DNA from: Polyangium fumosum
Lineage (GTDB): Bacteria; Myxococcota_A; Polyangia; Polyangiales; Polyangiaceae
Length of the DNA stretch: 64,000 nt
Direction: 5' to 3'
NCBI RefSeq assembly: GCF_005144585.1
Contig: NZ_SSMQ01000013.1
Coordinates: forward strand, 124,001-188,000
The notes under the pieces are model-generated. The model had not been told where the DNA came from and ran no database searches. It saw only the letters and a program-made list of their open reading frames with translations. Positions 1-64,000 of this stretch are shown in pieces. Numbering within the stretch: the stretch's first letter is position 1; every line of letters starts with the position of its first letter. The translations under genes and the position numbers were made by a program.

Positions 1-171
1 CTGAACCAGATCCGCCAGGCGTCCGACATCATGAAGGACGGCACGCAGGATCCGGCCGTCGAGTGCAACGGCATCTCGATCGGCCTCGGCTTCAACGCCA
101 AGGCCGTGCAGCTCGGACCGGTGGCGCCGAAGGGCGAGCCCCCGCCGGATCCCTGCGCCCCGATGCCGTGA
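1..171 (+). CDS. C-terminal end of an unidentified protein
   Basis: Open from the window edge in frame 1 to a TGA at 169-171, giving the last 56 residues. The tail contains the stretch SIGLGFNAKAVQLG and ends in a Pro-rich segment with single cysteines (ECNG, DPCAP). Cys plus Pro-rich tails are common in exported myxobacterial proteins, so it may be a secreted protein or lipoprotein, but the N-terminus lies outside the window and I do not recognise the family. Confidence 0.6.
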   Translation: MNQIRQASDIMKDGTQDPAVECNGISIGLGFNAKAVQLGPVAPKGEPPPDPCAPMP

Positions 172-598
172 AGGCTCGCGTCTGACGCGAGGGGCCGGCC
201 CACCGCCCGGCCCCTCGTGGCCCGACGACGACGTCGAAAAGCAGAGGGCGCATCCGGCGCACGCCAGCGGGGGGAAAGGGCGTGTGGTTCGGCGGCGCCC
301 TTTGGTTTGTCAGGGGGTTCGTGATGACGGGGGTGGCTGGTACGTCGGCGGCGAGAACGTGCCTGGGGTGAGCCGTTTGGCCCGCGAAAAACGTCGAGGG
401 GCAGGAAGCACGACGCGTAAGGCGTCTGCGCGCTCTGACGTTGGGTGGGGGTACCAAGCGGCGAAAGAAAAACTCCAAACCGCTCTGAAGAAACCTGATA
501 AAAGCGCGTCCAAGACCCCGTTCGGCTCGACGGCTGCCTGCACGCCGGTGAACCATGGCTTGGCCGCGGCCCGTGCTTCTCGGAGGAGATCAATCTCT
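172..598. other. Intergenic region upstream of the OmpA-like gene
   Basis: There are 427 bases with no convincing gene. Reading frames cross it, but their translations are Arg- and Gly-rich and have no ribosome-binding site. The part at about 455-520 is clearly more A-rich than its surroundings and probably carries the promoter of the lipoprotein gene starting at 599. No clear terminator or repeat was seen. Confidence 0.5.
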
Positions 599-1216
599 AT
601 GCAAAAGTTCCTGGCTCCTGTTCTGTGCACCGTGCTGATGGTCGGCGCCCTCGGCGCGATGACTGGCTGCACGGCCTCTGCGTCCGTGGGTGGTGGTGCG
701 GAGACGCCGCCGCCCCCGCCGCCGCCCCCGCCGCCGCCCCCGCCGCCCCCGCCGCCGCCCCCGGCCGCGGCGCCCGCGTCCGACCTCAAGATGGAGGGCA
801 ACAAGCTCCTCCTCCCCGGCGCCATCGTCTACAAGACGGGCAGCGCGGAGCTCGAGCCGGTCAGCTTCCCGATCCTCGATCAGGTCAAGTCGTACCTCGA
901 CTCGAAGCCGAACGTGACGTTGCTCCGCATCGAGGGGCATACGGACGCGGACGGCGACGCGGCGAAGAACCTCGACCTCTCCGCGCGGCGCGCCCAGTCG
1001 GCGGCGAAGTACCTCGTCGGCAAGGGCGTCGATTGCAAGCGCCTCATCGCGGTCGGGTTCGGCGTGACGAAGCCCGTCGCCGACAACAAGACGGCCGAGG
1101 GCAAGGCCCAGAACCGCCGCACCGACTTCATCAACGCGGCGATCAACGGCAAGCCCATCATGAAGATGCCGGTCGACGGCGGCGCGCCCAAGGTCCTCGA
1201 CGCCTGCGCGCCCTGA
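599..1216 (+). CDS. OmpA-family peptidoglycan-binding lipoprotein
   Basis: This 205-residue protein has a lipoprotein signal (lipobox MTGC, lipidated Cys24), a run of about 20 prolines, and then an OmpA C-terminal domain from about residue 65. The domain shows the family pattern: GHTD, then LS..RA, the GFG..KP segment and NRRTDF. It should sit in the outer membrane and bind peptidoglycan noncovalently, with the proline run as a rigid spacer. The ATG at 599 is chosen because GGAGG lies at 582-586 and the signal peptide begins there; the frame stays open upstream to 284 but that part is not protein-like. It appears monocistronic. The fold is clear; the exact partner is unknown. Confidence 0.9.
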   Translation: MQKFLAPVLCTVLMVGALGAMTGCTASASVGGGAETPPPPPPPPPPPPPPPPPPPAAAPASDLKMEGNKLLLPGAIVYKTGSAELEPVSFPILDQVKSYLDSKPNVTLLRIEGHTDADGDAAKNLDLSARRAQSAAKYLVGKGVDCKRLIAVGFGVTKPVADNKTAEGKAQNRRTDFINAAINGKPIMKMPVDGGAPKVLDACAP

Positions 1217-1341
1217 CGATCCCGCATCTCCCCTCGCCCGCGCTCCTGCCTTCCTGACGCCCTCCTTCTCGCCACCCGGGGTGAGGCGAAACCAGCCGCT
1301 GAAAAACGCTGGCCAACCCGCCCCGGGCCCATCATCCCTTC

Positions 1342-1782
1342 ATGGCCATGCGCCCGTTCGTCCTCACGTCGCTGCTCCTCGCCTCATCGCTCGTCTTCGC
1401 GGCGGGGTGTGATCGCTCCTCGCGCGACGTGCGTGAGTGGAAGTCGACAGATCACGATCAGCCCCTCGGTCAACAACCCGGGCAGGTCGCCGCGCGTCCG
1501 CGCAGCTCCGCGGAGCAAGGCCCCGATCAGAGCCTCGTGGAGATCGCCTGGCAGCGCAACTGCGCGAGCTGTCACGGCCAGCGCGGCAAGGGCGACGGGC
1601 CGCAAGGGCCGATGATGCGCGCGCCGGATCTCACGCGATCGGACTGGCAGGCGCAGGTGACGGATGAGCAGGTGGCCGACGTGATCCGCAAGGGTCGCAA
1701 CCGCATGCCGGCGTTCAGCAACCTGCCGGACCCGGTCATCGTGGGCCTCGTCGGCCGCATCCGCGCGAACCGCTCGCCTTGA
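1342..1782 (+). CDS. Monohaem c-type cytochrome lipoprotein
   Basis: The product is 146 residues. It has a lipoprotein signal ending at Cys23 (AGCD), a polar linker, and a cytochrome c domain with the haem-binding CASCH at residues 74-78 and a likely axial Met122 in NRMPAF. It resembles the small class I cytochromes found as electron carriers or as subunits of oxidase and reductase chains, anchored to the periplasmic face by lipid. Starts at ATG 1342 or ATG 1348 are both possible and give the same mature protein. No oxidase or reductase gene lies next to it, so its redox partner cannot be named. Confidence 0.88.
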   Translation: MAMRPFVLTSLLLASSLVFAAGCDRSSRDVREWKSTDHDQPLGQQPGQVAARPRSSAEQGPDQSLVEIAWQRNCASCHGQRGKGDGPQGPMMRAPDLTRSDWQAQVTDEQVADVIRKGRNRMPAFSNLPDPVIVGLVGRIRANRSP

Positions 1783-1831
1783 TCCACGCGCCCGTTTGAC
1801 TTCGCCATTCCTGCTCGTCAGGTTGCGCCCG

Positions 1832-2269
1832 ATGCAGCGGGACACGACGCCGGACGAGGAGACGCAGCCCGAGGCCGAGGGCTCGGCAAAGCCCCTGTTC
1901 GCGCCTTCGCCGCTCAGGCGACGGCTTTTGTCGTTGCTCCTGCTCGCGGGCGGAGGCGCGGCGTTCCTGTCGCTCGCGCCGCACTGGCCCAAGGAGCACA
2001 CGGTCGATTTTCGTCTCGACGGCGAGATCGGCACGGTCGTCGGCTTCGACGTGACGTGGTCGCGCGCAGGCGCGGAGGCGGGCGCCGTCAGCGGCAGCTC
2101 GTTCCGCTTCGAGCCGGGTCGCGCGCCGAAAATCGTCCATACGACCGTGCACTTGCCGGATGGTTCGTATGCACTGGACATCCGTGTCGACCGCGCGGAT
2201 CGCAGCGACTCGATCCAGCGCACGCTGACGCTCGGCGACGCCGAGAAGATCACCGTGCCGCTTCGCTGA
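1832..2269 (+). CDS. Single-span membrane protein, unknown function
   Basis: From the ATG at 1832 the product is 145 residues: an acidic cytoplasmic N-terminus, a basic LRRR stop, one hydrophobic helix (LLSLLLLAGGGAAFLSLA), and a C-terminal periplasmic domain of alternating beta-type sequence (VDFRLDGEIGTVVGFDVTWSR to KITVPLR). A TTG start at 1796 would add 12 residues. It follows the cytochrome gene by about 50 bases on the same strand and may be co-transcribed. I do not recognise the soluble domain; it resembles a small beta-sandwich. Confidence 0.65.
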   Translation: MQRDTTPDEETQPEAEGSAKPLFAPSPLRRRLLSLLLLAGGGAAFLSLAPHWPKEHTVDFRLDGEIGTVVGFDVTWSRAGAEAGAVSGSSFRFEPGRAPKIVHTTVHLPDGSYALDIRVDRADRSDSIQRTLTLGDAEKITVPLR

Positions 2270-2607
2270 GGCAGACAGCGTCCTTCAGGCATCACCTGCG
2301 TCCCCGGGGACACGGTTCGGCACCCTGGAGACGACCTGCAAAACCGACGTCAAGCCTACGAATTCGTTCGATGTTTCGCCGTTGATGCCCGTGAGGCTTC
2401 GTGCGGGAACGGAACGTGTGACGAATTCGCTTGATGCGGCGCCCCAGACACCGCTACTTCTTGGCCCGTTGGCTTGGGGTGTGGCAGCTTATCCTACATG
2501 CACTTATCTGTCGCTGATGAGCGCACTCTGTCGTTCTTGGACAGGGGCCGCGCCGCGGCGTCGGAGGGCGACCCGAGGGACGGGTCGCCTGCACTGATGG
2601 AGGACCG
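2270..2607. other. Intergenic region with a perfect 12-bp palindrome
   Basis: No convincing gene lies in these 338 bases. The perfect palindrome GTCCCCGGGGAC is at 2300-2311, about 30 bases after the preceding stop codon. The stretch at about 2340-2420 is lower in GC and could hold a promoter for the small lipoprotein gene at 2608. A 71-codon frame at 2382-2597 lacks a ribosome-binding site and protein-like composition. Confidence 0.4.
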
Positions 2608-2787
2608 ATGAAGATCACGCCCTGGTACCTGGCCGCTCTCGCTCCCTTCGCTGCGATCGGGTGCAGTGGTGCATATCTCGGGCACGCGGCCGTCGTCGTC
2701 CTGACGATCGGTATCTTCTTTGGCACGCTCTCGCTCGGCCGGACGCCGAACACGCCGCCGCCCGCGCCGCCGAACGCGCGTGCCTGA
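2608..2787 (+). CDS. Small lipoprotein or membrane peptide (59 aa)
   Basis: A strong ribosome-binding site (GGAGG at 2599-2603) precedes ATG 2608. The 59-residue product starts MKITPWYLAALAPFAAIGCSG, which reads as a lipoprotein signal with Cys19. It continues with a second hydrophobic segment (AAVVVLTIGIFFGTLSL) and a short Pro/Ala/Arg tail. It could instead be a two-helix membrane peptide. No family is recognised. The good translation signal and the sharp hydrophobic pattern are the reasons for calling it. Confidence 0.6.
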   Translation: MKITPWYLAALAPFAAIGCSGAYLGHAAVVVLTIGIFFGTLSLGRTPNTPPPAPPNARA

Positions 2788-2821
2788 AACGCAGTCGATT
2801 CGGCGCTGTTAACCTCGGGTC

Positions 2822-3901
2822 ATGACGTACGACACCGTCGGCTCCCTCAAGGGCCTCGACGAGTTCTCCTTGATGGATCTCGAGGCGGTGCGTCTCATCC
2901 TGCGAGGCGACTCCGTCGTCGACTGGCACAGGCTCCACGTTCGCGACGAGGAAGAGGCGCGCGTTCTCCTGCGAGCGCAGGAGTTCCGACCCGAAGAGCC
3001 CGCCGATCGCGCGCGGCTCGAAGCGATCAAGAACGAAGCGATCGCCTACCTACGTCGGCACTTCGAGTTCCCCATCCCCAAGCCCGTCGCCCGTTGCTCC
3101 GTGGAGGAGCTCCTGGTGCTCGCCTCGGGCAAGGGTCACAGGCAGCTCTGCGCCTGCACGATCCTGAAGGCGATGCACATCATCCATCACCTCGAGGGGC
3201 GCGAGCTGCTCTTCTCGATCCCGATGTCCGACCAGGATGTGTTTCACCTGGTGGAGGAGAAGGTCTATCGGATCGTGGGCGGGATGCTCGCGGCCGGCTT
3301 CCCCATCACGGAGTTCATCGGCGGGCGGAAGAACAAGGACTCGCTCTACACGAAGCTGCTCTCGAAGACCGACACGACGGCCGCAGCGATCTACGACAAG
3401 CTGCGGTTCCGGATCGTGACGCGAGAGGCAGACGACATCCTGCCGATCCTGCTTTACCTGTCGGAGCGGCTCTTCCCGTTCAACTACGTCGTGCCCGGGC
3501 AGAGCACGAACACGATCTTTCACTTCCGTAGTTATTGCGATCGTCACCCCTTCCTGCGAATGCTCCTTCGAGAGCTGCAAGCAGGCGTGGACGACGGTCT
3601 GACGCTCAGCAACAACACGTTCAGCGATCAGAGCTATCGCGTGATCCACTTCGTGGTGGATCTACCGGTGCGGCTGCCGCCCGAGATCATGGAGCTCGCG
3701 CCGCCAGCCGCGTGGGCACTCGGGCCGATCGTGTTCGTACTCTGCGAGTTCCAGCTCATCGACCGCGAAACGGAAGCAGCCAACGAGCTCGGAGACGCGA
3801 GCCACGCGAAGTACAAGGAACGCCAGAAGGTGGCCGTGATGCGTCGGCTGAAGCTCGGCGGTCGAGCGCCGACGCGCGTTCCGACGAAGCGGCCGCGCTG
3901 A
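2822..3901 (+). CDS. RelA/SpoT-like nucleotidyltransferase-fold protein (TIGR04552-type)
   Basis: This 359-residue protein has no signal peptide. Its second half follows the layout of a (p)ppGpp synthetase domain. SLYTKLLSK at 174-182 resembles the substrate-binding loop. DKLRFRIV at 192-199 matches the D..G.R.. strand. SYRVIH at 271-276 matches the Y.S.H strand. CEFQLID at 308-314 matches the E.Q.R strand. G-D-A-S-H328-A-K-Y331-K matches the conserved H..YK helix. The Arg of the usual EIQIRT is Asp314 here. The N-terminal 170 residues are helical and unassigned. It resembles what I remember as the TIGR04552 family of deltaproteobacteria. Whether it makes an alarmone is unknown. It starts at ATG 2822, 34 bases after the small lipoprotein gene. 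Confidence 0.7.
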   Translation: MTYDTVGSLKGLDEFSLMDLEAVRLILRGDSVVDWHRLHVRDEEEARVLLRAQEFRPEEPADRARLEAIKNEAIAYLRRHFEFPIPKPVARCSVEELLVLASGKGHRQLCACTILKAMHIIHHLEGRELLFSIPMSDQDVFHLVEEKVYRIVGGMLAAGFPITEFIGGRKNKDSLYTKLLSKTDTTAAAIYDKLRFRIVTREADDILPILLYLSERLFPFNYVVPGQSTNTIFHFRSYCDRHPFLRMLLRELQAGVDDGLTLSNNTFSDQSYRVIHFVVDLPVRLPPEIMELAPPAAWALGPIVFVLCEFQLIDRETEAANELGDASHAKYKERQKVAVMRRLKLGGRAPTRVPTKRPR

Positions 3902-3916
3902 AGAGTGAGCGTCGCG

Positions 3917-4204
3917 CCGGGGTTTCACCCCGGACCCCGACCAGGGGTTGTCCACCCCTGGACCCGGACCAGGCACGGCCTGGACCGAGGGCGACAGCGC
4001 GCAAGCGCGCTGTCGACAGGGATGAGGTCGTCGAGCGACGCGTCCGCGCTGCTGTCTTGGTAGGCGAGGTGGTGGAGGGTCTTGCCACGGGCCCGTCGTA
4101 GAAACCGCGCCTCGCGCGGTTTCTACGCCCTCGGTCCAGGCCGTGCCTGGTCCGGGGTGCCGGGGGCGGACAGCCCCCGGCTGGGGTTTGGGGCAACGCC
4201 CCAA
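3917..4204. repeat. Hairpin-array repeat, copy A1 (between convergent genes)
   Basis: Eight perfect hairpins follow each other: CCGGGG/CCCCGG 3917-3933, CCAGGGG/CCCCTGG 3941-3961, CCAGGC/GCCTGG 3969-3983, GACAGCGCGC and its complement 3993-4014, a 13-bp stem at 4098-4126, CCAGGC/GCCTGG 4136-4150, CCGGGGGC/GCCCCCGG 4160-4180, and TTGGGGC/GCCCCAA 4188-4204. Between the fourth and fifth lies a non-palindromic core (about 4050-4090) that recurs at 40871-40908. The order of hairpins matches copies at 40.7 and 56.7 kb although the stems differ. It fills the gap between two genes that end towards each other, so a bidirectional terminator role is likely. Confidence 0.85.
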
Positions 4205-4232
4205 CCTCCCGCCAGGGGCTGCCAAAGCGCGA

Positions 4233-4991
4233 TCAGGTACGGGTCTTGAGGCCTTCGCGATCGAGCACCACGATGCGGCGGCGGTCGACCTCGATGATGC
4301 CTTTGCGACGGAGCTCGCCCAGGGTGAGCGTGACGGTCTCGCGGGTGGAGCCGATCATGCTGGCCATCTCCTGGTGCGTGAAGGGCGCCGAGATCAGGAC
4401 GCCGCGCGGGTCGGGGATGCCCCAGCGCTGGGCGGCCTTGAGCAAGAACTCGGCGAGACGCGCTTCCACGTTGCGGAAGAGCATCGAGGCGAGACGCTCT
4501 TCCGTCTCGGCGTTGCGCTCCACGAGCGCGCCGACCAGCGCGTTCGCGAAGGCCTGATCCGAGGACATGAGCCCACGGATCGTGGCAATCGGCACGACGA
4601 GCGCTTCCACGTCTTCCGTGGCGATCGCGCTCTCGCGGTGGTTCGGGACGCCGCCGAGCGCGGCCTCGCCGAGGAGGTCGCCCGCGCCGCGGTAGCCGAG
4701 CGAGAGCGTGTGCCCTTCGTTCAGCGCCCGGACCAGGCGGACGCGTCCGCTGCCGAGCATCACCACCGAGTTCGCGGGGTCGCCCTGGGTGACCAGCGGC
4801 CGCCCGCGCGTGACTCGCTGGATCGTTCCAGCGTCGGCCAGGAGGGTCTGCGACGCGGGCGAAGCCGCGCTACCGACCGCTCCACGCCGCAGAATCCGCC
4901 GCTTGCGTGCGTCCGGATCGAGCCCCCCGTCGTTGCCGACCGCGCCGGAACGAGCCGGGACGTTCGGTGCCATCGCATCCTTACCCATCAT
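4233..4991 (-). CDS. Crp/Fnr-family transcription regulator
   Basis: The 252-residue protein has a basic, disordered N-terminus of about 45 residues. A cyclic-nucleotide-binding-type beta barrel follows (about 50-160; note GDLLGEAALGG, the usual phosphate-binding cassette position). A long dimer helix comes next, then a winged helix-turn-helix near the C-terminus (THQEMASMIGSTRETVTLTLGELRRKGII). It lacks the Cys cluster of Fnr proteins. The ligand cannot be told from sequence. It is divergent from the DUF507 gene, and the 173 bases between them hold a promoter-like sequence with a palindrome. Start 4991 or the downstream Met codon near 4973 are both possible. Confidence 0.9.
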   Translation of the reverse strand: MMGKDAMAPNVPARSGAVGNDGGLDPDARKRRILRRGAVGSAASPASQTLLADAGTIQRVTRGRPLVTQGDPANSVVMLGSGRVRLVRALNEGHTLSLGYRGAGDLLGEAALGGVPNHRESAIATEDVEALVVPIATIRGLMSSDQAFANALVGALVERNAETEERLASMLFRNVEARLAEFLLKAAQRWGIPDPRGVLISAPFTHQEMASMIGSTRETVTLTLGELRRKGIIEVDRRRIVVLDREGLKTRT

Positions 4992-5054
4992 ATCGAGACT
5001 GCTCCTCTAGGTGCGTTTTCGCCGTGCGGGCCCAGAAAAAGAACGCGGCTTGCG

Positions 5055-5084
5055 TTGACATCTCCGAAGTACGGCCCGTACCTT
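5055..5084 (+). promoter_or_regulatory. Putative sigma-70-type promoter with overlapping palindrome
   Basis: A perfect -35 hexamer TTGACA at 5055-5060 is followed after 18 bases by TACCTT at 5079-5084, a weak -10. The spacer and -10 contain the palindrome GTACGG-C-CCGTAC at 5069-5081. The site lies about 80 bases upstream of the DUF507 start and between it and the divergent Crp/Fnr gene. The palindrome does not match the usual Crp or Fnr half-sites, so autoregulation by that protein is only a guess. Confidence 0.45.
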
Positions 5085-5164
5085 TCGGGGGCCGAAGCCC
5101 CAGCCGAAGAACCCAAGTCGGCGGGGATCCGGTGCCCCGCTCCCCTGAAGCTACGGATCGTTGG

Positions 5165-5677
5165 ATGCGCCTCTTTAGCGGTAAAATTGCCCCTCTCAGC
5201 GAAGAAATCGTCAAAACCCTGGCGGACAACGGGGAGATCGAGTGTGAGGACCGAAAAGAGGTGGTCCGCGACCTGGAGTCCGTCTTTTCTCAGTACCTCG
5301 CGACCGAAAAGGAAGTGATGGACAAGTCGAAGGCCACGCTCGAGTCGCGTGGCCTGCCGCCCTCGGAACTCGGGCGGATCCGGAAGATCATCGCCGAGCA
5401 AAAAGGCATCAAGATCGGCGAAGACATCCTCGACTACTTGCTAGACCAGTGCATCGAGATGCTCATGCACTCGGGCAACGTCGACGAGGTCTACGGACAG
5501 GATCACGACCTCAGGCGTCGCATGCGGCCGGTGCTGAAGAAGTACCTCGCGGCCGACGACGAGCTCGACGCCGAGGTCCGGAACAAGATGAAGAACCTGC
5601 AGGAAGGGACTCGGACCTGGGAGGTCGAGTACCAGAAGATCAAGAACGAGATCCAGCGCCGCAAAGGGCTCGTTTGA
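5165..5677 (+). CDS. DUF507 family protein
   Basis: The product is 170 residues and starts MRLFSGKIAPLSEEIVKTLADNG, the typical opening of DUF507 proteins (R-L-[YF]-..K-[IL]...EIV..L). It is highly charged and helical throughout, with two related halves each ending in Lys/Arg-rich helices (KSKATLESRG; EIQRRKGLV), and has no signal or membrane segment. The family is conserved in deltaproteobacteria and some other phyla but has no established function that I know of. ATG 5165 is chosen from this conserved N-terminus. It is followed after 17 bases by a zinc-ribbon-like gene, probably in one operon. Confidence 0.85.
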   Translation: MRLFSGKIAPLSEEIVKTLADNGEIECEDRKEVVRDLESVFSQYLATEKEVMDKSKATLESRGLPPSELGRIRKIIAEQKGIKIGEDILDYLLDQCIEMLMHSGNVDEVYGQDHDLRRRMRPVLKKYLAADDELDAEVRNKMKNLQEGTRTWEVEYQKIKNEIQRRKGLV

Positions 5678-5694
5678 GGGGAGAGTAGAGACCG

Positions 5695-6012
5695 ATGGGC
5701 TGGATTCCGAAGGTCGAGCAGAAGCGCCACTTCTGCCACAAGTGCAAGAACGAGCTCGTCTTCGAGGTGAAGCTCCAGCGCGCCGACACGTGTCCCCACT
5801 GCGGCGTCGACATGCACTGCTGCAAGAACTGCGAGTACTGGGATCCGTCCGCGCACAACCAGTGCAAGGAGCGGATCGCCGAGTACATCCCGGATCGGGA
5901 GAAGTCGAACTTCTGCACGTTCTTCACGTTCAAGAACGGCGTCCCGGAAGATACGTCCGCGCAGATCGCCAAGTCGAAGGCCCGCCTCGACGATCTGTTC
6001 AAGAAGAAGTAG
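5695..6012 (+). CDS. Cys-rich zinc-ribbon-like protein
   Basis: This is a 105-residue soluble protein. Cysteine pairs HFCHKC and DTCPHC at about residues 13-36 form a plausible treble-clef or ribbon zinc site. A second cluster MHCCKNCEYWDPSAHNQC lies at about 41-58, with one more Cys in SNFCTFF. The C-terminus is a Lys-rich helix ending KKK. A good ribosome-binding site (GAGGGGAG) lies after the DUF507 stop. The pairing with DUF507 suggests a shared cytoplasmic role, perhaps nucleic-acid or ribosome related, but that is inference only. Confidence 0.75.
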   Translation: MGWIPKVEQKRHFCHKCKNELVFEVKLQRADTCPHCGVDMHCCKNCEYWDPSAHNQCKERIAEYIPDREKSNFCTFFTFKNGVPEDTSAQIAKSKARLDDLFKKK

Positions 6013-6049
6013 GCCGCGAGCGCCTGCGCCTTCGAGCATCGAATCGGGC

Positions 6050-7111
6050 ATGTCCACGCCTCGTTACCTGGTCACCGGCGGCGCCGGCTTCATCGGCACC
6101 AACATCGTCGCGGCGCTCGTCGCGGCGGGCGAGCGCGTCCGCGTGCTCGACAACCTCGCCACGGGGATGTGGGAGAACCTCGACGGGATCTCCCCATCCT
6201 CCGCGGTCGAGCGCATCGAGGGCGACATCCGTGACCCCGAGGCCGTCGCCAAAGCTGCCGCGGGCGTCGAGGTCGTCTTCCACGAGGCGGCGCTCGGATC
6301 GGTGCCGCGCAGCGTCGAGGACCCGGTCACGAGCGATGCCGTCAACGTCGGCGGCACCGTCACCGTGCTCGACGTGTCGCGCCGCGTCGGCGTGCGTCGT
6401 GTCGTGTTCGCCGCGTCGTCCTCGGCCTACGGCGAGACGCCCGTCCTGCCGAAGCGCGAGGACATGCCGCCGATGCCGCTCTCGCCGTACGCCGTGACGA
6501 AGCTCGCGTGCGAGAGCTACTGCCGCGTCTTCTCGTCGATCTACGGCCTGGAGACGATGTGCCTGCGGTACTTCAACGTCTTCGGCCCGCACCAGACGCC
6601 CGAGGGGCCCTACGCCGCGGCGATCCCGCGCTTCGTCGATGCTGCGCTCGCGGGTCGGCCCATCCAGATCTTCGGCGACGGCGAGCAGACGCGTGATTTT
6701 TGCTTCGTCGACAATGCCGTGCGGGCGAACCTGCTCGCGGCCGCGTCGCCCCGGAAGCTCGCGGGCGAGGTCGTCAACATCGCGGGCGGACGGCGCGTGT
6801 CGCTGAACGCGCTTTGCGTCGAGATCGGCCGTGTCCTCGGCAGGGCGCTCGATGTCGAGCACGGCCCGGCCCGGCCCGGCGACGTGCGGCATTCGCTCGC
6901 GGACGTGAGCCTCGCGCGGGAAATCCTCGGGTACGAGCCTTCCGTGCGGTGGGAGGAGGGCATCGCGCCGACGGTCGCCTACCTCGAGGCGCTCCGGGCC
7001 GCAGGTCCGGCCGAGGCGGCCCGGCGGGCGGCCGAGCGGCGTGCACAAAGTATGCGGGAGAACGGCGTCAACACGGGTGCTGCAACCAACGTTGTTGCAC
7101 TCTTTCGGTGA
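6050..7111 (+). CDS. NAD-dependent nucleotide-sugar epimerase (extended SDR)
   Basis: The product is 353 residues. It has the Rossmann motif GGAGFIG at 10-16, the SSSAYG strand with catalytic Ser, and the catalytic pair Tyr147 and Lys151 in SPYAVTK. It also has the LRYFNVFGP segment typical of UDP-(N-acetyl)glucosamine 4-epimerases such as WbpP/TviC. It should interconvert UDP-sugars for polysaccharide or lipopolysaccharide synthesis in the cytoplasm. The last 30 residues, Ala/Arg-rich then ending NVVALFR, extend beyond the usual domain. No other sugar genes are nearby, so the substrate is uncertain. The yicC gene begins 20 bases after its stop. Confidence 0.88.
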   Translation: MSTPRYLVTGGAGFIGTNIVAALVAAGERVRVLDNLATGMWENLDGISPSSAVERIEGDIRDPEAVAKAAAGVEVVFHEAALGSVPRSVEDPVTSDAVNVGGTVTVLDVSRRVGVRRVVFAASSSAYGETPVLPKREDMPPMPLSPYAVTKLACESYCRVFSSIYGLETMCLRYFNVFGPHQTPEGPYAAAIPRFVDAALAGRPIQIFGDGEQTRDFCFVDNAVRANLLAAASPRKLAGEVVNIAGGRRVSLNALCVEIGRVLGRALDVEHGPARPGDVRHSLADVSLAREILGYEPSVRWEEGIAPTVAYLEALRAAGPAEAARRAAERRAQSMRENGVNTGAATNVVALFR

Positions 7112-7131
7112 GCGACGTATCCGGCAGAGCC

Positions 7132-8010
7132 ATGCGGAGCATGACGGGGTTCGGGATCGGCGAGGTGACCCTCGGGGAGGGCCGGGTGCTCGCCGAGATC
7201 CGCTCCGTCAACCAGCGCTTCCTCGACGTTCGAACGCGGCTGCCGCGGGAGCTCGCCGAGATCGCGCTCTTCGCCGAGCAGGTGGTGCGCGAGCGGCTGC
7301 GTCGCGGACGTGTCGAGCTCGTCGTGCGCACGGAGGGGCCGGTGCTGACGGCGGCGACGCTCGACGTGGCGCGCGCGCGCGCGGCGTTCCGGCAGCTCCT
7401 CGCGCTGCGTGACGAGCTCGCGCCGGGCGCGGAGCTGCCGCTCGCGCTGCTCTCGGCCGTGCCGGATCTGTTCATCCCGCCGGCGGGGCCTGAGCTCGCC
7501 GCGGTGCGCGACGCCGTTCGCCGCGCGATCGAGGCCGCGATCTCGGCGATGGACGCGATGTGCCGGGCGGAAGGCGAGGCGCTGCTCGCGGATCTCTCGG
7601 GGCGATGCCAGGCCCTGCGGCGCCTCATCGAAGCGATTGCTTCACAGGCGGACGGTCTGCGCGAGGCGGCGCAACGCCGGCTGCACGAGCGGCTCGAACG
7701 GTTGCTCGCCAGCGCGGAGCTCACGGTGGATCGGGGCAGGCTCGAGCTCGAGCTTGCGATCCTCGTCGACAAGAGTGACTTCACCGAGGAGCTCACGCGG
7801 CTGCGCAGCCACCTCGATCAGCTCGAAGGCGTGCTCGCGGCGAGCGGAGGCGAGCCTGTGGGGAGGCGGCTCGACTTCCTTCTGCAGGAAATGGTACGCG
7901 AGGCCAACACGCTCGGCGCGAAGGCCCAGGACGCCTCGGTCAGCCAGATCGTCGTCGGCATCAAGGTCGAGCTCGAGCGGCTCCGCGAGCAGGTGCAGAA
8001 CGTCGAGTGA
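7132..8010 (+). CDS. yicC: YicC/YloC-family endoribonuclease
   Basis: The 292-residue protein starts MRSMTGFG, the family's invariant N-terminus. It ends with the conserved region RLDFLLQEMVREANTLGAKAQD and a C-terminal helix ending ELERLREQVQNVE. Members are cytoplasmic endoribonucleases; the E. coli protein has been linked to small-RNA turnover. The start at ATG 7132 is set by the MTGFG motif; the frame extends upstream across the epimerase but is not protein-like there. It precedes gmk by 48 bases, an arrangement (yicC-gmk) seen in many bacteria. Confidence 0.92.
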   Translation: MRSMTGFGIGEVTLGEGRVLAEIRSVNQRFLDVRTRLPRELAEIALFAEQVVRERLRRGRVELVVRTEGPVLTAATLDVARARAAFRQLLALRDELAPGAELPLALLSAVPDLFIPPAGPELAAVRDAVRRAIEAAISAMDAMCRAEGEALLADLSGRCQALRRLIEAIASQADGLREAAQRRLHERLERLLASAELTVDRGRLELELAILVDKSDFTEELTRLRSHLDQLEGVLAASGGEPVGRRLDFLLQEMVREANTLGAKAQDASVSQIVVGIKVELERLREQVQNVE

Positions 8011-8058
8011 CGCGGACACGCGCCAAGGCCCCAACACCCCAGCACGAGACCGATACGA

Positions 8059-8688
8059 ATGGTGAGCGACTTCCTCCTCCTCATCGTCTCCTCCCCTTCC
8101 GGGGCCGGGAAGACGACGCTCTGCAACCGGCTGCGCGCGGAGTTTCCGGACCTGCGTTTTTCGGTCTCGCACACGACGCGCAAGCCACGCCCGAACGAGG
8201 TGGACGGGCGCGAGTACCACTTCATCGACAAGGACGCGTTCGATCGGATGATCGGCGAGCACGCCTTCGCCGAGTGGGCGCCCGTGCACGGCAACTCCTA
8301 CGGCACGAGCGTCGCCGAGATCGAGATCGCGAAGCGTGAGGCGCGCGGCGTGCTCTTCGACATCGACTACCAGGGCGCGCGGCAGATCAAGGCGCGCATG
8401 CCCGAGGCCGCCTCCGTGTTCATCTTGCCGCCCTCGCTCGCCGAGCTCGAGCGCAGGCTGCGCGGCCGCGGCACGGAGGACGAGCCGACGACGCTGCGGC
8501 GCCTCCGGGCGGCGAAGGGCGAGATCGAGCACTACGGATTCTTCGACTACGTGATCGTGAACGACGACCTCGAGCGGGCGTACGATCAGCTCCGTGCGGT
8601 GGTGTTCGCCGAGCGCTGCCGTCGTGGTCGGCACGCGCTGCTCTGCGAGCAGATGCTCGCGGAGGGGAAAGTCGGGGCTTCCACATGA
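8059..8688 (+). CDS. gmk: Guanylate kinase
   Basis: A 209-residue kinase that phosphorylates GMP to GDP with ATP. The Walker A loop is SSPSGAGKTTL at about 11-21. The GMP-binding region follows with SHTTRKPRPNEVDGREYHF, and the lid region contains RLRGRGTEDE. Length is normal for the family. Its stop codon overlaps the start of the mtnP gene by four bases (ATGA at 8685-8688), indicating translational coupling. A C-terminal extension of about 20 residues beyond the core is unremarkable. Confidence 0.96.
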   Translation: MVSDFLLLIVSSPSGAGKTTLCNRLRAEFPDLRFSVSHTTRKPRPNEVDGREYHFIDKDAFDRMIGEHAFAEWAPVHGNSYGTSVAEIEIAKREARGVLFDIDYQGARQIKARMPEAASVFILPPSLAELERRLRGRGTEDEPTTLRRLRAAKGEIEHYGFFDYVIVNDDLERAYDQLRAVVFAERCRRGRHALLCEQMLAEGKVGAST

Positions 8689-9563
8689 GCCACGTCCTCG
8701 GGGTGATCGGCGGCAGCGGTGTCTACGCGCTCGAGGATCTCGAAGACGTCGAGGAAGTCGACGTCGAGACGCCGTACGGGCCGCCGAGCGACGTCGTGTT
8801 TCGCGGCCGCGATCGCGACTCCGGGACCACGCTCCTGTTCTTGCCGCGCCATGGCCGTGGTCATCGGCTCTCGCCCACGGAGATCAACTACCGGGCGAAC
8901 GTGTGCGCGTTGAAGAAGCTCGGCGCCACGCACCTCGTCAGCGTGAGCGCGGTGGGATCGATGCGCGAGGAGATCCCGCCTGGGGATCTCGTGGTCGTCG
9001 ATCAGTTCATCGACCTCACGAAGCGCCGCACGAGCACGTTCTTCGAGGGCGGCGTCGTGGGGCACGTGGCGTTCGCGGATCCGGTCTGCCCGCACCTCTC
9101 GGTCGCGCTCGCGGACGCTGCTTCGCAGGCGCTCGCAGGCACGCAGAAGAAGCTCCACCGCGGCGGCACGTACGTCTGCATGGAGGGCCCGCAGTTCTCG
9201 ACACGCGCGGAGAGCCTCCTCTATCGGAGCTGGGGCGTGCACGTGATCGGCATGACGGCGATGCCCGAGGCCAAGCTCGCGCGCGAGGCGGAGCTCCCCT
9301 ACGCGCTGCTCGCGATGTCCACGGACTACGACTGCTGGCACGCGACCGAGGAGGCGGTGACCGTCGAGGCCGTGATCGCGGTGCTCCGGGAGAATGTGGC
9401 GTATGCGCGACGCGCGCTGCGTGGGCTCTCGTCGACGCTCCCCGATCCCAAGACGAGCCCGGCGCACGGCGCGCTCGCGAACGCGGTCATGACCCGACGT
9501 GACCTCGTACCCGAGCAGACGCGGGCGCGGCTGTCGTGGCTTTTGCCAGATCTCTCATGCTAG
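8685..9563 (+). CDS. mtnP: S-methyl-5'-thioadenosine phosphorylase
   Basis: The 292-residue enzyme splits methylthioadenosine with phosphate into adenine and methylthioribose-1-phosphate. Diagnostic segments are the N-terminal GVIGGSGVY, PRHGRGHRLSPTEINYRAN, the SVSAVGSM strand, MEGPQFSTRAES with the substrate-binding Met and Glu, and MTAMPEAKLAREAELPYA followed by STDYDCWH. The last motif (Asp-Tyr-Asp) is the one that favours a 6-aminopurine, so methylthioadenosine rather than inosine is the expected substrate. It is coupled to gmk upstream and lies directly before a PfkB-type kinase, forming a nucleotide and sugar-phosphate salvage group. Confidence 0.92.
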   Translation: MSHVLGVIGGSGVYALEDLEDVEEVDVETPYGPPSDVVFRGRDRDSGTTLLFLPRHGRGHRLSPTEINYRANVCALKKLGATHLVSVSAVGSMREEIPPGDLVVVDQFIDLTKRRTSTFFEGGVVGHVAFADPVCPHLSVALADAASQALAGTQKKLHRGGTYVCMEGPQFSTRAESLLYRSWGVHVIGMTAMPEAKLAREAELPYALLAMSTDYDCWHATEEAVTVEAVIAVLRENVAYARRALRGLSSTLPDPKTSPAHGALANAVMTRRDLVPEQTRARLSWLLPDLSC

Positions 9564-9574
9564 AAGGGGCCGCC

Positions 9575-10501
9575 GTGAGCACGTCCTCTCCGATTCTCAT
9601 CGTTGGATCCATGGCCTTCGACGATCTCGACCTGCCCTCGGGCAAGGCGCGCGACGTCGTGGGCGGCTCGGCCACGTACGCGGCCATGACCGCGTCGGTC
9701 TTCGCGCCGGTGCGTGTCGTCGCCGTCGTCGGGGACGACTTCCCGGAGCACGTGCTCATCGCGATGCAGGCCCGCGGCATCGACACGCGCGGCATCGAGC
9801 GCGCGAATGGAAAGACGTTCCGCTGGGCGGGCCGGTACGATCAGGATCTCGTCCACCGCACCACGCTCGACACGCAGCTCAACGTCTTCGCCGACTTCCG
9901 CCCGCGCCTGCCTGACGCGTTCCGCGACACGCCGTTTCTCCTGCTCGGCAACATCCATCCGGGGCTCCAGCTCGACGTGCTGGAGCAGGTGCGCTCGCCG
10001 CGCCTCGTCGTGGCCGACACGATGAACTTCTGGATCACGGGCGAGCCCACGCTGCTCGCGTCGATGCTCAAACGCATCGACGTGCTCATCGTGAACGACG
10101 AGGAGGCGCGGCAGCTCTCGGGCATCCACAACATCCGGCGCGCGGCCCGCGACATCCTCGCGCGTGGCCCGAAGCGCCTCGTCATCAAGCGCGGCGAGCA
10201 CGGCGCGCTCCTCTTCGACGAGGAGGGCGTGTTCGCGGCCCACGGCTTCCCGCTCGAAGATGAGGTGGATCCAACGGGCGCAGGCGACTCGTTCGCGGGC
10301 GGCTTCCTCGGCTACCTCGCGACGCAGCCCGAGGTCACGCCGCTCGCGCTCCGACGCGCGATGGTGCACGCGACGGCGACGGCGTCGTTTTGCGTCGAGG
10401 CGGTAGGCACCGGGAAGGTCGGGGTGCTCGTGCGCGACGAAGTCTCCGCGCGCGTCACCGAGATCCAGAAGCTCTACGAGTTCGGCGCCAGCACGATGTG
10501 A
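9575..10501 (+). CDS. PfkB-family sugar/nucleoside kinase
   Basis: From the GTG at 9575 the protein has 308 residues. It has the PfkB N-terminal glycine pair (VVGGSATYAAM), a lid region, and the C-terminal signature DPTGAGDSFAGGFLGYL, where Asp of GAGD is the catalytic base. GTG 9575 is preceded by GAAGGGG at a spacing of five bases; an ATG at 9557, overlapping the mtnP stop, is an alternative. The sugar substrate cannot be read from sequence. Its position right after mtnP makes a nucleoside- or ribose-derived substrate worth testing. A 9-bp GC hairpin follows the stop. Confidence 0.85.
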   Translation: MSTSSPILIVGSMAFDDLDLPSGKARDVVGGSATYAAMTASVFAPVRVVAVVGDDFPEHVLIAMQARGIDTRGIERANGKTFRWAGRYDQDLVHRTTLDTQLNVFADFRPRLPDAFRDTPFLLLGNIHPGLQLDVLEQVRSPRLVVADTMNFWITGEPTLLASMLKRIDVLIVNDEEARQLSGIHNIRRAARDILARGPKRLVIKRGEHGALLFDEEGVFAAHGFPLEDEVDPTGAGDSFAGGFLGYLATQPEVTPLALRRAMVHATATASFCVEAVGTGKVGVLVRDEVSARVTEIQKLYEFGASTM

Positions 10502-10506
10502 TCCGC

Positions 10507-10529
10507 CCGCTCCGCCCCGCGCGGAGCGG
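10507..10529 (+). terminator. Terminator-like GC hairpin after pfkB gene
   Basis: A perfect 9-bp stem, CCGCTCCGC with GCGGAGCGG, separated by five bases, starts five bases after the kinase stop codon. It lacks a T run, so it would be a weak or factor-assisted terminator for the gmk-mtnP-kinase operon. Confidence 0.5.
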
Positions 10530-10579
10530 CTGCTGTCCGTGATAGTCTCCGCGCTCCTTTTTGCGTGGAGGAAACACGG

Positions 10580-11554
10580 ATGCGCTTTTCCAACGTGGCC
10601 GCGTCGCTCGCGGCCTTCGGGCTTTTGTCTCTCGGGGTCCTCGGCAGCGGCTGCGGCGATGATACGCCGCCCTCCCAGCCCCCTCCCTCGGGCGCGAACT
10701 GCGGGCTCACGGCCGAGTGCGTTTCGGCCGATCCCACGTGTATCGCGCTCGTGGACAACGCGGGCCAGACGGAGTTCGGCCTGCGCATGTCGCAGATCAT
10801 CATCAGCAAGCCCGCGACGCTCGCGGCCGCGAGCTTCATCGGCAAGACGGTCGCGGGCGGCGTCGCGCTGGACGACACGAAGTGCAACCTGTCCGGTCAG
10901 GGCACGTTCTCGTGGTTGCTTCACTTCGACACGGCGACGAACACCGTCTGCACGGGCGGCGCGAAGCCCGTCGCGAACCCCGCGGACGGCTTTTCGTTTG
11001 TGAACGAAATGATCGGTGGTTTCAACATCACGCCGATCAAGTTCTCGAGTGACCTGTCCCAGGGCACGTTCGAGGTGACGGAGGGACAGGACATCATCGT
11101 CCCCGTGTACACGGCCGAGGGCGGCGCCCCCATCCTCTTGCCGCTCAAGAAGGCGCAGATCCTTGGCGGAAAGCTCTCGTCCAACAACAACTGCGTGGGC
11201 ACCTACAACGCCGAGGGCCTCGATCCGCTGAACCTCTGCCGTCCGTTTCCCGAGGAGAACCAGTTCACGTTCGTCAACGCGGGCAAGATCGAGGGGTACA
11301 TCACGCTCGAGGACGCGGACGCCGTCGAGGTCGATCTCGCGAAGAAGTCGCTCTGCGCGCTCCTCACGGGCAAGGACGACGCCGCGATGCCGATCGCGAA
11401 GTGCGTGCGCGATGCGAACGGAAAAATCGATTACAAGGGCGACTGGTGTGACGCGACGAATGCGGCAGCGGACGCGAGTTGCGCCGACGCGGTGCAGCTA
11501 GGCGCGGAGTTCGCGGCGAGCGCGGTGAAGATCAACGGCGGCTGTCCGCTCTGA
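10580..11554 (+). CDS. Secreted lipoprotein, unknown function
   Basis: The ATG at 10580 has GGAGG eight bases upstream. The 324-residue product has a lipoprotein signal (LGSGC, Cys25), a short Pro/Ser linker, and a domain with about ten regularly placed cysteines (ANCGLTAECVSADPTCIAL; DTKCNLSG; NTVCTGG; NNNCVGTY; NLCRPF; AKCVRD; DWCDATN; ASCADAV; GGCPL). These probably form disulfides outside the cytoplasm. The middle part is beta-rich. It looks like one of the many lineage-specific cell-surface lipoproteins of myxobacteria; I recognise no enzyme motif. It is followed by another lipoprotein gene 132 bases downstream. Confidence 0.75.
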   Translation: MRFSNVAASLAAFGLLSLGVLGSGCGDDTPPSQPPPSGANCGLTAECVSADPTCIALVDNAGQTEFGLRMSQIIISKPATLAAASFIGKTVAGGVALDDTKCNLSGQGTFSWLLHFDTATNTVCTGGAKPVANPADGFSFVNEMIGGFNITPIKFSSDLSQGTFEVTEGQDIIVPVYTAEGGAPILLPLKKAQILGGKLSSNNNCVGTYNAEGLDPLNLCRPFPEENQFTFVNAGKIEGYITLEDADAVEVDLAKKSLCALLTGKDDAAMPIAKCVRDANGKIDYKGDWCDATNAAADASCADAVQLGAEFAASAVKINGGCPL

Positions 11555-11686
11555 CGCGGGAACGTCCCGTCCGTCACGCTTGCGGCGTGCGCCGTAGGAC
11601 GCGTACGATCGTGCAAATCCGGTGAAAAAACGGCCTCTGGCGTGTGCGAGAGGCCGCCATCGGTGGCGCTTTCGGAGGTCTTCGCC

Positions 11687-14600
11687 ATGCCTCGCTTTCT
11701 AAGACATCTCATCGGGATCATGGTCGTGATCCTCATCGCCGGCTGTGCCGGCGGTGGTTGTTCGAGCGGATGCTCGGGCTGCGGCATGACGCCACTGCCC
11801 GGCGGCTTCGATCCCTCCGCGCGGATCGAGAACGCCGGCTCGGTGCGGCTCACGCAATCCGGCCTCACGTTCCTCGAGCAGAACCTCGGGCCGCTGGCCA
11901 AGACCCTGCTCGGCGGCAGCGGCGACGGCGGCATCGTCACGTTCCCCGTCCCCTCGACGAGCGGCTCCACCGCGGGCATCCAGTACGACGTTTGTCCGGG
12001 TGGACCCGACGAGAACGCGAACCCGCCGAAGTGCGTCGCGGAGATCGACGTCGGCAACGCGAAGCTCAACATCGACACGTCGACGCCGCACAACCTCAAG
12101 ATCTCGGGTCCCTTGCCGATCCGGCTGCAGAACCTGCCGCTCGACATCGTCTACTTCTTCATCCCCGACAGCGCGAACGTGCGCCTGACGGGCAACGGCT
12201 GCACCACGCCGGCCGCGTTCGCCAACATCGACCTGAACGTCGACATCTCGATCGAGGTCGACACGAACGTGGCGCACTCGCGGCACGGCTACTCGCGCGT
12301 CAAGATCAACACGCTCGAGGTCAACAAGTCCCAGCTCGAGGACTCGATCGAGTTCTGCGGCGGCGGGTTCTCGAACGCCGTGCTCGGCGCGATGAAGGGC
12401 CTGGTCATCGATCTGCTCTACGACCAGCTCCTCGGCACGCTCGGGGAGCAGGTGGATGAGGCGCTCTGCCAGCAGGCGAACGCGGAGCTGAACCCCCCCT
12501 GCCCGCTCGGCACGAACGACGTGGGCGGCGTTTGTCGTTACGGAACGGCCGAGAGCGACGAGTGCGCCTCGATCATCCTCGGCACCGACGGCAACGTGGA
12601 CCTCGGCCAGGCCCTCGCCAGCGTCTCGCCGGGCACGAAGGGCGGCCTCGACATCCTCTTCGCGGTCGGCGGCGCCGGCAAACGGACGGACAACAGCGGC
12701 TACGCGTGGGGTGATCTCGACCCGATCGCCGGCGGCGCGACGCTCGGCATGTACGGCGGCGCGGAGCCCACGCCGATCTCGCAGTGCGTGAAGTTCTCGG
12801 AGATGGGGCTGCCCACGGGCATCCCGGTCCCGGACGAGCTGCTCGGCAACACGGTCTCGAACTGGCCCGCGGGGCTCGACGGCCCGCACGTCGGGATCGC
12901 GCTCTCCGAGCGGTTCGCGAACTACGCGCTGAACGGCATGTACAACAGCGGCTTCCTCTGCCTCGGCATCTCGACCGAGACGGTGCCGCAGCTCGCCTCG
13001 GGCACGCTCGCGCTGCTCGCGAGCTCGCTCAAGGATCTCGGCCTCCAGCGCGAGCCGCAGCAGGTCGCGCTCGTCATCCGGCCGGGCCGCCCGCCGACGG
13101 CGACCTTCGGCAACGGCACGGACATCAACACGGATCCGCTCATCCGCGTGAAGCTCGAGCAAGCGTCGTTCGACTTCTACATCTGGTCGACGGACCGCTT
13201 CATCCGCTTCATGACGGCGACCTTCGATCTCGACGTCCCCGTGAACCTCACGGTTACGCCGGACGGCCTGCTCCCGGTCCTCGACAAGATCGGCGTGTCG
13301 AACGGCGTGGTCACGAACTCCGAGCTCCTCCGGGAGGATCCGGCGGTCATCGCGAGCGCGCTCCAGGGCCTCATCGGCAGCCTCGGCTCGCAGTTCCTCG
13401 GCGGGATCAACGCGATCGACATCGCGGGCGCGCTCGACTCCGTGGGCCTCACGCTCACGATCCCCGAGAGCGTGGAAGGTCAGGGTTCGGCCGGCCTGCG
13501 CAAGCTCGCGAAGGGCAGCGACAGCTACCTCGGCATCTTCGCGACGCTCGGCATCGGCCAGGCGATGCCCCTGGCCCCGAACCCGGGCTCCGGGGCGAAG
13601 GCCGATCCGATCGAGACGACGGCGCGCGTGATCGAGAAGAAGCTCGATCGCACGGGCTTCCGCCTCGGCACGGTGGACGAGGAGAACACGCCGGTCGTGG
13701 CGCTGCAGATGTCGTCGCCGAGCGATACGGGCGCCGTGCCCGTCGAGTACTCGTACCGCGTCGATCACGGCATGTGGAAGCCGTTCACCCGCGAGCGGAA
13801 CATTGACGTGCGCGACGAGTGGCTGCGTCTGCAGGGCAAGCACACGGTGAGCGTGCGCTCGCGCGTCGTGGGCAAGCCCGAGACGCTCGACGAGACGCCG
13901 GCCGAGATCGAGGTCGTGATCGACGCCGAGCCGCCCGTGATCACGGTCGGTGAGGTGCAGGAAGGCAACCGCGTGTCCGTGAACGTCCGCGATCTCGTGG
14001 GCGGCGGCGGCGAGTCCCGCGTGCGCTACCGGCTCGACGGCGGCGCGTGGTCTCCGTGGAAGCCCGCCACCGAGCTCGGCGCGATCGACGTGGGCGAGGC
14101 GGCCGAGATCGACGTCGAGGCCGAGGACGCCGAGGGCAACGTGGCCGAGGCTTCGCAGGCGCTCATCCGTGGTCGCGCGCTCATCACGGGCGAGGGCTGC
14201 GGCTGCGCCGTCGTCGGCGACGATCGCACGCAGGGCAAGCCGATGTGGCTCGTGGGCCTCGCGCTGCTCGGCGCGGTGATCCGGTTCGGCCGTCGCCGTT
14301 CGCCGAAGGCCGCGGCTGCGAAGCCCGCGCCTGCGCCTGCGCCCGCGCGTCGTGCTGCGGCGCGCCGCACGATCCGCGCGCTCTCCGGGCTTGCGATCAT
14401 CGGCACGGCGGGCTCGTTCGCGGGCTGCAGTTGCGGCGGCGACGACAGCGCGATCGGACAGTCGGGGTACACCTGCGTCGCGCCGACCTGCACGACGCTC
14501 GATCCCGGGCTCATCGGCGCGTACACGTCGGTCGCGGTCTCGGGCAAGACGGTCTGGATCGCCGGGTACGTCGAGGCGGACTGGGCGAACGAAAATAGCT

Positions 14601-15865
14601 GGGGTGATCTCGTCGTCGGCACGTGGAACGGCGAGAACGTCGGCTGGGCTGCGATCGACGGCGTCCCGGCCGAGCCCGCGGTCGATCCGGCGAAGTTCAA
14701 CAAGAACGGCTTCCGGGGCGGCCAGATCGAGTCGGGCGACGACGTCGGCACGTGGACGAGCATCGCCACGGGCAGCGACGGAAGCCCTGCCGTCGCCTAC
14801 TACGACCGGACGAACAAGGCCCTCAAGTTCGCCCAGCGCGTGGGCGGCGCCTGGAACGTCGTCACGGTCGAGCAGAAGGGGCAGGCGGACATCGGGCGGT
14901 ACGCGAAGCTCGTGATGGCGGGCGACAAACCCACCATCGCGTACCTCTCGATCGAGCCTGGCAAGGACGGCGCGGTCTCGTCGAAGGTCCGCCTCGCGAC
15001 GGCGACGACCGCGACGCCGACGGGCGCGGACTGGACGTTCGAGGACGTGGCCGTCGACGAGGCCACGCCCTGCCGCGCGTACAACTGCGCGCTCGGCGAC
15101 GTGTGCGTGCAGGAGACGGGCCGATGCCACGAGAAGCTCACGGCCTGTGAGCCCAAGTGCGGCTCGGGCTCGGCGTGCGTGGACATCGGCGGCGCGACGC
15201 AGTGCTCGGACACGGTCGACGCCGCGAAGATCGACACCTACCCCGAGGCCGCGGGCGACTACATCTCGGTCGCGCTCGATCCCTCGGGGGGCCTCGGCGT
15301 CGCGTTCTACGATCGCATCCGGGGCAACCTCGTGATCGCCTCGAAGAACGCGGGCATGTGGCAGACGACGATCATCGACGGGCAAGCGGCCGACGGCACG
15401 GACACCGGCGACATGGGCATCGGCGCTTCGCTCTTCATCGACGAGAAGGGCGACTGGCACCTCTCCTACGTCGACGGTTTGTCCGAAGGCCTCCGCTACG
15501 CGCAGGTCACGAAGGGCGCGACCGTCAAGCTCACGGGCATCGTGGACGACGGCCTCACGGTCGACGGCACGAAGAAGTTCGACGACGGGCAACACCTCGT
15601 CGGCGACGACTCGTCGATTTACGTCGGTCCGAGCGGCGAGATTCACATCACCTACCAGGACGCGACCGCCGGCCAGCTCCGGTACGCCGTGGGGACGCCG
15701 ACGGGCGATCAGATCACCTGGAAGGTGCGCGCCATCGAGCAGGAGGGCTTCGCCGGCGCGTTCTCGCGTCCGATCGAGGTCGACGGCAGGCTGGTGCTCG
15801 TCAACTGGTGGCGCCGCCTCGACGAGGCGGGGCCGCGCGGCGACGTCGCGCTCGTCTCGCCCTGA
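11687..15865 (+). CDS. Large lipoprotein with an internal MYXO-CTERM-like segment (1392 aa)
   Basis: ATG 11687 follows GGAGG and gives a lipoprotein signal with Cys20 (LIAGC), followed by a Gly/Cys-rich stretch. Residues about 30-700 form a long beta-rich domain. Residues about 690-830 look like two Ig-like modules (YSYRVDHGMWKPF; VRYRLDGGAWSPW). At about 836-875 comes GCGCAVVG, then a hydrophobic helix (MWLVGLALLGAVIRF) and GRRR. That is the tripartite MYXO-CTERM pattern, normally the last residues of a protein. Here the frame continues for about 520 residues: a second hydrophobic, lipobox-like segment (GTAGSFAGCSC, about 905-918) and a repeat-containing domain (SIATGSDGSPAVAYYDR; SVALDPSGGLGVAFYDR) with an EGF-like Cys cluster. 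It looks like two surface proteins fused in frame. Confidence 0.82.
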   Translation: MPRFLRHLIGIMVVILIAGCAGGGCSSGCSGCGMTPLPGGFDPSARIENAGSVRLTQSGLTFLEQNLGPLAKTLLGGSGDGGIVTFPVPSTSGSTAGIQYDVCPGGPDENANPPKCVAEIDVGNAKLNIDTSTPHNLKISGPLPIRLQNLPLDIVYFFIPDSANVRLTGNGCTTPAAFANIDLNVDISIEVDTNVAHSRHGYSRVKINTLEVNKSQLEDSIEFCGGGFSNAVLGAMKGLVIDLLYDQLLGTLGEQVDEALCQQANAELNPPCPLGTNDVGGVCRYGTAESDECASIILGTDGNVDLGQALASVSPGTKGGLDILFAVGGAGKRTDNSGYAWGDLDPIAGGATLGMYGGAEPTPISQCVKFSEMGLPTGIPVPDELLGNTVSNWPAGLDGPHVGIALSERFANYALNGMYNSGFLCLGISTETVPQLASGTLALLASSLKDLGLQREPQQVALVIRPGRPPTATFGNGTDINTDPLIRVKLEQASFDFYIWSTDRFIRFMTATFDLDVPVNLTVTPDGLLPVLDKIGVSNGVVTNSELLREDPAVIASALQGLIGSLGSQFLGGINAIDIAGALDSVGLTLTIPESVEGQGSAGLRKLAKGSDSYLGIFATLGIGQAMPLAPNPGSGAKADPIETTARVIEKKLDRTGFRLGTVDEENTPVVALQMSSPSDTGAVPVEYSYRVDHGMWKPFTRERNIDVRDEWLRLQGKHTVSVRSRVVGKPETLDETPAEIEVVIDAEPPVITVGEVQEGNRVSVNVRDLVGGGGESRVRYRLDGGAWSPWKPATELGAIDVGEAAEIDVEAEDAEGNVAEASQALIRGRALITGEGCGCAVVGDDRTQGKPMWLVGLALLGAVIRFGRRRSPKAAAAKPAPAPAPARRAAARRTIRALSGLAIIGTAGSFAGCSCGGDDSAIGQSGYTCVAPTCTTLDPGLIGAYTSVAVSGKTVWIAGYVEADWANENSWGDLVVGTWNGENVGWAAIDGVPAEPAVDPAKFNKNGFRGGQIESGDDVGTWTSIATGSDGSPAVAYYDRTNKALKFAQRVGGAWNVVTVEQKGQADIGRYAKLVMAGDKPTIAYLSIEPGKDGAVSSKVRLATATTATPTGADWTFEDVAVDEATPCRAYNCALGDVCVQETGRCHEKLTACEPKCGSGSACVDIGGATQCSDTVDAAKIDTYPEAAGDYISVALDPSGGLGVAFYDRIRGNLVIASKNAGMWQTTIIDGQAADGTDTGDMGIGASLFIDEKGDWHLSYVDGLSEGLRYAQVTKGATVKLTGIVDDGLTVDGTKKFDDGQHLVGDDSSIYVGPSGEIHITYQDATAGQLRYAVGTPTGDQITWKVRAIEQEGFAGAFSRPIEVDGRLVLVNWWRRLDEAGPRGDVALVSP

Positions 15866-15873
15866 CGCACGAC

Positions 15874-15901
15874 GAGGGCGCGCGCTTCGGGGCGCGCCCT
15901 C
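15874..15901 (+). terminator. Strong terminator-like hairpin
   Basis: GAGGGCGCGC at 15874-15883 pairs perfectly with GCGCGCCCTC at 15892-15901 (10 bp), eight bases after the stop of the large lipoprotein gene. A 51-bp tandem hairpin repeat begins ten bases further on. Confidence 0.6.
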
Positions 15902-15911
15902 CCGTTCAGCG

Positions 15912-16052
15912 CTTGGGGCTTCGGGTCGCCTACGGCGCCCTTCGCCCCAAACCTCTTCAACACTTGGGGCTTCGGGTCGCCAGCGGCGCCCTTCGCCCCA
16001 AACCTCTTCAACACTTGGGGCTTCGGGTCGCCTGCGGCGCCCTTCGCCCCAA
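15912..16052. repeat. 51-bp tandem repeat, three copies, each a hairpin
   Basis: Copies start at 15912, 15963 and 16014, an exact 51-bp period. Each begins CTTGGGGCTTCGGGTCGCC and ends with GGCGCCCTTCGCCCCAA, which can fold back on the beginning (TTGGGGC against GCCCCAA). The copies differ at only a few positions; the third ends after the palindrome. The array lies between convergent genes (large lipoprotein, + strand; small helical protein, - strand), like the A-type repeats elsewhere in the window. Confidence 0.9.
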
Positions 16053-16069
16053 TCCCCTCCCCTACCCCG

Positions 16070-16330
16070 TCAGGCCGCGGCGATCTCCGCGGCCGTCTCC
16101 AGCAGCATCTCACGCGTCGCCGGGCCGTTCACCCGCGCGCGCTCGGCGGCGACGAGCTCGAGCAGCTCTTGCTTCGTGGCGACGCCGGAGTCGAGCAGCG
16201 CCCGCATGTACCCGTCGACCGCGCCCTGCGCCTTGGCGAGCTTCGTGTGGCTCGCGCCCGCGCTCTGCGCGCGGAGGGCCTCGTTCAACATCTGCTTGAG
16301 CTCCGCCAGCATCTCGCTCTTGCGTCGCAT
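16070..16330 (-). CDS. Small helical protein, unknown function (86 aa)
   Basis: The start at 16330 is preceded on the minus strand by GGGAGAGG. The 86-residue product (MRRKSEMLAELKQMLNEALRA and on) is charged, almost entirely helical, rich in Ala, Glu and Leu, and has no signal peptide. A longer frame upstream adds 31 Pro/Arg-rich residues and is unlikely. It resembles short cytoplasmic coiled-coil proteins of myxobacteria, but no family is recognised. The stop faces the 51-bp repeat array. Confidence 0.65.
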   Translation of the reverse strand: MRRKSEMLAELKQMLNEALRAQSAGASHTKLAKAQGAVDGYMRALLDSGVATKQELLELVAAERARVNGPATREMLLETAAEIAAA

Positions 16331-16518
16331 GAGACACCTCTCCCGATCCGGCAGGCTGCCGCCTCGGCCGCGCACCACGCGCTCAGCCTCTGGGGTCGGT
16401 CCTCGCCCACCCGGCCGCGCCACGCGCGCCGGATCGCCGGTACACGACGTCCCCTATCCGAGGCGCGCGCGTCGGGCCAAATTCTCGATCGTTTTTCCGA
16501 GAGGTGTCCGCGGAGCCG

Positions 16519-17751
16519 TCAGGACGAACTGCCCTGGAGCAGACGGCCGATGGCGCTGTCCGCGAGCGCGGGGTCGAGGCGGCCGAGCGCGACCGTCGGG
16601 CCCTTCTGCGGCACGAGCACCACCCGGCAGCGCCCGCGCGAGGCGGGCATCAGGTTCGTCAGGGCGAAGTCGATCGCGATGGAGACGGCCACGAGCAGCG
16701 CGCCCATCCCGAGCAGATCCGGCGAGCCCGCGCGCGCACCGTCGACGAAGAGCGAGACGCCGATGTAGCTGCCGATCGCCAGCGCGAAGAGGCCTGCGTA
16801 CATCGCGAGCCGCGGATACCGCACCTCGCGGGCCACGCGCGTGAGCCCCTCGACCGGGAAGACCATCTCCCGCTCGCGCACCGTTCGTCCGAGCAGCTCC
16901 GTCTTCGCGAGCACCGTGATCGAGCGCGGCGAGACCCGCATCTCCGCGGGGCAACGGTACCGGAGCACGAAACGCCCGATCAGACGGGCGAGCGGAAGCA
17001 CGAAGAGCAGCCCCGTCACGGCGAGCAGCACGAGCGCCAGAGGGCCCCGCGGCGGCGGGACGAGCTCGCCTGCGGCCGCGGCGGCGCCGGGGCTCCGCGC
17101 GTCCTGGAGGAGCGCGCGCACCACGGGATCACGCGCCTCGGCGGCGAGCGTCTTGGCCTCGCTCCGGGCCGCCGCCGACGTGCTCGCGCCGAGCGCCGCG
17201 GCCACCACGAGCGCTCCTGCGCGCCCCACGAGCGGCGCTGCGCCTTCGTCGGCTCTGCGTACGAGCGCCGCGGCTTCCCGCCAGAGCCCGTCTGCCTTCG
17301 GCCCGAGCGCGGCGTCTGCCGCGGAGAGCGCGTCGAGCGGCGTATGCGCGGCGACCCACGCGAGCGCCTCGATCACACGCCGCTCGGCTTCCACGCCTTC
17401 GGGCGGGGCGAGCGCGATGCCGCGGGCGAGCAGCGCGGAAAGGAGCGCGCGTGTCGCGGGCCCTGTGGGCTCGTTCGGGCTCCTTTCGAGCGCGGCGAGC
17501 ACGTTGCCGAAGGGGGTCTCGGCGTCCTCGGTGGAGAGCCCGAGCCGGGCGGCGGCGTCGCGGGCTCCGTCGGGCAGCGAGGTCCTTCGCTCGTCGGCGC
17601 AGGCGAATGCGATGGCGTGGACGAGGCGGGCCAGATCGTCGCCGCGCGGATGACCGGCGAGCTCGGCGAGGACTTCGGGGATTGGGGCGGAGGGCGCCGT
17701 GAGGCGACCCGGAGCCCCAAGCGTCGACTTGGGCGTTTGGTCGGCGGGCAT
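16519..17751 (-). CDS. Membrane protein with helical repeat N-terminus, unknown function
   Basis: The 410-residue protein starts MPADQTPKSTLG. The first 250 residues are soluble and Ala/Leu/Glu-rich, with HEAT- or TPR-like helix pairs. A transmembrane helix follows (PLALVLLAVTGLLFVLPLARLIGRFVL), then a small domain with RYRCPAEMRVSPRSITVLAKTELLGR, and then two more hydrophobic segments (LAMYAGLFALAIGSYIGVSLF; LLGMGALLVAVSIAIDFAL). The segment after the first helix reads like a small PH-like membrane-associated domain. It lies 110 bases downstream of the TonB-like gene on the same strand, so they may form one operon. The function is unknown. Confidence 0.7.
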   Translation of the reverse strand: MPADQTPKSTLGAPGRLTAPSAPIPEVLAELAGHPRGDDLARLVHAIAFACADERRTSLPDGARDAAARLGLSTEDAETPFGNVLAALERSPNEPTGPATRALLSALLARGIALAPPEGVEAERRVIEALAWVAAHTPLDALSAADAALGPKADGLWREAAALVRRADEGAAPLVGRAGALVVAAALGASTSAAARSEAKTLAAEARDPVVRALLQDARSPGAAAAAGELVPPPRGPLALVLLAVTGLLFVLPLARLIGRFVLRYRCPAEMRVSPRSITVLAKTELLGRTVREREMVFPVEGLTRVAREVRYPRLAMYAGLFALAIGSYIGVSLFVDGARAGSPDLLGMGALLVAVSIAIDFALTNLMPASRGRCRVVLVPQKGPTVALGRLDPALADSAIGRLLQGSSS

Positions 17752-17861
17752 GGCAGGCGTGCTCTGTCGCGCGTCGCGCGCGGGTCGACTTAACCGAACG
17801 CGCGCGCCCTGGCTAGTCTTCCGGGCTCTTTCGAAGGCGCGGTCGTGGGGGCCATCGCGCG

Positions 17862-19481
17862 TCAGGGGGCAGTTTTCCCGCCCTCTTCCGCGGCTTTTGC
17901 TTGTTTCGCGAGCTGCTGCTCGACGGCGCTCATGATGTATTTGAGCTGCTTGTTCGTTACGTGCGTGGTGGCGCGGACCAGGTCCCCTTCGGCGACGAAC
18001 GGCGTCGGCCCGAGCACCTCGAACCGGCCGAGGAAAGGAATCTCGACCTTCCGGAACCCCTCGACGATGGGCCCGAGCTCCCCGGCGTGCTTCTCGGCCA
18101 GGGATGCGTCCTTGTCCTGCGCCTCGAGCAGCACGTCCGCGCCGCCGTCGTCCGTGGGCGTCACGGAGAGCCGCATCCACTTGAACGTGTCGGGGATCTG
18201 GAACGGCAGGCCCGTGAACGCCCGGTGCGGCGTGACCATCGAGAGCGCGATCCCCACGCCGCTCGACTTGTTGAAGCCCTTCGTCGACTTCACCTTCGCG
18301 AGCTCGCCCTTCGCGTCGGCGGGCAACACCACGAGGATCCGTTTGCCCGGGACGAGCGCGAAGATGCGCTCGCCCTTGTCGGCCTTGGCGATCGCCGCGG
18401 GCACGGGCGTGTCGTCGAGCCAGTGGCCGGGCGGATGGCTGCGCTTCACGATGGCCTCGATCGCGGCGCGAATCTTCGGCTCGGGCACGTTGAAGTCCAT
18501 CACCGCCACGACCTTGCGCGAGTCGCGGAACTGCGGGCCGGCGATGAGCAGATGGTCGAGATCGCGGATGGGATCGATGGGCGTGTCCTTGAAGAAGGAC
18601 TGCCACTGCGGGATCCCCACGAGGATGCGGCTGAACCAGGTACCGAGCTCGTGCTTGCGGATCCTGTCGCCGGCGATGAGCACCTGCACGTTCGGGTTTT
18701 TCGAGGCGATATCCGCAGCCGAACCCGCGGCCGCGAGCGGATCCTTGAGCCTCGGGCCTCCCGCATCGGCGCCCGCGTCGGGCAGCTCGGCGACGGGCAC
18801 CGGGGCGGCCGCATCCAAGCCCGCATCCAGCTCCACCTTCGCGACCGCCTCCACGTCCGCACCTGCGTCCGGCAGCTCCGCGACGGGCGCGCCTGCGTCG
18901 GGCGCCTGCGTGCCGCCATCCGTAGCGAGCGGCGCTGCATCGGCGGTCCCCGCGTCCTCCGGCCCTGCGTCGTTCAGGCCTGCGTCCTCGACGTCGGCGT
19001 CGGGGCCTGCGTCCGGCGCCTCGGCGTCCGGGCCTGCGTCGGCCGGCTCCGCCTTCTTCTTGGGCTTGATCTCGGCTTGCTTCGTGGGTTCGGCGGAAGG
19101 ATCAGGCTCCGCGGCGGTGGGCTCGGGATCCGGCGCGGGCGCTCGGGTTTCTCCCGGCACGAGATCGAGATCGATGGGGATCACGACCTCGCCCTCCATG
19201 TCGACCATCTCGACCGGATCGCCGAAGAGCATTGAGAGCCAAGCGAACAGGCGCGTCGGGAGCAGCGGCAGATGCAGGAGGAGCGCGATCGTCAGGGCAA
19301 CCACGAAGGCGCGTGGAGCGGCCGCACGAATGCGCGAGAGGGCCGTGGCCGGCGCTTCTTTCGTGTCTGTTCGGCCACGGGGCTGCGTCCGCTGCTCCAC
19401 GGCCCCTACGGTAGCAGCGCCTCGCCGGGCGTCATCGGGCCGAGCGCTTCGTGGCACGTTCCTTTCAAGCGGCTTTCTCAT
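17862..19481 (-). CDS. TonB-like membrane-anchored protein with Asp-Ala-Gly-rich linker
   Basis: The 539-residue product starts MRKPLERNVPRS. A basic cytoplasmic segment is followed by one transmembrane helix (FVVALTIALLLHLPLLP), then about 170 residues of low complexity with repeated DAG/DAGA units and Pro/Ala/Glu. A C-terminal domain of about 270 residues follows (from DIASKNPNVQVLIAGDRIRKH). The N-terminal plan resembles TonB-type or gliding-related periplasm-spanning proteins, but the C-terminal domain is not a recognisable TonB domain. The linker would be extended and acidic. Start 19481 is chosen at the first Met before the basic segment; an upstream in-frame start at 19562 is less protein-like. 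It is divergent from the L,D-transpeptidase gene. Confidence 0.72.
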   Translation of the reverse strand: MRKPLERNVPRSARPDDARRGAATVGAVEQRTQPRGRTDTKEAPATALSRIRAAAPRAFVVALTIALLLHLPLLPTRLFAWLSMLFGDPVEMVDMEGEVVIPIDLDLVPGETRAPAPDPEPTAAEPDPSAEPTKQAEIKPKKKAEPADAGPDAEAPDAGPDADVEDAGLNDAGPEDAGTADAAPLATDGGTQAPDAGAPVAELPDAGADVEAVAKVELDAGLDAAAPVPVAELPDAGADAGGPRLKDPLAAAGSAADIASKNPNVQVLIAGDRIRKHELGTWFSRILVGIPQWQSFFKDTPIDPIRDLDHLLIAGPQFRDSRKVVAVMDFNVPEPKIRAAIEAIVKRSHPPGHWLDDTPVPAAIAKADKGERIFALVPGKRILVVLPADAKGELAKVKSTKGFNKSSGVGIALSMVTPHRAFTGLPFQIPDTFKWMRLSVTPTDDGGADVLLEAQDKDASLAEKHAGELGPIVEGFRKVEIPFLGRFEVLGPTPFVAEGDLVRATTHVTNKQLKYIMSAVEQQLAKQAKAAEEGGKTAP

Positions 19482-19630
19482 CCCTTTTGCAGAGAACTGG
19501 ATCGACGATGCAGGAACGGGTACGAAGACCCCCGAGCCCGTCTGGTCGGGAAGACGAGGCACTTTTTTCGGCGATGGGAAGCTCTCCAGTGGATCGGCCT
19601 CGGCGTGAACAAGATCGGCCCCGCGTGGCG

Positions 19631-21487
19631 ATGAACTCCCGCGTGCCGGCGGGTCGCGAGCCTGCGCCCCCGCCTCCTCCCGAGGCGAAGGCGCCCTCCA
19701 CGCTCGTGGCGAGTGCTCTCGGCTTCGCGGTGGCGGCGGGCCTCGCGAGCGCCGTCGCGTGGGCCAGCGGCTGCCATGGGGATGCGCCGCCCGGCGCGTC
19801 GGTCGACAAGCCCACGCGCACGACCCAGCTCCCCGCCCCTCCTCCCACGACGCCCCCGGCGCCGAAGGGCTCCGCGCGGGTCGCGACGGCGACGCCGGCC
19901 GACACCCGCGACGCGGGCGCCGACGCCGCCGAAGACGCGAGCCCTGCGGTCGCGGAGGCTGAGAAGCCGTACACCGGCCCGCTCCTCGGAGCGCTGGCGG
20001 TGCAGACGCCGGTGTATCCGACGATGGAGTCGAGCAAGAAGCGGCTCGGCTACATCCGGCTCGGCGGCAAGGTCCCGGTCGATCCGAACCCCACGAAGAA
20101 CGCTTCGTGCCAGCAGGGTTGGTACCGCTTGCTCGACGGCGGCTACGTCTGCGGCAAGTACTCCACGACGGATCTCTCGAACCCCCAGGTTCGGATGGGG
20201 ATTACGTCGCCGAACCTCGAAGAGGTGCTGCCGTACCGCTACGCCTACAACACGGCGCATGGCACGCCGCTCTACCGATCGGTCCCCTCGAAGGAGGACA
20301 TGATCAAGTACGAGCCGTACCTCGAGATGGCGAAGAAGGCGCGCCGCAAGAAGAAGGCCGAAGAGGAGGCCGAGAGCGCGGCCAAGGACGAGGCGGCGAA
20401 GGATCAAACGGCGTCGGCTGCGGCCACACCTTCGGCGAGCACCTCGGCTGCGGCCGACACCACGGCGGTTCCGGCGGTCCAGGAAGGCGCTCCGAGCGCG
20501 CCTGCGCCGATGCCTTCGGCCGAGGTCGCGGCGATGCTCGACGCGGGGCCTGCGATCGAGGAGCCGGCGAAGCCTTGGTGGCAGCAGCTCGAGCCGGGCA
20601 AGCCCGTCAACGTCACGCTGAAGGAGCTCGAGTCCGAGGCGGACGGCACCGTCGCCAAGCGCATGGTGAAGGGCTTCTTCGTCGCGGTGGACAAGACGTT
20701 CTCGTGGAACAGCCGGACTTGGTACAAGACCACGGCGGGCCTCGTCGCGCCGAGCGACCGCATGTACATCGTGAAGCCTCCGGCCTCGCAGGGCATCGAC
20801 GTCCCCGAGGGCGTGAAGCAGGTCGGCTTCATCCTCGCGACGAAGTCGTCGAAGTTCGAGATCGACGACGAGCAGAAGAACGTGAAGGTGAAGGGCCCGG
20901 CGCCTCGCTTCACCGCGGTCGGGCTCACGGGCGTCACGGCGACGGTGAAGTCGGTCGTGTACCGGCAGACCACCGAGGGCTGGTGGATGAAGGGCGTCGA
21001 CGCCACGTACACCGAGCCGGGCTCGCCGCCGGCGGACCTCGCGCCGGGCGAGAAGTGGCTCGACGTGAACATCACGCGCAAGACGATCGTCGCGTTCGAG
21101 GGCGACAAGCCTGTGTACGCGGCGCTCGTGTCGCCGGGGCGCAAGTCGACGAACAAGGCGAAGGATCACTCGACGATCAAGGGCACGTTCCGGATCCGCG
21201 AGAAGCACATCGCGGTGACGATGGACGGTGACGGCACGGTCGCGGGCGACCTGCCGTACAGCATCGAGGACGTCCCCTACGTCGCGTACTTCGAGGGCTC
21301 GTACGCGCTGCATGGTGCTTTCTGGCACTCGAACTTCGGCCGCGAGATGAGCCACGGGTGCGTGAACCTCTCCCCGCTCGACGCGAAGAAGATCTTCTTC
21401 TGGAGCGAGCCTCGCCTCCCCCGCGGCTGGCACGCGGTCTGGTCCACGCCCGACAACCGCGGCACGCTCGTGGTCGTCCACGAGTAA
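19631..21487 (+). CDS. L,D-transpeptidase (YkuD domain) lipoprotein-like envelope protein
   Basis: The 618-residue product has a hydrophobic export segment (LVASALGFAVAAGLASAVAWASGC), a Pro/Ala/Asp-rich linker, an SH3-like segment (about 120-220), a Lys/Glu/Ala-rich coiled region, and a C-terminal YkuD domain. The catalytic motif is HGAFWHSNFGREMSHGCVNL with nucleophile Cys577. It should form 3-3 cross-links in peptidoglycan or attach proteins to it. The export segment ends in GC and may be a lipoprotein signal. ATG 19631 is the closest start to that segment. A covarying hairpin element (21536-21640) follows the gene. Confidence 0.88.
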   Translation: MNSRVPAGREPAPPPPPEAKAPSTLVASALGFAVAAGLASAVAWASGCHGDAPPGASVDKPTRTTQLPAPPPTTPPAPKGSARVATATPADTRDAGADAAEDASPAVAEAEKPYTGPLLGALAVQTPVYPTMESSKKRLGYIRLGGKVPVDPNPTKNASCQQGWYRLLDGGYVCGKYSTTDLSNPQVRMGITSPNLEEVLPYRYAYNTAHGTPLYRSVPSKEDMIKYEPYLEMAKKARRKKKAEEEAESAAKDEAAKDQTASAAATPSASTSAAADTTAVPAVQEGAPSAPAPMPSAEVAAMLDAGPAIEEPAKPWWQQLEPGKPVNVTLKELESEADGTVAKRMVKGFFVAVDKTFSWNSRTWYKTTAGLVAPSDRMYIVKPPASQGIDVPEGVKQVGFILATKSSKFEIDDEQKNVKVKGPAPRFTAVGLTGVTATVKSVVYRQTTEGWWMKGVDATYTEPGSPPADLAPGEKWLDVNITRKTIVAFEGDKPVYAALVSPGRKSTNKAKDHSTIKGTFRIREKHIAVTMDGDGTVAGDLPYSIEDVPYVAYFEGSYALHGAFWHSNFGREMSHGCVNLSPLDAKKIFFWSEPRLPRGWHAVWSTPDNRGTLVVVHE

Positions 21488-21535
21488 CCCTCCGGAAAAC
21501 CAGAAACCCGGGCCTCCCCGGTCCACCTGGACGTA

Positions 21536-21640
21536 TTCTGCCGAGCCAGCAGCCCCCCCGCCGGGTAGGCCCGAACGAAGCGAAGCGGAGTTGAGGGCCG
21601 GAGGGTGTGGGCCATCGAGCCCACACCCTCCTTAACAACT
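21536..21640 (+). repeat. 3'-end element, copy B1
   Basis: About 100 bases that recur in inverted orientation at 42840-42945, both times just downstream of a gene and in the same orientation relative to that gene. Shared blocks are GCCGGGTAGGCCCGAACGAA, a following AGCGGAGT-like block, GAGGGCCG, and a terminal hairpin with loop CATCGA. The stem bases differ between the copies but remain fully paired. Confidence 0.8.
21600..21631 (+). terminator. 13-bp hairpin, likely terminator of the L,D-transpeptidase gene
   Basis: GGAGGGTGTGGGC (21600-21612), loop CATCGA, and GCCCACACCCTCC (21619-21631) form a perfect 13-bp stem followed by a T-containing stretch. It forms the 3' end of element B1. Confidence 0.65.
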
Positions 21641-21679
21641 TGACTTGGGGCGGAGTGTCGAACAGTTGTTGAGGCCGTC

Positions 21680-22696
21680 ATGGACCAGTTCTCGGCCCAC
21701 CTCGATCGCGGGTGGGATCTCGTACAGCGTGGGGATACCCGCGGCGCCGAGGCTTCGGCGCGCCGAGCGCTGGAGCTCGATCCCAACTCTCCTGAGGCGC
21801 ACAACCTCCTCGGGTACGTCGCGGCCCTCGAAGGGGACGGCGAGGAGGCGATCGAGAACTACCGGCAGGCCATCGCCCTCGACGACACGTACCTGGAGGC
21901 GATGCTCAACGCCGCCGAGGTCTACATTCACCCGCTCGGGGAGTACGACCAGGCGATCGAGATGTGCGACCAGGCGCTCGATCTCGCCGAGGTCGACGAG
22001 GAGATCATCGACGCGCTCCTCCTCAAGTTCGATGCCCTGCTCGCGAAGGGGGATACGGACGAGGCGGCGCGGGTCGTCGAGCGGATCCCGAGCGGGCCTT
22101 ACGACAACCCGAATCACACCTTCCTCGTCGGGCGCGCGCTTTACGAGATCGGGCAGACGGAGCGGGCCGCGCGGCTCGTGGAAGAGGCGGCGATGAAGGA
22201 TCCGCGGCACGTCGAGGCGTACTACTACCTCGGGCTCGTACGCGACGAGCGTGGTGACATGCGCGGCGCGACGCAGGCGTTTTTGCATGCGCGCGAGCTC
22301 GACATCGAGATGGGGCTGCCTCCGTGGGCGCCCGGCCGTGAGGCGTTTGCCGGGCTCGCGCAGAAGGCGATCGCCGGGCTGAATCCGGTCCTGCGCCGGT
22401 ACGTCGACGCCGCCGATGTGTACGTCTCCGACGTCCCCGGCATGGAGCTCGTCGCCGAGGGCGTCGATCCGCGGGCGCTCGTCCTGCTCGATGGGCTCCT
22501 CTCCGACGATCTCTCCCGCGGCGGCCGCGCGGATGCGCCTTGTGCGCGGATCTTCGTGTATGCCATCAACGTCGCCCGGCTCGCGGGCAGCGTCGAGGGC
22601 ATCGAGCGGGAGATCAGCTTGGCGCTCGAACGCGAGATCACCGCGACGTTCCTCGAGGCCGAGCAGGCCGAACGCCCCGAGAGCGAGCTCAACTGA
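21680..22696 (+). CDS. TPR protein with a degenerate zincin-like metallopeptidase domain
   Basis: The 338-residue protein has at least four TPR-like helix pairs in residues 1-200 (RRALELDPNSPEAHNLLGYVAALEGD and similar). The C-terminal part (about 235-330) matches the layout I know from the short zincin-like metallopeptidase family (PF06262 type). The matching pieces are VYVSDVP, then VDPRALVLLDGLLSDD, a strand ARIFVYAINVARL, and a helix ending LEREITATF where HExxHxF is expected. Both zinc His residues are replaced (REITATF), so the domain is probably non-catalytic. There is no signal peptide. The start is ATG 21680; a small membrane protein gene follows after 19 bases. Confidence 0.78.
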   Translation: MDQFSAHLDRGWDLVQRGDTRGAEASARRALELDPNSPEAHNLLGYVAALEGDGEEAIENYRQAIALDDTYLEAMLNAAEVYIHPLGEYDQAIEMCDQALDLAEVDEEIIDALLLKFDALLAKGDTDEAARVVERIPSGPYDNPNHTFLVGRALYEIGQTERAARLVEEAAMKDPRHVEAYYYLGLVRDERGDMRGATQAFLHARELDIEMGLPPWAPGREAFAGLAQKAIAGLNPVLRRYVDAADVYVSDVPGMELVAEGVDPRALVLLDGLLSDDLSRGGRADAPCARIFVYAINVARLAGSVEGIEREISLALEREITATFLEAEQAERPESELN

Positions 22697-22715
22697 CGCG
22701 CGGGGATCGTTCGCC

Positions 22716-23207
22716 ATGTGTGCCGCCCCCGAGAGGCCTGTGAGGCCCGTATCCGCCCGAAGGCGTGGCCGCTCGGTCGCGGGAGCGATTTATTACGGCA
22801 TCATCGGCGCCACCTGCCTCGCGGGCACCATCCAGATCTCCGTCCAGGTGTTCTTCACGGACCACCCCCCTTCCCCGTACGGCGGTTGCCATGAGGGGCT
22901 CCGGGCCCTCGTCGGGTCCGTCGATCGGGCGCGGGCGGCGGCCCCCGGAACGGACGGCGAAGACGGGGCGATCGCGCGTTTCCGGGCGGCGCTCGAGCCC
23001 GAGTGGCAGTACTTCGACGGCGTCGCGACCACCTGCAAGGGGTCGGCGAAGGACGAGGGCGCTCTCGACGCCATCGAGCGGCTCCGCTATGCGGAGGAAC
23101 ATGCAGCGCGGCGGGAGGCTTCGGACCTGGCCCCGCTGCGGCGCCAGGTGCAGGAGATCGTGAACACCGATCTCGCCCAAGCCGGCGCACCCCCCAAAGG
23201 CCCCTGA
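22716..23207 (+). CDS. Single-span membrane protein, unknown function
   Basis: The 163-residue product starts at ATG 22716. An Arg-rich N-terminus is followed by one helix (SVAGAIYYGIIGATCLAGTIQISVQVFF) and a periplasmic or cytoplasmic helical domain with two cysteines (YGGCHEGL, TTCKGSA) that may form a disulfide. The disulfide would place the domain outside the cytoplasm. It sits between the TPR gene and the helicase gene with short gaps on the same strand. No family is recognised. Confidence 0.65.
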   Translation: MCAAPERPVRPVSARRRGRSVAGAIYYGIIGATCLAGTIQISVQVFFTDHPPSPYGGCHEGLRALVGSVDRARAAAPGTDGEDGAIARFRAALEPEWQYFDGVATTCKGSAKDEGALDAIERLRYAEEHAARREASDLAPLRRQVQEIVNTDLAQAGAPPKGP

Positions 23208-23225
23208 TATCCAGAGCGGCGACGA

Positions 23226-25496
23226 ATGACAGACCAGAATCCCACCTCCCAGGGCGCGAACGCCTCCGAGGCTCGCACGAGTGATCCCACAGCGGCCGGC
23301 CAGGCGGCCGCGACCGCGCCGACCTTCGACGTCTTGCCCCTCTCGGCCGAGCTGCGCGAGACGCTGGCCGAGATCGGCTACGTGAACCCCACGCCGGTGC
23401 AGGTCGCCGTGTGGGAGCCCGCGACGCGCGGGCGCGACGCCGTCGTGCAAGCGCGCACGGGCACCGGCAAGACGGCGGCCTTCGGGCTGCCGATCGTCGA
23501 TCACCTCGTCAAGCGCTCGGCCGCGCACGTGCAAGTCTTGGCGCTCTGCCCCACGCGCGAGCTCGCGCTGCAGGTGACGGCCGAGATCGAGCGGCTCGGC
23601 AAGCGCAAGGGCGTGCGCGTCGTGCCCGTGTACGGCGGCGCGCCGATGCCGCGCCAGATCGACGCGATCGCCGCGGGCGCGCAGGTCATCGTGGGCACGC
23701 CCGGCCGCGTGCTCGATCACCTGCGCCGCGGCACGCTCGATCCGAAGAACCTCCGCCTGCTCGTGCTGGACGAGTGCGACGAGATGCTCTCGATGGGCTT
23801 CGAGCGTGAGCTCAGCGCGATCCTCGAGCGTTTGCCCGAGAACCGCCAGACGCTCCTCTTCTCGGCCACCTTGCCGCCCGACATCGAGCGGATGGCGAAG
23901 AGCAAGCTCAAGAACCCCGAGTTCGTCACGCTCTCGGGTGACCACGTCGGCGCGCTCTCCATCGATCACTTCGTGTACATGGTCGCGGGCGACAAGCTCG
24001 GCGCGCTCATCCGCGTGATCGAGGTCGAGAACCCGGAGAGCGCGGTCGTCTTCTGCAACACGCGCGACGAGACCGAGCGCGTGGCGAACGCGCTGCAGCG
24101 TCAGGGCTTCGACGCGGACTGGCTCAACGGCGATCTGCCGCAGTCCGATCGCGAGAAGGTCATGAGCGCGACGCGCGAAGGTCGGCTCCGGTTCCTCGTC
24201 GCGACGGACGTGGCTGCGCGCGGGATCGACATCTCGCTGCTCACGCACGTCATCAACTACGACTTCCCGCAGGACGCCGAGGCGTACGTCCACCGCACGG
24301 GCCGCACCGGGCGCGCGGGCCGCACGGGCACCGCGATCTCCCTGATCGCGCCGCAAGACATCGGCGGCCTCTACCTCATGCGGCTGACGTACAAGATCCG
24401 CCCGATCGAGCGGCAGATCCCGACCGAGGGCGAGCTCAAGACGCGCGCCGAGGCCGACATCGTCAACATGCTCGTCGAGGCGTTCGCACCGAAAGGTACG
24501 CACCCGGACGATCTCTCCCTCGCGCGGCGCATCCTCTCGCACGACGCATCCGAGCGGATCCTCGCGGGTCTCTTGCGGGATCACCTGGGCGCGCGGCCCA
24601 CGGCCAAGGACGAAGCGGCGGCCGCGCGACGCGCTGGTCCTGCGCCGAAGCGCGTCGAGGCGGCACCTGCCCCGGCGAAGGCCGAGACGAAGCCTGCGCG
24701 CGAGCCGCGTGAAGAGAGGCCGCGCCGCGAGGAGCGCGAGCCACGTGAACCACGCGAGGAGAAGCGCCGCGAGGAGCGCGAGCCGCGCGTGGCCGGCGAG
24801 GAGCGACCGCGCCGTGAGGAGCGCGAGGAGCGTCCGCGTCGGGAGGAGCGCGAACCGCGCGCGGCCGGCGAGGAGCGCGAGCCGCGGGAGTCGGGTCGTC
24901 GTTCGCGGAGTCGTCGTGAAGGTCGGCCCGAGATGCCGCGGCCGATCCGCGCGCGTGGCGGGGACGAGGTCGCGCCGACGCCCGTCAGCGCGGCCGATCC
25001 TTTGCCGCCGCCGAAGGCGCGCGCGGCTGTGCCGGTCCGTCACGCCGACTTCACGAGCTGGCAGCCGCCGGAGGAAGAGGGCGACGACGAGCCGATCCTC
25101 GGCGACGCGGCGCTCTCGGGCCCGCGGGACGTCGCGCGGGAGGTCACGCGCGAAGTGGGTCCGGACGATACGGATCCGGGTCGCGCGCAGGAGGGTTCGT
25201 CCGGGGACTACGCCGAGGTCTTCGTCAGCGTGGGTCGCCGCGACGGCGTCCGCGCGGCCGACCTCCAGGCGCTCTTGCTCGACCAGATCGGCCTCGACAA
25301 GGCCGATGTCAAGCGGATCCGCGTCCGCGAGCGCAACGCGTTCGTCAGCGTCCGGCGCAGCGAGCTCACGCGTGCGGTGACCGGCTTGTCGGGAGCGACG
25401 CTTGCCGGTCGCACCGTGATGGCCGAGCCGGCGCGGGAGCGCAGCGGCGCGGGCGGCGAAATCGACGCGGACGCTGCGGGCGCTGTCGAGCCCTGA
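23226..25496 (+). CDS. DEAD-box RNA helicase with RE-rich linker and DbpA-type RNA-binding domain
   Basis: The 756-residue protein has the full helicase core. It includes the Q motif region (PTPVQ), Walker A ARTGTGKT at 76-83, PTREL, TPGR, motif II as DECD at 182-185 (variant of DEAD), SAT at about 213-215, and HRTGRTGRAGR near 357-366. Residues about 490-567 are a low-complexity stretch of Arg-Glu repeats (REPREERPRRE and variants), probably disordered and RNA-attracting. The last about 80 residues (YAEVFVSVGRRDGV to VMAEPARE) match the RNA-binding domain of DbpA/CsdA-type helicases. It likely acts in ribosome assembly or cold-adapted RNA remodelling. Hairpin array A2 follows. Confidence 0.95.
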   Translation: MTDQNPTSQGANASEARTSDPTAAGQAAATAPTFDVLPLSAELRETLAEIGYVNPTPVQVAVWEPATRGRDAVVQARTGTGKTAAFGLPIVDHLVKRSAAHVQVLALCPTRELALQVTAEIERLGKRKGVRVVPVYGGAPMPRQIDAIAAGAQVIVGTPGRVLDHLRRGTLDPKNLRLLVLDECDEMLSMGFERELSAILERLPENRQTLLFSATLPPDIERMAKSKLKNPEFVTLSGDHVGALSIDHFVYMVAGDKLGALIRVIEVENPESAVVFCNTRDETERVANALQRQGFDADWLNGDLPQSDREKVMSATREGRLRFLVATDVAARGIDISLLTHVINYDFPQDAEAYVHRTGRTGRAGRTGTAISLIAPQDIGGLYLMRLTYKIRPIERQIPTEGELKTRAEADIVNMLVEAFAPKGTHPDDLSLARRILSHDASERILAGLLRDHLGARPTAKDEAAAARRAGPAPKRVEAAPAPAKAETKPAREPREERPRREEREPREPREEKRREEREPRVAGEERPRREEREERPRREEREPRAAGEEREPRESGRRSRSRREGRPEMPRPIRARGGDEVAPTPVSAADPLPPPKARAAVPVRHADFTSWQPPEEEGDDEPILGDAALSGPRDVAREVTREVGPDDTDPGRAQEGSSGDYAEVFVSVGRRDGVRAADLQALLLDQIGLDKADVKRIRVRERNAFVSVRRSELTRAVTGLSGATLAGRTVMAEPARERSGAGGEIDADAAGAVEP

Positions 25497-25515
25497 GAGG
25501 GTATTCAAGCTTTTT

Positions 25516-25618
25516 TGCATCGACCGCATCGCGGTCGATGCACGAAAGGTCCAGGGCTGCGCCCTGGTTCGGGTCCAGGGGCGAAGAGCCCCTGGTCGGG
25601 GCCGGGGTGAAACCCCGG
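25516..25618. repeat. Hairpin-array repeat, copy A2 (half element)
   Basis: Four perfect hairpins in a row: GCATCGACCG and its complement (25516-25542, loop CATCG), CCAGGGC/GCCCTGG (25551-25567), CCAGGGGC/GCCCCTGG (25575-25595), and CCGGGG/CCCCGG (25602-25618). The order corresponds to one half of copies A1 and A3, without their core. It lies between two genes that run in the same direction. Confidence 0.8.
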
Positions 25619-25672
25619 CGATGCGCTGCGGAACACCCTCTGAGCCGAAATCGCGGTGATCTCCGCCCTTGA

Positions 25673-26440
25673 ATGACACGCGGGACGCCGGATCACCTCC
25701 GGCGTCTTGCTCTCCAAAACCCCTGCTGGCGGTTCGCGCGCGAAGGTCGTATCCCCTTGGATATGGCGCGGCGCGGATGGGAGGACGAGGTCGGGCGGCT
25801 CCGGCGAGAGGTCGACGGCGCGATCGCCGTGGGCCTCGGCGTCGAAGACATCCTCCCTCTGCTCGCGCGCATCACCCGCATTGCCGAGCCGGGCAGCGAG
25901 CCTTGGGTCGCGGCGCATCGGCAGCTCGCCGAGCTCGGCGTCGAGCACGACCCTTGGCGCGCGGCGCTCTTCGCCCGCAAGGTCCTCGCGCACGACGGCC
26001 GGGATGACGGCGCGTGGGCTGTCATGGGCCTCGCGCAATCGCTCTTGCGAAACTTCCGGTATGCGGCGCGCGCCTACGAGCGGGCCCTCGCGCTCTCGCC
26101 GAACAACCCCTGGTACGCGCACAACCTCGGCCACCTGTACGACGTGGCCTTGGGCCGCCCGCACGACGCGCTCCCCTTGCTCGCGAAGGCCAGCGAGGCG
26201 CAGCCCGAGGAGGCGGACATCGCGGCGAGTTACGCGCACGCCCTCGCGCGCTCCGGCAAGCTCGTTCTCGCCAAGCGTGTGCTCAAGCGCGCCATCCGGC
26301 GTGGGGCCACGGCCGATCAGATGGCGCTCTGGCGCTGGCTCGACGCCGGCGCGCCGGAGACCGTGGAAGCCTCGGGGCGTGAGCGGCGCGGCAAACCGAA
26401 GAAACAGCGGGCCCGCCAGCGGCCTTCTGCGCGCGACTAA
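25673..26440 (+). CDS. TPR-repeat protein
   Basis: The 255-residue cytoplasmic protein has three to four TPR-like units in the middle. The clearest are AWAVMGLAQSLLRNFRYAARAYERALALSPNNPWYAHNLGHLYDVALG and the following LPLLAKASEAQPEEADIAASYAHALARSG. The C-terminal tail is strongly basic (RERRGKPKKQRARQRPSARD), suggesting nucleic-acid or acidic-partner contact. The start could be ATG 25673 or ATG 25763 (MARRGWED). A scaffold role is expected; the partner is unknown. The TolC-like gene follows after 61 bases. Confidence 0.75.
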   Translation: MTRGTPDHLRRLALQNPCWRFAREGRIPLDMARRGWEDEVGRLRREVDGAIAVGLGVEDILPLLARITRIAEPGSEPWVAAHRQLAELGVEHDPWRAALFARKVLAHDGRDDGAWAVMGLAQSLLRNFRYAARAYERALALSPNNPWYAHNLGHLYDVALGRPHDALPLLAKASEAQPEEADIAASYAHALARSGKLVLAKRVLKRAIRRGATADQMALWRWLDAGAPETVEASGRERRGKPKKQRARQRPSARD

Positions 26441-26501
26441 CTGCGACGTCGAGCAAGCTTCCGGCTTGTCGTCGCCCGCGTGGTGCTACATCGATGCGGT
26501 C

Positions 26502-27923
26502 ATGCTCCGTCCTCGTCGGGTGCGAGCCTCGCTCGCCACGTCGCTCCTCTCGTTTGGCTTGCTCGTCTCCACGCCGCTCGCGGCTCAGCAGCCGGAGCCC
26601 CGGCCGCAAGGAGAGCGCCCCGCCGATGCGCCCGCGCAGCCCGCGCCGCCTCCTGCGACGCCGCCGGCGATCGATGTCGCGGATCCGGCCCTCGCGCCGG
26701 TCCCGCCTGCCCCCAAGACGCTCGGCAACTGGCGCGATGCGATGACCCTCATCGAGACGCGCGCGCCGGATCTTCGTATCGCCGAGGCCGAGGTGGCGCG
26801 CGCCGAGGCGCTCGCGGAGCAAGCGCGGGGGCGTTACCTGCCCCGCATCGATGGGCAAGGTCAGGCGCAGACGATCATCCTTCCGCGGCCCCAGGGCGAC
26901 CTCAACACGCCCTTCGCCGCGACGCTCTCGGCGAGCATCGGCGCCACGGCGACGGTGCCGCTGATCCAGCCGCGCCTCTGGTACGCCGCCGGCACCGCCA
27001 AGGTCAACATCGAGGCTGCGAAGCAGACAGAGTCGGATCGTCGTCGCACGCTGCTCGCGAACCTCGCGAGCGTCATCGTGCAGGTCGTGGCGGCGGAGAA
27101 CCAGAGCGAGATCAACCGCGCTGCGCTGAAGACGGCGCTCGAGCGGCTCGAGCTCACGCGTCGCCGTGCGCGGCTCGGGACGGGCACGCAGCTCGACGTG
27201 GTGCGCGCCGAGCAGGACCTCACGCTCGTGCGCAACCAGCTCCTCCAGAGCAACGAGCAGATCCGGCGCACGCGCGAGTCGCTCGGCCTCGCGCTCGGCG
27301 ACAACGTCCCTTACGGCGTCCCTCCGAACATCTCGCTCAACGACATCGAGCAGAGCGTGCGGGGCACGTGCCACGCGGGCAAACCCGAGGAGCGCCCGGA
27401 CGTGGTGGCTGCGAAGAAGCAACTCGAGGTGGCCGAGCGTCAGGTCGGGGAAGCGAGGCGCGGATACCTGCCGACGCTGGACGCCTCCACGACCCTCAAC
27501 GTCACGAGCCAGCCCCAGTTCATCGGCGGCAACTACATCTGGACCGCGCGCGCGCTCCTCACGATCCCCATCTTCGACGCGAGCCGCTCCGGCGAGGTCA
27601 GCGCTGCGCGTGCGTCCGTCGAGCTGCAGAAGGCGCGGCTCGAGGCCGCCGAGCGCCAGGCGCGCCTCGACGCGCAGCAGACCTACCGTGGTGTCGAGGT
27701 CGCCGACCAGACGCGCGCGCTCGCGGAGCGGACGCGGGATCTCGCGAAGGAAACGGCGCGCCTCTCGCAGGTCGCGTTCGAGGCGGGCACGGCGACGAGC
27801 TTCGAGCTCATCGACGCCGCGCAGCGCCTCCGCCAGGCGGAGCTCGATCTGGCGCAGCGTGAGTTCGAACTCGTCCGCGCGAAGATCGCCGCTCTGCTCG
27901 CGGCGGCCGTTTGCGACGGCTGA
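26502..27923 (+). CDS. TolC-family outer-membrane efflux protein
   Basis: The 473-residue product has a signal peptide (SLLSFGLLVSTPLAAQQ), a Pro/Ala-rich leader, and two homologous halves of about 200 residues of the TolC type. Each half has long coiled helices (RIAEAEVARAEALAEQARGRYLP; KKQLEVAERQVGEARRGYLP) and beta strands leading to the barrel. The Arg-Gly-Tyr-Leu-Pro turns at equivalent positions are typical. It should form the outer-membrane channel of a tripartite exporter. No inner-membrane pump or adaptor gene lies next to it in the window. ATG 26502 is chosen at the signal peptide. Confidence 0.9.
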   Translation: MLRPRRVRASLATSLLSFGLLVSTPLAAQQPEPRPQGERPADAPAQPAPPPATPPAIDVADPALAPVPPAPKTLGNWRDAMTLIETRAPDLRIAEAEVARAEALAEQARGRYLPRIDGQGQAQTIILPRPQGDLNTPFAATLSASIGATATVPLIQPRLWYAAGTAKVNIEAAKQTESDRRRTLLANLASVIVQVVAAENQSEINRAALKTALERLELTRRRARLGTGTQLDVVRAEQDLTLVRNQLLQSNEQIRRTRESLGLALGDNVPYGVPPNISLNDIEQSVRGTCHAGKPEERPDVVAAKKQLEVAERQVGEARRGYLPTLDASTTLNVTSQPQFIGGNYIWTARALLTIPIFDASRSGEVSAARASVELQKARLEAAERQARLDAQQTYRGVEVADQTRALAERTRDLAKETARLSQVAFEAGTATSFELIDAAQRLRQAELDLAQREFELVRAKIAALLAAAVCDG

Positions 27924-28063
27924 GCGGGCGCGCCGCGGTTTTCCTCTTTCGCCCGAGACAGCCGCTTCGGATCCCTCCTATCATCGCCGCGCACGCTCGC
28001 AGTGGGGGTGCGCGCTGCGCGTGACGCGGCGCGACGACGGCTCGTATTGAAGGAGAATCCGCC

Positions 28064-29113
28064 ATGGCCAACATGCCGCCTCCGGGTGGGGGCTATCCCC
28101 CGGGAGGTCCGCCTGGCTATCCGCCGCAAGGCTCGTATCCCCAGCAGGGAGGCTACGGCCCGCCGCAGCAGCCGCAGGCGGGGTATGGCCCGCCGCAGCA
28201 AGGGGGCTACGACGCGCCGCTGCAGCAGCCGCAGGCGGGGTATGGCCCGCCGCAGCAAGGGGGCTACGGCGCGCCGCCGCAGCAGCCGCAGGCAGGGTAT
28301 GGCCCGCCGCAGCCGGGCGGATACGGCCCGCAGCCGGGGATGGGTGGGCCTCCGATGGGCGGAGAGCCGCAGCAGGGGTACGGCCCGCAGCCGGGGATGG
28401 GGTACGGCCCGCAGCCCGGCATGCCGATGGGCGCGCCGCCGATGGGCGCACCGATGGGCGCGCCGCCGATGGGCGTTCCGATGGGCGCGCCCATGCCGCA
28501 ACTGCCAGCGGCGGGCGGCGGCTTCAACATTCTGAAGATCGTGGTCATGGGCGCCGTGATCGTCCTCGGCCTCGTCGGCGGCGGCGCGTTCGTCTGGTAC
28601 GGCCACACGCACCCGTCGGTCCGCATCGTCAACGTCACGGGCAAGGACGGCGTGACCGTCACGCTCGACGGGGAGGCGATCGCCAAGGACCTGAAGAACG
28701 CGGCCAAGGAGAATGCGGCGGTCGTCGTCACGAAAAACGTGGCGAGCGGCGCGCACAAGCTCGAAGCGAAGGACGCGAGCGGCAAGGTCCTGGAGAGCTT
28801 CACCTTCGAGTTCAAGTCGGGCACGAACGGCTACGTCTACGCGCCTGGCCGCGCGGCTGACTCGAAGACCTGCTTCATCGTCCAGACGGACGAGTACAAG
28901 ACCATCAACGTCGGGCTCGGCAACAACGACCGCTTCAAGACCCTCGACCCGACGAAGAACATCTGGGAGCTGCCCACCACGATCGAGTTCTGGTTCCAGG
29001 ACACGCCCGAGAGCGTCGAGATCAAGACGAAGAAGGGCCAATCCTCGAGCAAGACCGTCACGAAGCGCGCCCTCCGCCAGGCCGCCTGCGACGACCCCGA
29101 TTTCCAGGATTGA
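28064..29113 (+). CDS. Membrane protein with Pro/Gly/Gln/Tyr-repeat N-terminus
   Basis: The 349-residue product has a good ribosome-binding site (AAGGAG before ATG 28064). Residues 1-150 are repeats: three near-identical units containing [14 protein letters not shown], then [10 protein letters not shown]-type repeats. One membrane helix follows ([24 protein letters not shown], about 160-183). A C-terminal domain of about 165 residues with a PEGA-like beta pattern ([31 protein letters not shown]) ends it. With no signal peptide the repeat half is probably cytoplasmic and the folded domain periplasmic. Such aromatic Gly/Pro/Gln-rich tails can mediate weak multivalent contacts. The function is unknown. 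Confidence 0.8.
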
Positions 29114-29118
29114 TCAAG

Positions 29119-29144
29119 AGGGGGCCGGCTCGGGCCGGCGCCCT
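29119..29144 (+). terminator. Terminator-like hairpin
   Basis: AGGGGGCCGGC pairs with GCCGGCGCCCT with one mismatch around a TCGG loop, starting six bases after the stop of the Pro/Gly-rich protein gene. No T run follows. Confidence 0.45.
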
Positions 29145-29255
29145 ACCCTACCCGCGCGGCTCAGGCGGCGCGCTCCCCCAGCGTAGGGCTGCTGGCTCGA
29201 TGGCGGCGCTCTCGGGTTCCGTGGAGCCCATGTCCGCGGTATAGAGCGCGGACCG

Positions 29256-30815
29256 ATGGAACGACTCGCTAGTTATGTGTCAGGTGACTGGGTTCACGGC
29301 TCCGGCAAGGCGGCTGTGCTCGTCAATCCGACGACCGAGCAGCCGATCGCCGAGGCCAGCACGGAGGGCGTCGACTTCGCGCGCGCGCTCGCCCATGCCC
29401 GCGACGTCGGCGGCCCTGCGCTCCGCGCCCTCTCGTTCGCGCAGCGCGGCGAGCTGCTCCTCGCTTTGTCCCGCGCCATCCACGCGCACCGCGACGCCTT
29501 GATCGAGGTCGCCATCCAGAACGGTGGCAACACCCGCAGCGACGCGAAGTTCGACATCGACGGCGCCTCCGGCACGCTCGCGTATTACGCCGAGCTCGGC
29601 AAGCAGCTCGGCGACGCTCGTTTCCTCGTCGACGGCGAGGGCGAGAAGCTCGGCCGGAGCCCTCGTTTCTTCGGCTACCACGTCCTCGTCCCCCGCGCGG
29701 GCGTCGCGGTGCACATCAACGCCTTCAACTTCCCGGCGTGGGGCCTCGCTGAGAAGGCCGCTTGTGCCCTGCTCGCCGGCATGCCCGTCGTCTCCAAGCC
29801 TGCGACGAGCACGGCCTTGCTCGCGTATCGGATCGCGCGCCTCTTCGTCGAGGCGAACATTCTCCCTGCGGGCGCCTTCTCCTTCATCGCGGGCGCGCCC
29901 GGCGACATGCTCGATCACCTCGGCGGCCAGGACGTCCTCGCCTTCACCGGCTCGGCCGACACTGGCGCGCGCCTCCGCGCCATGCCGGCCGTCGTGCACG
30001 GCTCGGTGCGCCTCAACATCGAGGCCGACAGCCTCAACACGGCCGTCCTCGGGCCCGACGTCGCCTCCGGCTCCGACACGTACCGCATGTTCCTCCGCGA
30101 GGTCAGCCGCGACATCACGCAGAAGGCCGGGCAGAAGTGCACCGCCATCCGCCGCATCCTCGTCCCTTCTGCGATCGAGGCCGAGATCAAGGACGAGCTC
30201 GTCAGCTTGTTGCGCGACATCAAGGTCGGCGACCCTGCGCTCGATGGTGTCACCGTCGGCCCGCTCGCGACGGCGGCGCAGCTCCGCGACATTCGCGCCG
30301 GCATCCAGAAGCTCTCGGCCGAGGCCTCGATCGTCCTCGGCGACGGCGCGTTCGAGCGCGTCGGCGCCCAGGATGGCAAGGGCTACTTCGTCCCGCCCAC
30401 CCTGCTCCACTGCAAGGATCCCGATGCGGCGCGCGACGTCCACCAGCACGAGGTCTTCGGCCCCTGCGCCACGATCGTCCCCTACGACGGCTCCTCGGCC
30501 CGCGCGACGGACCTCGTTCGCCGCGGCGGCGGCATGCTCGTCGGCTCCGTGTACAGCGACGATCGCGCGTTCGTCACCGACATGATCTTCGGTTTGTCGC
30601 CGTACCACGGCCGCCTTTACTTCGGCAGCGAGAAGATCGCCGACCAGACGCCTGGCCCGGGCACGGTCCTCCCGCAGAGCGTGCACGGCGGCCCTGGCCG
30701 CGCGGGCGGCGGCGAGGAGCTCGGCGGACGCCGTGGCCTCGCCTTCTACTCGCACCGCGCGGCGATCCAGGGCGCGCGGCCGATCCTCGAAGCTGCGCTC
30801 GATCTGAAGAGCTGA
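29256..30815 (+). CDS. Aldehyde dehydrogenase, BoxD/PaaZ-N-type (3,4-dehydroadipyl-CoA semialdehyde dehydrogenase-like)
   Basis: The 519-residue protein is an ALDH-superfamily enzyme with the catalytic Cys in GQKCTAIRR and the cofactor region [31 protein letters not shown]. The C-terminal segment is [18 protein letters not shown]. These segments are typical of the PaaZ dehydrogenase domain and of BoxD, which oxidises 3,4-dehydroadipyl-CoA semialdehyde in the aerobic benzoyl-CoA epoxidation pathway. There is no fused enoyl hydratase, which favours the BoxD form. No other box or paa genes are present in the window, so the pathway assignment remains tentative. Confidence 0.82.
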
Positions 30816-30825
30816 GCGGCGTCGC

Positions 30826-31386
30826 CTACGGCGCCGCGGCGTCGCAGCTCGGATCGACTGCGGCTGCGAGATCGAGCGTCCAGATCGCCGACTCCCCGCC
30901 CATCGATCGACCCACGCCGACCGTCAGAAAATCCCCGTTCACGAGGACCGGCTTCGTCCCCTCATCCATGGCCCATTGCTCCAGCGTCTGCGCGGCCCCG
31001 GCGAACCCCTTCGCCAGGAGCTCGGCCATCCCCACGCTCCCCTCGCACGCCGCGGAAAACCCGGCGTCGCACGCGCGCGACACCGCCGTGGAGCCGTCCG
31101 GCCCGATGTCTTTGAGGTAACCCTTGTCCCGCATGTCGTCGCTGTGCGAGGACGCGGACTGGTTCAGCGTCGCGCAGACCTTCAACACGGGCACGCCGGC
31201 TTGCGTGCGCATGTCGTTCAGCCGACCGATGAGATCACTCTCGACGGCGTCCAGCGGATTCGCCTGGCTCACGCTGTCGGCGTACTCGACTGTCGTGCAA
31301 CCCAGGGCCCAGGGGGCGAGGCCGAGCGCGGCGACGACCGAGAGGATGGGCCAAACGGACCCGCGAGACGAAGCCAAGCGGCACAT
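30826..31386 (-). CDS. CAP-domain (SCP/PR-1-like) lipoprotein
   Basis: From the Met codon at 31386 the product is 186 residues with a lipoprotein signal (LGLAPWALGC, Cys30); Met codons at 31395 and 31404 are upstream alternatives. The domain has the CAP pattern: LIGRLNDMRTQAGVPVLKVCATLNQSASSHSDDMRDKGYL, then SVGMAEL and the GGESAIWTLDLA strand. Of the usual CAP cavity residues the first His is visible (SSHSDDM). Bacterial CAP lipoproteins are extracellular with mostly unknown roles. It ends 10 bases from the convergent dehydrogenase gene and is divergent from the kinase gene. Confidence 0.8.
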   Translation of the reverse strand: MCRLASSRGSVWPILSVVAALGLAPWALGCTTVEYADSVSQANPLDAVESDLIGRLNDMRTQAGVPVLKVCATLNQSASSHSDDMRDKGYLKDIGPDGSTAVSRACDAGFSAACEGSVGMAELLAKGFAGAAQTLEQWAMDEGTKPVLVNGDFLTVGVGRSMGGESAIWTLDLAAAVDPSCDAAAP

Positions 31387-31439
31387 TTTCACCATGCAAC
31401 ACATCTTATCGCGTTAGGCTGCCGGATGTTCCCGTTCGT

Positions 31440-32912
<1,473 letters not shown>

Positions 32913-32940
32913 ATCACTCGCTCCCGAGGTGACGGCTCCC

Positions 32941-33531
32941 ATGGCGAATCGGCTCGACGATGAAGCGCTCGATCAACTCTTCCGCAACGCGCGCACCCAC
33001 AACGGGTGGATCGAGCGCCCGGTCGAGGACGACGTGCTGCGCGAGATCTACGACCTCGCGAAGATGGCCCCGACGAGCGCGAACTGCTCGCCGATGCGCG
33101 TCGTCTTCGTGAAGAGCGCGGAGGCGAAGGCGCGGCTCCTCGGCGTCGTCTCGGCGGGCAACCAGGAGAAGACCCGCACGGCGCCGGTGACGGCGATCAT
33201 CGCCACCGATCGCCGCTTCTACGACGAACTGCCCAAGCTCTTCCCGCACACCGACGCGCGCGCGTGGTTCGTGGGCAACGAGGCCCACGCCGAGAAGACC
33301 GCGTTCCGCAACGGCACGCTCCAGGGCGCCTACTTCATGCTGGCCGCGCGCGCGCTCGGCCTCGACGTGGGCCCCATGTCCGGCTTCGACAACGACAAAC
33401 TCGACCGGGAGTTTTTCCCTGACGGCCGTTACGCCTCGAACTTCCTCGTGAACCTCGGCTACGGCGACAGCGCAAAACTCTTCCCGCGGAACCCTCGGTT
33501 CACATTCGACGAGGCCTGCACGATTCTCTGA
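32941..33531 (+). CDS. rutE: Malonic semialdehyde reductase-like nitroreductase (RutE family)
   Basis: The 196-residue flavoprotein matches the RutE/HadB-type nitroreductases almost throughout: ARTHNGW, KMAPTSANCSPMRVVFVKS, KTRTAPVTAIIATD, the stretch HAEKTAFRNGTLQGAYFMLAARALGLDVGPMSGFD, and NLGYGDSAKLFPR. RutE reduces malonic semialdehyde from pyrimidine breakdown to 3-hydroxypropionate with NADH; related enzymes reduce nitro and quinone compounds. No other rut gene is in the window, so a general reductase role is also possible. A GTG at 32929 is an alternative start; ATG 32941 has GAGG at better spacing. Confidence 0.85.
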   Translation: MANRLDDEALDQLFRNARTHNGWIERPVEDDVLREIYDLAKMAPTSANCSPMRVVFVKSAEAKARLLGVVSAGNQEKTRTAPVTAIIATDRRFYDELPKLFPHTDARAWFVGNEAHAEKTAFRNGTLQGAYFMLAARALGLDVGPMSGFDNDKLDREFFPDGRYASNFLVNLGYGDSAKLFPRNPRFTFDEACTIL

Positions 33532-33575
33532 CGCGTTCTTTACGCGCTGCGTTCTTCCTGGATAGACTGGAGGAA

Positions 33576-35069
33576 GTGGCTGAAGAACCGCTTCCGTCGA
33601 GCCTCTTCTCCGGGTATCCGAGCGCGCCCGGCACGTATGACGAGCTCGTCGAACCGGGCGGGCCCCTGCGCCTCCCCTTCCGACGCGCGCTCACGCCCCT
33701 CGCCTCCGCCTCGCCCGACGCGATCACGCGTTGGCAGGCCCTCGCCGAGCGCGCCCTGCTCAACCAGGGCGTGACCTTCTCCGTCTACGCGGACTCGCGC
33801 GGCACCGAGAAGATCTTCCCCTTTTGCTTGGTCCCGCGCCTCGTCTCCGCGGAAGATTTTTCCCACGTCGAGCGGGGCCTCGAGCAGCGCGTCCGCGCGC
33901 TCGGCATGTTCCTCGACGACGTCTACGGCGAGCAGCGCATCCTCGCGGAGGACCCGCTCCTCCGCGACCTCGTCCTCGGCGCCAAGCACCACCTGCCCAT
34001 GCTCCGGGGCCTGCGCCCCCTGGGCGGCGTGCGCATCCACGTCGCGGGCATCGACCTCGTGCGCGGCCCCGACGGCGTCTTCCGCGTCCTCGAAGACAAC
34101 CTCCGCACGCCCTCCGGCGTCTCGTACGTCCTCGAAAACCGCATCGTCTCGAAGCGCGTCTTGCCGAAGGTCTTCGAAGAGGCCCGCGTGCATCCGGTCG
34201 AGCACTACCCCGCGCGCCTCTCCGAGGTTCTCCGCTCGGTCTCACCTGCCCCGCACGACGACACCTACGCCGTCGTGCTCACGCCCGGCCCGTACAACTC
34301 CGCGTACTTCGAGCACAGCTTCCTCGCCCGCACGATGGGCCTCGAGCTCGTCGAGCCTGCGGACCTCTACGTCGACGACGACCGCGTCTTCCTCCGCACC
34401 ACGCGCGGACCGCGCCGCGTGCACGTCATCTACCGGCGCATCGACGACGCCTTCCTCGACCCCGAGGCCTTCCGCCCGGACAGCTTGCTCGGCGTGCGTG
34501 GCCTCGTCCGCGCCTACGCGAAGGGCCACGTCGCGCTCGCGAACGCCCTCGGCAACGGCGTCGCCGACGACAAGGCCGTCTACGCCTTCGTCCCCCAGAT
34601 GATCCGCTTCTACCTCGCCGAGGAGCCGATCCTCGCCCAGGTCCACACCTTCGTCTGCGCCCGCGACGAGGATCTCCGGTACGTCAAGGACCACCTCGAT
34701 CGGTTGGTGGTCAAATCGGTCGACGAGGCGGGCGGCTACGGCATGCTCATGGGCCCCACGGCCTCGGCCGCCGAGCGCGACGCCTTCCGCCGCCGCATCG
34801 AGGCCGAGCCGCGCCGCTTCGTCGCGCAGGAGCGCCTCGAATTGAGCACCTGCCCCACCTGGAACGGCGCCACGAACGCGCTCGTCCCGCGCCGCGTCGA
34901 CCTCCGCCCCTACGTCCTCACCTCGCCTGCGGGCCCGTGGGTCTTGCCTGGCGGCCTCTCGCGCGTCGCGCTCGTGCCTGGATCGTACGTCGTCAATTCG
35001 AGCCAGGGCGGCGGCTCCAAAGATACGTGGGTGCTCAAAGGAACAGATCCGGGGAGGACCGATCGATGA
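33576..35069 (+). CDS. Circularly permuted ATP-grasp protein (DUF404/DUF407 type)
   Basis: The 497-residue protein shows the hallmarks of the permuted type-2 ATP-grasp group: the N-terminal YDELVEPGG, WQALAERALLNQGVTFSVY, RVRALGMFLDDVYGEQRIL, and the metal and nucleotide-binding stretch GPDGVFRVLEDNLRTPSGVSYVLENR. VVKSVDEAGGYGMLMGP and STCPTWNGATNALVPRRVDLRPYVL follow near the end. ATP-grasp enzymes join a carboxylate to an amine through an acyl-phosphate. This group is normally next to an alpha-E protein and a transglutaminase-like peptidase, as here, and is thought to make or modify a peptide. Its product is unknown. The GTG start is the only candidate near the conserved N-terminus. Its stop overlaps the alpha-E start (ATGA). 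Confidence 0.9.
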   Translation: MAEEPLPSSLFSGYPSAPGTYDELVEPGGPLRLPFRRALTPLASASPDAITRWQALAERALLNQGVTFSVYADSRGTEKIFPFCLVPRLVSAEDFSHVERGLEQRVRALGMFLDDVYGEQRILAEDPLLRDLVLGAKHHLPMLRGLRPLGGVRIHVAGIDLVRGPDGVFRVLEDNLRTPSGVSYVLENRIVSKRVLPKVFEEARVHPVEHYPARLSEVLRSVSPAPHDDTYAVVLTPGPYNSAYFEHSFLARTMGLELVEPADLYVDDDRVFLRTTRGPRRVHVIYRRIDDAFLDPEAFRPDSLLGVRGLVRAYAKGHVALANALGNGVADDKAVYAFVPQMIRFYLAEEPILAQVHTFVCARDEDLRYVKDHLDRLVVKSVDEAGGYGMLMGPTASAAERDAFRRRIEAEPRRFVAQERLELSTCPTWNGATNALVPRRVDLRPYVLTSPAGPWVLPGGLSRVALVPGSYVVNSSQGGGSKDTWVLKGTDPGRTDR

Positions 35070-36034
35070 TCGCCCGCGTCGCCGACCACTGCTTCTGGCT
35101 CGGTCGTTACCTCGAACGTGTCGACTGCACCGCGCGTGTCCTGCACGTCACGCTGCACCTCTCGCTCGACGCCGAGCTCGGCCCCCGGCAGTGCTGGTTG
35201 CCCGTCGTCATCGTCTCCGGCGAGCGTGAGGCCTTTTTCGCCAAGCACGGCGAGGCCGCGGCGGGCGACAGTGAGCTCGTCCAGAGCTACATGACCTGGA
35301 ACCCGCAGAACTACGTCTCGCTCGTCCGCTCGATCGCCGCGGCCCGCGACAACGCCCGCTCGATCCGCGAGGTCGTGAGCCTCGAAGTCTGGGAGACGCT
35401 GAACGAGCTCTACCTCTGGTCGCAGAGCCCCGCCGCGCGCGAGGAGTACGCCTCGAACCGCTACGCATTCTACCGGACCATCCGCCGCGCCATCGAGCTC
35501 TGCCGGGGCCTCTTGCAGAGCACGATGCTCCACGACGACCCGCTCGACTTCGTCTCGCTCGGCCTGCTCCTCGAACGCGCCGGCCACTCGGCCCGCATCG
35601 TCGACGTGCACCACCACGCGCTGCGCAAAGACGAGACGCGCCTCGACGTCGTCGTCGAGACTGGCGTCTGGCTCTCGATCCTGCGCTCGTGTTCCGGCAA
35701 GGAGCCCTTCATGAAGCGGCACCAGGGCCGCGTCACGGGCCCCGCTGTCGCTGCGTTCCTGATCCTCGAACCGCTCTTCCCCCGCTCCGTCCGGCACGCC
35801 GTCGCCGAGGCCCACGCCCGGCTCCTCTCGATCCGCCCGGCCGGCGCGAACGATCTGCCCGGCGAGCGCTCCCTCGCCCGCCTCGCCGCGCTCGACGCGT
35901 GGCTCTCGTCGCGGACCCCCGAGACGATCTTGCCGATCCACGACCTCGCGACGTACGTGGTCTCGGAGACGGCCGGCATCTGCGAGGAGATCGGCCGCGA
36001 GCTGCTCGGCTACGGGGGCGGAACCGCCGCTTGA
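35066..36034 (+). CDS. Alpha-E domain protein (DUF403)
   Basis: The 322-residue all-helical protein starts MIARVADHCFWLGRYLERVDCTARVL, the signature of the alpha-E family, and has the later segments SLEVWETLNELY and DDPLDFVSLGLLLERAGHSARIVD. It overlaps the ATP-grasp gene by four bases, so the two are translationally coupled and probably form a complex. Family members always accompany permuted ATP-grasp or related amide-forming enzymes; their biochemical role is unproven. An internal Met-based start is not needed: GGGGAGG lies upstream of ATG 35066. Confidence 0.9.
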   Translation: MIARVADHCFWLGRYLERVDCTARVLHVTLHLSLDAELGPRQCWLPVVIVSGEREAFFAKHGEAAAGDSELVQSYMTWNPQNYVSLVRSIAAARDNARSIREVVSLEVWETLNELYLWSQSPAAREEYASNRYAFYRTIRRAIELCRGLLQSTMLHDDPLDFVSLGLLLERAGHSARIVDVHHHALRKDETRLDVVVETGVWLSILRSCSGKEPFMKRHQGRVTGPAVAAFLILEPLFPRSVRHAVAEAHARLLSIRPAGANDLPGERSLARLAALDAWLSSRTPETILPIHDLATYVVSETAGICEEIGRELLGYGGGTAA

Positions 36035-36085
36035 CGCGGGGGCGGGCGACGGCATCGGCCATGCTACCCTGCGCGGCCGAGAGCC

Positions 36086-37402
36086 ATGTCGACCCTCGTC
36101 TCCGCAACGCCACGAGCGCTCGCGCCTGCCCGTACGCTGAGCGACGTCGTTCACAACTGCGACCAGGATGATCCCCTCCCGAGTGGGGATCCTCGGTGGC
36201 AGGACCTCTCGGAGGGGCGTGGGGACGCGGCGGCGGAGACGCTCGTGCAGGATCTGCAGGCGCGCCAGAGCGAGCAGATCATCCACGCGGCGTTCGTGAG
36301 CCACCGCGGCGCGGGCAAGAGCACGGAGCTCCGGCGCATCGCGGGCCTCGTCGGGGAGGCGTACCACCCGCTCTACATCGAGGCGACGGTCGAGATGGAT
36401 CCGATCCGCATCGAATCGGAGGATCTGCTCCTCAACATCGCGCTCGCGGTCGAGAAGGAGATGCGTCGGATCGGAAAGAGCCTGCCTGCGGAGCTGCTCC
36501 GGCGTGTCGAGCAGTGGTTCGCGGACGCGATTCGCTCGACGAAGTGGGCACAAGGCTACGACGCGAACGTCGCGGCTGGCATCGAGGGCAAGTTCGAGAT
36601 CCCGTTCCTCGGCAGCATGTTCGCGCAGGCCAAGGCGCTCATGAGGTACGAGAGCGAGTACCGCACCGAGGTGAAGCAGGTCCTGAAGAAGTTCCCCGGC
36701 ACGTTGATCCAGAACGTGAACGACTTCCTCGAAGCCGCACAACAAGAGCTCGGCGGCCGCGCGCTTCTCCTGATGATCGACAACCTCGACCGGTACGAGC
36801 CCTCGGTCATCGACGAGCTGCTCGTCGTCGGCGCGGATCGGATCCGGAGCCTTCGCTGCAACTTGATCCTCACGCCGCCGATCAGCCTCTTGCTTCAACC
36901 GCGCTCCGCCCAGCTCGACGCGAGCTACGCCTGTTACGACATGTTCACGGTCCGGCTGCGTCGGCGCGACCAGCGCTACGACGAGTTCGACGGCAAAGGA
37001 CGTGACCTGCTCGAACAGGTCCTCGCGAAGCGGATCGACCTCGACGTGGTGATGCCGGACAAGGAGGTCCGGGATCGGCTGATCGCGGCGAGCGGCGGCG
37101 GGATCCGCGAGCTCCTGGATCTCGTCTCGTGGACGGCGAGATTTGCCCGGCTGGGTGGAGAGAAGATCGCCGAGCGCGACGTGGAGAAGGCGATCGCGCG
37201 GCGCAAGCAGCGGCTCCGGGATCAGATCAACGTGAACGGCTGGTGGGAGGCGCTCGGGCACATCGCGGAGACCAAGGAGGTCGGCGACGACGACAAGTCG
37301 CTCGCGGTCCTCTTCCATCGCCTCGCGTTCAAGTACAACGGCGAAGGCTGGTACGACGTGCACCCGCTCGTGGACGAGCTGATGCGGGAGCGGCGCCGGT
37401 GA
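36086..37402 (+). CDS. P-loop ATPase of an ATPase/TPR two-gene module
   Basis: The 438-residue protein opens with a conserved-looking preamble (DPLPSGDPRWQDLSEGRGD). Walker A is HRGAGKST at 73-80 and Walker B LLLMIDNLDR, with Asp232. A sensor-like segment CNLILTPPISLLL and an Arg-rich stretch follow, then a winged-helix-like C-terminus. There is no signal or membrane segment. The preamble plus HRGAGKSTEL recalls ATPases in cyanobacteria, actinobacteria and myxobacteria that are encoded beside TPR or effector-like partners; this is from memory and unchecked. The stop overlaps the next gene's GTG start by four bases. A STAND- or KAP-like regulatory role is the working guess. Confidence 0.75.
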   Translation: MSTLVSATPRALAPARTLSDVVHNCDQDDPLPSGDPRWQDLSEGRGDAAAETLVQDLQARQSEQIIHAAFVSHRGAGKSTELRRIAGLVGEAYHPLYIEATVEMDPIRIESEDLLLNIALAVEKEMRRIGKSLPAELLRRVEQWFADAIRSTKWAQGYDANVAAGIEGKFEIPFLGSMFAQAKALMRYESEYRTEVKQVLKKFPGTLIQNVNDFLEAAQQELGGRALLLMIDNLDRYEPSVIDELLVVGADRIRSLRCNLILTPPISLLLQPRSAQLDASYACYDMFTVRLRRRDQRYDEFDGKGRDLLEQVLAKRIDLDVVMPDKEVRDRLIAASGGGIRELLDLVSWTARFARLGGEKIAERDVEKAIARRKQRLRDQINVNGWWEALGHIAETKEVGDDDKSLAVLFHRLAFKYNGEGWYDVHPLVDELMRERRR

Positions 37403-38949
37403 CGTTCGAGCCCGAGGCCCTGCTCGGCGAGGACGACGGCCTCGTGCTCCGCCGGTTCTTCGCGTGGGGCGTGGGGCACGGGTTCGACCTGGCGATCGTG
37501 CAGATCACGACGCCGTGGAAGCGGGACGCGCTGATCGCGTGGGCCAAGGCGAACGTGCCGGGCGTCGCGGTGATCGATCTGCGCGAGATCGGCCCCGACA
37601 AGCGGAAGCTGTGGGACGTGCTTCGGGAAGCGACGGCGCCGGAACAGGGCACGACGTCGCTGATCCTTCACGGGCTGGAGGAGGCCGAGGCAGAGGAGCG
37701 GATCGTCGCGCAGCTCAACGTGGAGCGGGACGAGCTCGCGCGGGGATTTCCGCTGCCGTGGCTCTTCATCGTGCATCCGACCGTTGCGCAGGTGATGGAG
37801 CGGAAGGCGCCCGACTTCGCGGATTTTGCCGGGGCGTGGATGTGGGAGGAGAAGCCCGAGCCGCTGCGGTTGGAGCTTGCGGCGATCGATGCTCGGTATG
37901 CGGTTGCAGCGCCGCTACCCATGGACACGGAAGCGGTGGACGAGTTACTCGCCAAGGCGGCGGAGGCCATCAATTTCGGCTATCTGGACGAAGCAGCAGA
38001 TTTCCTCGCGCAGTATGATCTGCGGCATCCGAACGCACAGTCGGTGGATCCAGACCGGATGCTGTTCGAAGCGAACCTGCTTTTGGCAAAGGGCCGCTTC
38101 GAGCAGGCGCGAGCCATCTTCGAGCGGGCTCGCAAGGCGTACGAAGCCACGGATGATTCTTTCGGAGTGGCCGCAGTCTTACATCACCTCGCCACGATCG
38201 CGGAGAACCAAGGGCGATACGAGGAAGCCCGTAGTTTTCTCGAGAGGTCCATCGCGGTCAAAGCGACCAGCGATAGGTATGACCGTATCCCGGCCTCCCT
38301 GAATCGACTCGCGAGCATCGCGGAGCGTCAAGGACGGCTTGACGAAGCACGTGGCCTGCTCGCTCAGGCGCAGATGCTCTTGGAGCAACTTGGTGACCGC
38401 GCCGGGCTTGCTGCGTCACAGCATCAGCTTGCCATCCTGGAGATGGATGAAGGGCGCAACGAAGAGGCTCGGACGCTGCTCCTGGGATCCCTCGCGACGA
38501 ACCGGGAGATTGGTGATCGCGTGGGATGCGCAGCGTCGCTTCATCAACTAGCGATGATCGCGTGTGACCGGGGCGAGCTCGACGATGCGCTGAAGCTTCT
38601 CGAAGAGTCGAGCGCGTTGCACGAAGAGATCGGTGATGTCGGGAAACGCGCGGCTTCGTTGCATCTGCGTGCTGTCCTGGAATCGGGGTTTGGTAGGAAC
38701 GACGAGGCCCGGAACCTGCTCCGGGAATCGATCGCAATCCGCAAAGCCATTGGGGATGTTGCGGGGCTGAGTACATCCCGGCTCGTGCTCGGTCAGATCG
38801 AAGTTGCCGCAGGACACTTCACCGAAGGCCGCCGCCTCGTGCAGGCCGCCGTCGACACCCTCGAAGCCATCGGCTCCGCGCAAGCCGAAGAAGCCCGCTC
38901 CATCCTCCGCGACATCGACGCCCTCCAGACCCCGCCCTCCCCCACCTGA
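37399..38949 (+). CDS. TPR-repeat partner of the P-loop ATPase
   Basis: From GTG 37399, overlapping the ATPase stop, the product has 516 residues. Residues 1-150 form an alpha/beta domain: hydrophobic strands FDLAIVQITT, VAVIDLREI and TTSLILHGLE, then LNVERDELARGFPLPWLFIVHPTVAQVM and APDFADFAGAWMWEE. The last motif (RDEL...PLPWLF...APDF) is one I associate with TPR proteins encoded beside regulatory ATPases. Residues about 185-500 are seven or more tandem TPR units of about 40 residues (for example AASLHQLAMIACDRGELDDALKLLEESSALHEEIGD). From about 37,960 to 38,800 the third codon positions are less GC-rich than in neighbours, and the units resemble each other, suggesting recent acquisition or repeat turnover. 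Confidence 0.8.
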   Translation: MTFEPEALLGEDDGLVLRRFFAWGVGHGFDLAIVQITTPWKRDALIAWAKANVPGVAVIDLREIGPDKRKLWDVLREATAPEQGTTSLILHGLEEAEAEERIVAQLNVERDELARGFPLPWLFIVHPTVAQVMERKAPDFADFAGAWMWEEKPEPLRLELAAIDARYAVAAPLPMDTEAVDELLAKAAEAINFGYLDEAADFLAQYDLRHPNAQSVDPDRMLFEANLLLAKGRFEQARAIFERARKAYEATDDSFGVAAVLHHLATIAENQGRYEEARSFLERSIAVKATSDRYDRIPASLNRLASIAERQGRLDEARGLLAQAQMLLEQLGDRAGLAASQHQLAILEMDEGRNEEARTLLLGSLATNREIGDRVGCAASLHQLAMIACDRGELDDALKLLEESSALHEEIGDVGKRAASLHLRAVLESGFGRNDEARNLLRESIAIRKAIGDVAGLSTSRLVLGQIEVAAGHFTEGRRLVQAAVDTLEAIGSAQAEEARSILRDIDALQTPPSPT

Positions 38950-38985
38950 CTCCCGCCCCTCCACTTCCGCAGTACACTCCCCCCG

Positions 38986-40707
38986 ATGCCGAACCTCCTC
39001 GCCATGTCGTTCGAGGGCGAGCTCGCGCCTTGTTTCGACCTGCGATGCCTCCACCCGGGCTCGAAGCGTCCCCCCGACGGCTGGGGCCTCGGCTACTACC
39101 CCGGCGGCGAGCCCAGCGCCTCCGTCCTCAAGGAGCCCGCCCCGCCCCACGGCTCCATCCGCAGCGAGCTCGTCAAAGCCTGGGAACACCTCGAAGCCTC
39201 CCTCTTCGTCCTCCACATCCGCACCGCCACGTGGGGCGCGATCAGCGACGCCAACACCCAGCCCTTCTCCCGCAGCTACGCCGGCCGCGACTGGCTCTTC
39301 TCCCACAGCGGCAGCCTCCGCCACCGCCTCGAACGTTCGAGCACCAAAAGTCTCTTCGAACCCACCGGCTCCACCGACAGCGAGCTCATCTTCTGCGAAC
39401 TGCTCGCCGTCTTCGCGCAGAACGGCTGGCGCAGCATCGGCGACGCCGATCCCGCCGCCGTCCGCGCCTTCTTCGAACGCCTAGGCGCCCACGGCAACAT
39501 GAGCTCCGTCCTCACCGACGGCCGTGATCTCCTCGCCTACGCCGACGCCCACGGCGAAGGGCACCTCCACCTCGGCACCATCCGCCCGCCCTACCAAAAG
39601 CTCATCCTCGAAGACGCCGACCTCCTCCTCGATTTCAGCCGTCGCGGCGTCGAAGCGCAGAAAGGCATCCTCGTCGCCTCGAACCCGCTCGAAGGCCTCG
39701 GCGCCACCTGGAAGGCGATGTCCCCCGGGCACCTCCTCGTCGTGCGGCAAGGCGCCATCATCGTCGACATGCCTCCCGGCGCCGCCACCGTGCAGCGCGC
39801 CGCCGGCCGAGATCTCCAGCGCCCCGCGCCCGCCGAGCCCCGACACCTGTCGATCGTCCACCGCACCGCCTACCACTACGACAAGCCCGTCGAGCGCAGC
39901 TCCCACCTGCTCCGCCTGACGCCGATCCACGATCGCCTACAGACTCTCCACGCCTCCACCATCACGCTCTCCGTCGACGGCAAGCAGCGCGACTACGACG
40001 ACGTCTTCGGCAACCACGCGCGCAAAGTCGTGATCGAGCAGAGCTACACCGAGCTCGTGATCGAAGCGCGCTCCGAAGTGAGCCTGCTCGACACCGAGCC
40101 CTTCGGCCTCCGCCCCTTCCACGCCCGCAGCACCATCCCACTCGTATGGATGCCCTGGCAGCGCCAAGTGCTGCAGCCCTACCTCTTGCCGCCCGAGCTC
40201 CCCGAGAGCCAGCTCGAAGTCCTCGCCCGCTACGCAATGACCTTCGTCGAGCGCAACGACTACGATCTCGTCGACACGCTGCTCGACCTGAACCAAACGA
40301 TCTACCGCGACTACCTCTACCAAAAAGGCTCCACGAGCCTCTCGACGACCCCCTACGAGGTCTACACGCGGCGCACCGGCGTCTGTCAGGACTTCGCAAA
40401 CCTCTTCATCTGTCTCGCCCGTCTCCTCAGCGTCCCCGCGCGCTACGTCTGCGGCTACCTCTACACAGGCCCCAAGCACCCAAACCACAGCATGGCCGAA
40501 GCCTCCCACGCCTGGGTGCAGGTCTACCTGCCCGAAGTCGGCTGGAAAGGCTTCGACCCCACGAGCGGCGTCGTCACACAAACCGATCACGTCCGCCTCG
40601 CCGTCGGCCGCAGCTACGTCGACGCCACCCCCACCTCCGGCACCATCTACACAAGCGGCGTCCGCGAAACCCTCGACGTCGCCGTCCACGTCACCCCCAT
40701 CGGCTGA
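38986..40707 (+). CDS. Fusion of class II glutamine amidotransferase-like domain (no Cys2) and transglutaminase
   Basis: This is a 573-residue fusion. Residues 1-260 follow the YafJ/EgtC class II GATase layout: GWGLGYYPGG, LHIRTATWG, the TQPFSRSYAGRDWLFSHSG segment and STDSELIF. However, the protein begins MPNLLAMS, so the N-terminal nucleophile Cys2 is Pro and the usual HNG Asn is Ser; the domain is probably not catalytic. Residues about 285-573 form a transglutaminase-like peptidase: an N-terminal beta domain (IVHRTAYHYDKPVERSSHLLRLTP) and a core with Cys467 (RTGVCQDFANLF), His508 (ASHAWVQVYLP) and Asp524 (KGFDPTSG). It completes the ATP-grasp/alpha-E/transglutaminase set seen in other genomes. 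Confidence 0.88.
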   Translation: MPNLLAMSFEGELAPCFDLRCLHPGSKRPPDGWGLGYYPGGEPSASVLKEPAPPHGSIRSELVKAWEHLEASLFVLHIRTATWGAISDANTQPFSRSYAGRDWLFSHSGSLRHRLERSSTKSLFEPTGSTDSELIFCELLAVFAQNGWRSIGDADPAAVRAFFERLGAHGNMSSVLTDGRDLLAYADAHGEGHLHLGTIRPPYQKLILEDADLLLDFSRRGVEAQKGILVASNPLEGLGATWKAMSPGHLLVVRQGAIIVDMPPGAATVQRAAGRDLQRPAPAEPRHLSIVHRTAYHYDKPVERSSHLLRLTPIHDRLQTLHASTITLSVDGKQRDYDDVFGNHARKVVIEQSYTELVIEARSEVSLLDTEPFGLRPFHARSTIPLVWMPWQRQVLQPYLLPPELPESQLEVLARYAMTFVERNDYDLVDTLLDLNQTIYRDYLYQKGSTSLSTTPYEVYTRRTGVCQDFANLFICLARLLSVPARYVCGYLYTGPKHPNHSMAEASHAWVQVYLPEVGWKGFDPTSGVVTQTDHVRLAVGRSYVDATPTSGTIYTSGVRETLDVAVHVTPIG

Positions 40708-40718
40708 TGGCCGTGGCG

Positions 40719-41019
40719 CCGGGGCGCTGCCCCGGTCCCCGCGGGGGGCTGTCCGCCCCCTCGACCCCGGACCAGCCAGGGGCTGGACCCAGGGTTGAAA
40801 AACTGCGCGGTGCGCAGTTTTTCAAACAGGCCGACGAAGAACGCAGGTTGCCAGCAGAGTCCGCAGCGCGGCTGTCTTGGTGGGCAAGGTCGTCGCTGGT
40901 CTTGCCACCGGCTGTTCGATGAACTGCGCACCGCGCAGTTCATCGACCCGGGTCCAGCGCCTCGCTGGTCCGGGTGCAGGGGCGGACAGCCCCTGCTGGG
41001 GTCTGGGGCAAAGCCCCAG
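40719..41019. repeat. Hairpin-array repeat, copy A3 (between convergent genes)
   Basis: It has the same order of parts as A1 with different arms. CCGGGG/CCCCGG lies at 40719-40735, a GGGGGC/GCCCCC-type stem next, then CCAGC/GCTGG, then a long stem with arms ending AACTGCGC and GCGCAGTT around 40795-40825. The core follows at 40871-40908 (GGCTGTCTTGGTGGGCAAGG, then GGTCTTGCCACCGG). A second AACTGCGC/GCGCAGTT stem lies at 40918-40944, CCAGCG/CGCTGG next, a CAGGGGC/GCCCCTG stem after it, and CTGGGGC/GCCCCAG at 41003-41019. It lies between the transglutaminase gene and the kinase gene, which end towards each other. Confidence 0.85.
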
Positions 41020-41034
41020 CTCCGCGCCCCCCGC

Positions 41035-42810
41035 CTAGCCCACGACCGGCAACACCAGCCGAAGCCGTGTCCCGCGCCCTGGCGTGGTCTCCATGTCGAT
41101 TCGCCCGCCGTGCATCGACACGTTGCTCTCGCTGAGGGACAGCCCTGCTTCTGCGCTGGTCCCTGTGCTGCGACCGCTCCCGAACACCTCGACGCAGATC
41201 ATGCCTTCCTCTGCGGGCGCGAGCACGACGCGCACCTCGTTTGCCTTCGGATCACCCTCGGGCAGCGCGCGGATCGTTCGTAGCAAGATGTCGACGAGGG
41301 CGAGTGCGATTCGTGCTGGCTCGCCGGCGACGAGGGGCACGTCGGCCACCTCGGACGAGAGCCGCGCGCGCGCTTCGATCACGCCGCATGTCAGCATCAG
41401 CGCTGCTTCGACCACGCGCTTGATGTTTGTCCGCGGCGGCGTCTCGCGTGAGGCCTCGCCGAGGATCCGCATGTCTCGCATGATCCTTGCGATGCGCTTC
41501 GCTCCGCTCGTCGCCTCGTCGAGCGCCTTTGCCACGTCCTCGCTCTTCGTGGTGCCGAGCGCCTCCGATACGTACTTGAGGTTCCCGATCAAGTACGAGA
41601 GCGGATTGTTGATCTCGTGCGCCACGCCTGCGGAGAGCGCGGCTGCCGTGCCGAGCCTTGCATCGGCCTCGCGTTGCCGCTGCTCCGTGATGTCGCGCAT
41701 GATCGACACGAGCAGCCGCTCCTCCTTGCGCACGGCGAGCAGCACTCGCTTCTCGGCGAGCACCCGCTGTGATCCGTCGGGCGCCTTCACCGTCACCTCG
41801 CGCTCGTCGGCTGTCTGCGGCCACCGATCGGGCCGCCCGCCCTTCGGCGTGGGCTTCAGCGCGTCGGCGGATTGCCCGAGCACCTCCTCGCGGGATCGCC
41901 CGAGGAGCGCGCAGAACGCGCGGTTTGCGATCGTGATTCGCCCTGTGTCGTCCTCGACGGACAGCGGATCGGGCACGGCGTCGATCACGGCGAGCCGCGC
42001 TTCTGCTTCGAGCGACTCTTGCTCTGCGTGGATCATCGCGGTGATGTCGCGCGAGACCGTGACGAGCTCCTCGATCACGTCGGTGCGGGGATCTCGCACG
42101 GGCCGGCTGATCGTCTCGAGCCACGCGTACTCGCCGTCCTTGCGTTGCAGCCGGATGATCGCGCCTGCGACTTGCGCGCCTGCGTCGAGCGCGCCGAGCG
42201 CTTCGAGCAGCTTCGAGACATCCGAGGGATGGAGGATGTCGAGGATGCTCGATCCGAGCAGCTCATCGGGCTCGTATCCGAGCACGGTGCGACATGCGGG
42301 CGAGATGTAGAGCCGCACGCCGCCGGGCGAGAAGCGCGCGAGGATCTCGGTCGAGCTCTCTGCGAGGTGGCGAAACCGCTGCTCGCTGCGCTCGGCGTGC
42401 CGGAGCGCGTCCCCGAGCATGGCGGCCCGCACGGCGTCCTTCTTCCGCTGCGCGACGCGCCGGAACAAGAGCCCCACGCGTGACGTGACGAGGCTCTCGT
42501 TGCCTGGCCAGAGCATGAAATCATCGACGCCCTCGTCGCAGAGCGTCTCGATGTGCTCGGGTGTCGCGGCCATCGCGAGGACGACGGGCCCGCCGTCCGG
42601 GGCACTCCGGAGCGTGCGACACGCGGCCAGGATCGAGGCAAAGTCCTGTTCGTCCTCGGACGAGAGGAGCACGGCGATCCCGATCCCCGCGCTCGACGCT
42701 GCCGCGAGCTCCAAGGCAGGCACGACGGCGACGTCACTGCACTGATCCCGAAGCAACCGCTCGAGCGGTTGTGGATCGGCCTTGGAAGAAGCGACGAGCA
42801 AAGCCTTCAT
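41035..42810 (-). CDS. PAS-containing sensor histidine kinase with degenerate ends
   Basis: The 591-residue protein begins with a receiver-like domain (about 1-120). There the strand that should end in the phospho-accepting Asp reads IAVLLSSED, so it is probably a pseudo-receiver. Two PAS domains follow (about 140-260 and 270-390; YISPACRTVLGYEPDELLG, ITIANRAFCALLGRSREEVLG). A HisKA helix comes next with His398 in GVAHEINNPLSYLIGNL. The ATP-binding domain has lost key residues: the N-box Asn is Arg (DILLRTIRALPEG), G1 reads GSGRSTG, and G2 has GLSLSES. The phospho-acceptor His is intact but self-phosphorylation is doubtful. There is no membrane segment, so it is cytoplasmic. Start 42810 is chosen at MKALLVASS. 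Confidence 0.88.
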   Translation of the reverse strand: MKALLVASSKADPQPLERLLRDQCSDVAVVPALELAAASSAGIGIAVLLSSEDEQDFASILAACRTLRSAPDGGPVVLAMAATPEHIETLCDEGVDDFMLWPGNESLVTSRVGLLFRRVAQRKKDAVRAAMLGDALRHAERSEQRFRHLAESSTEILARFSPGGVRLYISPACRTVLGYEPDELLGSSILDILHPSDVSKLLEALGALDAGAQVAGAIIRLQRKDGEYAWLETISRPVRDPRTDVIEELVTVSRDITAMIHAEQESLEAEARLAVIDAVPDPLSVEDDTGRITIANRAFCALLGRSREEVLGQSADALKPTPKGGRPDRWPQTADEREVTVKAPDGSQRVLAEKRVLLAVRKEERLLVSIMRDITEQRQREADARLGTAAALSAGVAHEINNPLSYLIGNLKYVSEALGTTKSEDVAKALDEATSGAKRIARIMRDMRILGEASRETPPRTNIKRVVEAALMLTCGVIEARARLSSEVADVPLVAGEPARIALALVDILLRTIRALPEGDPKANEVRVVLAPAEEGMICVEVFGSGRSTGTSAEAGLSLSESNVSMHGGRIDMETTPGRGTRLRLVLPVVG

Positions 42811-42839
42811 ACGAGAAAACCCCCGCCATCCTGCCACAC

Positions 42840-42945
42840 TTTTGGGGAGGGTGTCGCGCTCGATGGCGCGACACCCTACGGCCCTCACTCCACTTCGTTT
42901 CGTTCGGGCCTACCCGGCGGTATGGCGGCTGGCTCGCTGGGGGAG
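42840..42945 (-). repeat. 3'-end element, copy B2
   Basis: Inverted copy of 21536-21640. Read on the minus strand it has GCGAGCCAGC, then GCCGGGTAGGCCCGAACGAA, a AGTGGAGT block, GAGGGCCG, and a hairpin with loop CATCGA. It sits downstream of the LOG-family gene (minus strand) in the same relative orientation as B1 to its gene. The block GGCGGCTGGCTCGCT at its upstream edge occurs again at 43013-43027, inside the last codons of the LOG gene. Confidence 0.8.
42848..42877 (-). terminator. 12-bp hairpin with loop CATCGA
   Basis: On the minus strand, AGGGTGTCGCGC, loop CATCGA and GCGCGACACCCT form a perfect stem. Compared with the hairpin at 21600-21631, the base pairs next to the loop differ but stay complementary. 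It likely terminates the LOG-family operon before the sensor kinase gene. Confidence 0.6.
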
Positions 42946-42999
42946 GTTGCGGGGGTTGGGTGACGCTTTGCGGTGGGGGGATGAGGGGGTTTTTCGGGT

Positions 43000-43554
43000 C
43001 TAGCCGGTGGTTTGGCGGCTGGCTCGCTCGGCGAGCGTGGCGACGACTTGACGGATCGCGTCGGTGCCGGACGTGGCGGGGATCACGTAATCGTCGGGTG
43101 TGTCGGGGAATCGTTCTCGGTCGTCGATGCGGAGCCCGGCGAGCTCGCCGCTCCAGCCTGCGATCTCCAGCGCCACGACGATTCGATCGTGGATCCAGGC
43201 CATGGCGATTTCGGAGAGCGTGCCCGCGCCGCCGCCGACGGCGACGATGGCATCCGCATGGGCGACCAGCGCGTTCCGCAAATGCCCGAGCCCGGTCGGA
43301 ATCGCGATATCGACGTACGCATTGGCGGCGCGCGGGTCATGCCCCGGAAGCAGCCCCACGGTATCTCCGTCTCGATACCGCGCCGACGCGCGCGCGCCGC
43401 GACAAGCGGCTTCCATCACGCCGCCGAGGCCGCCGGTGAGGACACGAAAACCAACCTCGACGGCCGCACGACCGGCCTCGAAAGCAGCTTCGTACGCGGG
43501 AGATCCAGGGAGCGCGGTGCCGTCACCGATGATGGCGAGAAGGGGGCGGGGCAT
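43000..43554 (-). CDS. LOG-family (TIGR00725-type) Rossmann protein
   Basis: The 184-residue protein has the SLOG Rossmann layout: LLAIIGDG at the N-terminus, VLTGGLGGVMEAACRGA (about 38-54), GLLPGHD, and AIVAVGGGAGTLSEIAMAW at about 102-120. The last corresponds to the nucleotide-binding PGGxGTxxE motif of LOG phosphoribohydrolases, with GGGAGTLSE here at 107-115. LOG enzymes release cytokinin-type bases from nucleoside monophosphates; TIGR00725 members are less characterised. The last eight codons contain the block GGCGGCTGGCTCGCT that also borders repeat B2, so the C-terminus may have been altered by the repeat. A short reading frame lies seven bases upstream. Confidence 0.85.
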   Translation of the reverse strand: MPRPLLAIIGDGTALPGSPAYEAAFEAGRAAVEVGFRVLTGGLGGVMEAACRGARASARYRDGDTVGLLPGHDPRAANAYVDIAIPTGLGHLRNALVAHADAIVAVGGGAGTLSEIAMAWIHDRIVVALEIAGWSGELAGLRIDDRERFPDTPDDYVIPATSGTDAIRQVVATLAERASRQTTG

Positions 43555-43561
43555 GGTCGGA

Positions 43562-43684
43562 TCAGAGGGTATGCCGTTCCAGGTAAGACCGGAACATCAG
43601 GGAAAAGGGCGCCTCGGGTTGGGCGAAACGACGCAGGAGTTCCCGCTCGTCATCTCGCATCGCCTGCCTACCCTCATGGTTCAT
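43562..43684 (-). CDS. Possible small protein (40 aa) upstream of the LOG gene
   Basis: The frame from 43684 encodes 40 residues (MNHEGRQAMRDDERELLRRF and on, ending SYLERHTL); a second start at 43660 gives 32 residues and has a GAGGG/AGG-rich leader. Composition is protein-like (acidic and basic helix, then FSLMFRSYLER), unlike the Arg/Pro/Gly runs of non-coding frames here. It stops seven bases before the LOG start, consistent with coupling. No homologue is known to me. Confidence 0.4.
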   Translation of the reverse strand: MNHEGRQAMRDDERELLRRFAQPEAPFSLMFRSYLERHTL

Positions 43685-43814
43685 CGTTGACAAGACTTCT
43701 TACGTCCTCGCTCCGACGAGGGATCGAGGCATTGAGCGATAGGGAAGACCTTGTTTGCCTGCTTCATGTGCGTGCCTGGCGAGGTCCCGGGCTCGGAACG
43801 CCCGAAGTCCCGCC

Positions 43815-44072
43815 TGCACGCGTTGCAATCACCGATCGGACCGCCCCTCCCCCCGCCTGCACGCATTGCAAACACCGATCAGACCGCCCGGCCCGCCGCC
43901 TACACGCGTTGCAAGCCCCCCTCGGACCGTTCGGAGCCCCGCCTGCAAGCGTTGCAAGCCCCGCTCGGACCCCTCGGATCGCCCTCTGCAAGCGATGCAA
44001 GCGCCCCTCGGACCCCTCGGATCGCCCTCTACACGCGTTGCACGCGCCACCCCGCGCGCTCGAACCGCTCTT
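43815..44072. repeat. 43-bp tandem repeat, six copies, each with a near-palindrome
   Basis: The motif TGCA[A/C]GCGTTGCA (TACACGCGTTGCA in copies 3 and 6) begins at 43815, 43858, 43901, 43944, 43987 and 44030, an exact 43-bp period. Copies 4 and 5 are nearly identical; the others diverge mainly between the motifs. The period is not a multiple of three and no frame runs through it convincingly. It lies downstream of the GrpB-like gene and upstream of the LOG gene group on the minus strand. Confidence 0.9.
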
Positions 44073-44078
44073 GCCCGC

Positions 44079-44618
44079 CTACGCGGCCCCTCTCCCCGCC
44101 GCCCAGGCCAGCGCCCGCTCCCGCAGCCCCCGCACGAACGCGTCCTTCGCCTGCGAATACGACGAAAACATCGTCGCCCCGCGCTCCACGGCCTCCCGCT
44201 TGTGCCGCGCGTACGCCTCCACCTCCGCCGGATGCGCCCGCAAATACTCCCGCACCGCGAGGTTCCCAGCCCAGAACGGCCCCCCGTGCTCCGTCACCGC
44301 CACATTGAAATGCGGCGCCGCCCCCCGCTTGCGCAGGTACATCCGCCCCGGAACGAAGATCTCTCCAAAGTCCTCGTATCCGATCGCCACGAGCCCCGCG
44401 ACGTGCGGCTTTGCTTCCTGCAAATCGGCCACGCCGACCAGGATGTCGACGATCGGCTTCGACACGAGCCCCGGCACCGCCGAGCTCCCGAAGGGCTCGA
44501 TCGCCACCACCACCGGCCCGAGCGCCGCCCGCACACGCGCCGCCTCCGCCTCGAAGTCGAGGGGCCAGCGCGCGTCATAGGCGACGATCGAAATCGGCTC
44601 GTCGACGTCCCCGCGCAT
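44079..44618 (-). CDS. GrpB-family (UPF0157) nucleotidyltransferase-fold protein
   Basis: The 179-residue protein starts MRGDVDEPISIVAYDARWPLDFEAEAARV and has AIEPFGSSAVPGLVSKPIVDILVGV. This is the GrpB/UPF0157 pattern, in which GSS...KPIVDI resembles the nucleotidyltransferase active-site strand. The later FNVAVTEHGGPFW and REYLRAHPAEVEAYARHKREAV are also typical. The family has no well-established reaction; some members are linked to dephospho-CoA kinase fusions. Start 44618 has GGGAGGGG upstream, though the frame is open much further. It follows trpS by 20 bases and is probably co-transcribed. Confidence 0.85.
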   Translation of the reverse strand: MRGDVDEPISIVAYDARWPLDFEAEAARVRAALGPVVVAIEPFGSSAVPGLVSKPIVDILVGVADLQEAKPHVAGLVAIGYEDFGEIFVPGRMYLRKRGAAPHFNVAVTEHGGPFWAGNLAVREYLRAHPAEVEAYARHKREAVERGATMFSSYSQAKDAFVRGLRERALAWAAGRGAA

Positions 44619-44638
44619 GGCCCCTCCCCTCCCCGGCG

Positions 44639-45676
44639 TTACCCCTTCGCCGGCGGCGCCGCCGGCACGAGGCCAATCTTCTTGTACACCTTCGACAGCG
44701 TCTTCCACGCCCGCGACCGCGCCTTCTCCGAGCCCCGCGCGAGGATCTGCTCGAGGCCGGCCTTGTCCGCCATGACCTCGGCATACCGCTTCTGGAACGG
44801 CTCCAGCGTCGCCACCACCACGTCCGCGACCTCCGACTTCAGATCGCCGTACCCCTTCCCCGCGAAAGACGCCTCCACCACCTCCACCGGCTGGTTCGAC
44901 AGCGCCGCGTGAATGGTCAGGAGGTTCGACACCCCCGGCTTCTTCTCGACGTCGTAACGGATCTCCGTCTCCGAGTCCGTCACCGCGCGCTTGAACTTCC
45001 GGCGAATCACGTCCGGCGTATCGAGCACCGCGATGTAGTTCTCCGGGTTCGGGTCGCTCTTCGACATCTTCTTCGTCGGCTCCTGCAGAGCCATGATCCG
45101 CGCGCCCACCTTCGGCACGAAGATCTCCGGGGTCACGAAGGTCTCCGAGTATCGCTGGTTGAAGCGCTGCGCCACGTCCCGCGCGAGCTCGAGGTGCTGC
45201 TTCTGGTCGGCCCCGACCGGCACCAGGTTCGCCTGGTAGATCAGGATGTCCGCGGCCATCAGCACCGGGTACGTGAAGAGACCCGAATTGATGTTGTCCT
45301 CGTGCCGCGCCGACTTGTCCTTGAATTGCGTCATGCGCGACAGCTCGCCCATGTACGTCATCGTCCCGAGCACCCACGCGAGCTCGGCGTGCTGCGGCAC
45401 GTGGGATTGGAGCACGATCGTCGACGCCTCCGGATCGATCCCGCAGGCAATGTACTGCGCCGCGAACGACAAGCAGCGGTTCCGGAGCTCCGCCGGCACC
45501 TGCTTCACCGTCAGCGCGTGCAGATCGACGACCAGGAAGACGCAGTCGTACTGGTGTTGCAGCTCGACCCAGTTCTTCAGCGCGCCCACGTAGTTGCCGA
45601 GCGCGAGCTGCCCGCTCGGCTGGATCCCCGACAAGATGACTGGCTTCTTCTGCGGCTGCTGGGTCGACTCGCTCAC
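44639..45676 (-). CDS. trpS: Tryptophanyl-tRNA synthetase
   Basis: The 345-residue class I synthetase charges tRNA-Trp. It has the HIGH-equivalent PSGQLALGNY at 20-29, the tryptophan-pocket region VDLHALT, the stretch MTQFKDKSARHEDNINSGLFTYPVLMAADILIY, and KMSKSDPN with KMSKS at 203-207. Length is normal for the family. It is divergent from the universal stress protein gene, with a CCCAGGC/GCCTGGG inverted repeat in the interval. Confidence 0.96.
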   Translation of the reverse strand: MSESTQQPQKKPVILSGIQPSGQLALGNYVGALKNWVELQHQYDCVFLVVDLHALTVKQVPAELRNRCLSFAAQYIACGIDPEASTIVLQSHVPQHAELAWVLGTMTYMGELSRMTQFKDKSARHEDNINSGLFTYPVLMAADILIYQANLVPVGADQKQHLELARDVAQRFNQRYSETFVTPEIFVPKVGARIMALQEPTKKMSKSDPNPENYIAVLDTPDVIRRKFKRAVTDSETEIRYDVEKKPGVSNLLTIHAALSNQPVEVVEASFAGKGYGDLKSEVADVVVATLEPFQKRYAEVMADKAGLEQILARGSEKARSRAWKTLSKVYKKIGLVPAAPPAKG

Positions 45677-45722
45677 GCGTGCCCTCTATCGCCGGCTGCC
45701 GGCCGCGTCAACCCCTCGTATT

Positions 45723-45739
45723 CCCAGGCCAAGCCTGGG
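45723..45739. promoter_or_regulatory. Inverted repeat between trpS and the stress protein gene
   Basis: CCCAGGC-CAA-GCCTGGG, a perfect 7-bp inverted repeat, lies 47 bases upstream of the trpS start and about 70 bases upstream of the proposed stress protein start. It could be an operator or a leader hairpin. A strong GAGGAGG follows at 45741-45747, but no ordinary start codon stands at the right distance. Confidence 0.35.
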
Positions 45740-45810
45740 TGAGGAGGATTCGTCGCGTCAAGCGACTTCGCGCCCGTCCTCAGGGCACGACGATTGCAGC
45801 ACACGGCGCT

Positions 45811-46743
45811 GTGTCCATCATTTGCGGTACGACGCTGGCGCCCGAGAACGAGCAGGCAAACCAGGCTGCCGCAGCACTCTCGTTGCTGCTCGGCGACGAG
45901 TTGCACCTCGTCCACGTCGTCGATGAGCTCGGCGCCGAGCTCGCCCTCACCGAAGAATACGACACCCTCTACGAGCCGGCCGGCAGGCATCTGCGCGGCG
46001 AGGCGGATGACCTGCGGCAGCTCGGCATCCAGATCGAGCCCGAGCTCGCCGCGGGGGCATGGCATGCGGAGCTGCCCAGGATTGCCATGCATCATCGTGC
46101 GCGCTTGATCGTGCTTTCGCCCCATCCGGGGGTCGTGCGCAAGCGCCCTTCTCCCTGGGCCGCCGTGAGGATCGCCCGCGCCGCGCCCATTCCGGTCATG
46201 CTCGTCCGCCATGCGGATGGACTGCTCCGCTGGGCCCAAGAGCGTGCCCCGCTGCGCGTCCTCATCGCGCTGGGGTGCTGCCCAGGCTCACGTGCCGCCC
46301 TGCGCTGGATCGCCGAGCTCCGATCCGGCGGCCCCTGCGAAGCATGGCTGGCGTATGTCTCACGTATGGGAGGCGTTTCGGACGCCAGCGCAGAGATATC
46401 GGCGCACCCTTATCGCAGCCTGCCTCCGTTCCGCTGCGAGCCTCCCCTCGACGAGGTCGAGGCATTCCGGGACGAACTCCGCCGGCTGGGGGTAAGCGTC
46501 ACGAAGACCAGCGTCCAGGACGCGAGCGTGCTCGAAGACCTCGCGCAGCGAGAGGCCATCGATCTCGTCGTGGTCCCCCGGGACCTGCCGCGAGGCCACT
46601 TGTGGCCGAGGTGGGTGTGGCACAGCCTGTTTCGAGCCGCTGTGCCCGGCGTCGTCGTTTGCGTGCCGCCCGATGATGCAGCCGAGCGCGTACGGCCGGC
46701 AGGGCCGCTGAGCGAGCTCGTCCGCCATCCTCCGCCGCGTTGA
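45811..46743 (+). CDS. Universal stress protein with two USP domains
   Basis: The frame encodes two tandem USP folds of about 145 residues each: domain 1 from VSIICGTTLAPENEQANQAAAALSLLLGDELHLVHVVD to PIPVMLVR, and domain 2 from PLRVLIALGCCPGSRAALRWIAEL to PGVVVCVP. The ATP-binding G-2x-G-9x-G motif is only partly recognisable in either domain. The start is uncertain: GTG 45811 fits the first strand, while the frame is open to a GTG at 45679 and a strong GAGGAGG sits at 45741. It lies just upstream of the mrp operon, so a role in ionic or osmotic stress is plausible. Confidence 0.82.
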   Translation: MSIICGTTLAPENEQANQAAAALSLLLGDELHLVHVVDELGAELALTEEYDTLYEPAGRHLRGEADDLRQLGIQIEPELAAGAWHAELPRIAMHHRARLIVLSPHPGVVRKRPSPWAAVRIARAAPIPVMLVRHADGLLRWAQERAPLRVLIALGCCPGSRAALRWIAELRSGGPCEAWLAYVSRMGGVSDASAEISAHPYRSLPPFRCEPPLDEVEAFRDELRRLGVSVTKTSVQDASVLEDLAQREAIDLVVVPRDLPRGHLWPRWVWHSLFRAAVPGVVVCVPPDDAAERVRPAGPLSELVRHPPPR

Positions 46744-46847
46744 CGGCACGTTTCTTCCTAACGGTCCGCTCGCCCGTGGACTCCGGACCGGTCTCTTCGC
46801 GAACCGGGGTTCAACGTGGCGTCGAAGCGGCGACGGGGGAGCGCAGT

Positions 46848-49154
46848 GTGCAGACGATACTCATCGCCATCATCGCCACTCCCTTCGTGGGCGCTCTGGC
46901 CACGCTCTTCCTCTCGCCCCGCTGGGCGGGACGGATCGCCCTTCTTCCCCCGGCGCTCGTGCTCGCGCTCGCCATCCCACGCTGGCCGGCGGCCGCTACA
47001 GGGGAGACGAACATCGTCACGATCCCCTGGTTCCCATCCGCGGGAATGACGGCGAATCTCCGCCTGGATCACCTCGGCGCGTTTTTCGTCCTGCTCATCG
47101 CGGGCGTGGGCCTCGGCATCGTCCAGTATAGCCGCGCCTATCTCGGGAAAAAGGCCACGCCGCGGTTCTGGGCCGCGCTGCTCGCATTCATGGGCGCCAT
47201 GCTCGGGCTCGTCCTCTCGGATTCGCTGCTCTTGCTCTTCGTGTTCTGGGAGCTCACCACCCTCGCCTCCTTCCTCCTCATCGGAATGGACGGCCAGAGC
47301 CCGGAGGCGAGGGCGGGGGCCATTCGGGCGTTCCTGGTGACAGGCGCTGGTGGGCTCTCCCTGCTCGCAGGCACGCTCGTGCTCGGGCAGATCGCCGGGA
47401 CCTACGACCTCTCCAGCATGCCCGCGCGCGCAGAGCGTATCCTGGCGAGCCCCGCGCGGGATGTCGCGCTCCTGCTCATGCTCGGCGGAGCCTTCGCCAA
47501 ATCGGCTCAGGTCCCGTTCCATTTCTGGCTCCCGGGCGCGATGGCCGCGCCCGCGCCGGTGAGCGCCTATCTCCACTCCGCTACCATGGTGAAGGCGGGC
47601 ATCTTCTTGATCGGCCGGCTATCGCCGATCTTCGGCGCGTCGCCCGCGTTCCAGCCCCTCCTGCTCACCGTGGGGCTCACGACGTTCCTCGTCGGCGGAT
47701 GGGACGCCGTGCGCGCGTGGGATCTGAAGAAGCTCCTCGCCCACAGCACCGTCGCGAACCTGGGCGTCCTCACGGCGCTTTATGGCGTATCCCCTCCGGC
47801 CGAGGTCCACGGAGGGATCGTGCGCGGGGAGTTGCTCGCCATCACGAACCACGCGCTTTACAAATCGGCGCTGTTCCTCCTCGTCGGGTGGATGGAGAAG
47901 GTCTCGGGGACGCGTGATCTCTCGATCCTGAGAGAGGAGCGCTGGTTTCAGCGCGAGCCGGTCGCCGGTGTGCTCATCGGGATCGGTGCCATCTCGATGG
48001 GGGGCTTCCCGTTCCTGCTTGGCTTCATGAGCAAGGAAGTGTTCCTCGAAGCGCTCCTCGAGGCCCGATTTCCTGGCGTCGTCGCCGCTGTCGCTGCGGC
48101 CGTCGTGGGGGGCGCGATGGCGGTCGTCTATGCGCTCAAGCTCTGCGTGAGCACGTTCTGGGGGCCGAAGCTGCCGCCCGATTCGCGCGGCTATCGGAGG
48201 GCATCGCTCTCGAGATGGCTTCTCGTCGTGCCGGCCGTTTTCCTCTTGCCCCATGTGATCGGGGGCATCGCCCCGGGGTGGTTCATCGGATCCGTGCTCG
48301 AGCCGGGGACCCATTGGCCCGCGTGGATCGCCGTGTGGCACCATATCGATGGCATCTTCCTGCTCAGCGTCTCTACCCTCGCGCTCGGCGTCGGGGGGTA
48401 TCTTTTGTGGAGACGATATGCGGAAGTGCCGTCCCAACCGGAGACGCAAATCGCCTTCGATCGCCTCGCCTCCACCGTGCTGGGCGCGTCGAGCTGGTTC
48501 ACTCGCGCGGCGCAGGCGGGCGGGCACCCGCGGTATCTGGTCGTCATGCTCGTGTTCGCCGCCGCGGCCGCGGCGGCCGCCATGCGCGGAGGTTCGCCCC
48601 CGCCGCGCCCCGGCGCAGAGGCCTGGTCCGTCGACCTCGCCGCCGCGTCGCTGCCCGCCGCGATCGTCGCCGCCGGCGCCGTGCTCGCGGTGCTCATGCA
48701 GGACCGCGTCTCCAAGGTCGTCCTGATGGCCGCGGCTGGATATGGGTTGGCGGTCTTTTACGTCCTCTTCCGGGCGCCGGACCTCGTGCTCACGCAGATC
48801 CTGGTCGAGACGATCTCGCTGCTGCTCCTCCTGCTCGTCTTTCAGCGGCTCCCGCGCCTGGGCGCCGACGAGCGATCGCGCGGGCAGCGAGCCATGCACG
48901 GGCTCTTCGCGGCTGCGCTCGGGCTCGGAATCGCGATCCTCGCCTGGGCTTCGGGCATCCATCCGGCCGCTCGTCCAGCAGGCGCGGAGCAACTCGCGCT
49001 TTCGTTGCCCGAGGCGAAGGGACGCAACGTGGTGAATGTCATTCTGGTCGATTTCCGAGGCGCCGACACGCTCGGGGAGATCACCGTGCTCGCCATTGCC
49101 GCGATCGGGGTCGTGGCCCTCCGCGTGGGGCGCGCCCGAAGGGAGGGCGCATGA
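46848..49154 (+). CDS. mrpA: Na+/H+ antiporter subunit MrpA
   Basis: From GTG 46848 (GGGGGA upstream at good spacing) the protein has 768 residues. The NuoL-like part has the conserved LFVFWELTTLASFLLIG (key Glu), the stretch AFAKSAQVPFHFWLPGAMAAPAPVSAYLHSATMVKAG, and ALYKSALFLLVG with the key Lys. The C-terminal region carries the MrpA-specific extension with RAPDLVLTQILVETISLLLLLLVFQRLPRL and a last segment with LVDFRGADTLGEITVLAIAAIGV. It is the large proton-translocating subunit of the seven-subunit Mrp complex, which exchanges Na+ (or K+) for H+. The stop overlaps mrpB by four bases. Confidence 0.93.
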   Translation: MQTILIAIIATPFVGALATLFLSPRWAGRIALLPPALVLALAIPRWPAAATGETNIVTIPWFPSAGMTANLRLDHLGAFFVLLIAGVGLGIVQYSRAYLGKKATPRFWAALLAFMGAMLGLVLSDSLLLLFVFWELTTLASFLLIGMDGQSPEARAGAIRAFLVTGAGGLSLLAGTLVLGQIAGTYDLSSMPARAERILASPARDVALLLMLGGAFAKSAQVPFHFWLPGAMAAPAPVSAYLHSATMVKAGIFLIGRLSPIFGASPAFQPLLLTVGLTTFLVGGWDAVRAWDLKKLLAHSTVANLGVLTALYGVSPPAEVHGGIVRGELLAITNHALYKSALFLLVGWMEKVSGTRDLSILREERWFQREPVAGVLIGIGAISMGGFPFLLGFMSKEVFLEALLEARFPGVVAAVAAAVVGGAMAVVYALKLCVSTFWGPKLPPDSRGYRRASLSRWLLVVPAVFLLPHVIGGIAPGWFIGSVLEPGTHWPAWIAVWHHIDGIFLLSVSTLALGVGGYLLWRRYAEVPSQPETQIAFDRLASTVLGASSWFTRAAQAGGHPRYLVVMLVFAAAAAAAAMRGGSPPPRPGAEAWSVDLAAASLPAAIVAAGAVLAVLMQDRVSKVVLMAAAGYGLAVFYVLFRAPDLVLTQILVETISLLLLLLVFQRLPRLGADERSRGQRAMHGLFAAALGLGIAILAWASGIHPAARPAGAEQLALSLPEAKGRNVVNVILVDFRGADTLGEITVLAIAAIGVVALRVGRARREGA

Positions 49155-49570
49155 ATTCGTTTCTCCTGCGCCAGGTCGCGAGGGGTGTGCTCCCGGTGGC
49201 CGTCCTCTTCGCCGTCTCCTTGCTCCTCCGTGGCCACGATGCGCCGGGCGGTGGGTTCGTCGCGGGGCTCGTCACCGCGGCCGCCGTGGTGCTCCACGCG
49301 CTCGCGAACGTCGCCCCGTCCGAGCGGGCGCGGAGGCCGCGCGTCCTCGGCTCCGTCTGGCTCGGGCTCCTCGTCGCCGCGGGGACCGGTCTCGTCGCCG
49401 TCGCCGCCGGCGGCCCGTTCCTCACGCATTCTCATTTCGATGTCGGGTCCGGCTCGGCCACGATCCACCTGTCCACGACGCTCCTCTTCGACGTCGGCGT
49501 GTTTCTGGTGGTGGTCGGCTCGACGATCACGACGCTCGCCGCGTTCGCCGGAGGGGAAAACCCGCGATGA
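49151..49570 (+). CDS. mrpB: Na+/H+ antiporter subunit MrpB
   Basis: The 139-residue membrane protein has four hydrophobic helices and the MnhB signature GHDAPGGGFVAGLVTAAAVVLHAL, plus STTLLFDVGVFLVVVGS. It starts in an ATGA overlap with mrpA (49151-49154) and ends in another with mrpC. The domain is the MnhB family, which together with the MrpA C-terminus lies in the cation-translocating half of the complex. Length and order are standard. Confidence 0.93.
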   Translation: MNSFLLRQVARGVLPVAVLFAVSLLLRGHDAPGGGFVAGLVTAAAVVLHALANVAPSERARRPRVLGSVWLGLLVAAGTGLVAVAAGGPFLTHSHFDVGSGSATIHLSTTLLFDVGVFLVVVGSTITTLAAFAGGENPR

Positions 49571-49911
49571 TCGGCCTCGCCGCGGTCCTTTCTGGCGTCC
49601 TCTTCGCGTGCGGGCTCTACCTGCTCCTCTCCCGCAATCTGCAGCGCATGGCGATCGGCTTCTTGCTCCTGTCGAACGGCGTCAATCTCTTCGTCCTCAC
49701 GTCCGCGGGGCTGCCCGCGGGCGCGGCGCCGCCGCTCGTCGGCGAGGGCGAGGGGGCGAGCCGGGCCCCGTTCGCCGATCCCCTGGCGCAGGCCTTCATC
49801 CTCACGGCCATCGTGATCGGCCTCGGGATGGCCGCGTTCCTTTTGGCCCTTTCGACGCGGCACCACGACGCCTCGGGGCGCGATGACGTCGAGGGGGACG
49901 ACGAGACATGA
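49567..49911 (+). CDS. mrpC: Na+/H+ antiporter subunit MrpC
   Basis: The 114-residue NuoK-like subunit has three membrane helices. Recognisable segments are GLYLLLSRNLQRMAIGFLLLSNGVNLFVL and DPLAQAFILTAIVIGLGMAAFLLAL, the latter being the MrpC counterpart of the NuoK quinone-side helix. It overlaps mrpB and mrpD by four bases each. The short polar tail is acidic. Confidence 0.93.
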   Translation: MIGLAAVLSGVLFACGLYLLLSRNLQRMAIGFLLLSNGVNLFVLTSAGLPAGAAPPLVGEGEGASRAPFADPLAQAFILTAIVIGLGMAAFLLALSTRHHDASGRDDVEGDDET

Positions 49912-51425
49912 TGGATTCGCTCCTCGTCTTGATCCCGGTCGTATGGCCGCTCATCACGGCGGCGCTCCTGCTCCCGCTGACAGGCCGAACGCGGCTCCAG
50001 CAAGCGGCCGCGCTCGTGAGCGGGGGCGTTTTGCTCGCGAGCGCGATGCTGCTTTGCGCGCGCACGGCGCGCGGCGCGATCCTGGTCCTGCCCCTCGGCG
50101 GCTGGAGCCCACGCGTCGGGATCGTGTGGGTGGCGGACGCGCTGGCCGCCGTGATGCTCCTTTTCGTGGCGACCGTCTCGTATGCGACGCTGCTCTACGC
50201 GGCCGGCTCGCTGCGTGGGGAGCGCGAGCGCCGGTACTTCTATCCGCTGCACCAGTTCCTGCTGGTCGGCGTGGGAGGCTCGATCCTGACGGGCGACATC
50301 TTCAATCTCTTCGTCTTCTTCGAGGTCATGTTGCTCGCGTCCTTTGCGCTGATCGCGCTGGGAGGACGTGCACGGCAGGTTCGAATGGGCGTGCCCTACG
50401 TGATCGTCAACCTCGTCGGGAGCGCGCTGTTTCTCGCAGCCGTGGGCGCGATCTACGGCGCGGCTGGCACCGTCAACATGGCGGAGCTCTCCCTGCGCGC
50501 CGGAGGCGGCGGTTTGCCGGGGGTCTTCTGGGGCGCGACGGCGCTCGTGCTCGTCGTCTTCATGGTGAAGACCGCTCTTTTTCCCGTCTTCGCATGGCTG
50601 CCCGATTCCTATCCGGAGGCGCCCGTCACCGTGAATGGCCTCTTCGCCGGGCTGCTCACGAAGGTGGGTGTGTACACGCTCTTCCGCACCATCCCGCTCC
50701 TCGGGGGGGCGGCGCCCGGCGGATGGCAGCCGGCGCTCGTCGCCATCGCGGCCACGACCATGCTCGTCGGGGTCTTCGGCGCGCTCGGCCGGAGCACGAT
50801 CCGTGGCGTCCTCTCGTTCCACATCGTGAGCCAGGTCGGCTACATGATCTTCGGGCTCGCCCTGTTCACGCCGCTCGCGCTGGCCGCGGGGTTGTTCCAC
50901 ACGCTCCACAACATGCTCGCGAAGACGGCCCTCGTCTTTGCCGGCGGAGTCGCGGAGCGCATGGGCGGATCAGGAAAACTCTACGCCATGCGTGGGCTCG
51001 CGCGGACGGAGCCATGGCTCGCGGCGGGATTCTTCGTCGCCGCGATGTCGCTCGCGGGGATGCCCCCTTTGAGTGGTTTCTGGGGGAAATGGTTCCTGGT
51101 CGCGGGCGGCCTCGCGGCCGGCGCGCCCGTCGCGACGGGTATCTCGTTGCTCGTGGGCCTGTTCACGCTCGCATCCATGTTGAAGATCTGGAATGCCGTC
51201 TTCTGGGGCGAACCAAAGGGCCAGCGATACCCGGGGCGCGGCCGGCATCGCGGCATGCTCGGGGCGACGCTTTCGCTCGCGGCGATGAGCCTTTTGACGG
51301 GGCTCCTCGCCGCGCCGATCTTCTCCCACCTCGAGCGCGTGGCGACGCAACTCCTCGACGTCACGCCCTACGTCGCTGCCGTGCGCGCAGCCGAGCGTCG
51401 TGACGACCATGCGGAGGCCCCATGA
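49908..51425 (+). CDS. mrpD: Na+/H+ antiporter subunit MrpD
   Basis: The 505-residue subunit is NuoM/NuoN-like, with about 14 membrane helices. Key positions are the Glu in FNLFVFFEVMLLASFALI and the Lys in FMVKTALFPVFAWLPDSYPEAPVTVNGLFAGLLTKVGVYTLFR. It also has FHTLHNMLAKTALVFAGG. This is the second proton-pathway subunit beside MrpA. Two adjacent ATG codons (49908, 49911) can start it; the first overlaps mrpC by four bases. It overlaps mrpE by four bases at its end. Confidence 0.94.
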   Translation: MMDSLLVLIPVVWPLITAALLLPLTGRTRLQQAAALVSGGVLLASAMLLCARTARGAILVLPLGGWSPRVGIVWVADALAAVMLLFVATVSYATLLYAAGSLRGERERRYFYPLHQFLLVGVGGSILTGDIFNLFVFFEVMLLASFALIALGGRARQVRMGVPYVIVNLVGSALFLAAVGAIYGAAGTVNMAELSLRAGGGGLPGVFWGATALVLVVFMVKTALFPVFAWLPDSYPEAPVTVNGLFAGLLTKVGVYTLFRTIPLLGGAAPGGWQPALVAIAATTMLVGVFGALGRSTIRGVLSFHIVSQVGYMIFGLALFTPLALAAGLFHTLHNMLAKTALVFAGGVAERMGGSGKLYAMRGLARTEPWLAAGFFVAAMSLAGMPPLSGFWGKWFLVAGGLAAGAPVATGISLLVGLFTLASMLKIWNAVFWGEPKGQRYPGRGRHRGMLGATLSLAAMSLLTGLLAAPIFSHLERVATQLLDVTPYVAAVRAAERRDDHAEAP

Positions 51426-51919
51426 GCGCGCTCGCGTTGAACCTGCTGCTCGCCGTGGTCTGGATGTTCATCCAGGCGACCTTCTCCCTGCGCAGCTTGA
51501 TCATCGGGTTCGGGATCGGCTTCGTCGTGATCGCATTCGTGCAGCGCCTTCGCGGGAGCCACGCGTATGCGCGGACGGCGGCCTCGATCGTGCGCCTGTT
51601 CGCGTTTTTCCTCGCGGATCTCGTGCGGAGCAACCTCACGCTCGCCCGCGACATCCTCCGCCCCGTACCCGCTTTCGTGCCGGCGCTCGTTCGTTTCGAG
51701 GTCGCGGACCTGTCGCCCGTCGAGACGGCGCTGCTCGCGAACCTTGTCTCGCTCACGCCGGGGACGCTCACCGTCGATGCGGAGGACGACGGCAGCGCTC
51801 TCTATGTTCATGCCCTGTATGGAGGCGACCCGGAAGGCGTCCGCCGGCGTATCGGCCAGCTCGCAGGGATGATCCGCCGCGCCGGCGGGCGCCCCATGCC
51901 GCCCCGGGACGCGGCATGA
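51422..51919 (+). CDS. mrpE: Na+/H+ antiporter subunit MrpE
   Basis: The 165-residue subunit has two N-terminal membrane helices (ALNLLLAVVWMFIQATFSLRSLIIGFGIGFVVIAFV) and the soluble MrpE domain. Its signature is VSLTPGTLTVDAEDDGSALYVHAL near residues 107-130. It overlaps mrpD and mrpF by four bases. MrpE is needed for full activity of the complex in characterised systems. Confidence 0.93.
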   Translation: MSALALNLLLAVVWMFIQATFSLRSLIIGFGIGFVVIAFVQRLRGSHAYARTAASIVRLFAFFLADLVRSNLTLARDILRPVPAFVPALVRFEVADLSPVETALLANLVSLTPGTLTVDAEDDGSALYVHALYGGDPEGVRRRIGQLAGMIRRAGGRPMPPRDAA

Positions 51920-52197
51920 GCCCCGGCGTTTTCAAGATCGCCGTGCTGCTCCCGGCGCTCGTGGTCCTCGGCGTGGGCGTCGCGTTTTGCTTCGCGCGCA
52001 TTCTCCGCGGTCCCTCACCGTTCGACCGTGTGCTCGCCTTTGATTGTCTCGGGCTCAACGTCGTGGGCGCGCTGCTGCTCCTCTCGAGCCTGTTCGACAC
52101 CGATGTCTTCCTCGACGCGGCGCTCGTGGTGCTCCTCTTGGGCTTTCTGGGGACGATGTCTCTGGCCGCGTACCTGGAGAGAACCCGTGCTGATTGA
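51916..52197 (+). CDS. mrpF: Na+/H+ antiporter subunit MrpF
   Basis: The 93-residue subunit has three helices with the MrpF marker RGPSPFDRVLAFDCLGLNVVGALLLLS and the C-terminal ALVVLLLGFLGTMSLAAYLER. It begins in an ATGA overlap with mrpE and ends 11 bases inside mrpG, which starts at GTG 52187. Confidence 0.92.
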   Translation: MSPGVFKIAVLLPALVVLGVGVAFCFARILRGPSPFDRVLAFDCLGLNVVGALLLLSSLFDTDVFLDAALVVLLLGFLGTMSLAAYLERTRAD

Positions 52198-52549
52198 GGC
52201 CGTCGCCGTCGTTCTGGGTGTCTGCTTCATGTTCCTGGCCTCGTTGGGGGTGCTTCGCCTGGACGATTTTTATGCTCGCATCCACGCCCCCACCAAGGCC
52301 GCGACGCTGGGGCTCGTGTTCCTGCTCGCCGCGCTCGCCTTCGAGGTGCAAGACAAGGCTGCTGTGACGAAGGCGGTGCTCGCGATGTTGTTCGTCGGGA
52401 TGACGGCCCCGGTGGGAGCACACATCCTCGCGCGGGCCGCCTACCGGCGTGGGGTGCGTCCGTCCGCCCGTGTCGATGAGTACGCGCATCTCGTGGCTGC
52501 GACAAAGACCAGGGCCGCCCCTGGAAGGGAGCGAGACACGAAGCCGTGA
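52187..52549 (+). CDS. mrpG: Na+/H+ antiporter subunit MrpG
   Basis: From GTG 52187 the product is 120 residues with three helices. The MrpG signature LGVLRLDDFYARIHAPTKAATLGLVFLLAAL and the later MLFVGMTAPVGAHILARAAYRRG are present. It is the last gene of the canonical A-B-C-D-E-F-G order. The tail (about 30 residues, ending PGRERDTKP) is polar and slightly longer than usual. The nhaA start lies 171 bases downstream. Confidence 0.92.
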   Translation: MLIEAVAVVLGVCFMFLASLGVLRLDDFYARIHAPTKAATLGLVFLLAALAFEVQDKAAVTKAVLAMLFVGMTAPVGAHILARAAYRRGVRPSARVDEYAHLVAATKTRAAPGRERDTKP

Positions 52550-52643
52550 AGCATCTCCCCGTTCTCGACAGGACCCCTCGCGCCCACTCGACGGTCACGC
52601 GAAAGCGTGCGATGGTCGGAGCGCATTCATTGCAAGGAAGGGT

Positions 52644-52660
52644 GCAGCGACGGTCGCTGC
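52644..52660. promoter_or_regulatory. 17-bp palindrome upstream of nhaA
   Basis: GCAGCGAC-G-GTCGCTGC, a perfect 8-bp inverted repeat around one base, lies 60 bases before the nhaA start in the mrpG-nhaA interval. It is a plausible operator for a dimeric regulator, though GC-rich palindromes also arise by chance in this genome. Confidence 0.35.
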
Positions 52661-52720
52661 AGGACCAAGGATGGTCGGGCCGCCATCCCAGCCGGCGAAT
52701 CTGCCGGCGAGGGACGGAGC

Positions 52721-54141
<1,421 letters not shown>

Positions 54142-54142
<1 letters not shown>

Positions 54143-55119
54143 TGACGAGCCCGTGGATTCACCTCGTCGGGGGCGCGGTGCTCCTGTACTTCGGCGCGGA
54201 GTGGTTCGTCGGCGGCGCGTCCGCTCTGGCGCTCGCCTTGCGGGTGCCGCAGATCCTCGTCGGCCTCACGGTCGTCGCTTACGGCACGTCGGCGCCCGAG
54301 GTCATCGTGGGCGTGCAGGCGGCGATCGACGGGCACGGCGAGGTGGCGCTCGGGAACGTCATCGGCTCGAACATCGTGAACATCGGCCTGATCCTCGGCC
54401 TCGCCGTGCTCATCCGGCCGGCGCGGGTGGACGGCGCGCTTCGCCAGCGTGAGCTGCCGATGTTCGTCGCGAGCGCGCTCCTCGTCCCGCTGCTCTTGCT
54501 CGACGGCGCGGTGCGCCGCTGGGAAGCGGCCGGGCTGCTCTTCGTGGCGGCCGCCTACACGGGATGGATGATCCGCGCCGCGCGCTCCGCTTCGGTGGTC
54601 GCCGAGGCCCGAGCCGACGCGGCCGTCGCCGAGCGAGCCGCGGACGAGGCCGGAGCCCCGAAGCGCGGAGGAGCCTTGCGATCCGTGGCGACGGCCGGCG
54701 TCGGCCTTTTGGTCCTGCTCCTCGGGGGCGACATCTTCGTCGACGGCGCAGTCTCGGTCGCGCGCGCGCTCGGAATGAGCGATCGGCTCGTCGGCCTCAC
54801 CATCGTCGCGGTGGGAACCTCGTTGCCCGAGCTCGTGACGGGGGTGATCGCCGCTCGACGCGGGCACGCCGACATCGTCATCGGCAATGTCGTGGGATCC
54901 AACATCTTCAACACGTTCCTCTGCCTGGGCGCCGCGGCGCTGGTGGGCCCGGTGCAGGCTCCGCTGAGGTCGCTCGGGCTGGATCTCGCGGGTCTGCTCG
55001 TGATGACGGGGCTCGGGGCGATGTTCATCCGGAGCGAGCGGACCGTCTCGCGCCTGGAGGGCGCGCTCGCGGTCGGCCTCTACGTGGCATTCACGGTCGT
55101 GACCGTGGTGCGAGGCTGA
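54142..55119 (+). CDS. Na+/Ca2+ exchanger-type (CaCA, YrbG-like) antiporter
   Basis: The 325-residue protein has two inverted halves, each with the CaCA alpha repeat. The first reads GLTVVAYGTSAPEVIVGVQAA...GNVIGSNIVNIGLILG. The second reads GLTIVAVGTSLPELVTGVIAA...GNVVGSNIFNTFLCLG. The Glu in each GTS.PE motif and the Asn in GSN.[VF]N bind the cation. About ten helices are expected. It is coupled to nhaA and probably serves Ca2+ or Na+ extrusion at the cytoplasmic membrane. A 37-bp piece of this gene (54456-54492) is repeated at about 55286-55325. Confidence 0.93.
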
Positions 55120-55383
55120 GCCCCCCTGCGTCGATCTTCACGACCGGAACATCGGGAAGGTCCAATGGCAGACATACATCCCTACAGCTCCGTACGCAGG
55201 CGGCGCGAACATGGTTCCAGGGCTGCGCCGATTCGATCGACGGGTTCGAGCGGACGGACGTGGTCGTCAATGCGGGCGCGAACCCCCGATGTTCGTCGCG
55301 AGCGCGCTCCTCTTCTTCCCGCTGCGACGAGACGAGACCAGCGGTCTAGACCGTTCCTCCAACGAGCAGGCCGGAGGTGAGAC
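55120..55383. other. Intergenic region with a duplicated antiporter fragment
   Basis: The 264 bases hold no convincing gene. A 71-codon frame (55165-55380, starting MADIHPYSSV) has a fair ribosome-binding site (GGGAAGG) but an Arg-rich translation. At about 55286-55325 lies a copy of bases 54456-54492 of the upstream antiporter gene (CCGATGTTCGTCGCGAGCGC and onward), broken off on both sides. The region looks like rearranged, decaying sequence. GGAGG for the hydrolase gene is at 55374-55378. Confidence 0.55.
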
Positions 55384-56535
55384 ATGCCCGCTCCTCAGCT
55401 CCCGATCGGATTCCAGCGCTTCCACGCGAACGATTTCGTGAACTACCAGCTCAACCGCGCCCACGCGCTGGGCACCCTGCCTCGGGCGACCGCCGAGCGT
55501 GGGGCTCTCCGGATCACGCGGCCGGAGGATGTACCCGCGGTCTTCGGTGCGCTCGCCAGCGAAGCCGAGCGTGAGGGGTGGTGGACCGAGGCCGCCGGAT
55601 GCTCCCGGGTGGCCGAGTTTTTCACCCCGCGCCCCTCCGACGAGCAGGTCGCCGCCTACGAGCGATACCGGGGGCTCTGGGATCGCGCGGTCGCCGACGA
55701 GGGTATCACCCGCCACGAGGTGCCGTTCGAGGGCGCCTTCCTGCCCGCCCTCCGCCGGCCCGCGGTAGGCGCCCCCCGAGGCACCGTGCTGGTGTTCGGT
55801 GGGTTCGACTCGGTGATCGAGGAGTTCTTCCCGATCTGGCGCAGTGTTTCCGAGGCCGGCTTCGACGCCATCGCCTTCGACGGACCTGGCCAAGGCGGCG
55901 CCCGCACGCGCCACGGCGTGCCGCACACCCACGACTGGGAGCGACCCGTCGCGGCCGTGCTGGATCATTTCAAGGTGGAGCGCGCGGCGCTCGTCGGGAT
56001 GTCGATGGGCGGGTACTGGTCGATCCGGGCGGCCTCGCGCGAGCCGCGTATCGCCGCCGTGGTCTCCTGGTCGCCGGTGTACGATTGGTTGGGCAGGTTC
56101 CCCCGGTTCGTCGGATCGCTCGTTCGTCGGATGGTGGGTTTCACGAGGTTCATGAACGCGACCATCCGCTGGCGAATGCGCCTGTTTCCCGTTCTCCGGC
56201 ACGTCGTGGGGCAGGCGAACTGGATGACCCGCACGGAGGAGCCGGTCGCGGCGGCGCGCTGGTTCCTGGGGATGAACGCGGAGCACCTCGGCTCGGCGCG
56301 TGTCACCGTGCCGACGCTCCTTTTCGTGGGAGAACATGACCGGTTCCAGCCCCCTGCGCTCGCGACTCTCCAGGCGCGTGCGCTCACCGCCGCCCCCGTG
56401 ACCACCCGCATCTTCACCGCCGTCGAGAATGCCGACCAGCACTGCCAGATGGGGAACCTGCCGCTGGCGACGGCGGAGCTCTGCGGCTGGCTCGGGCGAA
56501 CACTCCCGCCAATGCCGAAGCAGCATACCGCATGA
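55384..56535 (+). CDS. Alpha/beta hydrolase (FrsA/DUF1100-like)
   Basis: The 383-residue cytoplasmic protein has an N-terminal helical cap of about 125 residues and a hydrolase core. The core shows VLVFGGFDSVIEEFF, AFDGPGQGGA, the nucleophile elbow GMSMGG with Ser207, Asp319 in VGEHDRFQP, and His353 in ADQHCQ. The cap-first layout resembles DUF1100/FrsA-like hydrolases and 2,6-dihydropseudooxynicotine hydrolase. The substrate is unknown. Its stop overlaps the ATG of a broken TetR gene (ATGA), so it was probably regulated by that protein. Confidence 0.88.
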   Translation: MPAPQLPIGFQRFHANDFVNYQLNRAHALGTLPRATAERGALRITRPEDVPAVFGALASEAEREGWWTEAAGCSRVAEFFTPRPSDEQVAAYERYRGLWDRAVADEGITRHEVPFEGAFLPALRRPAVGAPRGTVLVFGGFDSVIEEFFPIWRSVSEAGFDAIAFDGPGQGGARTRHGVPHTHDWERPVAAVLDHFKVERAALVGMSMGGYWSIRAASREPRIAAVVSWSPVYDWLGRFPRFVGSLVRRMVGFTRFMNATIRWRMRLFPVLRHVVGQANWMTRTEEPVAAARWFLGMNAEHLGSARVTVPTLLFVGEHDRFQPPALATLQARALTAAPVTTRIFTAVENADQHCQMGNLPLATAELCGWLGRTLPPMPKQHTA

Positions 56536-56648
56536 GCTTCCAGCACCGTGAAGCCCTGCTCGCCGCCGCGCGATCGAGGCATTCATCACGTCCGGCTTCG
56601 GGGGCGCGTCGCTGAGCTCCATCCTGGTAACGGCGAGGATGAGCAATG
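56532..56648 (+). pseudogene. Broken TetR-family regulator (N-terminal HTH only)
   Basis: ATG 56532 overlaps the hydrolase stop and begins MSFQHREALLAAA, a TetR-like first helix. The frame then shifts near 56568. In the shifted frame the text continues IEAFITSGFGGASLSSILVTARMSNAQF, which fits helices 1-3 of a TetR DNA-binding domain with correct spacing (AA.EAF..SGF; SL..IL..A.MS.AQF). After about 56648 the sequence becomes hairpin array A4. So the gene has both a frameshift and a loss of its ligand-binding domain at the repeat junction. Confidence 0.7.
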
Positions 56649-56878
56649 CGCAGTTCATCGAACAGCCGGTAACGACCCTGCCAACCAAGGCGACAGCGCT
56701 GCGGGTTCAACGGGCGGCATACACGCCGCCCGCTTGAAACCCACCTCCATGGTCTTGCCACCGGCCCGTTGGAAGAACTGCGCATCGCGCAGTTCTTCCA
56801 CCTTCGGTCCAGGCCGTGCCTGGTCCGGGGTCGAGGGGGCGGACAGCCCCCCGCGGGGTCCGGGGCAGCGCCCCGGCG
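56645..56878. repeat. Hairpin-array repeat, copy A4 (composite, between convergent genes)
   Basis: The first part (about 56645-56700) is the reverse complement of the A3 core and its flanking stem (GCAGTTCATCGAACAGCCGG corresponds to A3 at about 40908-40927). It is followed by a GGGCGGC/GCCGCCC stem. The second part runs forward: GGTCTTGCCACCGG, an AACTGCGC/GCGCAGTT stem at 56770-56800, CCAGGC/GCCTGG, a GGGGGC/GCCCCC stem, and a CGGGGC/GCCCCG stem near 56860-56876. It ends just before the stop of the convergent lipoprotein gene. Confidence 0.8.
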
Positions 56879-56885
56879 CGGCGCC

Positions 56886-59800
56886 TCAGTTGATCCCGCA
56901 GACCACCTTGCCGTTGGCCTCGTCCTTGTTGTTGCCGTCGTTGCACTCCTGCACCGTGTTTTGCGGGTCCACGATGGCGTAGATCAGCACGAGCAGGTTG
57001 GGCGGGAAGTTCGACATCTTCGACGTCAGCATCACGCTTTGACCCGGGTCCAGCGGGCCTGCGATCGTCTCCTCGTGGACCGGCGTGCCGCCCTGGTTGG
57101 GATCACCCGCGTAGAATCGTACGAGGATGTTGCTCGCCGGGGCGGAGCCATCGTTGTAGACCGTCGCCGAGACCGTCGGCGAAGGGCATGAGCCGTCGGA
57201 GGCTACGCCCACGTCGATGCGCAGATCTGGCTGCACCTCGCCCGGCGCGACCATGGCTTCGAGGGTGTTGTTGTCCTCGATGCATTCGCGCTCCTGGTTT
57301 GCGGCGTCCACGACCACGCGCACCTTCTCCGGCAGCGTCCCCGGCGAATTGTTCATCGCGTCGTAGCTCACGGTCACCAGGATGGATTGCCCTGGCTCCA
57401 GGCTCGTCCCGAGCACCGCCGTCAGCGGCGTCTGCGCGGCGTCTGCGTAAAGCGCCTCGTTTGGCGTCCCGTTCATCCATTCGCCGTAGAAGGCGACGAC
57501 CACGCCTGGGCCCACGCGCACGTCGCCGTCGTTGCGGATCTCGACCGTGATGTCGAGCTTCGTGGAGAGCTGCCCGCAGGCGGCGTCCGGCGACGACATT
57601 TGAATGCCCGAGACCTGGAGATCCGGCGCGACGCCGAACGAGCGCGGGTTCGAGCGGTACGTGTTGTACTCGCGCCCATTGTAGGTCTTCCAGTTCTCCG
57701 GCTCGAGCGGCGGGATCGCCCCGCTCTCCAGCACATTCGTCACGTGGTAGGCGTGCTGGTTCCAGATGCGCCGCGCGGGCACCCACGTATCGCTCGTGTC
57801 GCCCCAGACCGCGATGCCGTTCGGGTAGTTGTAGCCCACCGAGCACGAGCTCGAATCGTTGTTCGAGCAGAACACGATCTCTGCGTTGCCGTCGTTGTCG
57901 ACGTCGGCGATGACCGGGTTTTCCGTGCGTGTCCGGCTCGGCGAGTGCTCCTTGAAGAGCACCTCCGACGTCGTGCCGTCGTAGATGCGGAACCAGCACT
58001 CGTCGTTGTAGATGACCTCGGCTGCGCCGTCGCCGTTGAAATCGAAGACGCTGGAGGCCGTGACGCGGCTCGAATCGTCCTCCGTGATGCGCATCCAGCC
58101 GTTGTGCAGGCACACGCACGCGCCTTTGGCCGTGTTGCAGACCGCGCCTGCGCTGCATTCGGCGTCGGTCGTGCAGGCCGCGCCGGGCGCGCGGGCGGGG
58201 TTCGTGTTCGCGGCGGCGTCGCTGATCGCCGTGGGCCACGCCGGGCAGCTCGCCGCCGTCGCTTGCAGGTCGATCATCATGTACCGCGTGCCGAACGCGG
58301 TGCCGATCTCGGGGAACCCGTCGCCGTCGAAATCGTCGACGTTCGGCGCGCCGCCGTTGTCGCCCGCGTTCAGGTTCGTGAAGCGCCGCTGCGTGCCGGT
58401 CTCGCCGTTGTAAATCGCGAGGTAGCCGCGCGAGACCAGGATGACCTCGGGCTTGCCGTCGGGCGCGTTGCCCGGCCCCGGCGCCGCTGCCTCGTCCGCG
58501 CCGAGGATATCGGCCACGGCGCAGAAGCCCTCGCGTTGCGTGTTTGGCACCTTCGCGGCCCCGTTGACGGCCTGCGCGTCCCAGACGACCTCGAGCTGGC
58601 CGAGGCAAAAGGCGCTCATGTCGCCCGCCGCGCAATCGGCGCGTTTCTCGACGCCGGCCGGCGGCGTGGGGAACCGGTAGACCGTGCTGCCTGCCACGAT
58701 CTCCTGCTTGTTGTCCCCGACGAGGTTTGCCACGCAGGAGATGGCCCCCTGCCCGTTGTTGCCGTTGACCGTGAGCGTGCCGGCGAACCTGTCGACGAAC
58801 ACGAGCTTGTTCGTCACCGGATCCTTGCCGAGCGTGAAGACGAACCGGCCGACGATGATCTCGGCGAAGCCCTTGCCGTCCACGTTCGCGAGCGTGATGG
58901 CGGGGACGTTGTAGCCCGCCGAGGGCAATTGATTCACCGCCGACTGCACGATGATGTCGCCCTTGTTGTCGAGGATGGCGACGCCGCCGGTCGACACGCC
59001 CGACACGACCTCCGTGGGCATCACGATCTCGGGCACGCCGTCATTGTCGAGATCCCCCGCCGCGAGCGAGCCTGTCGAGTTCGCGATGCCTTGCGTGTTC
59101 ACCCACGCCTTGTTCAGCGGATCGCCCTCGTGCCAGACGTTCGTCCCGGCGTTGGCGAAATAGTCCTTGCCCTTGTTCGGGCCGCCGCCGTGGATCGCGC
59201 GGACCACGCCGTCCTCGTCGGCCAGCGTCGAGTGGTACGTGGTGAACACGATCTCCGGGAAGTCGAGCTCGTTGATGAGGCCGTCGCCGTTGTCGTCGTC
59301 GAGGTTCACGACGAGCGGCGTCATGCTCACCTGCGCCGAACCCGCGAAGGGCGCGTTGACGGCCACGTTGTTCGGCGTGACGCCGGTCCCGCCCCACTGG
59401 ATCTCCTTCTTCGGCAAGACCTGCGAGAACGGGACGGGCGGCAGCGTGCAGGTCGCGGGCTTGCCCGTGCCGACGCATTGACCGACCTCGCAGGCCGTGT
59501 CCGGCGGGCAATCCCAGTCGTCCTCGCAGGGGCACGAAGCGTCGCCCATGCCGGGGTCCGTGCACACGCTCATGTAATACGAGGTGCTGCCGCAGGTGAA
59601 CTGCGCGGTCGTCCCGGCGCCGTTCGCGTTGCATGCATAAAGCTCGTTCCCCGTGCACGTCGTCGTGCCGGGGACGCAGGCGTCGTCGACGCAGATCGTG
59701 CCATTGCAATACTGGCTCGCCGGGCACTGCACGTCCTGCGTGCAGGAGATGTCCTTGCAGATCGCGCCGCCGCCGGGCGTGACCTCGCAGATCTCGGTGG

Positions 59801-60128
59801 GCTTGCAGTTCAGCATGCCGCACTCGTTGTTCACGCAGCCGGGCATTCCATCCGGCAGCACCTCGCAGTGCTGATCGGGCGCGCACTGGATGCCGACGCA
59901 CAGGTCCCCGCCGCCGCCTTGGCCGCCTTGGCCGCCGGCGCCGCCGGAGCCCGCGAGGATGATTCCGCCGTCGCCGCCGTCGCCGCCTGAGCCGCCGGTG
60001 CCGCCGGTGCCGCCGCTGCCGGAGGGGGTTCCCGAAGTGGTTGGCTGCTGCGCCTCGCCGCCACAACCGGCGGAGAGGAGCGCGAGCAGCGGGAGCGCTG
60101 TCAGGAGAAAGGAGCTCGATCGTCGCAT
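56886..60128 (-). CDS. Large secreted lipoprotein with FG-GAP/VCBS-like and CARDB-like domains
   Basis: The 1080-residue product has a lipoprotein signal (LLSAGC, Cys22) and a Gly-rich linker (GGTGGTGGSGGDGG). Residues about 75-225 form a Cys-rich EGF- or Dickkopf-like region. Repeated calcium-binding loops of the FG-GAP/VCBS type follow (NLDDDNGDGLINELDFPEIVF; AGDLDNDGVPEIVMP; DDFDGDGFPEIG; FDFNGDGAAEVIYND; DVDNDGNAEIVFCS). Two C-terminal CARDB-like beta domains end it (PDLQVSGIQMSSPDAACGQLSTKLDITVEIRNDG; PDLRIDVGVASDGSCPSPTVSATVYNDG). It is probably a surface beta-propeller protein for adhesion or binding. No catalytic motif was seen. Confidence 0.88.
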   Translation of the reverse strand: MRRSSSFLLTALPLLALLSAGCGGEAQQPTTSGTPSGSGGTGGTGGSGGDGGDGGIILAGSGGAGGQGGQGGGGDLCVGIQCAPDQHCEVLPDGMPGCVNNECGMLNCKPTEICEVTPGGGAICKDISCTQDVQCPASQYCNGTICVDDACVPGTTTCTGNELYACNANGAGTTAQFTCGSTSYYMSVCTDPGMGDASCPCEDDWDCPPDTACEVGQCVGTGKPATCTLPPVPFSQVLPKKEIQWGGTGVTPNNVAVNAPFAGSAQVSMTPLVVNLDDDNGDGLINELDFPEIVFTTYHSTLADEDGVVRAIHGGGPNKGKDYFANAGTNVWHEGDPLNKAWVNTQGIANSTGSLAAGDLDNDGVPEIVMPTEVVSGVSTGGVAILDNKGDIIVQSAVNQLPSAGYNVPAITLANVDGKGFAEIIVGRFVFTLGKDPVTNKLVFVDRFAGTLTVNGNNGQGAISCVANLVGDNKQEIVAGSTVYRFPTPPAGVEKRADCAAGDMSAFCLGQLEVVWDAQAVNGAAKVPNTQREGFCAVADILGADEAAAPGPGNAPDGKPEVILVSRGYLAIYNGETGTQRRFTNLNAGDNGGAPNVDDFDGDGFPEIGTAFGTRYMMIDLQATAASCPAWPTAISDAAANTNPARAPGAACTTDAECSAGAVCNTAKGACVCLHNGWMRITEDDSSRVTASSVFDFNGDGAAEVIYNDECWFRIYDGTTSEVLFKEHSPSRTRTENPVIADVDNDGNAEIVFCSNNDSSSCSVGYNYPNGIAVWGDTSDTWVPARRIWNQHAYHVTNVLESGAIPPLEPENWKTYNGREYNTYRSNPRSFGVAPDLQVSGIQMSSPDAACGQLSTKLDITVEIRNDGDVRVGPGVVVAFYGEWMNGTPNEALYADAAQTPLTAVLGTSLEPGQSILVTVSYDAMNNSPGTLPEKVRVVVDAANQERECIEDNNTLEAMVAPGEVQPDLRIDVGVASDGSCPSPTVSATVYNDGSAPASNILVRFYAGDPNQGGTPVHEETIAGPLDPGQSVMLTSKMSNFPPNLLVLIYAIVDPQNTVQECNDGNNKDEANGKVVCGIN

Positions 60129-60206
60129 GATCGAGCAGGATATCGGAACGACGCCTCCGCGGAAATCGAGAAAAGGCCGCGTACCACATGACGCGGCGCC
60201 CTCGCT

Positions 60207-62501
60207 TCACGGGACGGGCACGATGCTCATCCAGTTCAGCATCGTGTATTCATCTTGTTGCCCTGCCTCCATCGTGACGTTGCCGTCGTTCACGTCGACG
60301 ACCACCGACGCGACCCGGTAGGGCGTGGCGGGCGTCGTGGCCACGGCGTCGAAGAGCGTCTGCCCCTCCACGACGACACGATTCTTCTCGTACGTGCCAT
60401 CGTGCCAGCCGATGGAGACCGTGACCTCGTACTTGCCCTTCGCGATATCCCAGTTGAACGTGTCGGTGCGCCCGTAATCGTTGTAGATCACGCTCTTCTG
60501 GAGCTCCGAGACCGGCGCATTCGTGAGGTACTTGTAGAGCATGATCCCCGGATCGCCGATGTACGGCCCCGACCAGCCGTACCCTCGTTTCGCTTCGTAG
60601 GCCTCCCAGCCGACCTTGATCCATTCGTGGCCGTCCACCACGAGCGGATTCGCGGCAGGCTGTCCGTTCGGGTCCTGGAAGTTGATGTAATAGGCGGCGC
60701 GCGGGTGGGCGCCCTCCGGGGTGGAGTCGAGCGCGGGGCAGCCGTTCACCTTGCCTTCGAGGTAAAGGCCGAGCTGGTCGCGCAGGTGCGCGAGCGCGGA
60801 GGCGTCGCGCGTGTAGGAGGTCGGCGAGGAGACGGCGCTCGCGGCCGAGAGGTCGCAGCCCGTGGCTTCCTCCGGCGTCTTTGGCATCGTGCCGCCCGCC
60901 GCGCGGAGCAGGTATTCGAAGTCCTCGGCGCCTTCGCGCAAAAGCTCCCAGCGAATGCTGCTCACGAGCGCGCCGTCCTCGGGGGGATAAAGCAGAAAGC
61001 CGTCACCGTTCTGCTTCGTGCCCTGCGGCCGCGGGTTCTGGTAGGGATCACTCCCCCAGCCCGTGACCGAGTAATAAGCGAACCCGCGGATCCGGTACTT
61101 CCACGCGGCCCAGTGGGCGATGCGCGTCTCGATGCCGGGGTGGTCGATCGTGATGGGGTTGAAATGCGGCGGGAGGTCGCCGTAGAGGAAATACCACCAC
61201 ACGGTCTCCCCGAGCGCCTGGCGCGTCTTGGCGTAGGCGGGATCGAAGTGCGAGAGGTCGGCCCACCAGAGGTCGTAATGGCCACTGCCGATCGAGGCGT
61301 GCTCGGCGATCTCGGGCTTCGGCTCCTCGCTGATCGCGAGGCGCAGGTTCGGCGCGGCCTTCTTGGCGAGCTCCGCGAGGAACGCGGCGACGGCGTAATC
61401 CTCGGGGCCCTGGGGCTCGTTCTGCACGTAATAATAGCCCTTGTCCTGCCAGCCCTTCGCCACGAGGTAGGCGTCGATCGCGGCGAGCAGCTTCGACCAC
61501 TCGGCGTTGTACTCGGGCGTGCCGAAAGCGTCCTGGCCGCGGTCCTTGCCGCAGAACGTCTGCGGCCGCGGCCGCACGTTGTCGACGAACTGCATGATCT
61601 GAAACGAAGGAAACCCGACCCCGTTCCACCCGGCGCCGTCGATGTACGCGGGGCCGAGCTGGGAGAAGTCGTAGGGATTGTTCTCCTCCAGGAACGAGCC
61701 CGTCGCGCAATCGTACTCGATGCCGCCGTTGTAATTGAGCCCGGCCGGCCAGGCGACGCTGCCCGGGACGAGGCGGTGCTCGTAGAAGAAGTCTTTCAGC
61801 GCGCGGACCTTCTCCAGGCTCTCGCTGCCGCCGAGGGCCTCGAAGCTCGTGTTCCAGTTGCCGTCGAAGCCGAGCTTCGCCGGGAGCTCGAAATCGTAGA
61901 CGTGGAGCGTGACGGGGATGTCCTGCGTGGCGCCCGCAGTCGTGACCGTGAGGGTCGCGGTATAGTCCCCGGCGGCGGCCCCGGGCGGGACGCGCACGGT
62001 GATCCAGAACGGCTGGTTTTCGCCCGCGGCGAGGTCGTGCGAGGCGCCGAAGGCCGTCGGGTGGAGCGGATCCGGGACGTAGGGGCTCACGATCGACGCA
62101 GGATCCGAGGGCTCCGTGATGTGGACGTACCCGACGCGGTGCATCCGGACGTCGTCGAGCGTGCCGGGGCCGGTGAACGGCGTGAGCGTGATCGAGGTTT
62201 TGCCGGCGGCGTCGGGGCGGACGACGATCTGAAAAGGCTCGAGCTCGTTCTTGGCCGCGGAGATGTGGATGCCGTCGCCGGTGCTGGAAGGCGGCGTTGC
62301 CTCGCGGAGGATCTTGTCCATGGGCGTCGCGGTCCAGAGCGTCGCGCCCGCGGGCGAGGGCAAGACGAAGGCGCGATCGCCGGACGGCGTGCAATCGGTG
62401 CAAGGCGGGAGCGGCGGCTTCCCATTGCCGCCGGGCGGCCCGTCGGGGGAGCCACAAGCGAAGAGCGGGAGCACGAGCAAGGCGAAGCGAAAGCGGGGCA
62501 T
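60207..62501 (-). CDS. Secreted lipoprotein with DUF4091 (glycoside hydrolase-like) domain
   Basis: Start 62501 is preferred over 62513 because the GGAGGA between the two Met codons is its ribosome-binding site. The 764-residue protein has a lipoprotein signal (LPLFACG, Cys16) and an N-terminal beta domain (SAAKNELEPFQIVVRPD). A TIM-barrel-like region follows (YYVQNEPQGPEDYAVAAFLAELAKKAAPNLRLAISEEPKPE, WWADLSHFDPAYAKTRQ). The DUF4091 C-terminus IRWELLREGAEDFEYLLRA is next, and then a beta-sandwich of carbohydrate-binding type with VTVSIGWHDGTYEKNRVVVEGQTLFD. It is likely a surface-bound carbohydrate-active protein; the substrate is unknown. Confidence 0.88.
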   Translation of the reverse strand: MPRFRFALLVLPLFACGSPDGPPGGNGKPPLPPCTDCTPSGDRAFVLPSPAGATLWTATPMDKILREATPPSSTGDGIHISAAKNELEPFQIVVRPDAAGKTSITLTPFTGPGTLDDVRMHRVGYVHITEPSDPASIVSPYVPDPLHPTAFGASHDLAAGENQPFWITVRVPPGAAAGDYTATLTVTTAGATQDIPVTLHVYDFELPAKLGFDGNWNTSFEALGGSESLEKVRALKDFFYEHRLVPGSVAWPAGLNYNGGIEYDCATGSFLEENNPYDFSQLGPAYIDGAGWNGVGFPSFQIMQFVDNVRPRPQTFCGKDRGQDAFGTPEYNAEWSKLLAAIDAYLVAKGWQDKGYYYVQNEPQGPEDYAVAAFLAELAKKAAPNLRLAISEEPKPEIAEHASIGSGHYDLWWADLSHFDPAYAKTRQALGETVWWYFLYGDLPPHFNPITIDHPGIETRIAHWAAWKYRIRGFAYYSVTGWGSDPYQNPRPQGTKQNGDGFLLYPPEDGALVSSIRWELLREGAEDFEYLLRAAGGTMPKTPEEATGCDLSAASAVSSPTSYTRDASALAHLRDQLGLYLEGKVNGCPALDSTPEGAHPRAAYYINFQDPNGQPAANPLVVDGHEWIKVGWEAYEAKRGYGWSGPYIGDPGIMLYKYLTNAPVSELQKSVIYNDYGRTDTFNWDIAKGKYEVTVSIGWHDGTYEKNRVVVEGQTLFDAVATTPATPYRVASVVVDVNDGNVTMEAGQQDEYTMLNWMSIVPVP

Positions 62502-62641
62502 CGGTTCCTCCATCCCCGATGGTACGGCGGATCCGCGGCAAAACGCGAGCCACGGGCGCTCGCCCGCCCGAGCACGTTCCGCCCCCCGCAGGTCTCTGCT
62601 ATCACCTGCCCGCTCGCCCTGCCCCTCGCCCCCGCATCGCC

Positions 62642-64000
62642 GTGCGTTTCACTTCGAAAAACCTTTTTCCCCTGGCGCTCGCCCTCCTCGGCGGCGCGGC
62701 GCTCCCCGGCTGCAGCGACTCCGCCTCCGCGCCCGTGGATCCCGCGGCCCCCACGCGTCCCGCCGAGCCGCTCCCTCCCCTGCCCTCGCTCCCCGACGGC
62801 CTGACCGTGCGGTTGACGCCGCGGCCCGAGCGCAGCGCGCTCGACGTCGAGGTCCACCTCGTCGGCCCCGAAGCGGCGCGCGCGAAGGAGCTCGGCATCG
62901 CCCGCACCTGGGCCGGCATCGACGGCATGGCCGCGCTGCGCGGGATCCGCGTGCGCGACGGCGAAGGCGTGATCCCGACGCAACCCGGCCCGGACGAAGG
63001 CCCCGATCGAATCCTCGTGCTCGGCCGCGCGCCGACCTCGCACCTGGCGATCACCTACGGCGTCGTCTCCGCGCCCAAGGACGCCGCGCGGTTCGCCTTG
63101 CACCTCGATCGCGAACGCCTCTCCGGCGTCGGCCACACGTTCCTGCTCTTGCCCCGCACGAACGAGCCGCTCGACGTGCACGTCCAGATCCGCCCCGGCG
63201 CCCTCGCGCCCGGCGCCTCGGGCGCGAGCTCGTTCGGCGCTGGCGACGACGTCGAGGAGAACGCGACGCCCGCCGAGCTCGCGAATGCCGTCTACCTCGC
63301 GGGCCGGCTCCGCACGCTCGATGCGTCCGAGAAAGAGCGCCTCGTCCTCCTCGGCCGGCCGGCCTTCGAACCCGAAGCCACGCTCGCGACGATCACCCAC
63401 GCCCACGCCGCGCTCGCGCGCCTCTTCGGCGGCGCTCCGCGATCGGGCGCCGCGACGAGTGCTTCTTTTTCGTACCTCCTCGTCGCGGAGCCCGGGCTCG
63501 GAAAAGGCCATGACGGCGCGCTGCTCGGGCGCTCGTTTGGGCTCTGGATCGGCGAAGAACGGCCCTTCGACGCGGCCGTCACCATCGCCGCGGTCCACGA
63601 GCTCTCGCACCGGTGGATCGGCGGCGCCGTCCGCCTCGTCGCCGAGGGCCACGAGCAAGTTTGGTTCTCCGAGGGATTTGCCGTGCATTACGCCCGGAAG
63701 ATCGCCCTCGCGGAAAAACGCATCGGGGCGCGTGATTTCGCGGCGGATCTCGAGCGCACGCTCGTGAACGCGGAGGCGGAGCTGCCGGCGCACGCGCGCT
63801 CGCGGAAGGACTACCAGCGCGGCGCGCTCTACGCCGCGGCCCTCGACGCGGCCGTGCGGAAGGCCTCGGGCGGGGAGCGGTCCCTCGACGATCTCGTGCG
63901 CGCCTTGCTCGATCGCGCCGCCGCCGAAAAGAAGACCGATCTCCCGGTCTCGGCGCTCGGGGAGCTCGTCGCGCGCGAGCTCGGCGCCGCGCGCGGCGAG
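62642..64000 (+). CDS. M61-like gluzincin aminopeptidase lipoprotein, partial
   Basis: Starting at GTG 62642, the frame is open to the window end (453 residues, C-terminus missing). A lipoprotein signal (LGGAALPGC, Cys24) and a Pro-rich linker are followed by a beta domain and a metallopeptidase domain. The zinc motif is HELSHRW (His319, Glu320, His323), with a third ligand Glu344 in VWFSEGFAVHYA. This resembles the M61 glycyl aminopeptidase arrangement. An adjacent Tyr/Arg-containing helix (YQRGALYAAALDAAVRKAS) is typical. It probably trims peptides at the outer surface or in the periplasm. It is divergent from the DUF4091 gene. Confidence 0.83.
   Translation, partial: MRFTSKNLFPLALALLGGAALPGCSDSASAPVDPAAPTRPAEPLPPLPSLPDGLTVRLTPRPERSALDVEVHLVGPEAARAKELGIARTWAGIDGMAALRGIRVRDGEGVIPTQPGPDEGPDRILVLGRAPTSHLAITYGVVSAPKDAARFALHLDRERLSGVGHTFLLLPRTNEPLDVHVQIRPGALAPGASGASSFGAGDDVEENATPAELANAVYLAGRLRTLDASEKERLVLLGRPAFEPEATLATITHAHAALARLFGGAPRSGAATSASFSYLLVAEPGLGKGHDGALLGRSFGLWIGEERPFDAAVTIAAVHELSHRWIGGAVRLVAEGHEQVWFSEGFAVHYARKIALAEKRIGARDFAADLERTLVNAEAELPAHARSRKDYQRGALYAAALDAAVRKASGGERSLDDLVRALLDRAAAEKKTDLPVSALGELVARELGAARGE

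Follow-up and report, generated by a model that had tools for sequence, protein, structure and literature searches.

What are six short near-palindromes, set at a fixed step beside genes of Polyangium fumosum, there to do? Within a 64,000-nucleotide stretch of this genome (the window; RefSeq assembly GCF_005144585.1, contig NZ_SSMQ01000013.1, positions 124,001 to 188,000), a first-pass annotation had picked out six near-palindromes at an exact 43-bp period and had offered three explanations for them: cooperative binding sites for a dimeric protein, a centromere-like or nucleoid site, or a plain minisatellite. The period and all six starts (43815, 43858, 43901, 43944, 43987, and 44030) were verified, and Tandem Repeats Finder reported 43809-44042 as a repeat of period 43 with 5.4 copies, 82% matches, and 0 indels. 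At up to 2 mismatches, the motif TGCA[AC]GCGTTGCA has 9 matches in the window, six of which are the array sites; this is above chance, as judged by 100 shuffles (mean 3.05, maximum 7). Two of the six sites are perfect, and four have one mismatch:

43809..44042, + strand, six-unit array of 43-bp units (Tandem Repeats Finder)
43815..43827, + strand, site 1, TGCACGCGTTGCA, 0 mismatches to the motif
43858..43870, + strand, site 2, TGCACGCATTGCA, 1 mismatch, both TGCA arms intact
43901..43913, + strand, site 3, TACACGCGTTGCA, 1 mismatch, one arm altered
43944..43956, + strand, site 4, TGCAAGCGTTGCA, 0 mismatches, GCG between perfect 5-bp arms
43987..43999, + strand, site 5, TGCAAGCGATGCA, 1 mismatch, both TGCA arms intact
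44030..44042, + strand, site 6, TACACGCGTTGCA, 1 mismatch, one arm altered

The sites at 43901 and 44030 carry TACA in place of one TGCA arm, and the window's own array is a somewhat worn copy. What stays near-constant is TGCA-N5-TGCA; the C-type motif is imperfect as a palindrome.

The array had also been described as lying upstream of a LOG-family gene group. Its position is as described, but it lies closer to the end of a grpB-family gene than to the LOG-type gene:

43000..43554, - strand, SLOG cluster-4 (SLOG/LOG-type) gene (PF18306), the other neighbor, about 255-260 bp from the array
44079..44624, - strand, grpB-family gene (PF04229), stop codon 36 bp from the array
44639..45676, - strand, trpS-type tRNA synthetase gene (PF00579), next to this locus in each of the six Polyangium genomes

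In one species (G005), the grpB-family gene is not at the locus, and the array comes directly after trpS. A tie between the array and the LOG gene is unsupported, since arrays elsewhere adjoin unrelated genes. An operator of the LOG gene was likewise rejected, the neighbors elsewhere being AddA-like helicase (facing EAL-CBS), Uma2, secretin, histidine kinase, and AhpC genes.

A genome search with the window array as query and with the motif returned further arrays on other contigs of the window's own genome; the window array is one of a family at unlinked loci. An orientation-free two-site pattern (TGCA-N5-TGCA twice, gap 28-31) matched 17, 30, 19, 19, 25, and 15 times in six Polyangium genomes, against 0 in each for a backward control. 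When the gap was widened to 16-45, the genus yielded 134 matches (control, 6 overall), 125 of them still at gap 28-31. One of these 125 (G003:C24:13434) is solitary and coding-like in look, and eight of the remaining nine wide-gap matches are a separate repeat. The units of that repeat, TGCACC(C/G)GTTGCA around a CCCCCTGT stretch, occur once or twice in five of the six Polyangium genomes (G000:C164:20874, C52:1446; G001:C1:767359; G002:C23:164207; G003:C25:16306, C95:695840; G004:C111:92786, C144:135896).

We chained sites into arrays with steps of 41-44 permitted, at most 2 arm mismatches per site, and weak edge sites included, and counted 30 arrays in nine locus groups of genomes G000-G005, with four to seven arrays found per genome. 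This count stands apart from an irregular four-site cluster (L118), single sites (L117 and L119-L122), and the arrays of G146, G153, G205, G209, G298, and Bacteroidales. Fourteen of the 30 arrays have 7 sites and 13 have 6, with one each at 8, 4, and 2 sites; two of the seven sites counted in L185 are doubtful, and some edge sites of other arrays are weak. The step is 43 bp in 129/160 cases and 42 bp in the other 31/160. The seven arrays of G001 lie between 2.76 and 10.36 Mb on a contig of 13.24 Mb. The array with two sites only is that of locus 6 in G000 (L114), which has its array end and downstream sequence in common with L111; because of this, and because their G001 counterparts (L124 and L126) have a downstream gene in common, a segmental duplication that included the array end is likely between these two loci.

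In a symmetrized profile of 147 units from 23 arrays (G005 arrays excluded), the TGCA arms are near-constant, CG is conserved at +/-9 and 10, and positions 15, 18, and 21 are weaker. The extended palindrome CGNYTGCANNCGTTGCARNCG had all 39 of its matches within arrays in the three genomes searched; G000 has 25 copies of the bare 13-mer, six of them outside the counted arrays (control, 3). The asymmetric center flips between neighboring sites in nine arrays (L113, L115, L123, L127, L129, L134, L135, L140, and L141) while the step remains 42 or 43 bp. L134, for example, has site orientations -,+,+,+,-,+ with every step at 43.

Comparison between species separates the arms from everything around them. 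All six species carry the array at three loci, namely trpS/LOG (that of the window), AddA-like helicase/EAL-CBS, and Uma2/222-aa gene; a fourth, pilQ/SBBP, has it in four species, and the loci past the three universal ones vary between species. Across 53 pairwise alignments of orthologous arrays, which are non-independent counts since the pairs have common ancestry, the arms were substituted at 52/2480 (2.1%, a value lowered by TGCA-based site detection), versus 1678/5479 (31%) for the spacers and 6204/19040 (33%) for the 200-bp flanks. In the same pairs, the five center bases differ at 343/1550 and positions 7-12 at 748/3711. With sites defined in one species only, which lessens the detection bias and does not remove it, arm divergence is 224/5214 (4.3%). 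The site centers shift between species: ACGCG/ACGCT, common elsewhere, is found in 0/27 sites of G005, where CCGCG/CCGGC occupies 23, and G002 is mixed. Within an array, the least-alike pair of equal-length spacers has 24-50% identity in 19 of the 29 arrays compared, and some units have identical spacers. Under the plain minisatellite, as framed at the outset, the motif would drift freely at an unchanged period. What drifts is the spacers (31%), with the arms at 2.1-4.3%, and the minisatellite in this plain form is not borne out.

The arrays lean toward the 3' ends of genes. Genes were called by a simple script based on codon scores. By these calls, 23/30 arrays have a stop codon no more than 60 bp away, as do 7/9 locus groups in at least one species; when a 250-bp block was placed at random in 88 intergenic gaps from the G001 sample, the figure was 13%. 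The genes on the array side were gained, lost, or reordered while the array remained: Uma2 and a 463-aa gene have swapped order in G003 and are both absent from the fetched stretch of G002, where an SBBP gene is additional at an array locus. In three comparisons (L113 vs L134, L116 vs L184, and L141 vs L188), homology ends no more than about eight bases from the stop codons that border the array. Uma2-type nuclease genes adjoin or lie near several arrays (L113/L123/L186, L127, L142, and L316), also in the distant G153; each genome has 18-30 Uma2 matches, and the count of Uma2 genes beside arrays is biased because most places were fetched for holding arrays.

We suggest, with somewhat better than even confidence, that the array is a cooperative DNA landing platform for a putative dimeric DNA-binding protein whose dimers would sit four helical turns apart. 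Each TGCA-N5-TGCA site, together with the weaker outer positions, would hold one dimer that is blind to the direction of the asymmetric center. Steps of 42-43 bp, or four helical turns, would place 6-7 dimers on nearly one face of the helix; neighboring dimers would touch, so that the array would fill cooperatively and form a nucleoprotein body of about 270 bp. Rather than controlling the next gene as its operator, such a body may be architectural: it may bound or insulate transcription units at their downstream side, or anchor the nucleoid. We favor an architectural role because the arrays lie mostly just behind the stop codons of functionally unrelated genes and at few places per genome. The arms are constrained, the spacers are free, the period is kept, and the direction of the center is ignored, a combination that points to double-stranded dimer sites rather than to slippage or RNA pairing. 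With extended sites confined to arrays in three genomes, cooperative dimer sites are the best supported by the comparisons among the explanations first offered. It is from these sequence comparisons that we infer protein binding, the dimeric state, cooperativity, and the architectural role. If a protein does bind, the chromosome of Polyangium (genome size about 11-13 Mb) would bear a phased, multi-site nucleoprotein system that shares its geometry with the F-plasmid centromere and keeps its positions from species to species.

The step itself had been read as close to four helical turns. The step holds, but the argument from helical spacing is weakened by a habit of unrelated Polyangium repeats. 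In a sample of 1.56 Mb (1.16 Mb of G001, mostly evenly spaced and including 120 kb around parB, and 0.40 Mb of one G005 contig), we counted 19 noncoding tandem arrays whose period is at least 35, at 42, 43, 64, 65, 85, 107, 127, or 129 bp, and 10/19 have a stop codon within 60 bp. Periods of at least 20 that are not multiples of 3 (17 arrays, coding or not) fit a 21.4-bp quantum with a mean cosine of 0.983, versus a highest cosine of 0.744 among 2000 sets drawn uniformly over such periods. Much of this fit is carried by the preference for 43 bp, because nine of the 17 periods are 43; the half step rests on 22, 22, 23, 64, 65, and 107. Periods in Nonomuraea (400 kb, 71% GC) are 22, 23, 23, 25, 28, 28, 34, and 46, with no 21.4-bp habit, and 100 kb of Methylobacterium has one tandem array overall. 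The sampled arrays with the 43-bp habit are unrelated in sequence to the TGCA motif, and some have inverted repeats as judged by eye. Dyad symmetry is at most a possible rule for 43-bp arrays as a whole: the combined p was 0.02 with long arms (18 units; on this measure the window consensus scored no better than its shuffles) and 0.04 with free arms (16 units). Examples of stretches with noncoding repeats at 43 bp or another 21.4-bp multiple include L201, L303, L223, L314, L334, L318, L324, L331, and L325. The window has a further tandem repeat at 15905-16052 (51-bp period, 2.9 copies, 94% matches), called noncoding and lying between two converging gene ends.

Such unrelated arrays can occupy the very places where the TGCA array is found in other species. 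Behind pilQ, the TGCA array is present in G001 and G004, and unrelated arrays of 43 bp and 42 bp are present in G000 and G005, respectively; a slot beside an orthologous HAD-hydrolase gene behaves in the same way. Listed first are three mutually unrelated 42/43-bp arrays behind pilQ, of about 5-6 copies, and then the two arrays of the HAD slot:

L295, 5990-6244 (G000), behind pilQ
L296, 2494-2698 (G005), behind pilQ
L129, 5904-6131 (G001), behind pilQ
L130, 5740-6081 (G000), HAD-hydrolase slot, unrelated 43-bp array
L137, 5861-6131 (G004), HAD-hydrolase slot, TGCA array

On one side of the HAD slot, G000 and G004 are 88% homologous as far as the array edge, where the homology ends. The TGCA motif is thus not needed at these two slots, since other species have an unrelated 42/43-bp array there. 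Because unrelated Polyangium repeats share the period, 43-bp spacing alone is weak evidence and no mark of the TGCA motif, and the spacing may stem from something other than the protein of the TGCA motif. The argument for putative binding sites is one from arm conservation, not from spacing alone.

A wider reading, which we hold tentatively and as a whole at rather less than an even chance, is that Polyangium has an undescribed genome-wide class of interchangeable arrays, whose periods come in quanta of two helical turns (21.4 bp; mostly 43 bp) and which lean toward gene 3' ends. By extrapolation from the sample, there might be one to two hundred such arrays per genome, each family with its own motif and the TGCA palindrome family as a conserved core set. 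At some loci, one family would replace another while slot and period stay, so that what is kept would be an architecture (a phased filament or chromatin-like body) and not a sequence. The habit of 43 bp and other 21.4-bp multiples makes it testable whether helical phasing by a bacterial chromatin protein decides which intergenic tandem repeats arise or persist.

The same habit lends itself to a reading without function, in which a replication or repair mechanism of Polyangium makes repeats of about 43 bp (in 21.4-bp steps) and the array is merely its product. This would account for the fit of the 17 sampled arrays to the 21.4-bp quantum, unlike the periods of Nonomuraea, and for the unrelated arrays that fill the pilQ and HAD slots, and it agrees with the worn edge sites and with the identical spacers of some units, as from recent duplication. 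Slippage or gene conversion, however, homogenizes whole units, yet here spacers have diverged within arrays (to 24-50% identity in 19/29) while the arms stay, and between species 2-4% divergence in the arms stands against about 31% in the spacers. In-phase flips and 6-7 copies at unlinked loci are not expected from it either. We regard this minisatellite reading as rather unlikely. A centromere-like partition or nucleoid-anchoring site, onto which a ParB-like protein would load and then spread or tether, had been proposed at the outset and fits in architecture: sopC also has 43-bp repeats with inverted repeats in the parts of its description cited here (PMC9178275, PMC6238139), and extended sites are confined to arrays in three genomes. 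Against it are the four to seven arrays per genome, the wide spread of the seven in G001, all of them more than 1.3 Mb away from parB (at 8.38 Mb), and the flanking genes scanned (some neighbors had no Pfam family), among which neither parA nor parB was found. One ParB_N match each is found in G002, G003, and G005, against 3 in G000 and 2 each in G001 and G004. As to clustering of the arrays near the replication origin or terminus, GC skew taken at 40 samples was too coarse to show it, and a search for dnaA, rpmH, and parS motifs in 120 kb around parB and in the first 16 kb found nothing. We judge a partition site unlikely.

Since the arrays stand behind stop codons, they could also act as RNA, as a hairpin series in 3' untranslated regions, where it would end transcription or shield transcripts. 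The window array does fold better than its shuffles (z = -2.9; 0/200 shuffles equal). Repeats with inverted arms tend to fold better than shuffles. Outside the arms, complementarity within units at positions 7-21 was 1357/2820 against 1359.3 +/- 14.4 when unit halves were shuffled within the array, and spacer-facing halves gave 1183 matches against 1165 +/- 14, a value reached by 50/500 shuffles. RNA-type covariation was thus not found at positions 7-21, and the arms are too invariant for a covariation test. Over 43500-44200, Rfam 15 returned no covariance-model match at E up to 1, and no terminator-like site was found; nor does an exact 42/43-bp phase have a clear use in RNA. RNA hairpins were rejected as the explanation on the lack of covariation at positions 7-21, and we consider an RNA element very improbable. 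Fainter still is the case for palindromic repeats of the REP/BIME type, which a RAYT transposase would have spread: like them, the units are palindromes, form arrays in both orientations, and sit at 3' ends, but GTAG lies beside 7/190 units (its complement CTAC beside 8, CGTC beside 32, and GACG beside 40), and three genomes have no solitary extended units. This reading we find scarcely credible.

Such arrays were also sought beyond Polyangium. Within the class, the two-site pattern matches 25/317 genomes: the six of Polyangium, G153 (9 matches), G205 (8), G209 (3), G115 (2), and 15 with a single match. The backward control matches 16 genomes, with a maximum of 9 (G160, outside the genus), so single matches are background. 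In G146, from another family of the order (L098, L145, and L146), a related motif TGCACTCGTTGCATGCGC occurs in irregular clusters and spacings beside 26-bp tandem repeats. A stricter three-site pattern, run over 84,980 species genomes (a set that may lack the genome of the window itself), returned 17 stretches, 8 of them from Polyangium; the other nine are three 9-bp repeats, two with steps of 45 or 48, one 42-bp array of G153, and three from Bacteroidales (41-42). The Bacteroidales arrays are from metagenome-assembled genomes of gut bacteria, namely one Parabacteroides assembly (two contigs) and one from goat rumen:

L151, 3848-4108, Parabacteroides, seven sites, steps 41, 41, 41, 41, 42, and 42
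L158, 5842-6102, Parabacteroides, seven sites, steps 42, 42, 41, 41, 41, and 41
L147, 7214-7602, goat-rumen Bacteroidales, ten sites including edge sites, 41-42-bp steps

The spacer of the Parabacteroides arrays has a second palindrome, TTTCCAG...CTGGAAA. In site pattern and step, the Bacteroidales arrays appear similar to those of Polyangium, a likeness that need not mean common descent. If the wider reading of interchangeable arrays is true, the Parabacteroides arrays (seven sites, 41-42 bp) would make the device a multi-phylum one. A viral origin was rejected: 46 viral contigs match a three-site TGCA-N5-TGCA pattern, but mostly with alanine-rich or coding-type repeats as judged by eye, with spans of 97 (steps of 42), and flanks of the Polyangium family were not seen by eye among these 46. 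A plasmid search at E up to 0.01 gave no match.

Literature searches, by title and abstract for the exact motif and on broader topics, returned no publication that we recognized as describing the Polyangium arrays, and three known systems serve for comparison. REP/BIME elements, as treated in the cited part of PMC3733652, likewise have palindromic units in arrays, often downstream of genes, and keep a GTAG tag in over 90% of the members of most families. Unlike them, the Polyangium units have neither a GTAG nor a CGTC tag kept at one foot, and the arrays are strictly phased, at few loci per genome, and accompanied by no solitary extended units in three genomes.

Closer in geometry is sopC, the parS of the F plasmid, which in the cited parts of PMC9178275 and PMC6238139 consists of twelve repeats of 43 bp; ParB dimers bind its 16-bp inverted repeats, ten such 16-bp motifs being present in the twelve repeats. 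Tandem repetition at 43 bp, with an inverted repeat in every unit, is common to that description and the Polyangium arrays; binding by a dimer is known for sopC and would be predicted here. In the same description, sopC is a single plasmid locus of twelve repeats beside sopAB, whereas Polyangium has several chromosomal arrays, mostly of 6-7 sites, with par genes not found among the scanned neighbors. We take the sopC motif to differ in sequence from that of the Polyangium arrays.

The nearest published kind that we found are the STAR elements of Staphylococcus. In the cited part of PMC3532100, these have a conserved 14-bp motif, T(G/A/T)TGTTG(G/T)GGCCC(C/A), in 1-7 repeats at the sequenced loci, are dispersed between genes with variable spacers (40-44 bp at one locus), and have no described function. 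The Polyangium arrays resemble them in having a short conserved motif, spacers that vary, and intergenic loci scattered over the genome, although TGCA-N5-TGCA does not fit the STAR consensus (PMC3532100). As far as that account goes, the STAR motif is a direct repeat and its locations differ between species; the Polyangium motif, in contrast, is dyad-symmetric and flips in phase, its full step measures 42 or 43 bp, with 6-7 sites in 27/30 arrays, and its arrays stand at three loci common to six species.
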